Below are positions 1-64,000 of a DNA stretch of 64,000 bases, in pieces. The notes below the pieces were generated by a model. The model had not been told where the DNA came from and did not search any database. It worked only from the letters and a program-made list of their open reading frames with translations. Position 1 is the first letter of the stretch. The number at the start of each line of letters is the position of its first letter. Origin of the DNA: Simmondsia chinensis (taxonomy: Eukaryota; Streptophyta; Magnoliopsida; Caryophyllales; Simmondsiaceae); the NCBI GenBank assembly GCA_018398585.1, contig JAGTTD010000006.1, positions 6,460,501 to 6,524,500 of the forward strand, written 5' to 3'. Made by a program: the position numbers and the translations under genes.

Positions 1-1340
1 TTACAGCTTGACTGTCACAGTGAAGTGATACTGATGGAGCTGAAAGCCCCCACAATGGCACGTCTCCCAATAAAATTCTTAGCCACTCGGCTTCATGACC
101 TGTCAACTCAAGAGCAATGACCTTGGATTCCATAGTAGACGTAGCAGTACAAGATTGCTTAGAGGTTTTCCAGGATATAGCACCTCTAGTTAGTGTGAAC
201 ACATATGTACTAATGGAATTAATTTCGTCATTGTTAGACACCCAATTAGTGTCACAATATCCTTTTAAAACAACAGAAAACTTTCCAAAGTAAAGTCCCC
301 AATCCATAGTTCCTCTTAAATATGTAAGCAATCTTTTTAATGCGTTCCAATGCTCTTGATTAGGATTATGTGTGTATCTACTGAGTCTAATTACAGCATT
401 TGCAATATCAGTTCTAGTATAGTTCATTAGAAATATAACACTACCAATTATTTTGGCATACTCAGATTGGCATATAGCAACACCTTTATGTTTAGTTAAA
501 CATATACTGAGATCATAAGGTGTTCTTACAGGATCAACATTATACATCTCAAACTTTCTAAGTATCTTCTCAAAATAGCGAGACTGGTTTAGGCTTATGC
601 CTTTGGGAGTTCTCACAATTTTAACTCCTAAAATCACATCTGCCTCATCCAAATCTGTCATATCAAATTTAGAGCATTGAAAGTTTTTCGTTTCATTGAC
701 AACATTCGAGTTCGTGCCAAAAATCAACATATTATCAACATATAGATAAATTATTACACATACATTTGAATCAGATTTAAAACATACACAAGAATCACCA
801 TTATTTACACGAAAATTACTAGCAATTGCTATTAGACTTCTCATGCTACTATTTTGGTGCCTATTTGAGACTGTATGGAGATTTTATAAGTTTACAAACT
901 TTCTTTTCATTAACAGGGACAATAAAACCCTTAGGTTGTTCTATGTAAATCTCTTCGGCTAGGTCACCATTAAGAAATATTGTTTTAACATCGATTTGAT
1001 ACACTATCATATCATAAATAGATGTAAGGGCAAACACAGTTCTAATTGTAGTTATTTTAGTGACAGGTGAAAAAGTGTCAAAGTAATCGATCCCCTTTTT
1101 CTAGGTGCAACCCTTAGCCATTAACCTTGTCTTAAACTTATTTATTGTCCCATCAGCTTTCATTTTTCTTCTAAAGACCCACGTATAACCTATTGGTTTA
1201 CATCCTCTAGGAAGGTCTGCCAATGCCCATGTGTGATTATTTATAATTGATTCTAGTTCGCTATTAATAGCTTCTTTCCAAATGGTGGAATGAACCGATG
1301 TTATAGCCTCATCATAGGTTTTAGGGTTTTCCTCTAACAT
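1..1340 (-). pseudogene. Copia A reverse transcriptase and RNase H (edge-truncated)
   Basis: The RT N-terminus (WKEAINSELESIINNHTW) opens at 1340. An in-frame TAG follows MAKGCT near 1101, after which the same frame continues through GIDYFDTFSPVTK and DVKTIFLNGDLAEE. Another break lies near 860. The polymerase motif reads YVDN instead of YVDD (about 733-747), which loses the second catalytic Asp. RNase H (ISWKTSKQSCTATSTMES) reaches the window edge. Confidence 0.85.
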
Positions 1341-1481
1341 ATAACACTTACTATTTCTTCATTTATGGAATTATCTTCTATTAGGAAGTAGTAACAAAGT
1401 CAGGTTCAAAGTTCATTTCTTTCCTATCTCTTTTACTTCTTCGAATTTCGGGAGTGTCTATATCATTAGTACGATCATGGT

Positions 1482-2245
1482 TTAAGGCAAATTAGGAGGT
1501 TGTGCATAATTAGATTTCAAGGGAAATAGATGTTCAAAGAATTCATCGTCTTTGGATTCAACGATACTACCACATGCATAGGAACTATTAAATCCCTTGA
1601 TTAAAAATAGATAAGTAGCATTGTGATGAGCATACTCGATAAAAATAGAATCAATAGTCTTAGGTCCAATTTTAATTCGATTAAAGTCAGGTAATCCAAC
1701 CTTGGCTAGACACCCCCACACTTTCACGTATTTTAGATTAGGTGCATGACCTTTTCACATTTCGTATAGAGTTTTATCTATTTTTTTTATGAGAAACTTT
1801 ATTTAGCACATGACAAGTAGATAACACCGCTTCCTCTCATATGTTATCAAGTAGTCCAGAACTAATAAGCTTAGCATTCATCATGTTCTTTAAAGTTCTA
1901 TTTTTCCTCTATGCTATATCGTTAGATTGTGGACAGTAAGGAGGGTTTCGCTCATGTATCATCCTATTTTTCTCACAAAATTTTTCTGATGAAGTTGGGT
2001 CATATTCTCCCATTCTATCGGACCTAACTCTTTTTATTCCTAGTTGGTTTTCTATTTCAGCTTTGTATTTTAAAAATATTTTTTCTGCTTTATCTTTAGT
2101 ACGTAGGAGGTATACCACTAAGTAGCTAAAGTAATCATCTACAAAGGTCATATAGTATCTTTTTCCACGTCTACTCATTTGGCTTTTAAAGTCTCATAAG
2201 TCACTGTAAACTAGTTCAAGAAGTTTAGATTGTCTCTCGATAGAC
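1482..2245 (-). pseudogene. Copia A integrase core and C-terminal segment
   Basis: Integrase would insert the cDNA into the host genome. The first catalytic Asp (FVDDYF) and the second (RSDRMGEYD) are readable within 1909-2178. The catalytic Glu codon of the PQSN..AERKNR motif is changed to TAG right at the end of that frame, just below 1909. A C-terminal integrase piece (KVWGCLAKV...KIGPKT...FIEYAH) follows at 1482-1727 in another frame. Confidence 0.8.
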
Positions 2246-2893
2246 TTAAAGGGTTTTTTTAGCATGTTTAGCTTCGACATATACTTCACACTTACTAGAG
2301 TTGGTATCACTGAAGTTAGGAATCATGTTCGTTTTTTTAGGTCGCTTAATTGAGTCAACATTTATGTGTCCTAAGCGAGCGTGCCACAATTTAAGGGGTT
2401 CAACAAGATAAGCAGAAGAGGTCCCCACATTAGTATTCATGTAAACAGTGTCAAAAACAAATAGGCCATCATTACAAATTCCATTGCCCACAAATTCTCC
2501 ATTCCTAGTTAGGACTAGTTTGTTTAAGTTAAAGGATAATTTCAAACCAGCTTTAGTCAAAAGACTACCCAAAATCAGATTCTTACGCATTTCATACACA
2601 TGTAGCACACTTGTTAAAGTAAAAAAATTTCCAGAAGCGAGTCCAAGTATAGGTGCTGCTACTGAATTGCCCACATAGACTACTTCTCCATCGGTCATTT
2701 TCTGGTATTTTTGCAACATGTTTTGGCTTTTGCAGATGTGCGTGGTAGCCCCGGTGTCCACGATCCACTCAGTCATATTGTTCACCAGATTCACCTTTGA
2801 AACAACCACTATAATGTTCTCCGTCTCTACCAGATGAGCTTTGTGCTTTGGGTTCTTAGGCTGGTTCCTTTTGATTTTGCAATCTTTGGCCAT
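2246..2893 (-). pseudogene. Copia A protease and GAG-pre-integrase segment
   Basis: A 215-codon open frame. It carries the aspartic protease active-site motif WIVDTGATTHIC near residues 43-54, then the GAG-pre-integrase stretch with LWHARLGHIN, the histidine part of the integrase HHCC zinc finger. It continues from the zinc knuckle without a large gap. It is the longest intact piece of this element, but the frame ends before the integrase core. Confidence 0.85.
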
Positions 2894-3657
2894 ATGTCCA
2901 CGTTTTTCGCAGTGGTAGCAATCTCCAAGAAATTTGCTATTTGATTTTTGAATCTGTCCATCAGGTTTGAATGATGCTTTTTCTCTTTATTCTTGAACTT
3001 GTCATATGCACTAAGCCTAACTTCTACAATATTAGCCTTAGAAAGATTGGAGTAAGATTACCCCCTGTCCTTAAGCCTATTTTCTTCTTCAATTTTTAAG
3101 TGGTTCACTAACTCCTCTAATGTTAGGTCTTTTTTCTTATGCATGAGCAAATTTCTACAGTCCTTTCAAGAAGGTGGAAGTTTTTCAATAAAAACATAAG
3201 CTTGTGTAATTTCACATATTTTAAGGCCTTCTGACAAAAGAGTAGTTACTACATTTTCATATTCATGAACTTGATCTATTATTGGTTTATTGTCAACAAA
3301 TTTAAAATCTAGCCACTTACTAACAACATATTTTCTAGGCCCTACATCATCACCCCCATATTTTTTTCTATAGGGAATCTTAAATTTCTTTTGATGAGTC
3401 TAATTTTACATAAATATTGAAAAGACCATCACTCATGTAATGCAGTAAATTACACCTATAGGTTTGGTTATCAGCGGTGAATTTTTCTTCATATGCCTTT
3501 TTCTTGTTTTCATCTTCAGGTACCTTTTTTCTATAAAGTACGTAATCGATGTTGACTTGCTCTAGGTAAAACAAAATTTTTTTAGACCACCCCCTATAAT
3601 TCTTCCCGTCAAGGGGGTCAACCTTAGATATGTCAGGAAGAGATAATTTGGTTGCCA
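2883..3657 (-). pseudogene. Copia A gag (capsid and CCHC zinc knuckle)
   Basis: The start is the ATG at 3657, which opens MATKLSLPDISKVDPLDG. The ORF runs further upstream, but that extension is leader sequence. Gag forms the virus-like particle and binds RNA. The capsid part continues through several frames with stops near 3390 and 3165. The C-terminal zinc knuckle is intact as CYHCEKRGHMAKDC at about 2882-2923 (C-x2-C-x4-H-x4-C). The breaks mean no full Gag can be made. Confidence 0.8.
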
Positions 3658-3769
3658 TGTTTAAATATAGATATGTAAAAATCAAATCGTCTTTTAGATT
3701 GTTGTAATAAATAGTAAGAATAGCTAAACCACAACAAGATTGCAACGTATTTTTATATGTAAATATTTA

Positions 3770-4080
3770 GAAAATGTAGTAAAAATTACAGCAAAAATTA
3801 CAGTAAAAGTTACAGTTAAAAGCAGCAGTAGATCAGAGAAAAAATACTATAAAATTCAGCAGAAAAATAGCAGTAAATTATAGTAAAACACTAATATAAA
3901 TTGCAGTAAGATAAATCTATAAATGCAGTAAAATACTGTTGTAATTTCCAGCAAAATACTGCAGTGGAATTGCAGCTGTTAAAATCAGTGAACCAGCAGT
4001 AAGAACGAGCAAAAAATTGCAGCAAAAATACCTAAACACAGTAATTAAATAGTACCGAAAAGTGGAGAAGTGGATTAGAA
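3770..4080 (-). repeat. degenerate GCAGTAAAA-type repeats in the Copia A leader
   Basis: On the plus strand this stretch repeats variants of gcagtaaaa and aaaattacag roughly 15-20 times with irregular spacing, between the LTR and the gag start. It has no coding capacity. It looks like local slippage expansion in the untranslated leader. Confidence 0.6.
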
Positions 4081-4139
4081 TACTGAAAATACCACACCAT
4101 GGAAAATACCACTGTCTTGAAAGACGATTTCGCTGCTGC

Positions 4140-4722
4140 TCCGGTGTAAATAGTTGTATCGGCGGCCATCCTATAGGATTAACACGGTCCGACTGTTAAC
4201 GTACACTCGTTAATCTTCAAGTAGGAGAGCCCAAGAACTTTGCCCAAATATTTTGAGAGAGGAGGACCGAAGATTAGAGGAGAGGAGAGAAGAGAAGAGT
4301 GTTGTTGATTGAGTGATGATGCATTATGTGAAGTCTTGTATTTATACTGAAATTATAAGAAGTCTGCACTAATTGCCAACGTTCAAATGCAGTAATGGCC
4401 AAGGTTCAACAGCTAAATTCTTTGATCAACATAAATCCCAACAGTTAAAAATAATAATATCTGCAGTGAAGAAAACGTAACATCAACGGTGCAGATTTTT
4501 CGTAAATTAAATATACCCATTAATAAAAAGCACAAGCACGCCTGCACCCACACCCACCCCTCGCCCGAGCGCAGCACTGCAGGCAGGCGGCGCGCACGTG
4601 TAGTTCCCAATCTCTCACCGATGACTTAATTCAAAGGATTGTTTTAACATGTACATATATAAACCCAAATAACATCCCCTCTTTTGTCTATGTGGGATGT
4701 GGGTTTGTATCTTTTTCCAACA
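4140..4722 (-). repeat. 5' LTR of Copia A (inner boundary uncertain)
   Basis: The minus strand begins TGTTGGAAAAAGATACAAAC at 4722, typical of Copia LTRs. A TATA box (CAGTATAAATAC) lies near 4345-4356, followed by a short GA/CT-rich leader, as in a U3-R junction. The inner end is placed near 4140 only by composition; no convincing tRNA-Met primer site is visible next to it. Confidence 0.6.
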
Positions 4723-5548
4723 TTTTCAACTTAAGCAAAAAACAAGTTCTACACTTTTTGACCTTGTTACTACCATCGCTCTAGTAGGGGTAGTACAATG
4801 TTTTAACCTATTTTGGGTAAATGTTTTCATGGGTTAGATTTTAAGAGTAAAACAAATGGGGTTAAAAGAGGTATAATGGTTACCCCTGTGGCTATAACCA
4901 TCAACCTTTTAATCCCATATCAAACATGCCCTCAGTGGTGAGGCTAAATAAAAACTTTCCTAGTTCTATTTATTTTGTTTTTTTGTGCAAATCACGACAT
5001 ACTGCATTTGGACACGAGTAGTAAATTTTTGTATGACATGAATTGTTTAGGCTCACTATATATCTTGACTTGAAAATATTTTGTATAGAGAAAATAGAAA
5101 AGTGGGCTATTATAAGACATCAAACTTGTGGCAAAGAAGGGGCAAACAATTATGCTTAGTACCACTAGAACAAAACATTAGCCATTTATACTAATATTAC
5201 ACTAAAACTATTACGATTTAGATTTGTATAAATGAGCATACTAAAAAAAAAAGTTAATCACTTATGAGTATTTACTACCCAAGTTAACTTCTATGGTTTG
5301 TCGTATTATAAAAAGTAAACCACAAAAAGATGGACTTGATTTGTTAAACCCTCATCAAATAGACCCTAATTAAATCTTTATAATATCACCCTAAATAATG
5401 ATTTTAATGTTTCATAGGAATCATGCTCTGCATTTTTGTTTCTATCATTAAGTGGCCGAGGGGCTTTCCTAATGCCATATCCGGCATATACATATACCGA
5501 AATCATATTTGGTTATTATCTTTTATCTCTATCTCTAATAATAATTTA
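4723..5548. other. AT-rich intergenic stretch without recognisable gene
   Basis: Only short random frames and AT-rich sequence are seen. I recognise no coding, RNA or transposon signature. Confidence 0.5.
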
Positions 5549-5897
5549 GGATTTTTTTGCAAATGATCATCTACATTTTATGTCATCTAACTTTTAACCA
5601 TCCAACTTTCTTTCCTTTTTTTTGTTTTTTTTTTTTTTTTTTTTTTTTTTTGCTTTTAATCCTCCAAAAAAGTTTGGGTAGCAAGTGACCACCAGTTAAC
5701 CCCTAGTCAAAATGGAATATTCCATCCAAAAATTGACGGAATATTTTGTTTTGGTTGATGGAGGGGTTAAATGGTGATTACTTGCTACCAAAAACTTTTC
5801 TAGGTGGTTAAAAAAAAAAAAAAAAAAAAAAGGATCGAGTGGGTAAAAGTTAGATGATATAAAATGTAGTTGGTTATTCACACACAAAAAAAATACC
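5549..5897. mobile_element. foldback (long inverted repeat) MITE-like element
   Basis: The two halves are imperfect reverse complements over about 145 bases each. The left arm runs from ggatttttttgcaaatgatc, through a T tract, to gtagcaagtgaccaccagtt. The right arm runs from aaatggtgattacttgctac, through an A tract, to aaaaaaaataccat. The short loop includes gaatattccatcc. The ends (GGATTTTTTTGCAAAT) resemble Mutator-type MITE termini, but I found no matching 9-bp target duplication. The small antisense frame across it is an artefact of the poly-T/A tracts. Confidence 0.75.
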
Positions 5898-6036
5898 ATT
5901 TTTATCATTATAATAAGAATACTAATGAAAATAACTATTATAATAGTAATAATACTAATTTCAACAATATTATTATGATTATTCTTATTGTTATTATTGT
6001 TGTTATTATTTTATTATTATACTAATAATGATAGCA

Positions 6037-6042
6037 ATGTCT

Positions 6043-6091
<49 letters not shown>
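6037..6091. repeat. (AAT)n microsatellite
   Basis: About 16 consecutive AAT units, preceded by a longer degenerate ATT/TTA-rich zone from about 5920. Confidence 0.95.
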
Positions 6092-6093
<2 letters not shown>

Positions 6094-6299
6094 ATTATTA
6101 TTGTTACAATACTAATAGAAATTTTTTTTCGATAATTATCATACAAATAGAAATATTACTATTAATATTTTTTTGGCCAAAAGACAAGCACTGTATAATT
6201 CATATATCAAAATTTTGAATCATATACATGTATATCCTTAAATGCTCAAAAATAATCAAAAAATGTTTAAAACATTAACAAGAAGTCTGCCTTCCAGCC

Positions 6300-6537
6300 T
6301 GTGAAGCAACATAAAAGTAAGGAATTGAGAGAATATTGTTATGTTATTGAATGCAAAGAATATAATTATATTACATTAATAATTGATTACAAGAGCCGCT
6401 ATATAGGCAAATACATTATTAAGGCAATTGATAGAAATAAGGAAAGATGACAACACTGTGAAGACATTGTGATATGAGAATTAGAAAGGTAAGAGCAAAT
6501 ATAGGAAGATTGTGATGACATATGGTGTCATCTAATA
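6300..6537 (-). repeat. 3' LTR of Copia B
   Basis: Matches 11450-11715 along its length, with shared blocks such as gaattgagagaatattgtta and attgattacaagagccgcta. Many substitutions and a ~28-bp length difference indicate an old insertion. The polypurine tract follows at 6538-6551. Confidence 0.85.
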
Positions 6538-6569
6538 CGCCCCCTCAATCTGAATTTTTTTTTTTGGGG

Positions 6570-7014
6570 GGGAGGGGGGGCACGTGAAGATTGGCCTTGT
6601 GATAGAGAAACTAATAAAAAGAGAGGCCTTTTGCGAAGATGTCGGCTACCTGTTTGGCAGTAAGCGTGTATTGAACCTGGGGCTTTTCTTTCTCTTGAAC
6701 ATAACGGAAATCGACTTGGTTCGGTCAATAGACACTGGGTTAGCTGCCAAGTATGAGGCAGGGACATTGTCACAGTAAGCAGTGATGGGGCCAAAGTGAC
6801 ATATGCCAAGATCTCGCATAAGGTACCTGATCCAATCACTTTCTGCCACGGCTTGAGCAATTGCACAATACTCAGATTCTGTGGTAGACTTGGAGATGGT
6901 AGCTTGTTTCTTGGCTCGCCAGGAGATAAGATTGGGACCTACGAAGAGGGCGTAACCTGTGGTGGAGCGGCTAGCCTCCCCATTCAGTGTCAGCAAAGAC
7001 AGAAACAGTATCAT
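6570..7014 (-). pseudogene. Copia B RNase H
   Basis: The open frame 6646-7014 carries GYALFVGPNLISWRAKKQAT and STTESEYCAIAQAVAESDWI, the RNase H stretch at the Copia Pol C-terminus, then AYCDNVPASYLAANP. The C-terminal tail is frame-shifted and ends just before the polypurine tract. Confidence 0.8.
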
Positions 7015-7076
7015 AGGATCCTAGAAGGATAGACATGCAGTAATCGGGGTGCTTTTGAGATATCGTAAGATGCGCT

Positions 7077-8214
7077 TCACAACTGCCAATTGTTAGACCT
7101 AGGAGCATGCATAAATTGAGAAACAAAGTTAACGGCATGGCAAATATCAGGCTTGGTCATAGTTAGATATTGGAGACCGCCAACTACACTTCGTAGGGTC
7201 AGAGAGAAGCTCTCCCTCAGCGAGGGTGAGTTGTGTTCGGGAGTGTAAGAGAGTTTTGACGGGCTTGGCTTCATGCATATTGAAGCGCGTGAGGAGATCA
7301 GTGGTACATTTGTGTTGAGAGAGGAACAATCCTATGGTGTCACGAGTAGCCTCTATACCAAGGAAATAATGTAAGGGTCCTAAGTCCTTCATCGCAAATT
7401 GCAATGATAGGGTGCAAGTGAGGTCATCCAGGGTGCGGGCATGCGTGCCAATCAGGATAATGTCGTACACATATAGAAGAAGACATGTGGTCTCATTGTG
7501 GGTGCGATGGAGGAGGAGGAGGAAGGAAGGTTCAGCCCTGCTACAGATGAAACCAATTCTAAATAGAAAAGAGTTGAAGCATTGAAACCAAGCTCGAGGA
7601 GCTTGTTTAAGGCTATACAGAACTTTTCGCAAACGGCATACATGATTGGGAAACTTTGGATGTATGAAACCCTTTAGTTGTCGCATGTAAACCTCTTCCT
7701 ACAAATAGCCATGTAAAAATGCATTCTTGACGTCAAGTTGTCTGATGGGCCAGGCATTAGTAACGGCAAGTGAAAGTATAAAGTGGATGGTAGAGGGTTT
7801 GACAACAGGGTTAAAAATCTCTTTATAGTCAAGGCCTTCACGCTGGTGAAACCCTTGAGCAACAAAACGAGCTTTAAAACATTCCATTGAACCATCTGCT
7901 TTATACTTTACTTTATCCTTCCAAGTGCTGCCTATAATATTTTTGTTGGAATCAGGAGGGACTAGGTCCCTAGTTTGGTTTTGAAGCAATGCATTAAATT
8001 CATCATATGGCTTCTTGCCATTTAGGGTTCTTGACAACTTGTGAGTAGCAAGTGGGTTCCTGGATAACCGTGATAGTGAAAAGGGATAGGGGGTACCTAG
8101 GGCGACGAATACCTGATTTGAGATGAGTTTGTATGGGATGGGTAACTGACTCCGGGCGAGACATGGCTCTACAAGGAGGGTCAACATCATGTGTGGTTGG
8201 GGGCTCGGGGTCAT
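7077..8214 (-). pseudogene. Copia B reverse transcriptase
   Basis: RT N-terminal motifs are at 7699-8214 ([33 protein letters not shown]). A TAG then breaks the frame near 7700 and RT continues at 7147-7686 ([17 protein letters not shown]). The polymerase motif reads [12 protein letters not shown], so YVDD has become YVYD and one catalytic Asp is lost. Near 7175-7200 the frame shifts into the connection region ([19 protein letters not shown]). These defects alone make it inactive. Confidence 0.85.
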
Positions 8215-8236
8215 GGTGCGATGCGTCTAAACTTGC

Positions 8237-8912
8237 TCAGGCTGGACTGAGAGGGGCAACATGGGGGTCCAAAGGACCCATGAGATCTATCGGGGCCCCG
8301 TCAGCCGTGGTGTCAGGCAAGGGGAGAGGGTCATCCAGCATACCCAGGGCGAGGTTTCTGTGACCCGACGAGAAGGCACGGAGGGAGCCACCGCTTGGGC
8401 TGGGAGCCGTAGTGGTTGGTAGTGCCAGAATAGGGAGGGGAAGGGGGACTAAGTTAAGGCTAGTATCTTGGTGTTGGGTAAGCAGCTTAACAAGGTATGT
8501 GCAAGGAAAATAATGCTTATCAAGTTTTATGTGACAGCTAATATAAATGCGACCCGTAGTCGGGTCAAAATAGCGAAAACCCTTGTGCGAGTAGCATATC
8601 CTAATAATACACAAAGTTTTGGAGTGAGGAGCAAGTTTGTGCAGAACAAGTGTAGTAAGATTAGGTAACAAGTGCACCCGAAGGCGCGAAACCGCTAGTA
8701 ATTGGGAGGTTTTGGAAAAGCTTTTCGAATGGGGACAAGTTTTGAAGTAAGAGGTGGGAAATTTTTTTATCGTGAAACATGCAATACACACAGAATCATC
8801 CCAAAAGGAGAAGGGTAACTTAGACTAAATAAGTAATGTGCGTGTCATTTCAATGAGATGTTTATGTTTACGTTCCGTAACTCCATTTTGTTGGGGAGTG
8901 TCAGGACAAGGC
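8237..8912 (-). pseudogene. Copia B integrase (C-terminal half only)
   Basis: The reading starts at the CPDTPQQNGVTERKHKHL stretch (about 8850-8900), which contains the third catalytic acidic residue (Glu), then runs into the 8237-8791 frame (SVCIACFTIKKFPTS, GFRYFDPTTGRIYIS). The first two catalytic Asp residues are absent because the N-terminal half is missing at the insert. A stop interrupts the frame near 8820. Confidence 0.75.
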
Positions 8913-10065
8913 TGTTGGGAAAGGCTTAAAAATTTTTGTTGAAAAATAAACTCTGATACTGACTATTGGGTTCACAGTTCTCAACTATGGTCACAGCAAT
9001 AGGCACATATTAGAGCACTTAGAGTAGGAGACCCTTCTCTTGACCTAAGCCCCTGGTTGGAGAGTCACGCTTCATGACTCCTCACGTGCGAAAGTTCCTA
9101 GGAATAGGTTTATCTCTATAAACCATTTGCCCTAATACTGGTTGTTGGGATGAATTTCAAAAATTCTCCCTAAAAATTACGCAGTGGAACACGTTTAAAA
9201 TTCATAATTCTAAACCTAGGGTTGATTTAAAATTCCTAATTTTAAATCTACTGACTTAAACTCATAATTTAAATCATCAAATCTAAATTCTTAATTTAGT
9301 TTTACAAGCCTTTTTCTCTAATTCATTCATAACAATACATAAACTTAAACAGGTATAACAACAAATATTGTAAATAAATAGAAAAGCGAAACCAAATAAA
9401 TAAAGAAGAACATACCTGGAATTGCTCTAATAATAAAGAAAACTAGAAAGAGAATAATAGTCTTCAAAAATCGAGACCTCGAGACCTTCTACGCAATAAC
9501 CTCGAATTGCCCGGAGGGTGGGCTCCGAAAAATATTAAACTGAATCTCCGAAACAATTTCAGAAATCCTAAAGAATTATTTTTAAATCGAATGCCAAACC
9601 TCGGAATAAACCCCTCTATTTATAGAAATATTCTGGAGCGAGAAAATATAATTAAAATCGAAAAAGGATTCGCAGTTTAAAAACAAAACGCAACATATTG
9701 ATCCAAAGCCAGCTAAAACGACACGTTTTGTATACTGTGCACGCGTCTTTAGCCCTGTCACCATGTGCCACGTGGCAAGCGGTGATTGGTCCGTGCCGAA
9801 TGGCACGGATAGCCATCCGGTCGCGCGCTGGTTGGCTGTTACGTGTGCACACGGATCGAACCTGTTAAAAATGCGATTTTCCCCTTTTTTTTGTTTTGCT
9901 TTGTTTCTCACATGTAAAAATTCATCTTATGAATTTTAATTTCCAAAAATTATTTAATTTTATAATTTTTAAATTTTATTCATCTTATGAATAATATTTG
10001 GCAAAATTAATTTACCCATCATATGGATAAATAATTCGTCTCATAAATTCCTTAATATTTTTTCA
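8913..10065 (-). mobile_element. solo-LTR-like insertion inside Copia B
   Basis: The segment starts TGTTGGGAAAGG and ends ATTTTTTCA, with nearly matching 5-bp flanks aaggc (8908-8912) and atggc (10066-10070). On the minus strand a TATA box (CTATAAATAGAGGGG) lies near 9610-9622, so the LTR would read leftward with U3 at the right. Two primer-site-like strings (ctctgatactgactattggg near 8951 and ctaatactggttgttggg near 9131) occur in the U5 side, which suggests a composite or tandem LTR start. It has no coding content. It separates Gag from mid-integrase of the host element. Confidence 0.6.
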
Positions 10066-10442
10066 ATGGCAAAAAAATACAGAGGCTTAAAGGGGAGGCC
10101 AAGGATGCCATTGGAGTTGGATGAGGGAGCAGCATTAGACCCGTCGGAGAATGTAGGGTGTGGTGGTGCACCATACTAAGTCTGGCCAGGTTGATCTTGC
10201 GATGATTGACCATGACCTCCATGCCGACCCCCATGACCACCACGACGGTTGTTAGGACATCCGTTGTTACCCCGGCCGCGACCACGACTACGACCATGGT
10301 GTTGTCCTCCAATACCTGAATCTATAGCAACTAAGGCAGGGGAGTTGTCAGTAGATGAGTGCACACTGTATCCGGTGAGTGCAGCTTCCTCATTGAGGAG
10401 GGCCATTTTAAGTTCTTCATAACTAATCTTTTAAGAAGACTG

Positions 10443-11330
10443 TCACATAAAAGTAGCAAAAGCGGCATATTCAGTAGAAAGCCCGAAGAGGGCATGATGT
10501 ATGAGTTCTCTAGGAGAGTTAATGGCTGTGAGATCATCAGTTATATTTTTGAGTTCAGTTAAGTAATCATCCATTGTTTTGCCATCTTTCCTATGGTTGT
10601 GGAGTTTGGTGCGAAGGTCAATCTCTTTGGCCATTGAATGATCCCTAAAATGTTCAGCAAGGGCATCCCACATCGCTTTGGAGGAGGGTTGACAGATGAC
10701 ATCGTTTATTAGGGATCGAGACAATGTAGCAGCAATGCAGGACTGAAGGCTTTAGTCAGTCTGAACCCAAGTTTTGTAGTTGGGGTTCGGTAAGGAACAT
10801 CCGTGTAAATTAGCAGGGGAAAGGGATATGAACCATCTATGAACCCAGATAATTGATGAGCCACTAATATATTGTAAAATTATTCTCTCTATATAATAAT
10901 CAGTGGAGTTTTCAAGTTTAATTGTGACTATGTTAGTAATGTTAGACAAGGGAAGAAGCATGGGACTGGAGTTTGATGCCATAGGCGTGCGAGTAAGAGT
11001 TCCAAAGGAGGGTAGGGAGGGGTCACCAATGATGGCCGGGTACCGACACTCGGAACCGGTGCAGTGGAATAGGGGAAGGAAGACTAGGGGATGCCCATGC
11101 ATAGGTTTTGGGTCACCGTTGTCCTCGGAGCGGACTAAAGATGGCAACACTGGTAGTCGACAACCCATAGAGGGAGGGGAAAGTGGAGGAGATCCCAACT
11201 TGTATTGGATCGGTCCCCACCCCTGGGAAAGAAGTAATCGATCTGGCCGGTGAGGGGGTGGCGTAGGTAGTAGCAGCGCCAGCGAGTGGGGCGGCTAGGG
11301 TTAGGGTTTCGTGCAACCATGACAAATTAA
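10443..11330 (-). pseudogene. Copia B gag
   Basis: The conserved Gag helical region is open at 10443-10724 (SLINDVICQPSSKAMWDALA, LRTKLHNHRKDGKTMDDYL, LTAINSPRELIHHALFGLS), matching Copia C Gag at 27328-27549. The N-terminal part at 10752-11330 is spread over two frames, with a stop near 10752. The Gly/Arg-rich C-terminus (RGRGRGNNGCPNNRRGG) continues at 10176-10406 in another frame. No zinc knuckle is left before the nested insert. Confidence 0.8.
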
Positions 11331-11449
11331 AGAAATTTAAGGAAAAAAATTTCAAAAAAAAAAAAGTTTTCGTAAAAAAAAATTCAGAATAGAGAAATGA
11401 TACCTATTCAGAGAGAAGGAAGAGCAGAATTACAACCGCTTCAATATCA

Positions 11450-11715
11450 TATGAAGAAACATAAAAGTAAAGAATTGAGAGAATATTGTTATACTATTGA
11501 ATACAAAGAATATAATTATATTGCAATGAATAATTGATTACAAGAGCCGCTATATATAGGCAAATACATAATTCAGGCAACAGATAGAAATAAGAAAAGA
11601 TGACAATATTGTGAAGAAATTATGTTGTCATCATATGAGAAGTAAGAAGGTAAGCAAAAATATGGGAAGATTGTGATGTCCTTGTAACGGCATATGGTAT
11701 ACCCATCATCTACTA
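11450..11715 (-). repeat. 5' LTR of Copia B
   Basis: Pair of 6300-6537. The minus strand contains CTATATATAGCGGCTC near 11550, a likely TATA region. The primer-binding site lies immediately to the left at about 11438-11449. Confidence 0.85.
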
Positions 11716-11739
11716 CGTAAAGCCCAAACTCCATCCCTC

Positions 11740-13990
11740 TAACTAACCCTCAGGACTTACCCCTCAAACCAACCTTCAAAACTTATCCTAAGCACCTCCC
11801 TTCTAATTTCAAGTAATTAATATGTACAAAACTATTTTTTGTATCTCCCTGACCAAACTTTTCACAGATAATGCTTGATCTTCGAATCTTCTGTTTTCTG
11901 TCTCTCTCCGCGTCAGGTAGACCGAAACTATTAAAACCAGCCTCTCGATCCTAATTGCTCCAAGCTGGTTTTTAATAGCCTTTTTAAACAACTCCAAAGT
12001 TACATGTAAGGAACTACAATGATATTACTCCAAGCACACACTGTTTTCCACACTTGTCACACCCAGCTGCACTGAAAAAAAGGTGATCAACTTTCTGTAC
12101 ACGTCTCGCACAGAGAGCATCGGCTACCTAATAATCCCCCTCTCACAAAGTATGTTATCAGCTAGCATAATTCTTTTTGTTGCCATCTATAACATAAAGC
12201 TGTATTTAGGGTAAATCACACTCCCCCCATATCGTTCTTCTCCGATGGCAGATATCCCTTTTCTCTCGCAGACTATCATACGCTACCCTCAAGAAATTTT
12301 ACCCAATTTTCCATAATCTTGTAAAGCTTTGTCTGCTCGATCTCCCCACATGGCTATCAACTTATCACAACAAGCAAGCACCCCTTTCTGTATATTTGAC
12401 TCCATACCATTCAAATGGACATTCTATATCAGTCCCCTCTTCATATAATAATCGCGGACCAAATTTATCCAAAAATCTTTCTTGCTCTTCTTGTATATTC
12501 CATAAAATTTTCATATAGGGCGTTAAGTTCCATCTATCTAACTGTTTCAAACATATCCACCTTTCCTTCTTGGGGGACCAAACTTTATCTCATGCAAGAG
12601 GTGCAAAATCATGCCTCTGATCAGTATTTTCCCCACATGGAAACCTCATCAAAAGGGATTGAATACTTTGAAGCACTCCTTCCATGAAATAGAAAATGTT
12701 GAACCAATACAAAATCATACCTTCGAGCGCCCATTGGATGAGCTCAACTCTTCCCATGTAAGATAGCTTCCTATTTTGCCACACTATGATTCTCTTCCAT
12801 GTCTTCTCGACAAAACTGCATGCTAATTTTGCTTCAACCAACTCCTAGCTACCGTCATTCCTAAGTATCGTAGCGGCAAGCTCAATTCTTTAAAACCCAA
12901 AGCACCCAAAATTTCTTACTTCACTTCTTCCTTAATCCCCGCGAAGCATAGATCGGATTTGAGTGAGTTTGGATCCAAACCCAAAACCTTAGCAAAATCT
13001 TACATTACCTCCCAGATCATCTTAATCGAAGCCACATCACCATGCGAAAACAGTAACAAATTGTCCACAAACTTCAAATGATTAAGCTTATACTTCGCAC
13101 GCTTTGGATGGTATTTAACTGTGATCAACACATCTAAGCTTTTGGGACAAATACTCCATACGCAATACAAATAGATAGGGCGATATCGGGCCTCCCTATC
13201 TAAGTCCACACGCTCCTCTAAAGAACGCTGCCAGAGTATTATTCATCTATAAAGAATATGATAGAGTAGTAATGCATTCCTAAATAAGTTCAATACGAAG
13301 GTTTCTAGGAATTCCAATCCCTTCATGACCGCTATCACAAATTTCTAGCTCAATGAGTCATAAGCCTTCTTGATATCAATTTTCATAAAACACATCGGTG
13401 AAATACGCTTCATGCTGTAATGGTTTATAATCTCTATGCCAATCAATATATTATCAAAAATTGAACGCCCCTAAACATAAGCCTCCCAAGTCAAATTTGT
13501 AAGTTTACCCAAAAACTCGGCGTGGACAGTAAGCAAGAAATTTAGAAATCTTGTAAGCTATATGGTCAATAGTCACCAACAACCTACGGATGCTCTATCT
13601 TTGGAATGAGGCAAATCGTTATTGCATTCAAGCACTTTGATTTCCTGTTGCGAAAAAAAATCCTGAACTGTGCATATCAAGTCCATAACAACCACTTCCC
13701 AACCCACTCTATAAAATTTGGAACGCATACCATCAAGACCAACAGCTTCCGAAGTCGGGATGCTCCAAAAAGTCAATCCAATATCTTCTGCTGTCACTAG
13801 GCACATCAATTCTATAGAATAAGTACCATCTAGCCTCAACCCCTTGTCAAAAATATCCTGATAGACATTCTCACATTCTACTTCACTGCCCAGCATCATT
13901 TTATAAAAGATTAGGAATTCCTATTGTTCCATTTTATGATCTTCATAGCATGTACCATCCCTTCTTGTCATTGCCCATATGGTGGTCTAT
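11740..13990 (-). mobile_element. decayed L1-type LINE (RT to 3' zinc-finger region)
   Basis: Minus-strand fragments appear in the order of a plant L1 ORF2. They are an RT N-terminal motif (SEAVGLDGMRSKFYRVGW, 13573-13899), the polymerase box altered to FVDNLLLF (usual FADDLLLF, about 13050-13075), a post-RT stretch (WQNRKLSYMGRVELIQ, 12590-12841), and C-terminal pieces at 12365-12550 and 11809-11997. Stops and frameshifts are frequent. No 5' ORF1 is seen. The ends are approximate, and I did not identify a poly-A tail or target duplication. Confidence 0.75.
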
Positions 13991-14488
13991 TTTCCCCTTG
14001 CTTTGATGTATAAATAAAAGTAACTTATGCCCATATTTGCAAGATTCATACCAGTAATTTTTGCTCTTTGCTAAAAATACTTATTTTCTGATGTACTTAA
14101 TCTCTGTAACTAGAGGTGTGCATAAGTATTTGAAAACCCGAAAACACAAAGACCAAAACCATATCTGATTTGAAAAAATAGGGCAACTGACCCTATAATA
14201 GCCGCTTACTTTATATCCACCCCCCTTCATATTCGAAAACCAGGTCGGATACGAATATCAATTTCAAAAATTATCGGGTATCCGACCTATCCAATGTAAT
14301 TATAATTTGTTTTGTTATGGGAGGAGTAAAGTGTAATTGTAGCACAGTTGGACACGATGATTTTGATTTGTGGTGGTTGGCTGGTGAAGGGTTCGACGCT
14401 CTAGAGATCAACGAAGTGACCTTTTTTTTTTTCCCTTTTTTTCACCAATAACCATATCTCATAACACTCTATATATCTAAACAAAAAA

Positions 14489-14592
14489 GAGCAACTAGCT
14501 CATAGTCTAGTGTTAAGGCGCCCGATTGCCGTGTGAGAGCACTGGGGTTCGAGCCCCACTAGTGACCCCCCTCCCGGCCTTTACCAACATAA

Positions 14593-14654
<62 letters not shown>
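14489..14654 (+). mobile_element. tRNA-derived SINE
   Basis: Pol III promoter-like boxes are present: A box around tagtctagtgttaagg and B box ggttcgagccc. They are followed by a short body (cctcccggcctttaccaac), an A tract and a long (TA)n tail. It is flanked by a perfect duplication, tatatctaaacaaaaaa (about 14470-14488 and 14655-14673). The B box and body layout are those of plant tRNA-type SINEs. Confidence 0.85.

Positions 14655-14660
<6 letters not shown>
14599..14660. repeat. (TA)n microsatellite
   Basis: About 30 TA units following the SINE A tract. Confidence 0.95.
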
Positions 14661-14662
<2 letters not shown>

Positions 14663-15344
14663 AAACAAAAAAACCTAACTTCAAATTTTTTTCCATCTCA
14701 TTTAGCGCAACCCTAATATTTAACAACAAATCCCTTTTTTTAAAAATTAATTAACTAATGACTTATGGTGAGATATTACATTAATTTTATAAATAATATT
14801 TAATTGGACGTTGTTGATTTACATACGAATTTATAATGTATTAGTTGATAGTTTATCTATTTTTATAAAATCAAATTTGTGACAAATGTCAATTAAATAG
14901 GGGGATATGCGACCCGATATGATCTGACCTGATCTTTTAGGGTACCTGATTGCTTTGGGTACTAGACTTTTTAGATTTCATTATGGGTAATCATTCTGAT
15001 GATTTGGGTACCCGACCTGAAATGCATTTCCGATAGTGCACCCGACCCATGCTCACCCCTATCCGTAGCTCCAAGCGGGCTTTAGGATTCTATCTCTCAA
15101 CATTCTTAATATTATTATTATTAAACTAAAATCTACAAAAGACTATTTTGATGAAATATTTTACTTATGCTCACTCCCACTAGTTCACATCACACATAGG
15201 TCTAACTATTTCAACTCATTCCCATCTCGGTTCAATAATATACTGAACAGAAGAGTGGGAATGATGTAGTGGGAGTGGAAATGGGCAATTCATTCCCACA
15301 TTTTCATTGTCAAGAATGTCAAAATGGGAACAAAAGTATAGAGG

Positions 15345-16033
15345 CGTTGGATATTTACTCCAACTTGGAGGAAGAAGCCCGATTTTAATTGGACTTTTTA
15401 CCCTTAACCTAATAAATCTTTTGTAATTAAAATTAGAGGAAAATAGGGTGCTTTAGGGGCTGATATGTTGTAGTAAAAACAGAGCAGAAAACAATGAGAG
15501 GGAGAAAAATCGCAGAGGAGAGAGATAGAGGTAGCGCAGAAATGTCTTTAGCCCCGATCGAGGCCCAAACATTCTCCAATCGGGCTAAAATTTTAGTATA
15601 TTGTTTCTGCCATATTGATTTTCATATCCAAATCTCATATCATCATTTCATCTCTCCAAAGTTGGTATTTCTATCTACCCTATTTCCTATATGAATTTGA
15701 TGTTTTCCACCTTAGAGTGAGATTTTTGGGAGATTTGTCATTCCATGAACTCTATTGATGATTTATATGCCTCTAACTTGGCCTAAAGAAGATAAATTGG
15801 TATACTCACTTGTGATTTGGTGATAGTGGAAGAAGGTACCATTTATTGAAGGTCTTATGGTTTTTCCCCTTCACATTGGAAGGGTTTTCTATGTAAAAAT
15901 CGTGTGTCTCCTTTTGTTTGTTTGTAGCTTGATTTCTTGGATTATTGTTCCATTCTTGTTTGTGAACTGGTGGCCGTTTTGTGATTGCCTATTTGATTAG
16001 CACAAAAAGAAAAATAAGTTATTTTTTCCAACA
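15345..16033 (+). repeat. solo-LTR candidate (Copia type)
   Basis: The segment starts (c)gttggatatttactccaac and ends ttattttttccaaca, matching the TGTTGGA...TCCAACA type of terminus seen in Copia A, with the first base decayed. A GA-rich stretch in the middle (gagagggagaaaaatcgcag) resembles an R/U5 leader. It interrupts host repeat sequence that resumes as ggtgggaatagg. A clean 5-bp duplication is not visible (agagg / ggtgg). The short frame at 15494-15694 is not convincing as a gene. Confidence 0.5.
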
Positions 16034-17350
16034 GGTGGGAATAGGAATGCTACATTCCCATTCCACATTTCCCTTATCGAGGGGTCTGGGATTGAAAATG
16101 TCGGGGTGAAAATGAAAAAAATTTGTGTGGCCTACAATTTTTTTACTATTTCTAATTTTTATCTTAGTTAAGTACCCTCAAATAATAAACCTAAACAAAT
16201 TTTTAACCATAATAATAATAATATTAATTATTATTATTATTTTGGACAACTAATATAATTATTACTACTATTATACAATGTAATAATAACAATGGGATTA
16301 CTATTATTATAATAATTATAATAATGCTAATAATATTATTATGATTATAATATACTGATATTATTAGTGTTATTATAACATTACTACTGTTACTGTTATT
16401 ATTATTATTGTTATCATTAGTATTATAATACTAATTGCAATGTAGTAATATCAATATAGTAATTATAATAATATTTTTTTTATTATATTGTTATTACTAG
16501 TATTATATTATTTTTATACTAAAATCTATTAGAAGCCATTCTAGTAAACTATTTTATTTATAACTACTCTCACTAATGTATATCAAACATAGACTGACTC
16601 AACCTCTTTTCCATCTCCATTTTTCACTCTCACAAATTCATTCCCTCGTACCAAACGGTCCTTTAGAGGACATAATGAAAAATGTTTTTCATCCCTTATA
16701 TTACCTTATTATTTATATTTAAGTATAAATATATTCAAGTAAAAAATACATGAAGTCAAAAATACTCAAAGTTGCACAAAATTGCATCATTTTGAAAAAA
16801 AAAAAAAATGCATACTTGTTGTTTATAGACTAATGGTTTTTTTGTCACTGTTAAAAAAAAGTGTGTTTTTGGGCATTGTCCTCTCCAGCAAAGCACCCTT
16901 AATTGGCATTATCCTTCATTGTTGCCTGCAACCACAACTAGATGTAGTAAGGTCAGGTTTTACCAGTACAGCCCATTAATTGTCATCTTGAGCTCCATCC
17001 ATGTCCTTCAGTGTTCACATGGGTAGCCATTACACTTTTTGTGTTTACCACCGGGGCTGGCCTTGACATTCTCAAGGCCCCAAGCAAAATTTTCAAATGA
17101 GGCCTTTATATATACTAATATTTTTCTTAAAATTTATTAATATTAACAATTGTTACTTCAAAAATCACCACTTCTAAAATTTTGGGGCCCTAAACATTTG
17201 GGGGCCCCAAGCGGTTGCTTTGGTGGCTTGGGGTTATGTCCAGCCCTGTTTACCACTGGTGTTTCTCTCAATCATTCAGTTTCTCCCAAGCTTTTCACAC
17301 TCGACCCAATTACGATATGCTTAGTCCCCTGTTTGGTTGGTCGGAACAAA
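16034..17350 (+). repeat. dispersed repeat, copy 1 (non-coding, ATT-rich core)
   Basis: It shares ordered blocks with 34290-35250, such as actatttctaatttttat, catcttgagc..ccatcca and ccctgtttggttggt. The middle (about 16200-16520) is a degenerate ATT/TAA microsatellite zone. It contains a hAT MITE (17052-17248) that copy 2 lacks. I see no coding potential. The class is unknown; the accaaac / gtttggt ends suggest a non-autonomous DNA transposon. Confidence 0.6.
17052..17248. mobile_element. hAT MITE, 197 bp, with perfect 8-bp TSD
   Basis: The ends are cggggctgg and ccagccctg (near-perfect inverted repeats), flanked on both sides by tttaccac (17044-17051 and 17249-17256). The related repeat at 34290-35250 has the empty site, which supports a real insertion. 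The inside is palindromic around ggggccc and non-coding. Confidence 0.9.
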
Positions 17351-17439
17351 GGGGTAAGAGAGGGAATAGACAATCCATTCCCACTTCTTGGTTGTTTGAC
17401 ATTGTTACACTATTTTTAGTTGATGAGAAAGAATTGTGA

Positions 17440-17700
17440 AGAAGAAGAAGAAGAAGCATCCAGGAGTTAGAAGGAAGAAACAGAGAAGAAGAAGAAAAAG
17501 TAAAAGGAGAATTAGACTTTAATTGCTTGAATCCAATCAGTAGAACTTGTAGGTATTTATAGAATAGTAACAATTTAACAAACTTTCCTTCCAGCAATTT
17601 GAATTATGAATTCTAAAGAATTCTAGGATGACATTTGATTTTTGGAAAGGGAAAAAAGGTGGGAAACCAAGAGAGAGAGAGAGAGAGAGAGAGGAGTGTG
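17440..17700. repeat. GAA and GA microsatellites
   Basis: A (GAA)n run lies near 17438-17455 and a (GA)n run at about 17671-17693, in otherwise uninformative sequence between the dispersed repeat and the viral block. No gene is supported in 17257-17883. Confidence 0.85.
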
Positions 17701-17883
17701 TAACAGACAGTGGGAATGGGAATAAAAGTGGGATGGGAGTTTCGTAACTAGGAGCATGAGTTTGAAAATGTAGGAATGAGAATGAAGCAAATTTATTGGG
17801 TCCACAAATTCTTTTATTATTTTAATTTCAATCTAATTTTATTTTACTTAATTACCCCAAATAATAAATATGATAATATGCTT

Positions 17884-18360
17884 TTTCCTTTCCCAAAAGG
17901 CATTGGAAGATCAGAGCATACTTCTTTGATTATTTTGTTGTTTAATTGAGTTATTTTTCATTTGACTTGACTAATTATTTTTCAATCATTTGATATTCTA
18001 TTTCCTTTTGAAGGTGTTGTATATTTATGTTCTATTTACTGATCATGTTTATTTGTTTGAATATTGTTGATTGTAAGAGATTTATATCTTTTTGTTGAAT
18101 CGGGTTTAGGAATTGAAATGTTACTTTGGTGTCCATAACTTTAGTATGAATTTCTTCTTTTGTAACCGCAAAAAGGATATATTTGACTTATAAAAGGGGT
18201 TCCTAATGTAATTTGTTGTTCAAGGTCTTTAACTAAAATAAATGGTGTTTTGAATAACAACTATAAACATGGTATTGAAATAATCATTGCATTTTATATG
18301 TGTCTCACACCAATGTTTGTATTGTAATTGTAGGGTTGATGTGGTTGGAGTTGTTTTCCG
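17884..18360 (-). pseudogene. EPRV protease/RT-region fragment
   Basis: Nucleotide blocks match 30290-30720 in the same orientation and order: a cccaaaa.gcatt start, gatcagaacatact-type blocks, then gatatatttg..ttaaaa. That region is the protease to RT N-terminal part of the right-hand viral copy. Frames are broken throughout. It marks the redundant end of the viral insertion. Confidence 0.6.
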
Positions 18361-18473
18361 GTCAAAATACCAAAAACACAAACTTTTCATATCCTTTCAT
18401 AAATCCTTTAATTTTCTATAAAAAAACTTCAAAACTTCAAAAACACATAAAATAAAATAATAAAAACTAATAA

Positions 18474-18525
<52 letters not shown>

Positions 18526-18790
18526 CATACATAAAAATACTTTTCTTTTACAAAAATAGGAAGATTAATAACTACATAAAATAGACAAGACATGGAACTG
18601 GATGGCTGAACTCATCACAGGCGTGCAGTGGAGGAGGATGGTTTTATAACATAAATCAAATTAGAAATTTTGAATGACAACTATAAACAGGGTATTGAAA
18701 AAATCATTACATTTTATATGCGTCTCACACAAATGTTTGTATTGTAATTAGAGGGCTAATATGGTTGGAGTTGTTTTCCGATCAATTCTG
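18241..18790. repeat. ~125-bp direct repeat pair (18241-18365, 18660-18787)
   Basis: Both copies carry caactataaaca.ggtattgaaa, attttatatg.gtctcacac and atggttggagttgttttccg. They enclose about 300 bp of unrelated A-rich sequence with a (TAA)n microsatellite at 18471-18521. It could be a tandem duplication or an insertion with a long duplication. Confidence 0.75.
18471..18521. repeat. (TAA)n microsatellite
   Basis: About 16 TAA units with a poly-A-rich flank. Confidence 0.95.
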
Positions 18791-19099
18791 TTTGAAAACA
18801 TTCATGGAGATTTATTTGCAATTCACTTCAATATCCCAACAAGCACCATTTGGTAATGTTTATTCCGTTATATTTAGTTGTTTGTTATCCCTAATTATTA
18901 TTAATTAAGCCGTGTGGGTGCTTGTTTTTACCAAGGGATACTACATACACATCTTTTGGATTTTATCAACTCAATATTTTGTTGGGCGATTTATATAAAT
19001 TTCTTAAATTTTGATTCTAAAGATGAATGAAAACGAGGATTAAGTCAAACACAAAAAATATGTTTCAAATATATTTTGGATTTACTGAATTAGATTACA

Positions 19100-19187
19100 C
19101 ATGTGCCGTATATATTCATCAGTAGTCCAATACATCCAACACGTATAAATACATATAGCAGCCGTGCATCGCACGGGGTTTTGCTAG
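19100..19187 (+). mobile_element. Helitron-like 3' terminus
   Basis: A 6-bp-stem hairpin, ccgtgc-atc-gcacgg (19162-19176), is followed by gggttttg and CTAG ending at 19187, then T. This is the expected Helitron 3' end (hairpin, short spacer, CTRR, insertion before T). I could not find the 5' TC end, so only the terminus is annotated and the left coordinate is nominal. Confidence 0.55.
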
Positions 19188-19524
19188 TTATTATTAATAT
19201 TAAGTTTTATGGAGGAGGCTGGACGGACTTGATTATTTTTCCATTAGCAGTGAGCCTCCTGCTTGTTGGGGAGGAATTGAGATTTATTGAGTTCCGTAAA
19301 AAAAGATTTGGAATTTGATTTTTAGAGGTATAAGTTGAAAACCCCATAAAAAACAAAACATTACATGCCATTTGAATAATTTTCTTGTGGTATATTTCTC
19401 TTATTTTTTCTCTTTTCTCTTTATTGAATGTTTGATAAAACCATTGGCATTTGGCCTTATTTGTTCTAACTCAAAACCATTGCTTAAAACTCTTTGTTTA
19501 TTTTTAATTTTTTTGTGGAAACAT

Positions 19525-19534
<10 letters not shown>

Positions 19535-19573
<39 letters not shown>
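19535..19573. repeat. poly-G tract of 39 bases
   Basis: An uninterrupted run of 39 G follows 10 or more T. Such a run could fold as G-quadruplex DNA and is also prone to length error in assembly. The plus-strand frames around it are artefacts. Confidence 0.95.
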
Positions 19574-19574
<1 letters not shown>

Positions 19575-19899
19575 GAAGGATTTAAGTGGATTCCCCTAAA
19601 TGTTGAAGTGGTATTGCTTTGGTAAACGTCTTCTTTTTGGATTGGTAATGACGAGGTTGAATGTCTTGAAGTTTTTGCATAACTTGTATTGCTTATTATG
19701 GTTTGTTTCCAGATCCGAACTTTATAATAACTTTATCATCAGGTACTTCAACTATTTGTTAGACTTATCTTTTTGCAATATTTCTTGGTGGTTGAGGATT
19801 TTCAATTTTTTAAATATTTGGGATAGTTATTTCATGCCATTTAAGCGTTCTAGAGTAAGTGTTGCTGCTTGATCAGCTTAGACTTCTAATAATAAAGTT

Positions 19900-20540
19900 T
19901 CTCCGGAGGACATTATTTGAGACATTTTGGGTTAAGTTGGCTTCCTAGAAGTCTGAAATGGATTCTTTAGATAAGAGCAAAAGTCTTTCTATTTAGCATA
20001 TGAATGTTAAGTGTTAAGGTTCACAAAATTGTTGGATCAAGTAGGTTTACTAAAAAATTTGGATAACAATTGAAATAAATTAGTCCATTATGTAGGTTAG
20101 TCTGAATAATAACTAATAAGGAGTCTTCAAGTTTTAAAAAAGCTGAATCTCTTAATGCTAACATAACAGGTTGATCATAGTCGATTCGTGATAAAGGTTT
20201 AATTGCAACTTGTACTAGGCCTAGTATACGTAATGAAAACCTTTTGAAATATATTTTTGAAGAGAGATGCCCAATTACAGTTTTGAGCTTCTTAGTTTAT
20301 AGTCATTGATTTCTTATGTGTTTTACATGAAAAAGCTATTTTAAAATTAAAAGTACCTATTTCATAAATTGATTCAAAATTTTCATTTGGAAAACTCCAA
20401 TTTACAAAGTCTTGGGGGTTTTTAATAGTTTTTAAAACTTCATTTTAGTTGATTGTCCTAGAGGCATTTGAACTACTACTAGGTTATTTTGAAAATATTC
20501 TTCTAAATGAATCTGCCATATTCAAATTAGACATGGTTTC
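19900..20540 (-). pseudogene. EPRV movement-protein-like region (30K type)
   Basis: On the minus strand, downstream of the primer site, frames carry the hydrophobic core pattern of caulimovirid movement proteins, including a GLVQVAIKPLSR stretch near 20195-20235. This protein would enlarge plasmodesmata for cell-to-cell spread. Its place, first domain after the leader, fits Petuvirus/Florendovirus polyproteins. Several stops and indels interrupt it and it cannot yield a protein. Confidence 0.65.
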
Positions 20541-20739
20541 AGATACAGTAGTACAGACGCAGCAGTTCTTGTACAGTTGTATTGTTTAGACACTATTCAG
20601 ACCGGGAACACCTAGGTTATGGGACCACCCAACGGGACCACCTAATCGGCTGACCAATGCTGCCACTTGGCTTACCAACGCTCCTAGTTGGTGTTAACAG
20701 CATTTCTGTGAAGTTATTGTCTAAAAGTCTTACCTAAAT

Positions 20740-20753
20740 GGCTCTAATACCAA
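20740..20753 (-). other. EPRV tRNA-Met primer-binding site
   Basis: The plus strand reads ggctctaatacca, which differs by one transition from ggctctgatacca, the complement of the caulimovirid and Copia primer site. It lies at the end of the leader, about 200 bases before the movement-protein region, where minus-strand DNA synthesis would start. Confidence 0.75.
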
Positions 20754-20839
20754 AGATGGAGCGGCAGGATCGTTGAATACAAGATCAAAAGACTTTGAAA
20801 TAAGACTCGTTAAAAGATTAAAACTAAATACAAAAAGAT

Positions 20840-21330
20840 CATCTTGAATTTTAAAATATATAAAACAATTAATAAAATTTTCTATTTAATAGTTGAATAG
20901 TTCTTTTGAGGTCCGAGCCAAAGACTTGAATGAAATCTAATAATTTACTCCTGTTGGTAGTTGAATAGTTCTTTTGAGGGTCGAGCCAAAGACGTGAATG
21001 AAATCTAGCAATTTGTTCCTGTTGGTTTGGACCTTGACTCTGTTTGAGTATTCCTCTATAGCCTAAGTCAGAAGCATTCGTTTCTACTGTGAGGTGTGCT
21101 TCTGGATTAGGAAGGCCTAAACATGGGAGGGTCTTGACCCTTTGCTTAAGGGCTTGAACTATCTTTGAATGTTAATTAGTCCATAGAGGAGGATTCCTTT
21201 GAAGTCTTTGATACAGTGGTTGACATAGCTGCCTAAGATTGGGGAAGAAATTTGAAATATAGTTTAAACATCACAAAAATCTTTGTAATTGGGTTTTTTC
21301 TTTCAATTGATCTGGAAATTTGTCCGCAAA
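20840..21330 (-). repeat. extra copy of the EPRV RT/RNase H segment inserted in the leader
   Basis: It matches 29062-29552 over its whole length with few changes and in the same orientation. It sits between two copies of aaactaaatacaaaaagat (20821-20839 and 21328-21346), so the leader reads continuously if it is removed. It covers the RT C-terminal to RNase H coding part, with its own stops. Confidence 0.85.
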
Positions 21331-21789
21331 CTAAATACAAAAAGATAATTATAGAATTGCAATGAAATACAAAAGTATAAAACTTACAACTTGAGTCGAA
21401 AGAATTGAGTACAGGACTTGGACAAAATAAATTATTACAAGAGATTGTGAGCAAAAGAAATTTTATGTAAACACTGGAGTTGTCTCCAAAATTTTCTATG
21501 TCGTGAATGCTGGATGAAGCCTCCTTATACAGATGAGGAGGAGCGGACTTGAAAGCATCTTCTGAATTGAATTGGAAAAACAGGGAGAGCTGGCTTGAAT
21601 TATTGTACAAATAATAGGAAAATCTGCATAATTGAGGGTATTGTGAAGCTTTTACTGTTTACTTTTTGACATTCTTGTACTCCTTAAGCAGAACACTTGT
21701 ACTCCAATAGTGTTGGCTTTTTGAAAACTTTGGATTGTTGTCTTCTTGGAGCAGATAAAAAGGGTCAACTTGGGAAGAATTAACTTTTT

Positions 21790-22717
21790 CACCACATTCT
21801 TCGTCAGTTGAAGAGTCTGGGATTTGTTGAAGGAGTTGAGCGAGAAGCTCTTTGGAAACCTTGTTTTTGATCTAGATCTGGTAGATGAAGTTGAGGCTGG
21901 ATTGGTTGAAGAAGGATTTTGAGGAGTTATGTTTGAATTTGAAGGTGTTTGACAAAGAATTCAAATGTCCTTGTTCTTATGTTGTTTGAAAATTTTGGAA
22001 AGAACATCTGGGGAACAATCACGTTCAAGAACATATTTATCCTAGCATTTGATCTTATATTCCCGTACTAGAGAAATTGGGTATGGTTTTTCAAAAAATT
22101 GGGTTGTCTCGTAAGACCAACAAAGAATCCATGAAATTTGAAAGTTTGAATGAAAGTTTAGAATTGAATTCAAAGGGGTTTCATCAAAATATTTTGAGTA
22201 AATATTGAAAATAATTGGCATTGCCTAGGTAAATATCCTTTGTGCTACCAAAGAGGCGCCACCATTTGTAAAACGAAGCTAGAAAATTACTTGATTTTTT
22301 TTAATTGGAAGAACCATGAGTGATCAAAAGGTGGGTACAAAAATGTTCTGAACCAAGCTATTTTGTAATCTTGATATGTAAAATCAGTTGGTTTAAAAGG
22401 TTGAGAAAATTATCTTTGAGCATAAGGAGTAAATTAAAAATCTTTAATATGCCCGGCATCTAAAATTTTGCAAGTTGAGTAAAGAATCTAGTATCTCTTT
22501 TCTGCTTCAACTGGATTAATTTTGTATCAACTAAAATGAATTCATAAAATTTTTGACTCCATTGGATATCATCAAGAAACCACTGAAATTTTTTGGGAAT
22601 GTTGAATTAACTAAATTTTGAACACATGTTATTAGAAGGGGTTCATTGTGTTTTTTCAGGAAAATATGTTCTAATTGAGATTTCGAGAAGTACTGGGCAG
22701 ATTGAGAAGGTAGGGAA
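21790..22717 (-). pseudogene. EPRV second ORF, distal part (function unknown)
   Basis: It continues the minus-strand frame that begins at 28790, on the other side of Copia C. The frame at 22531-22717 is open into the LTR. Further left (about 21990-21790) there is a Ser/Pro/Lys-rich stretch and then stops. Florendovirus-type genomes carry a second ORF of unknown function after RNase H; position is the only basis for the assignment. Confidence 0.5.
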
Positions 22718-22722
22718 CTTTG
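22718..22722. other. left target-site duplication of Copia C
   Basis: ctttg here and ctttg at 28612-28616. Joining the flanks restores an uninterrupted viral frame, which supports the boundary. Confidence 0.85.
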
Positions 22723-22910
22723 TATGAATGCAGAGGAATTCTCTATATAAATTGGATGGAAGTAAGTGATATAATAGAGGCCTTTATATAGGCTAAGCAC
22801 AAATACATTAGCGACTAAAATACCCTTGGACTTTATACAAGTCAAGGGATGCAATGGTAAAAGCTTAATGAAACCCTAAACTAAGGAATATTCTAGAGAA
22901 TACTCCAGTA
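22723..22910 (-). repeat. 3' LTR of Copia C
   Basis: 188 bp, pair of 28424-28611. Contains tttatatagg near 22783-22792, a TATA-like core on the minus strand. Confidence 0.9.
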
Positions 22911-22917
22911 TGTCCCC

Positions 22918-24239
22918 TCAATCTAAGTATGGTGGAAAGACGCGAAGATTGGTCCCGTGTTGAAAGAAGCGGTCAGTAGACAAACCCTTAGTGAAGATAT
23001 CTGCAATCTTCTTGTCTGTGGGAGTATAGCGGACTTGAAGATCACCCTTGAGCACTTTTTCGTGAACGTAGTGGAAGCCAATATTAACATGCTTGCTTCT
23101 ATCATTGGACACGAATTGGTCGCCAGGTAGGAAGCATAGACGTTGTTACAGTAGGTGATGATGGGGACGGGGTGACGAAGACTAGGGATGGCAATTGGAC
23201 CCGAACCCGTTGGTTATCCGTCTAATCCGATCCGTTTATGACGAATTTGGATGTAAAAAATGGGTTTTAATTGGATTTGGATTTGGATGTTGATAAATGG
23301 GTTTTGGGTTGGATCGGATTCGGGTGACGTAAAACCCGACCCAAAACCCGACCCAAAACCGACCCGAAATTAAGTATGTACTATTTTTTTAAAGTGTATA
23401 TTAGATAATTGTTATTATTATTTTTGAATCTCTTATGTATTTCCACTAGGAGTAAATTAGTGTTAGTTAGTAGGGTGGAGATATCAGAATTTTGGAGCTT
23501 CTTTAGCACTACAATCTGAATCTATTATTTTTTTGATGATTGTACCATGCATTATGCAACTTGTTTGACGCTATATTGTTCAATTTGTGAAAAAAAAAGC
23601 CTATGATGTAGCAAGTTTATATATAATAATTAGGTCTATATTTTTTGAATGATTAACAAGTATTTTGTTATCATTGTCATGCGTATTAATAGAAAAGGAA
23701 AAATGACAACAATTTGGCCAAATATTTGATTGTGTTATTATTTGCGTTGGATTATAATTTGTTCTAGTATTTAAATGGGTGATGGATTTGGGTCGGATAT
23801 CCGTTTCACCCGATGGATTTGGATTTGGATTGAACTTTTATAAAATAAATGGGTTTTTTTCCAAATTTGGGTTGGATCGGGTTTTATTTGGGTTGGATCT
23901 AGATGGAGGCAAACCCGACCCAAATCTGACCCATTGCCATCCCTAACGAAGACCGAGATCCCTTATTAGATAGCGGATCCATTCACTTTCAACGATAGCT
24001 TGAGCAATGGCACGGTACTCGGATTCGGTTGTAGACTTAGGGATAGTGGCTTGCTTCTTAGCGCACCATGAGATGAAGTTTGGACCTAGGTAGAGAGCAG
24101 AACCAGTAGTCGAACGGTGTGTGTCAGGGCAGCCGCCCCCGTCAGCGTTAGCGAAAGCAATGACCATGGGCGTGCGAGCAGGTATGATAGATAGTCCATG
24201 GTCAGGAGTGGCTTTAAGGTATCCAAGGATGCGTTTCAC
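22918..24239 (-). pseudogene. Copia C RNase H, split by a hAT element
   Basis: The N-terminal half at 23946-24239 reads STTGSALYLGPNFISWCAKK and TESEYRAIAQAIVESEWIRY. The C-terminal half at 22918-23182 includes LQVRYTPTDKKIADIFTKGL, the usual end of Copia Pol. The 763-bp hAT element lies between. Removing it and one duplicated 8-mer makes the region contiguous again. Confidence 0.9.
23183..23945. mobile_element. non-autonomous hAT element with perfect 8-bp TSD
   Basis: The ends are TAGGGATGGCAAT and ATTGCCATCCCTA (perfect 13-bp inverted repeats), flanked by acgaagac at 23175-23182 and 23946-23953. The subterminal parts repeat tgggttttggatttgg and acccgaccca motifs in inverted arrangement. 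It has no ORF. Confidence 0.95.
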
Positions 24240-24329
24240 AGCATGTCAGTGAGAGGTGTGAGGGGCATGCATGAACTGGGAGACAAGGTTGACAGCGTAA
24301 CTGATGTCCGGACGAGTCATGGTCGGGCA

Positions 24330-25300
24330 TTAGACAGCCCCGACAGCACTCCTATACTCAGTAGGATCCTTAAGTGGATCCGCATCACTCAACCAGAGGT
24401 GTGCTCGGGTTGGGAGGGGGGTTTTGACGGGTTTAGAGTTGCATAGGTCATGCCTAGAGAGGAGGTTGATTGTGTATTTGTGTTGGGAGAGGAAAAGGTG
24501 ATCGAATGTGCGCTTGGCTTCAAGTCCAAGAAAGAAGTGGAGAGGTCCAAGGTCCTTCATGGCAAATTGGGTAGAGAGTGAGTCAACAAATTGGTTGAGG
24601 TGGGTTGGGTCAATGCCTGTTAGTATAATGTCATCGACATATAATAAGAGGCAAGTGAGATGAGTTTTAGTCTTGTTGATGAATGGGGATGGGTCAGCAC
24701 GGCAACAGGTGAAACCAAGAAATAAGAATGCACTAAACCGTTGGAACCATGCCCGAGGTGCCTGTTTGAGTCCATACAATGCCTTTCGTAGATGACATAC
24801 ATGATTTGGAAATTTGGGATGTATGAAGCCTTGTAGTTGTTTCATGTAAACTTCTTCCTTGAGGTAACCATGTAGGAATGCATTTTGGACATCCAACTAA
24901 CGAATAGGCCAGTTGTATGTGACTGCAAGTGTAAGTATGAAGCGTATGGTAGCGGGTTTGACAACAGGGCTAAAGGTCTCCTTGAAGTCAAGGCCTTCAC
25001 GTTGGTGAAATCCCTGAGCAATAAGATAGGCCTTGAACCGTTCTATTGAGCCATCCGCTTTGTACTTAACTTTATACTTCCATGTGCTTTCTATTAGGTT
25101 TTTTTAGGGACCGTATGGAACTAAGTCCCAAGTGTTGCTTAGGATGAGCGGATTAAATTCATCCGCCATGGCTTCTTGCCATTTTGGATTTTTCACAGCT
25201 TGTGAGTAACATGTGGGCTCTCGGATTACGGTGATGGAGGAGAGGGAGAGGGGGTACTTAGTTTTATGTATACCTGCTTTAAGGCGCATTTGCATGGGTG
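24330..25300 (-). pseudogene. Copia C reverse transcriptase
   Basis: The RT N-terminus is at 25104-25295 (KNPKWQEAMADEFNPLILSN). The main part is an open frame at 24330-24896 ([40 protein letters not shown]). The catalytic motif LLLYVDDIILTG is intact near 24635-24660, unlike in Copia A and B. Stops at about 25105 and 24897 break continuity. Confidence 0.9.
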
Positions 25301-25601
25301 TGTGTTGAGCGGTAGTCCTACCGAGGTGGGTCGCTCGGGTTCTGGTTCTATGCTGGTTGCGGTAGGGAGGTTCAGGGTGCTGGATCCTGGTGGGAGTGGG
25401 TGAGGGAGGGGCCGAAGATGCCTCAATTCAAGGCGGGTCCTCGAGCTGAACCAGAGCCTTGAGAAGGTCCAGGGGCGAGTCGGGGTGAGGGGGATAGGGC
25501 AGGACCAGCACGGGAGGTGGGGTGCTGCTGTCGTTGGCCGGGGGGGTTTTGCAGGTTTAAGTAAACTATTAGGGGTGGGGGAGTTGTGGCATCAGAGACT
25601 A

Positions 25602-26698
25602 CTACATCTTGATTAACAGGTTCGTTATAAGGAAAGCGGGTTTCGTTACATGTCGGCTTATGTATGAGCGTTTGTGTTTAGGGTCAAAGCACCTGTAACC
25701 TTTGTATTGAGCAGCATATCCTAGAAAGATGCAAGGGATGAAGTGAGGGGCAAGGTTATGAGGGGCACGAGGTGTGATGTTAAGGGAACATGCACACCCG
25801 AAGACGCGAAAACGAGTGTAATCCGGGTTAGTTCGAAACAGTTTTTGAAAAGGTGATCCGTTTGAGAGATTTGGCGTAGGGAGACGATTTATAGTAAAAC
25901 AGGCTGTGCAAAAAGAGTTATCCCAAAATTCATAATGTAACTTAGAGTGAATTAGGAGCGTCCATGCCATTTCAGATAAATGTTGATGCTTACGTTCCGC
26001 CACCCCATTTTGTTGTGGGGTATAAGAACAAGATAAGCGAAAGTGAATACCAGCATCACGAAAAAGAGCATTCATACGCTAATGATTGTATTCACCTCCA
26101 CCCGTTTTCTGAAAGTAGTGAAGATTTCATGAACTTCAGATTTTTGTTATCTTGGATATAGCCAAGTAAATCGGGAGAAGTCATCAATAAATAAAACATA
26201 ATATTTATAAGCTGAATTAGAGGAGACAAGTGATTGCCAAACATCATAATGTATTATTTGTAATGGCATGATAGTTTGCATAATACACATTCAAAAGGAA
26301 GTTTATGAGACTTTCCCAAGCAACATGAGTTACATTTATTCGCAATTTTAACTCGCGGAAAGAAATTTTGCTTACATAACATATCAAGAATAGTACTGCC
26401 TAAGTGACCTGGTCTTTTGATGCCACAAATCTCCAATGCTTGTTTGCGCTACGAGGCCTACATCATGGGGGGGGAAACCATAGAGGGACCCATCACTAGG
26501 CACTCGAAGAATCGGAGTCCTAGCAGTTTTGTCCTTGACACAGAAAAAATTTGAATCAAATTCGACCCTACAATTGTTATGCCGACACAGTTGTTTAATT
26601 GAGAAGATGTTATGTGTGAGGCTAGGTACAAGCATTACGTTGTGGAGTTTAAGAGATGAAGTGGGGGTGGGTATAGTTGTCGAACCCACATGTGTCAC
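25602..26698 (-). pseudogene. Copia C GAG-pre-integrase and integrase
   Basis: 26384-26698 holds the GAG-pre-integrase start (TPTSSLKLHNVMLVPSLTHN). 26254-26436 holds the HHCC finger end (PGHLG...CNSCCLGKSHKLPF). 25602-26075 holds the integrase core end with the catalytic Glu in QQNGVAERKHQHL and the C-terminal FGCACSL...FLGYAAQYKGYRCFDP. The stretch around 26080-26250, which should bear the first two catalytic Asp residues, is frame-broken. Confidence 0.85.
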
Positions 26699-26718
26699 AG
26701 GTAATAATGCACCATTGC

Positions 26719-27010
26719 CTACAAGTACACCTTATGCCCAGAATAAGGAAGAGGGTTATTGAGAATACCTGGATTCGACGTCATATGATTCGTGGCACCG
26801 GAGTCAAGATACCAATTGTAGTCATGTGGTTCTTCAAGAGTCATGGCAACAAGCGAGTGAGAGGGATCGGAGAAGGAGGTGCTATTAAACCGATGTGGAC
26901 AAGTGACAGTCGTATGTCCAATTTGGGAGCAGATTTGGCAATATTGAGGACCGGGCCTGAGCACACCTGCATTAGAGTTAGAGGGAAGACCGAATGGGGG
27001 TCGCACTAAA
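26719..27010 (-). pseudogene. Copia C zinc knuckle and protease
   Basis: The open frame carries CQICSQIGHTTVTC (intact C-x2-C-x4-H-x4-C) and then WYLDSGATNHMTSN, the aspartic protease active site with D-S-G. The Gly-rich Gag tail lies just upstream at 27006-27200. The frame is lost into the GAG-pre-integrase region. Confidence 0.85.
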
Positions 27011-27327
27011 CCAGGGTGGGGGGGTCCATCGGTGGGTGGCGGGGTGGGATGCTGGCCGGGAGGGCCCCCATGACCGCTACAACCACCGTGCTTCCCCTTT
27101 CCTCGGCCATGGCCACGGTTGTCGTGGCCTGGTGACGGTTTCGGCTGCAGTTAGCCGTAGGACACCATGGGGTGGCTCGGATTGGGGTTAGACCATCCAA
27201 ACTGTTGGGTTAGAGCAGCCTCTTCATTGAGTCTTCATAAGTATAATGTTTGTTTGTTTGGCGTGTAAGTTGTAAAAGCAGCATATTCAGGAGGTAAACC
27301 ATAAATTGCAAAGTGTTGAAATTCCCT

Positions 27328-28297
27328 TTAAGAAATAAGAGAGCCAGTGGAAACTAAGTCGTCCGTTATTGATTTTAATTGGGAGAGGTAAGCATCCATT
27401 GTTTTGCCATCTTTACGGTGATTGATTAGTTGGGTCCGGAGATCAAAATCCTTAGCCATGGAGTGATCCTGAAAGCGCTTAGCCAGGCATCCCACGTGGC
27501 TTTTGATATAGAGTGGCTTGACAATGTCATTTAATAAGGAACGAGACAAGGTTGCAGCAGTGTAGGATCTAAGACTTTGACCCGTACGAAGCCATATAAG
27601 TTAATCTGGGTTTTGGTAGGTCGATCCATTGGAAAGATTTATTTGGACAGGGGGCAGGGATAGGTACCACTTATAAACCCTAATAGTTGATGAGCGATTA
27701 ATAGCATGTTAAATTGTTCACGCCAGGGCAGGTAATCTGTAGTTGATTCGAGTTTTATTGTCACAATACTTATGATGTTAGAAAGGGGAATTAAAACAGG
27801 GGAAGGAGGACGATTATATAAATTAGGGTTTATTGAATTAGGGTTAGGGATGGTAGGGTATGAAAGACCAACCCCTCCACCGGCACTATGTAGTGACAGA
27901 GGGGTGTAGCCGCGCCGCCACTGCCGGTGCCGGGGAGGGCACCGGTAAAAATGGGGCCGACAAAGGTCATGGAGGGGGAGGGGAGAGAAAATGAAGAAGA
28001 GAGGGAAGAGGGGATGCCCAAACTAAGTACCGAGTTCACTATAGGCCTCCCAATTGTTGGTGGAGTACCGGAGATGGCGACACCAGCATCGACCGACTGA
28101 GGAAGGGGAACGCCGGAGATGGTGGGACCGATAAAGCTAGTGTCGGGCACCACCCCAGACCTAGCAGCCCTGAGCGACCCTGGTGGTGGTCCGGTACGGG
28201 GTAGATTAGCCTCCACCAGGGGCTAGGCTATGGCGGCATGAGAGGAGGGGGAGGGGGAGAGAACATTAGTGTAGGATCGACTAGGGTTAGATGCCAT
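27328..28297 (-). pseudogene. Copia C gag
   Basis: The likely start is the ATG at 28297 (MASNPSRSYTNVLS), with a TAG about 20 codons later. The Pro/Ser-rich N-terminus continues at 27830-28216. The conserved helical region is at 27328-27549 (SLLNDIVKPLYIKSHVGCLA, LRTQLINHRKDGKTMDAYL), like Copia B. Gag would assemble the particle; here it is split over at least three frames. Confidence 0.8.
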
Positions 28298-28423
28298 TGA
28301 ATTAAAGAGAAATTAAAGTAAAAACGAAAGAATTCAACACAATGCAAAGGAAAAAAACCATAACAGGAAATAAAGAGCAGAAGCAGAAAAAGAATTAGAG
28401 ATAAGAGCTGGGATCTGATACCA

Positions 28424-28611
28424 TATGAATGTAGAGGAATTCTCTATATGAATTGGATGGATGAAAGTGATACAATATAGGCCTTTATATAGGCCAAGCA
28501 CAAATACATCAGTGACTAAAATATCCTTAGACTTTATACAAGTCAAGGGATACAATGCTAAAAGATTAATGAAACCCTAAGCTAAGGAATATTCTAGAGA
28601 ATACTCAAATA
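28424..28611 (-). repeat. 5' LTR of Copia C
   Basis: 188 bp, pair of 22723-22910. The minus-strand TATA-like core (CCTATATAAAGG) lies near 28480-28492. The primer-binding site is immediately left, at 28414-28423. Confidence 0.9.
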
Positions 28612-28616
28612 CTTTG

Positions 28617-28790
28617 AACTCTTTGGTTAAGAGACTGAGGTGGTGCTGGAGGTCGTAACGGAAAAGGGTTTGAAGGTCTTGATGCTGCTGCTGAATAGAA
28701 AATTGAAGGAAAATCATCAGCAAGGATTGAATAGGGGTTTTGAGTTGATACTCTAACTGAAGGAGATGCTTGATGAGGGGTTGAACTCAT
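28617..28790 (-). pseudogene. EPRV second ORF, proximal part
   Basis: A Pro/Ser-rich frame starts at 28790 (MSSTPHQASPSVRVSTQNPY) soon after RNase H and runs into the Copia C LTR. It resumes at 22717. I recognise no domain. Confidence 0.55.
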
Positions 28791-28799
28791 TGCATAATC

Positions 28800-30720
28800 T
28801 TATGAAGATTGAATCTTTTCTTTTCCTTTATCTTTTGACATTGTACTGAAATAGAAATTTGTTGTGAGCTATGTCTTTAAGCAAATTCTCTTGTTAGAAA
28901 ATCTGGAAGAGAATTATTTTCTCCCTTGATATGTTCAATTTCAAAGTCAAAAACAACCCATCTTGCAAAAACTGGTTTTAAAACTAGATTTTTTAGCATT
29001 CTTTTGTAAAACCTCTTTTGTTGATTTGCAATCTATTCATAGAAGAAATTTCTTGTTGTAAAGATCATCTTGAATTTTAAAATATATAAAACAATTAATA
29101 AAATTTTCTATTTAATAGTTGAATAGTTCTTTTGAGGTCCGAGCCAAAGACTTGAATGAAATCTAATAATTTGTTCCTGTTGGTAGTTGAATAGGTCTTT
29201 TGAGGTTCGAGCCAAAGACGTGAATGAAATCTAACAATTTGTTCCTATTGTTTTGGACTTTGACTCTGTTTGAGTATTCCTCTATAGCCTAAGTCAGAAG
29301 CATTCGTTTCTACTATGAGGTGTGCTTCAGGATTAGGAAGGCCTAAACATGGGAGGGTCTTGACCCTTTGCTTAAGGACTTGAACTATCTTTGAATGTTA
29401 ATTAGTCCATAGAGGAGGATTCCTTTGAAGTCTTTGATACAGTGGTTGACATAGCTGCCTAAGATTGGGGAAGAAATTTGAAATATAATTTAAACATCAC
29501 AAAAATCTTTGTAATTGGGTTTTTTCTTTCAATTGATCTGAAAATTTGTCCGCAAACTTAATTGCTATTGCAATTGATTTCATTGTGCCTTAAAAAATGT
29601 CATGTCCCAAAAATCACAACTATTTTCATGTCCTAAAAATCTAACCTTTTTTTGAAATAGTTTTGTTTTTGAAGCAGTTAAAACTAGTCCATTTCTTTTA
29701 ATAATACTTAGAAGGATTTTTGTAATGCTGATCAATAATTTTTGAAAAGACAAGAATATCATCGATGTAAACAATGACAAATTCTGTATATTGAGTAAAA
29801 ATATCATTCATAATATTTTAAAATTCAGAAGGGGCATTTTTTAGTCCAACAGGCATTGCATTTCATTCATAATGGCTGAATGGAACTGTGAATGTTGTTT
29901 TGTAGCGATCTTCTTCATTAATTTGTATTTACCAAAATTTGCTTTTTAAATCAAATTTTAAAAAATATTAGTTTTATATAGTCTATTGAGTAAGTCTTTT
30001 TTTATTTGGAATTGGGTATCTAATCCATTGGATAACTTTTTTGTGAGGTTTACAATTGATAACAAGTTTTGGAACTCCTCGTTCAAGTTCAACTTGTTTG
30101 TTAACATAAAAAGCTGAGCAACTTCACGGAGATATTGAGGGTCTAATTAAGTTTTTATGTAAAAAGTGTTTGAATTTCTTTTTTGCGGTAGTCTAATAAT
30201 TCTTTGTTCATTTGAATAGGTCATGCTTTGGTTAGAATATTCTTTTCATTGAAATCCTTTATATATGGCAAGGTGACAATATATTGTTTTCTATCCCAAA
30301 AAGCATTGTGAAGATCAGAACATACTTCATTGATTATTTTATTAGTTAAATTTTGAATTTTTTCTTGAATATGAGGTGTTGTTATTTGTTTTTAATTATT
30401 TGGAATTCTATTTCTTTTCGAAGGCATAGGATATGAGATTTTTTTGTTATGGATTAAATTTATTTGTTTAAATATTGAAGTTGATTGAAGAAGATTTAAA
30501 TAATTTTGTAAAGAAGGGTAGGCAAATTAAAATGTTATATTTGTGCCTATTATATTTGTATCCTTTTTTGTTAACTAAGAAGAGATATATTTGGGTTTAA
30601 AATGAGGTTCCTAATATTATTTGTGAACGGAGTTTTGAAACAAATACTATTATTGCATATATAAGAATTTGATAGTTTATATTGAATTCTCATTCTTGTT
30701 CCGCTTGCTATGTAGAGATT
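28800..30720 (-). pseudogene. EPRV protease/reverse transcriptase/RNase H region
   Basis: Conserved RT positions are recognisable over about 30150-29300, with the catalytic motif VYIDDIL intact at about 29755-29775. RNase H follows to about 28830. The longest clean frame is only 75 codons (29580-29807). It shares 29062-29552 with the extra copy at 20840-21330 and 30290-30720 with 17884-18300. Confidence 0.8.
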
Positions 30721-32509
30721 TTATGTTGCCTTTTCATAGTATTTTTAAGGGATGAGGCCTTCTTAAATGCAATTGAGATCAACTCCTGAGTCTAAAAGAG
30801 TTAGAGTTTGAATTTTATAATTTTTTAAAATATGAAGTGTGACGTAAATATTCCATTTTTTATATTCTATTTTTCTATACTTTGGGGATATTTTTCTTTT
30901 GATGCAGGCTTGTCTGGTATTTGAAAGTTTTCTAATGGAGGCATTTGTTTTTGTTTGGTAAATAAAGGATCTAGTTTTGTTTCTATCAAAGATATTTTGG
31001 CTTCTAATTCAAAGTCTTTGTACTATTGTGTTAATAATTCATTTTGTAATGATTTGACTTGCCTTTTTAATTCATTTATTTCTTTTTGAAGTTCTCTCAT
31101 TGAAACTTGTTTAATTATGCTGGGAGTAGGATATCTTTGAAGTACTTATTATAAGGTGAATGATTGTTTTGATATAGTTAATTCTTGTTTTTTGAATATT
31201 ATTTCTTTTAATTTCAGTAGATATTCTTTTCTTATGTTTTAATCATTGATTTTTCTACTATACCTAGTAGAGCTTCTTTATTTGATTTTGTTAAGATATT
31301 AATTATTTTATATTTGCATGGGCATAAATCTTGCCTTGAAGAAGAATATGACTCTTCACTTGCTAAGTTTTCTTGGATTTCAAAAATATGGCCTCATTTT
31401 CTGAGTTTGAATTTGAACGTAATATATTTATCATTTGTTGTCTTAATTCTTCATCTTGAATATTATAAATTTTTACTTTATCTGGCAATCTTTTTGATAA
31501 TGACTTGATTTTTTACAATTATAACAGATTGGAACTTGACTTGATTTTCTTTTGGTATATTTTCTTTTTTTATAATATTGAGGGGGCGGAGGTTGTTCAT
31601 ACTTGTTTTTTTTTCTTCATTTCTTATAATATTTAGTTTTTTGTGAAAAACATTGTTTCGATATTTTCTTGATGGAGCTTCGAAATCTTGAATCCCATAT
31701 TAGGCGTAGAAAGATCCTAATTCTTTTCTTGTTTGGGCTTTTTGAGACTATTACGTAATTTTTGTCCTTCACATAATACTAAAGCTTCTTTGTTGACAAA
31801 TTTAATTAATTGTCCATAAGTTATATTTTGCCATGGAATACTTAAGCTGCCATTATGTTGTTGTAATTTGGTCATGATTCTTGTAACGAATAATTTTGGT
31901 AGTCCAGTGATAAATCTTTCTTTCCAAAATATTTGATTTACATCTTTCCGTCGTAAGACATGGGTCATGAGCATGTCTTTATACCAACGAAAATCTTGAA
32001 GTGAGGGGCATCGAAGGTTTGTCAAGAAATTTTTTTAAGATTTCATTTCTTCTGTTGGATTTCCAACAAAGAACAGTGCATTGACCATACTAATGTTTTC
32101 ATTGCATCTTCAACTTCTATTTCATAGAATGGAGAATTAAAATCTTCCGGATCCACTCTTACACATTCAGTGCGATTGAGTACTGCATTTTAATCAATTG
32201 TAGTTAGTATATTTGTCCACCAATATTTGAGTTTTCCTACAAATCTTGCAATAATAAATTTTACACTTTTGTTTGAATTGTTACGTGTTCCATAGGCATT
32301 GGCTGCCATCCATAGGCATTGGCTGCCATTGCCTCTTGATGTAGTGTGTTTAAGATTTTATATTCAGATTTGCTATCTATATTGCATGTAAAGATATCTT
32401 GTCCATTGTATGAATTTGATGGAAATTGGTTGAATCCTTAATATTATATGTCTGGTGGAGAGGGTCTTGGATAATAAGCTTTAGTGGCATTGCTTTTCCA
32501 TTTTTGTGA

Positions 32510-33820
32510 CTAGGGTGTGCACAGTGGAAGGGGAGACAGACGTGTTCCCAATAATAGTCGTGGTATACCAAGGATCTGCCTTGAGCCCCTATTTGTTCAT
32601 TCTGGTAATAGATGAGCTCAATAGGAACATCGAAGGAGGTGTACCTTGGTGCATGCTTTTCGCATATGGCATAGTAGGTTAATGAGAAGTTAGAATTGTG
32701 GAGAAGCGCATTAGAATCGAAAGTCATATGACTTAGTAGATCCAAGACCAAGTACATGGAGCTTAAATTCGATCCTTCCACCATGCCTCGCAGAGAAGAC
32801 GTCAAGATTGGATTTGAGCCTATATCGAGAAAGGAGAGTTTCAAATACTTGGGGTCCATGATACAGTACAACGCGAAGTTGACGAGGATGTCAATAACCG
32901 GATTAAAATAAGATGGCATAAATGAGGATGGCCTCCGCGATGGTTTGCGATAGAACGTTTCCCTTAAAGCTAAAGGGAAGATACTATAAGACGGTAGTGA
33001 GGCCAGCCATGTCTTGTAGGGCGGAGTGTAGGGCGATGAAACAACATCATACATAGAAGATGAAGGTGGCGAAGATGAGGATGCTGCGGTGGATGTGTGG
33101 ACATACAAGGAAGGATAGGATCAAGAATGACATCATAAGAGGTGAATTAGGCGTGGCCTCTATGGAGTATAAATTAAGGGAGGAACTTTTGAGGTGGTTT
33201 GGACATGTTAGGAGGAGACCGAGCACCGCTCCAGTCAGGAGATGCGAACATCCCCATACTACGCTAGGCAGGAGAGGGAGAGGCAGGCCAAAGAAGAGAT
33301 GGATGGAGACGATCAGACAAGACCTCGCCCACCTAAACTTCGGGAGGAGATGACCTTAGATAGAGCCCAATAGAGGGCTAGTATATGGGTAGCAGATATA
33401 GCAGCTTAGAGTAGGGTACTCCAGCTTATTAGTGCTAGCACTAGTGTTTCTAAGCCTTTCACTTCCTCTTCGGTGCACTTATGTGCATATGTAATCTCTT
33501 GATTTACTATCTATTTATCGACTTATTTGCAAACTGCTATTTCTCTTCCTATCATACGCCTAGCTCGTGCTTTGAATTGAGTATGCTCGTAATGCCTGCC
33601 TTCTGCCTTGCCCTGCTCATATGGTTATTGCTCTCTTGCTGCCAGGCTGCTATGCTCCAATGTTGCTGACAATCTTATCAGGTTGGGGGTCATCGGAAAC
33701 AGCCTCCCTTCAGGGTAGCTCCCGGAAGAGGGAAGGCTACGTGCATCTACCCCACAAACCCTAGCTATGCGGGAGCCCTTTGAGGCATTGGGTTTTTTTT
33801 TTTTTTGTTGTTGTTGCTGC
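32510..33820 (+). mobile_element. 5'-truncated RTE-type LINE inserted in the EPRV coat region
   Basis: It starts inside the RT (TRVCTVEGETDVFPI, GSALSPYLFILVIDELN), with the catalytic box decayed to MLFAYG. The RT C-terminal region (MLRWMCGHTRKDRIKNDIIR, LRWFGHVRRRP, GRGRPKKRWMETIRQDL) is open at 33060-33353. The 3' region ends with gccctttgaggcattggg, a T tract and ttgttgttgttgctgctgc. The flanks duplicate tgctttTccatttttgtga (32491-32509) and tgctttGccatttttgtga (33821-33839), with one mismatch. A short TTG-type tail is typical of plant RTE LINEs. Confidence 0.9.
33679..33820 (+). repeat. RTE LINE 3' tail shared with the 5S-headed SINE
   Basis: The stretch caggttgggggtcatcggaaa through ggaagagggaaggctacgtg to gcgggagccctttgaggca recurs, with substitutions, as the tail of the elements at 42462-42596, 51112-51222, 56049-56165 and 59550-59668. 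Confidence 0.85.
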
Positions 33821-34289
33821 TGCTTTGCCATTTTTGTGAATTGCTTCCTTTTATTTTATTTATTGTTGGTTCTAGTATGGTATTAAATTATTCTTTAATA
33901 TTCTGTACTTGTAGGTTATTAAGGAAATTTGAGGATGATTCATCTTCGGAGGATTCTTCAGTATGTTTGAATATAGTTTGGATAAAGGAATTTTTTGCAG
34001 TAGAGGGAGGAACATCAGGGATCTCTTCTAATTCTTTATTTATTTTTTCTAATAAATCAGTTTGAAAGTTTTTCATTTGTTTTCTTTCAACTTTTAGAAG
34101 ATTAAATGATTGAAGTAAAAGTTGTTATATTCCTCTTATAAAAGAGCTTAATTGAGGTTGGGATTCCTCTTCTTGTTTTAGTGGAGGGTATCTTGGAAGG
34201 TTTGGCATAGGTTTATTTGTTTCTTCGCTATTACATAAAATTTCTTTTACTCACAATCTCTTGTGATATTTTATTTTATCCATATTAGG

Positions 34290-35250
34290 GGGCTTGGGTT
34301 TGATAATGTGGGAGTAAGAATAAAAAAATATTTGTGGGGCCTATAATTTTTATACTATTTCTAATTTTTATGTTACTTAATTACACTCAAATAATAAATT
34401 TAAATAAGTGAGTGAGCATAATAATAATAATATTAAAACTAATATTAATATTGTTATTATCCCGTGTTGACCTGTCAAAAAAGAAAATATATTGGATTAT
34501 ATTTTAGTAAAATATTTTGTTTACAACCACTTCCACTAATGTATATAAAACATAGAATTGGCTATTTTAACTTTATTACTGCCTTCATTCCATAATATAT
34601 CAAACAAATATGTAAAAATGATTGGGTCATTTGCGCTCCTCAAAAGTCATTCTCATTCCTTTATTTCTCACTCTTACAAATTGGTTCTCTCGCACCAAAT
34701 GACCCACTAGAGTACATTGTTGAATTTTTTTTTCAACTCTTATACTACCTTATTATTTATATTTAAATGTAAAGTTATTTAAGTTAAAAATAATCAAAAT
34801 TGCACAAAATTTACATTATTTTAAAAAAGTACGCATTCTTGCTTTCGTAGAATAATGCTTCTCTTTGTTAGTGTTACAAAAAAGGTTTTTTTTGGCATTG
34901 TCATCTCGGGCCTAGCACCATTAATTTCATTGTCCTTTACTGTTGCCTCCAACCTCAACCTAGATGCAGTAAGGCTAGGTTTTACCAATGCAGGCCATTA
35001 ATTGTCATCTTGAGCCCCATCCATATCCTTCATTGTTCACCTCTGCAACTATTACACTTCCTCTATTTGCCACTACTGTTCTCTTAATCATTTAGTTTCT
35101 CCCAAACTTTTCACGCTCGACCCAATTATGTTCTGCATAATCCCCTGTTTGGTTGGTGGGAGTGAGGAGGTGGGACTAGAAATGGCCAATCAGTTCCCAC
35201 TTTTTGGTTGTTTGGCGTATGAGAGTGGGATTGCAAATGAAAGGTGGGAT
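34290..35250 (+). repeat. dispersed repeat, copy 2
   Basis: Same block order as 16034-17350 but without the hAT MITE, so it shows the empty site of that MITE (ttgccactactg). Non-coding. Confidence 0.6.
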
Positions 35251-35454
35251 GGAAGTTGGAATGAAAAGTATTCCCTCCCACGTTTCCATATTCAGGGGAT
35301 CTGAGTTTGGAAATATAAGGGTAGACATATAAATTTTTTTACTATTCTTAATTTTTATTTTACTTAATTACCCTTAATAAACGTGAGCAAGATTTTGACC
35401 CCAATAATAATAATTATTATTATTGTCATTATCATTACAATTATAAGTTGTGTA

Positions 35455-35600
35455 AGGTTAAAGATATAAAATAATCAATAGAACAAGAATAAAAATACAA
35501 ACTCAAATATAAACAGAGAGAATTAGTAAGGAATTTATTCATTAATTCGGTGAACCAAAATTACAATATCAAAGCCATTCTTTTGGTCTCTGCTATATGA
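35455..35600. repeat. LTR-like fragment shared with the right end of Copia D
   Basis: Blocks such as atacaaactcaaatataa..agagag, aaatttattcat and gaaccaaaattac match 43970-44090 in the same orientation, which suggests a remnant LTR of the Copia D family. Confidence 0.45.
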
Positions 35601-35603
35601 GTA

Positions 35604-36050
35604 GAGGTGGCAAGTATGCCAGCCGAGCCCAGTCCCCCTAGCGGGTTGGGCCACGATCCTTCTTATTTTTGAGGAGGCCTATGGCCCAACTCGGCCCGGG
35701 CAAAACCTAGGCCCGGCCCTTTGCCCCCAATGGCTAGTGCTTGTTTATAACTTATTTTATAATTGTATGTTTTATTTATACTGTTATAATTGTACATTTT
35801 TTAATAAGTTATAATATATTTTATTTTAAAAAATATGTATGTAATTTTATAAGATACTATTATATTATCATTGTTATATTTTTTTAACAAGTTATAACAC
35901 ATTTCATTTTATAAAATGTATTTATAATTTTATAAGACACTATTATGATTGTATTGTAAGTTATGTTATTTATTAATAAATTATAATTATATATACAAAG
36001 AAGAGGGCGGGGCTATGCCAGGCCCAGAACAGAGGCTAGGCCCGTGGCCA
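35604..36050. mobile_element. hAT-like non-autonomous fragment
   Basis: The left end, tagaggtggcaa, is like the hAT termini at 14111 and 23183. It is GC-rich at both ends with ggcccgg/ccgggcc motifs in inverted arrangement and AT-rich inside. The right end (gtggccacctt) is only loosely complementary and I could not confirm a target duplication. Confidence 0.4.
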
Positions 36051-36370
36051 CCTTGCACATTTATATGCATGAGAAATGTGCTGATTCATGAATTGGAAAA
36101 ACCTAGAGATGCCACATCAGGGATAATTAGCGACAGGGTTGCAATACAGATAGGCCACTCGACCAAAGCGAGGGCTAGAACAACCGTAAGGAAATAGGGA
36201 CCAGAAAAGGACAAACACAAACAACAAATCATAACAAGAAAACAGGAGTGCAAAACGAAATACAAGCAGGGCCAATAGACGCTAGAAGACTATAGACACT
36301 AAAACTAACACACGAAGAGCTAAGACCAGGCTAGGAGATGAGAGTGCAACATCAAAACCAGGAAGGATGG
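36050..36370. other. unassigned stretch
   Basis: A-rich sequence with short frames; no feature that I can support. It may belong to the L1 fragment to the right. Confidence 0.4.
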
Positions 36371-38092
36371 TAGGTACTCAAGTCAAAAAATATCCTAATC
36401 ATTGCAAATCACTCGATCATAGCAGAATCATCACTATCAAAGCTCAACCCGAGTTTCTTCCCAGTCTCCCACGTATGCTCCCCCTCAAGAAATTTCTCAA
36501 CTGTTATAATCTTTTTCACCCTTTTGCCCGCCTTCCTCTTTCTTCTTTCATTACTCAAAGGCACAGGTAACCTCTTTGCACTGCTTTCGGGTGACATATC
36601 TGTAAGAAATTCTTATAGGTCTCGCTTAGCTTGCTCTTTTTTCCTGCACTTTAGAGCTCTGCGTCCCCTTTTAGACAAGCCGACATTAGGATCTTGGCGC
36701 CCTGACCCCACCTTCCTCCTTTGCTCCCCAGCCTTGCATGAGGAGGCGACTGTTCTTGGGATCTAGATGATATAGCTCCCCTATCCTTAACCCATGGCAA
36801 GAGAAGTGGGGGGTTTCGGTTAACTCGAGATTCCTGGATGTTTCAATTAGTTGGATTACAATTTGAGGAGAGGGAAGAATGAGAGTCGAGCATGGGATCT
36901 GGAAATCCCAGGGCCATCTACCAATGAATTGGCCGTCAACATGTAACGCAATATAGCCCGTACTCTACTCATCAATCCTCATGACAACATTTCCCAACCT
37001 ATAGCGAGGCAGCGGGAAACCCTCTTACAATGGATGAATAACAGGAGGAAGAGATCCCCGAAGTGATTCAAGCTCTAGCACTTTGATCTTGTCTGGGAGT
37101 TAAAGCTCGTTCCCTGTTTAATTTGGCAGAGGTGACAAAAGAAATTACTTTTAGAATTATCTTCTTTCACAAAAACCATTCGAAAACCCCCATTGTAATT
37201 TACTTGGACCATCTGTTGTAGAACTGATAGGGAGCAAGTGTCAATAAGAACCCTTGCAATGTCCACACATCTCATCGTAGATGTTCTGGAATCCGCTCGA
37301 ATAAACTTGCCCCAGATATTAGCAAAATCAATGAAGTACTCCTTCGACCAGCACTGTAGTGTAGACCATAAATTTCAACCCAAACTCTCCTAGGCTCCAA
37401 GAGTTTAGCCTGAGTATCTATACACTTGCTTGAACTTATGAAGCAACAATTATTTCCAAGGCCCGAGGTAGGATTCTAAGGACTCGATAGAATCACAAGT
37501 CAGGATGAACATGTCTGAGCTCAACCCTCTAGGGACCAAATCAAAAAAGTTATTCTCCATAATGAACCCAAGGACATTATCAAGCATGTCATCCTATTAA
37601 AAAAAAAAAAGAGCTATTATCGATCTATTCAACCAGGCCTCCACACAAACGTTTGTATTGGCCACCACGACCTTGGGGCCAATTTGATCCTCTGCAACCC
37701 CGGACCTACGGCCTTGGAGTCGTACCATTAGGAACATGATTGGTAGTTGTAGCTTCAGTTCTTCCATCACTATTAAAACTGTGAACCTATGCACGTGCTT
37801 GGCTTTGGTGATGAGCGGAGCTAAACCCTCTGCGCTGTTTAGCCCATTCAACTCTGATCTTGTAACCCACCACTCAACAACCATTCATGCATGAAATTGC
37901 CCTGAAAGCCTCACTCCTAAGCCGAAATCTAACAAAACCATAAGAAAATTTTGTACTGGCCCTTATGTTTTGGGGAACAAAAGTGTCATAGATCGAACTA
38001 AACTCACGAAAGATGGCTTTAAGCCATGAATTTGAAGTCCTCTCAGGGAGACCATTAACGAATATGGATACTGCCTCTTTGATAGATGACAT
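36370..38092 (-). pseudogene. L1-type LINE ORF1 remnant (RRM domain)
   Basis: The minus-strand start at 38092 (MSSIKEAVSIFVNGLPERTS) leads into an RRM-like segment ending FSYGFVRFRLRSEAFRAI, as in plant L1 ORF1 RNA-binding proteins. Downstream pieces (37597-37884, 37075-37275, 36409-36597) lie in other frames; the piece with DIARVLIDTCSL recalls the DUF4283 part. ORF2 is not seen to the left, so the element is truncated. Confidence 0.65.
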
Positions 38093-38740
38093 TTGACATG
38101 CCCAAAAGGGAGGACAATATCGTGATTATTTCGAAGAGAGTGCTAGAGACGGAGACTGAGGTGAAGATGGTGATGGAGGAGGGAAAATGAGGACAAAGGA
38201 GGCAATTTGAGGGAGAAATTTTAGGGTGGAAGCAATTTGAGAGGAGGAGGACGACATGGGAGGCGGTGGCGGCGACTTAAGGAGAGGAAGATGAAGGGGA
38301 CAGGAGGAGGTGATCTGAGGGGAGGAAGATGAAGCAGTGTGGTGGCTGAAGTCACACCATCGACAGTGAAGATTTGAGTGGAAGAAGATGACGAGGACAG
38401 GGGAGGCGATGAGAGGGATTCGAAGGTAAAGAGAGAGATGGGGTTAGGGAGAAGGAAGAGGAGATGGCAGCTGCGGTGGCAGTGGTGGGGAGGGAGGCGA
38501 AGGGTTTCGAATTAGCATCGGTGGTGGAGATTGGGTGGAGGAAGACGACGGGGACAGGGGAGGTGATGGAGATGGATTCAAAGGTAGAGAGAGAGAGATG
38601 GGTTAGGGAGAAGGTACCAGTGATGGTGGGCGGAGGTAGTGGCTGCGGTGGCGGTGATGGGCAGGGAAGTGGTGGAGATTGGGCACTGGCGGTGGAGAGG
38701 GAGGCGAAGGGTTTTTTGTTGGTGGTGGAGATTAAAAAAT
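38093..38740 (-). repeat. purine-rich tandem repeats upstream of the L1 ORF1
   Basis: Units of roughly 150-165 bp recur, marked by ggtggagattgggtgg, gacgacggggacagggga, gggttagggagaagg and gagggaggcgaagggttt. The minus strand is CT/CCG-rich, as expected of an L1 5' UTR. The long frames called here on both strands follow from the low-complexity composition. Confidence 0.6.
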
Positions 38741-38808
38741 ATAAGAGTTCGTATCTTATTGAATCTATAGAAGTAAGTTTTTTTCCCACACATGTCAATC
38801 ATGCATGT

Positions 38809-38810
<2 letters not shown>

Positions 38811-38882
<72 letters not shown>
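38811..38882. repeat. (AC)n(AT)n compound microsatellite
   Basis: About 23 AC units followed by about 12 AT units. Confidence 0.97.
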
Positions 38883-38890
<8 letters not shown>

Positions 38891-41624
38891 TATGTATATG
38901 TGTATGTGTGTATAAGGTCTTTTATATAATTTCTAATTTTAAGATACTTGATAATATTCAATATGACCCATAAAAATTATATCCAAAGAATATCCAATAT
39001 TTACAACACTTCACTTTTGGATATTATCCTTCAAAATATTGCGGGACAAATACTCCTAAAAGAGTAGTGTATCAGTTATATACAAATTTTAAATTGTCTC
39101 ATTAAACACCTTGCCAGGAAAACCCCGGCAGGAAAAAACTACAGCGAAAGAAAAAAAGAGTACAATGTGTTTTAACTCCCCTCATCGGTGCACATTAACC
39201 AAGGTTACGCTTGAATTGGTGAATGTCCATCTTGTACACTAATTTCTCGAAATTTAGTTGTCGACATGTTTCGGTGAATAACTCCTCCAGGTTCTTGAAT
39301 GAACTTTACAAACATTTATTTTACCTTTCTTTTGAAGCTCGTGAGAGAATAAATCTTCTTTGAAATGTACTTGGTTCAATCAACTTTCTACAACTTGATC
39401 AATATAAAGCAAACTTGTCATCTTATGGTACCATCGGACTCCCCTTGATTGTTGAAAGCTTATAGGATACGTTGCACCAAAGGCCTTAACCATACCTATT
39501 CTTTACTTGCTTATAAAGCACGTGTCTTAATAGTAGTTGCAATTGTTAGTAGATTGCCAGAATGTCACAATATAACAATATAAATCAATGTCATGTTTAT
39601 CACTTACCTCACGTGGGTCAAATAAATAACTAGTACTTTATATGCAAATTTAATTGGGAGTTTGACTTAACAATAATCCTATATTTGTTGTTACATTAGG
39701 ATATATGTTTAACCATATTCTAAAGTCCTCATGTCGATGTTGTAACCAGTTAATCAAAGAAGCATAGGTCTCGTGTAACAAACATATTAGAGCATTAATT
39801 TTACCAAGGTATGGTACTTTTGGGACCAAAAATTCATGTGTTACCTCATTAAGGCTGAAAGAGGTCTACTATTTATATCAAAGAATCAAACAACATTTAG
39901 GGCACTAAATAGATGTGAGTTAATCACAGTGAAATATGTAAGTATCTTCCTAATGTAATTTGATCAATAGACCAATACTTTGTCATATTTGTGCTCAATC
40001 GACAGGCTGAGACAAAAATTTATTTTTCCACGATCCTTTATTTTGAATTCTTAATTTAGGTGCACGACATTTTTTTCACACTCTTTTGGAGTCATATATA
40101 TCACATATGCCTGGATCATTTTAATTCATACAAAAATCTTTATAATTTGATTGAGCATAATTCCCACGGTTTAAACTACATGCTTTTGGCATCAAATCAT
40201 GGGCAAAAAAGCTCCAAGGAAAAATGTTCGAGACTTCCATTATCAAGTGACTCATAAATAAGCTGCTACCATATTCATAAGACACATACGGAGACTGCAA
40301 GGCCAATTGCAACCATTTCTTGTATACATATGTTCCATTAATTTCTGGTCTCTATAATAAATCTTTGGATATGAATCGTGATTTTTTCATACAAATACCT
40401 ATGGGCGGCCTATAGGTTTTTCTCTTTGGGCATTTAGACTATAGGTTCAAAAACGACACATTATAAATTTTGTCCAGATCGGGCCTTTCAATTTCATCCA
40501 ATCGTCTCTTTTTTGGCATTCTTAAACAAATTTTGATTCAAAATTTTCTATTTTTTTGATTACATCACTAGCTACTATATATACAAATATTTGATCAATT
40601 TTATTTTTGGTTCTATCATATCCCATAATTTATCGAGATTTCTTTATCATAGAAATTTTAATAGTTATAGTAGTGTTAGGTACCTGATATTCTTGAGGAA
40701 TTTCATTCATATTTTTTTCTTACTTAATACTATTACATCTGCATAGTTTTTCTCTTCGTTTGTTTTGTAATAGAGGGACCAATATTTTTCTTGTTCCTTT
40801 TTCTATCTTAGATTTAAATCTTTGGAACCAAAAAGTCTATGACACTTCTAGCATTCAATAGATGCATTTGTCAATATATTAGAATATTGCTCAATTGGAA
40901 TATTAATTCGAGTAAGAGCATAATGGGGATATGTGATTTAGTCACTCTCTTTGAACAATTTTTTGAACTCATAGGTCACTGATGCATTCCACATAACTTT
41001 TCTTTTTTCAACTTTCACTTTTCTCCCCTATATTCTGGAAATCTTGTTTTGTCAAATTTATAATGAGCAAACTATGTTGTAAAATGTTTCCAATTAATAT
41101 CACCAGATATTCGATAATAAATGTGAATTCAAACCCAACATAAGATTTCGAGTCCCATGTTTCGACCCATCTTTTTGCATTAAGGTGGAGTAACTAGGAC
41201 ATAAGTTATATTTATAAAATTCATAGATGGGATTATATCTGATTTTTGTTAGAGACAAGTTATACTGGAAAAAATCATGATAATCAGTCGGTCTAGTGTG
41301 AATTAATGCTACAACATACATCATAGCATGTGCCAATATGGAAGTAAGCAATATTAATGATATAGCAATTCACATCAAACATTTAATTAAAATTCTGCAA
41401 GTCCATTTTTATATGTATGTGGGATATATGGTAGTCAATTGTAATCCCAATTGACATACAATAATCTTTAAATTCTTGAGATGTAAATTTTCATACATTA
41501 TTGCATCATATAATCCAATATTTGAGCTCATAGTCACATTATTATATAAGGAGTTTCACAAATGTCATATCACAAGTGGATTACTTATATATATATATAT
41601 ATATATATGTAAATGAAAAACATA

Positions 41625-41940
41625 GAATACAGCCACACAGCCACAGAGAAAACCAAAGGTAAACGAGCTAAAACCTAGACACCTCAAACAAAGCCGAAGC
41701 CACACTCACTTAGCGATCAAACAAAAAATTAAAACGACACCATACGATAGAAATAATCGAGTCAGCAATAACGTCTTCACTCCTCTTCAAACCTTGGAAG
41801 ATTCTCCTATTTCTCTCCATCCAGATGCCATAAACAGTTGCAACCACAACAATTCTTTTGACAACACTATAATTCTTCCGATTCCTAACATGACACCCAA
41901 CCAGTTCATTATGTCCTGAAGACGACACAACTTAGTTAGA
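41625..41940 (-). mobile_element. L1 3'-end fragment
   Basis: The frame 41710-41928 has VYGIWMERNRRIFQ and IISIVWCRF, the C-terminal zf-RVT-type end of plant L1 ORF2. It lies between two (TA)n runs (about 41588-41608 and 41943-41966) that may be its target region. Confidence 0.6.
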
Positions 41941-42461
41941 TCATATATATATATATATATATATATTCGTAGTCTTTCTTAGTTAGGGATGATCTAATAA
42001 TCATTTTGCCTAAACAACCCAAAATGTTTCACCCGAAATAAAAATCGTCTGATTTTTTAATGGATATAAGAATCTCCAACTATTCTCTTATACTTGGATG
42101 ATCCAAACAGTCATGCCATCAAATACAAGCCTTTTGGGTTTTTAACTTCTGGTGACCATCCAGATGGGTATCTCAATGAAATTAGATTTATTTGTGATGT
42201 AATAGAGAGTAGAGCCTTACTTATGAAAAATATTGTTCCTATATGAAACAAGATATGTGCTCTTCTGGGGCCATTAATTAAGTTTAAAACACCATCTGTT
42301 GTGACGTTGTATGAATTTTCACCATTTGTATTTTGTAAAACATAAAATACATATAAGCACAAACGATATTATAAGTGTGATATCGCAAAACAATATTATG
42401 TTTTAGATTATAGTTGAACCTGCTGATCCTTGGTAATGAGACATGTTATAAATAATGTACA

Positions 42462-42707
42462 AAAAAGGAACATACCCAGTGCCTCAAAGGCTCCCACCTA
42501 AGCAGGGTCGGGGGGGGGGGGGGGAATGTACGCAGCCTTCCCCTTTCAGGGTGTTAACCTGAAGAGAGGTTGTTTCCCAGTGCCCCCAACCTGAGGATGA
42601 GGACTTCCCAAGAGGTCACCCATCCTGGTATTACTCTAGCCCAAGTACGCTTAACTTTGGAGTTCTAATGGGATTCGGTGACAGCGTGTTGGTGCCCTCT
42701 TTGGTTT
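42462..42707 (-). mobile_element. 5S rRNA-headed SINE with RTE LINE tail (most complete copy)
   Basis: On the minus strand the first ~105 bases match plant 5S rRNA, including ATCCCATTAGAACTCC, AAGTTAAGCGTACTTGGGC (A box) and AGGATGGGTGACCTC (C box). After GTCCTC the sequence switches to AGGTTGGGGGCACTGGG and continues to GGGAGCCTTTGAGGCACTGG, the tail of the RTE LINE at 33679-33820. The flanks are taaataatgtaca (42449-42461) and taaataatataca (42708-42720), a 13-bp duplication with one mismatch. The head keeps an internal Pol III promoter layout. A poly-G run (from about 42511) has grown in the tail. Confidence 0.8.
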
Positions 42708-43415
42708 TAAATAATATACACATATTATTAAACATATGTCATATAAAATATCAGATGGATGATACCATTGTTGTTTGTACAGAGTAAGACAACATCATTT
42801 TATTAAAGTAAAACATATTTTAGTACAAAGGATACACTTAAAAGAATAACAAAAATTTTAGTCAATTTGAACATTTTTATTTCCTATCAAATGATCAATT
42901 TTCCCATTACGATCTTCGGAAAAATTAGGAACATCTAAATGTTTATCATTGAGTGGAGAATGATTTTCAGCAAAATTGGCTTCTGGAAAATTTTTCCCCC
43001 CTTCAACGATGCTCGGTAAAGATCCACCAAGTGTTCGACTGTACGACATGTACGCGTCCAAAGACCTTTTGACCTCATCGGTAAAAATATATTGTTTCCA
43101 GATCTTTTGACATATTTTGTCAAGGGGAATTTTCCTTTCTATATTTCTCCTTGTCATCTGTGGATTTCTTAAATTTTTGGTCCGCTCTGGTTACCATAGT
43201 ATTAGTTATTATGACCACGATTATAATCTCGTCCACGGACGCAGCCACGCCCATGACCACGTCCTTGATGGTCGTATGTCGTAGCATTCACTTCAGGGAA
43301 TATTTCTAATCTATTTGGACATGGCTGATGATTTTTCATTAATAGCCATTGTTTTGTTAGAAAGGTGACATGATATTAACTCTGAGTTTTTCTTAAAATC
43401 TCATTCTCGATATTG

Positions 43416-43890
43416 CTACTGCAGGAGCATATTCGAGATATGAAAAGCATATAGTGTTTTCTCTAACATATCCTTCTCGGTAATACTTTTCCCGCATAAT
43501 TTTAGTTGGAAGGTAATGCTAAATAATATAGAGTTATACTCGCTTACAATTTTAAAATCTTGCAACCACAGGTGAATCCATTCATAGCAAGCTTTAGGGA
43601 GGATTATAGTATTTTGATGATTAAACCTCTCCTTTAAATTCAGCCAAAGGACACACATGTCCTTTACAGTAAGATACTTGGAATCCTTCATGGATATGAT
43701 GCGTGGGAAATATTATTGCTTTGGTGCGATCTTGCAGGGAAGTGCTATTTGCCCTTTTGATTGTGTCTTCAAGATTTATAGCATCAAGGTAAATCTCATT
43801 ATTAAGGGTCCATGGCAAAAAATATTTTTTGTCACATATACTAAGAGCAGTAAACTCAAGTTTAGTAAGATTAGATGTTATAAAGGACAA
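43416..43890 (-). pseudogene. Copia D gag
   Basis: Two overlapping frames together give a Copia Gag N-terminus (NLTKLEFTALSICDKKYFLP, DRTKAIIFPTHHIHEGFQV) and the following part (VLWLNLKERFNHQNTIILPK, LQDFKIVSEYNSILFSITFQ, DMLEKTLYAFHISNMLLQ). A frameshift lies near 43650. The zinc-knuckle zone continues at 42935-43200 (SKGLWTRTCRTVEHLVDLY). It is clearly a different lineage from Copia A to C. Confidence 0.75.
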
Positions 43891-43960
43891 AGATCATGGA
43901 ACGATAACTTACTTCAAGTATATAATGATCCTGGCTAGAGACTCGTGTTGATAACTAGTT

Positions 43961-44220
43961 ATAAAACTAGGGACATAAAATACTTAAAGGATGAGAATAA
44001 ACATACAAACTCAAATATAATTAGAGAGCATTAGCAAGAAATTTATTCAGAAATCCGATGACCCAAAATTACTATCTTGGAACCCCCATAACTTTTAGTA
44101 TACAAGTAATTTCACACTAAGACACATGCGCGCACGCGTATACATACATTAGATGGAATAACTAGATTTACTTTGATTTAAAACTAATAGTCTATATTCT
44201 ATTTTCTCATATTTAACCCG
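43961..44220 (-). repeat. possible 5' LTR of Copia D
   Basis: It follows the primer-site-like string and shares blocks with 35455-35600. Its right end is not clear. Confidence 0.4.
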
Positions 44221-44790
44221 GTCATGCCCTATGTATATAAGTTACAAACAAATGTTTTTTCTTATGTAGAAAACTACCTTGAAAAATTATCATTTTTCTC
44301 TTAATAACCACAAATTTTCAACTTTTCATAAATGACCTACAAAGTTTAAATTTTTTTGAATAACCATCTTTAATTATGTTAACTACCCATTATATATTAC
44401 ATGATATTTGCATGAACTTTAGCTTCCCAATAAACTCACGTGGACCCCTATCCCAACTAGGTTTGATCCTATGGGGGTCCAAAAGTGGCAGGACTTGAAT
44501 CTTAGTGCAGAAGAGGAGTAGAAAATGCTTTGCCACCATGATATTTTAAGTTATGTAGTTTAATTGACACTCTAAAATCTATAGAAAGCTACTAGTAGGT
44601 ACAAATAACTAACAATATAATTTGAGGCGGTTGATAAAAAAAATTTAGATTTTTGGTGATAGGTTTTTGAAGAATTAAAAAGTCATGGTAGTTAAATGAA
44701 AGATGTCAACTTTTTAAGTTTTTTTAAGGAAAAAAACCCAACCCCATAACAAAATGGGAATAATTATTATTACTATAATTATTATTTTCA
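44221..44790. other. AT-rich stretch without recognisable gene
   Basis: No coding, RNA or transposon signature that I can support. Confidence 0.5.
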
Positions 44791-44794
44791 ACAA

Positions 44795-45250
44795 TGGGAA
44801 TTATTATTTAGGTATCATAAGGTTTGATCATTTATCACGTATATACTTTAATGTTTCAATATATACAATGAAGTAAGGTTTAAATATTTTAGCACTTAGG
44901 TACTCAGATGTTTTAACATCTTATCAATCATGTACCCTTTTATGAAAAGTTAATAGATTTTTGTTAAAAAATACTAAAATAGAACATGATTCGACAATAT
45001 ATCAATATCTTCCTTAGAATTTGCAATTTTTTTTTTGGCAAGATAATGGTAAGAAGACATAAGATTTCGATAATATTTAGATAGTTTATATCAATATTTG
45101 GCGATCTTTTTATCGTAGTTTGATGAAAATATTTATATAACTTATATATATTATAGTAATTATGTAAAATTTTAGCATTTTTATATATAAAATTCATCCA
45201 TTTTTTATAAAGAAACCCGACAACTCTTACATATGGTACTTAAATGATCA
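44795..45250. mobile_element. decayed foldback MITE, same family as 51787-52346
   Basis: The left arm (gtatcataaggtttgatcatttatcac, catatatacaatg, ttagcacttaggtactc) matches the left arm at 51797, and the interior (aaaatactaaaatagaacatg) matches too. The right arm (tggtacttaaatgatcaaat) is its weak reverse complement. AT-rich and non-coding. Confidence 0.6.
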
Positions 45251-45419
45251 AATATTCAAATCTAAAAATATTTTAATATCTATATAAAAATATAAAAATA
45301 CCTAAATAATTAATGATGAAATTACATAATATTTAATATGGTCACAAGTCCTTGCCTGCCTCTATGCCCGGGCCGAACCCATTTAATCCGTTTCTAACAC
45401 ACACCTGCCCGTTCTATAC

Positions 45420-46034
45420 ATTTTTCCATCTCTCTCTCTCTCTCTCTCTTCCCCCCCATGCGTTCCTACCTTTCCTTCGCAATAGAAGAATCGTCCGATG
45501 GATCTCGATCGGTGAATCACAGAGCGCAGCAATTTTGTGAAGAAAAGCAGCGAAGAACTCCGAAGATTTCGCAGTCACTCCTTTGATTGATCTTCGTGTT
45601 AAATTTTCCCCTTTTATGTTGAATTGAACGCAAAATTATTCGTATAGGGTTAGGGTTTGTTATCAAGATCATGTTGTATTTGATTTCGATTGATTGATTT
45701 TCTTTTCTGTGGTTCATCAGCTCATGCTTTTGTAGTGGCCTGGTTTATTTGATTCGATTGTATTATGTAATCATGTACTGTACATTAACTGACATCCGTT
45801 CCTTTTTTGTTCTTGTTCATTTGTTAGTTTGATTTTGTTTTTGCTTTGTTAAAATGATATATTCATGGTCCAAATTTGGGTATTTTGAAAATTGAAGGAA
45901 AAAAATTCATTAAAGGAGAGAAGAAGAATTTGGGAAATAGATAGGAGCAACAAAAAAGAAAAGTTTTTGAAGAAACAAGAAAGTATTGTTACCATTAAAA
46001 AAAAAAAAAGAGAACATATCTTTTGATACAAAAT
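45420..46034 (+). promoter_or_regulatory. putative core promoter/5' UTR of the poly(A) polymerase gene
   Basis: A (CT)n run at about 45428-45450, often seen near plant transcription starts, is followed by GC-richer sequence (45480-45600) and then AT-rich sequence up to the ATG. A 5'-UTR intron is possible but no splice pair is compelling. No clear TATA box was recognised, so the start site is not defined. Confidence 0.4.
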
Positions 46035-60964
<14,930 letters not shown>

Positions 60965-60997
60965 GGGAATGCCTAACATCAATAGCTGCTCTTGCAG

Positions 60998-61003
60998 AAT
61001 AAA
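60998..61003 (+). terminator. candidate polyadenylation signal of PAPS
   Basis: AATAAA 34 bases after the TGA stop. It is the first canonical signal downstream; a longer 3' UTR is possible. Confidence 0.4.
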
Positions 61004-61582
61004 GCTTCTGAGAGACACACAATTTTGGGTAATAGAGTTGTGGTGAATCCCAGCCCCCCAATACCTCTCTGTATGGACATAAATGTAAGACTGAAACCTA
61101 GCATACATATATTTTATTATATGAATTTGTCAATAATTTCTTTATTTCACAGATTATATGGTTAAGATTCCTCCTAAGAATTTGAGTTAGGTCTGGATTA
61201 TTTCAAATACTTGTTGGCGTGTAAAAGAATTATATATAATTATGCATTTTCCATGGTCCCTAATTCGACTGATCATTTTTGAAAGTACTGTTTGATTGCA
61301 TTTAGAATCTTGAATCCTCCAAGAAATATACAAGCATTATGTGGTCATCAGTTAACCAAGGTCGTTGGGGATAGAAGCTTTGAACACATTCCTTGGGACC
61401 ATGGAAAATGCCAATGTCTAGATCAAAATAGATCAATGCCATGAATATGCGCATAATTACATAAATACGAATATTTTTGTGGAAAATTCTCTCCGAGTCT
61501 AGAGAAAGAATCCCTAGGACCGTAAGTCCACTTACACTACATTGATAGAAATAAACTTCACAATGGAATATGCATTAAAACT

Positions 61583-61820
61583 GTGTTAAGAGTATAAAAC
61601 CAATGTCGTGCCTTCGCTTATCAACTTAGGCTTGTGGGAAAGTGGGTTCCTTGACATGATATTAGAGCAAAAATCCTAAATTAATTTTTTTTTTCCTCCC
61701 CTCTCTTTCGAACTCATGATCTCTAGGTCATCAAGGCTTTGATATCATGTCAAGGAATCTATTTTTTCAAAAGTTTAAACTGATGAGCAAAAGCTTAACA
61801 TTGATTTTATACTCTTAGCA
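61583..61820. mobile_element. foldback element downstream of PAPS
   Basis: The left arm (gttaagagtataaaaccaat, gtgggttccttgacatgata) and the right arm (tgatatcatgtcaaggaatc, attgattttatactcttagc) are reverse complements over about 85 bp, around a T-rich loop of about 65 bp. No ORF. Confidence 0.8.
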
Positions 61821-64000
61821 CTTTGTCTTCTCATTTGTTTGAGTCTATTCTGCCATGGTACTCACCTCAATCTTTGCTTGCTGTATCATGTGTTATTTGT
61901 TTGTATGGCCACCGTGAATTTCAATGATTTACCTCAACTTGGGAGTAAATGAAGTTTGAATTGCACTTGATTGACCTAGCTAATCATTTGTTATGTGTGT
62001 TGATGTTCTTGAAGAATCTTAAGCTTCGGTTTGCCACCTTTTGCATTGATTCAACCAATTCCCCATTTAAGGATTTTGTTTTTTGTTTTTTGTAGTTTTT
62101 ATACATTGTTGTGCGGGAAATAAATATGGACTCGATCCAAGTGACATTTTTTTTGGGGGGGGGGGGGGATACAAGCGCTCTTAAACATCTTATCTTGAAT
62201 GGTTAATAGTTGAGAAATGGAGTGGAGAAAAGTTCGAGAGCTCAACAACCTATCTTGACTAAATTCAATCAGATGACGCAAACCAAATTTGTGTCACCAA
62301 TCCAAGGACTTAAGATAACTAGAATGAGATCAAGCCTAACGAGAGTTAGATGGAGTGAATTGATTTTGGGTCACCAATTTAGGAGCAACACATTCAAGCT
62401 CAAGCTTGGTCATCAAAGCATTAGACTATTAACATAACTTTAAATTCACCTAGTGAACTAAATTGGGTCACCAATCCAAGAAATATGATATCAAGCTCAA
62501 GGCTTACTTGTTAAAGCCTTAGATTAGTAGTGCCAAGTTTAATCCTCAGAAGGTGGGTGAGGTTAGATCCTATGGTAAAATGGGATACCTTCTCGCACAC
62601 TATTATTTGATCTTGGTTATATTTGTTGGTGCAAATGAAAGCTAAAATTACTGTTATTTCTAACGAAGGGAAAAGAATTAAAGCACAGGTGTGTTATAGA
62701 AAAAAAATTGATGAGTTTTTTTTATTGGTGTTGGGACCTTTTGCTGAGCCATATGTTCCCTTATTTATTAGCCTAAAATCCACGCAAGCAGCTTAGCATG
62801 TTCTGGGCCTCAAACCTCCATGATCTGCTAGAACTCTCCCATTAAAGGACACATATTGAAGTAAAAAGGAAAGTCTTCCAACTCCCTCGTAACCGTCCTT
62901 AGGCACGGTTCTTTTCTTAGGTAACTGTATTGAGTTGGGGGTTAGTCTTTGTTGCATTGTCTGCAGATAAACCACCTCGAGTTTGAGCTTTTGATCTTCA
63001 ATAGTGTCTCTAATAACTGCCTCTACCACTTGCTTTCCTTGAACTAATTTATCATCACATGTCAGATGCGTGCCTTGTTAATTAAAACGACGTCGTTTCC
63101 AGCTTCTCTATTTTGTTGGGTAAACACTTGTCGTTTATTAGGCGTTTGCTTGGTGTTAGAAGTTGGAATGTGGGCATGACCGGTGTTGTAAATGGTCTGC
63201 TTATCTTGTCTAGGGTGTCATTTTTTGATAGGGGATGTTTCTTATATTTTGGAATATTGTTATTTTACTTTACTATGTTTATCTTTTGTGCTACATACTT
63301 TGTGTATTAGCTTGAGCCTCGCTTTTGTGAGTATTGGTTTGCATTGCAAGTTCTCTCGCTAATTACGGAATAAAAAAGATACATTGTTTGGCTCAAATTA
63401 TAGGGCATCTAATTATTGGGGCGCAACTGTTATGCTCCAATGCACACTACTCATAGACATCTATGTCTACACATCTCTATATACTTTCCTAATGTGGGTA
63501 TCGTCGCAGCACATCTTAAAGTCATGCTAAAAGACATACATTGATAAAATAATTAGTAAATGTACTTCAAAGGGTATTATTAAGATAAGGATCCAAAAAG
63601 ACATTATGTTTACTGTATATATATAATAAATGCGATATATTGTGAAAAAGGACAAAAAAGACATTTTAGATTAAGAATAAGAAGGGTATTGACTATATCA
63701 TAGATGTTAGAAAGATAATGTGACAAATAGAAGATGATGTGATAATTAGAAAGATAATGTGGTGGATGGCGTGCATATTATTAGTGAAGTCAATATCATT
63801 CTTGGACTTTTCTCAAAACATGTAATCATTTTTCGTGCATCTCCAAAAATGTTGCTTTTGTTTTACATATAATAAACATGCACCACACTTTATTCTTTTT
63901 TTCAAACGTTTCAGCCTATTGAAGTACTTTTACCTAAAACCATTAGGTTTATACCTATCAATTTGACCTTTTAGACATAGTCGCTTCTCGACATCTACAA
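61821..64000. other. AT-rich intergenic region without recognised gene
   Basis: It contains a short poly-G run (about 62156-62168), three gtcaccaa(t)..aagga-type partial repeats (62290-62480) and otherwise unremarkable sequence. The small frames at 62793-63310 have no recognisable domain. Confidence 0.5.

Follow-up and report, generated by a model that had tools for sequence, protein, structure and literature searches.

Structure of the Element in the Window

In the window, the whole 64,000-nucleotide stretch of Simmondsia chinensis (jojoba) DNA analysed here, a full-length copy of a short interspersed element (SINE) of about 244 nt, belonging to a type designated subfamily A, occupies positions 42462-42705 on the minus strand. 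Direct inspection of the minus strand of 42462-42705 reveals a 112-nt head derived from 5S rRNA (42594-42705, minus), fused to a LINE-derived tail of about 130 nt (42462-42593, minus) that ends in GGGTATGTTCCTTTTT. No open frame of at least 110 aa falls within the unit in the frame list of the window, in line with a non-coding element. Rfam scans return a single family, 5S rRNA, both around the element, at E values of up to 1, and in the whole window, at gathering scores, and no tRNA gene was found in 42200-43000; a tRNA-headed SINE of the TS/Au type was rejected on these grounds.

The element is bracketed by a target-site duplication, with its 5′ copy at 42704-42720 and its 3′ copy at 42445-42461 (both minus), the two being alike at 15 of 17 positions. 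The length of this duplication is given as 15-17 nt because 2 of its 17 nt overlap the first bases of the element. The original prediction had described duplications of 13 bp; a duplication does exist, but it is longer and less perfect. A second copy of subfamily A lies at 51041-51222 (plus), 5′-truncated at head position 54 and hence without head positions 1-53, with head positions 54-112 matching at 100% and the tail at 95%. Its own duplication, identical at 15 of 15 positions, comprises a left copy at 51032-51046, overlapping the first 6 bases of the element, and a right copy at 51223-51237 (both plus).

The 5S rRNA Head and the 5S Genes of the Host

The Rfam family 5S_rRNA (RF00001) matches 42588-42705 (minus) over the whole model, positions 1-120, scoring 53.3 bits (gathering score 38), so that base 1 of the element corresponds to 5S position 1; the roughly 105 bases of 5S-like minus-strand sequence noticed at the outset are borne out by this match. 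Other subfamily A copies, among the seven loci scanned, score 64-75 bits, and two older copies score 45.4 bits (L033) and 32.2 bits (L014, below the gathering score).

By its sequence, the element carries a SINE3-type 5′ head from 5S rRNA in which the three parts of a 5S-type internal promoter can be placed on the minus strand, namely box A (42642-42656), the intermediate element (IE, 42634-42639) and box C (42609-42626), at positions that follow the usual coordinates of the 5S boxes. The original prediction had spoken of both internal promoter boxes; boxes are present, but they number three rather than two. The window copy is one base off the family consensus in each of them, and the consensus itself is identical to a host 5S gene in box A and IE and differs from it at 2 bases in box C.

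The genome searches covered the assembly from which the window comes (831 Mb in 35 contigs). For the host 5S genes, 47 matches were scored out of 51,838 first-look candidates in the genome, 46 of them on contig C8 and the remaining one on C29. Those on C8 form two 5S rDNA arrays, at C8:4685657-4702430 and C8:6396691-6414603, whose repeat unit measures about 420-440 bp. Aligning the heads to the 5S genes of the species, a check suggested together with the original prediction, gave 77 of 80 identical positions, with no gaps, between the family consensus and one host 5S gene (L068) over positions 26-105, and 28 nt precede CGGATC in both sequences, which places them in the same register. At the 5′ end of the head, the consensus agrees with the 5S gene at only 2 of the first 12 bases and 9 of the first 25. 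The element is considered to start at the 5S transcription start because 19 of the 40 stronger target-site duplications in the family end just before base 1 and 12 overlap base 1, with the Rfam model as the reference for where the 5S RNA begins.

The Tail and Its LINE Counterpart

A broken RTE-like LINE is located at 32485-33820 (plus), comprising a reverse transcriptase (RT) remnant (32485-32679), a C-terminal piece (33057-33350), a tail (33679-33805) and TTG repeats. The SINE tail at 42462-42593 (minus) and the LINE tail at 33679-33805 (plus) match the same query, in agreement with the common tail that had been predicted. Two further related tails without a head, probable LINE 3′ ends, lie at 56061-56163 (plus, 75%) and 59554-59667 (minus, 80%). 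The SINE tail agrees at 114 of 127 positions with a consensus built from 11 related tails that were classed as headless, one of which, L014, proved to be a 5S-headed copy. Thirteen tails without an obvious head were examined; two were ends of subfamily A, one (L014) was 5S-headed, and seven of the other ten end in TTG repeats.

The RT remnant reaches 21 bits against Pfam RVT_1, below the cut-off of 29.6, and a PDB search with it gave no useful match. For the C-terminal piece, 427 relatives were obtained among 434 candidates; among the 120 relatives listed, those labelled by organism are plant proteins, and three source names include reverse transcriptase. A LigT match of this piece, below its cut-off, was disregarded. 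The LINE is presumed to belong to the RTE clade, an assignment based on the homologous plant proteins and the TTG ends rather than on a tree. Plant RTE LINEs have been described with TTG ends (PMC3747384).

On sequence similarity, the 3′ tail is common to the SINE and to a LINE of the same genome that is RTE-like. The expectation of a common RTE LINE tail holds for the body of the tail but not for the last bases, which are CC-TTTTT in subfamily A versus TTG repeats in the LINE; none of 52 subfamily A copies has TTGTTG, and 41 of the 52 have TGTTCC or TGTTCA. Recognition of the subfamily A tail by the LINE is not regarded as proven, because its 3′ terminus differs from the TTG repeats of the LINE.

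Family Size and Dispersal

In a search with the whole unit, 40 matches were scored from 9,491 first-look candidates, with hits on many contigs, and all 40, the window copy included, were 90-100% identical over nearly all 246 bases. In a search with the head alone, all 40 scored candidates matched, and each of the 30 loci fetched, which include the window copy and some copies from the whole-unit search, shows the head followed by the tail. Exact matches to the 26 nt spanning the head/tail junction number 2,421 in the genome (1,217 + 1,204), against 0 for the reversed-pattern control, and this count leaves out mismatched copies; both window copies are excluded from it, the full-length one having 1 mismatch in the 26-mer. 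According to the original prediction, chance insertions would be indicated if the junction turned up no more than once or twice genome-wide, or if heads and tails never occurred together; the junction was found 2,421 times and 30 of 30 heads are tailed.

Six 10-kb stretches chosen irrespective of the element contained two subfamily A copies, one 5′-truncated and one cut by the end of the stretch, as well as one older 5S-headed copy, which suggests a copy number of the order of 10^4 from a sample of just 60 kb. The family consensus is 242 nt long, and the element is a short, non-coding, dispersed, high-copy SINE. Junction patterns gave no matches in viral contigs (two differing patterns) or in prokaryote genome contigs, a result that is uninformative on other plants because these collections are viral and prokaryote.

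Target-Site Duplications and 5′ Truncation

Duplications were scored in a sample of 60 loci, chosen by their similarity to the window copy, from which 58 distinct matches were retained (identity of at least 82%, 60 bases of flank, a single match for each downstream flank), of which 52 are full length. A target-site duplication scoring at least 9 is present at 45 of the 52 full copies, compared with 2.5% of 2,652 swapped flank pairs, and the 40 duplications scoring at least 10 have a median length of 18 nt and a range of 10-25. An earlier pass over 30 loci found duplications in 22 of 30, against 3.0% of 870 swapped pairs. Ten copies picked by the junction alone, taken from the top of the list of junction positions on contig C1, match the consensus at 84-97%; nine of them have a duplication scoring at least 10, with none of 90 swapped pairs reaching 9, and three are 5′-truncated. 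A clear duplication is absent in 7 of the 52 full copies and in 1 of these ten. Four matches in the set of 58 were tagged as 5′-truncated, one of which (L002, 82%) is in fact a tail that lacks a head and ends in TTG. Three older single copies have weak duplications, with scores of 7, 8 and 10, swapped pairs in this small set reaching 8.

Target-site duplications of variable length are a feature of the family, and such duplications, together with some 5′ truncation, are expected of LINE-driven insertion. The genome search with the unit that had been proposed alongside the original prediction has yielded many copies, one 5S/tail junction and duplications of 10-25 nt; the predicted plant SINE family is upheld by the 40 whole-unit matches out of 40, the 2,421 exact junctions and the duplications at 45 of 52 copies.

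Subfamilies and Their Ends

Subfamily A, the type of the window, ends in CC-TTTTT, and its consensus has a single run of at least 4 Ts, at the very end. A second type is represented by L014 (about 2061-2310, minus) and L061:177-410, the latter being a copy that also appears at the end of L033, with the junction GTGTTGCCAACCCTATAAGGTTGGGGG or a near relative of it. Both second-type copies, followed to their end, finish in TTG-type repeats, as in the LINE. The second junction has 6,475 matches (3,332 + 3,143) at no more than 3 mismatches, counted on the junction alone with no bases beyond it, and the reversed control gives 0. In a third type, represented by an old copy at L064:3959-4128, a nearly complete 5S end is joined directly to the LINE tail.

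The relative ages of the types are inferred: the direct 5S/tail junction of L064 is perhaps ancestral, and the TTG-ended type probably stands nearer to the original form, with the T-ended type having acquired a different end. A Pol III stop at the terminal T run of subfamily A would be advantageous.

Proposed Mechanism and Alternative Explanations

The structure and family status of a 5S-headed, LINE-tailed plant SINE are demonstrated. The window element is very probably a copy of a SINE3-type family transcribed by Pol III and moved in trans by an RTE LINE, the transcription and the use of the LINE being deduced from these structures. Pol III and the 5S factors would start at base 1 of the element through boxes A, IE and C, and the polymerase would pass through the tail and stop at the terminal T run. 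The LINE reverse transcriptase would then recognise the common tail and, through target-primed reverse transcription, copy the SINE RNA at a new site.

Another LINE, such as a plant L1 that tolerates T-ended RNA, might be the main mover of what would still be a real SINE, with the RTE tail as a relic; the T5 end of subfamily A, instead of TTG, speaks for such a partner, and in maize, poly(T)-ended and poly(A)-ended SINEs have been proposed to have one common L1 partner (PMC2774510). This is considered unlikely, since about 130 nt of tail have been retained, with 114 of 127 positions agreeing with the consensus of related tails, and the two second-type copies seen to their end have LINE-like TTG.

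It is very improbable that the element is a piece of an LTR of Cassandra, a 5S-bearing TRIM. Cassandra LTRs of plants do have 5S promoters (PMC10853983), but here the duplications lie directly against base 1 of the 5S head on one side and the LINE tail's end on the other, the half outside the 5S sequence is the 3′ end of a LINE, and the longest direct repeat within the 751 bases of 42200-42950 is 25 nt at 72%, with no repeat of LTR length. No LTRs were noticed at the fetched copies, where duplications were what was checked systematically.

The chance neighbourhood of a 5S pseudogene fragment and a truncated LINE end could draw on the many 5S-like first-look candidates in the genome (51,838, of which 47 were scored) and on the existence of headless related tails, but with one junction in 2,421 exact dispersed copies against none for the control, and one duplication pair bracketing head and tail together in 45 of 52, it has a negligible probability. 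Spread by DNA-level duplication instead of retrotransposition, for which no favourable point was found, is just as improbable in view of the differing flanks with differing short duplications, unrelated at most copies examined, the many contigs and the 5′ truncations.

Relation to Known Elements

BovB is a LINE of the RTE clade. The springhare element Ped-1 likewise combines a 5S rRNA head with a LINE tail, that of BovB (Table 1 of PMC3747384); it is a rodent element, presumably of independent origin, and was compared by its description rather than by alignment. Because Ped-1 has the same architecture, the 5S-head/LINE-tail kind is already known, and the jojoba element is not a new kind; it is new for plants as far as the literature covered reaches. 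No plant 5S-headed SINE was found in the open-licence literature searched, including PMC7215508, and subscription papers or repeat databases may contain one.

A 5S-derived head is shared with the SINE3 class (AmnSINE1, zebrafish SINE3, OS-SINE1, lepidopteran HaSE3 and fungal AfuSINE3), which differs from the jojoba element in having animals or a fungus as hosts. The tails of AmnSINE1 and SINE3 are CR1-type and that of OS-SINE1 is RSg-1-type (PMC3747384), compared with the RTE-like tail here. The original prediction had attributed 5S-headed SINEs to animals; animal cases are indeed known, but a fungal one, AfuSINE3, has been reported too, with five copies (PMC5063351).

Among plant elements, a tail common to an RTE LINE is found in Au SINEs, whose heads, like those of TS SINEs, are tRNA-derived, in contrast to the 5S head of the jojoba element. 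The tobacco TS SINE has such a tail as well (PMC3747384). The end of TS is given as TTG in PMC3747384, but as poly(T) in PMC2774510, and three SINE/LINE pairs in flowering plants are described in the former. The Cassandra TRIM is, like the present element, a plant element with a 5S promoter, but it is an LTR retrotransposon with the 5S sequence inside its LTRs (PMC10853983); new promoters in SINEs are mentioned for animals in the same source.

The jojoba family, with thousands of copies, shows that 5S genes can give rise to SINEs in plants too, following the head/tail scheme listed for the rodent element Ped-1 (PMC3747384). In a work on SINE3 elements of Lepidoptera, the 5S promoter of Cassandra was speculated to derive from an inserted SINE3 (PMC10886601), and the present family offers a possible plant source for that speculated origin. 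Elements with 5S heads may escape plant annotation in which tRNA boxes are the starting point. In AnnoSINE, the SINE-Finder step seeks boxes A and B, and a later classification step knows 5S heads (PMC8825457). In maize, a search for 5S-derived SINEs by boxes A, IE and C was reported to be unsuccessful, and the four maize families described there have tRNA-type boxes (PMC2774510). A wider and doubtful proposal is that plants contain an overlooked lineage of 5S-headed SINEs passed over by tRNA-box searches. In this view, Cassandra could have obtained its 5S promoter from such elements, and a closed terminal helix like that of 5S, re-formed at the boundary of head and tail, may persist in their RNA, which could thereby exploit proteins that bind 5S, or contact with the ribosome, to capture LINE protein as it is being made.

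RNA Folding and Other Features of the Window

A 5S helix I rebuilt across the head/tail junction was considered and rejected, as an after-the-fact observation that is no proof of structure. Pairing is possible between the first 12 nt of subfamily A and the junction (-11.9 kcal/mol for the duplex, with 0.6% of 5,000 shuffles as stable), and the eight proposed helix pairs hold in 48 to 52 of 52 copies, with changes that are mostly one-sided. In the same duplex test, 4.9%, 17% and 36% of shuffles were as stable for three older copies. When the whole consensus is folded, its 5′ end preferentially pairs with the T run at the 3′ end. The isolated head and junction of subfamily A fold with z = -1.62, 12 of 200 shuffles being as good, and for one older copy 188 of 200 shuffles were as good, i.e., it folds worse than most.

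Elsewhere in the window, broken Ty1/copia-like open frames, judged by eye, lie on the minus strand at 2246-8824 and 24330-27150. A gene resembling nuclear poly(A) polymerase has plus-strand frames at 55470-58017; a piece of its last frame has 97 protein matches, the top one at 52%, and those labelled by organism are from flowering plants, e.g., Morella rubra at 48%.
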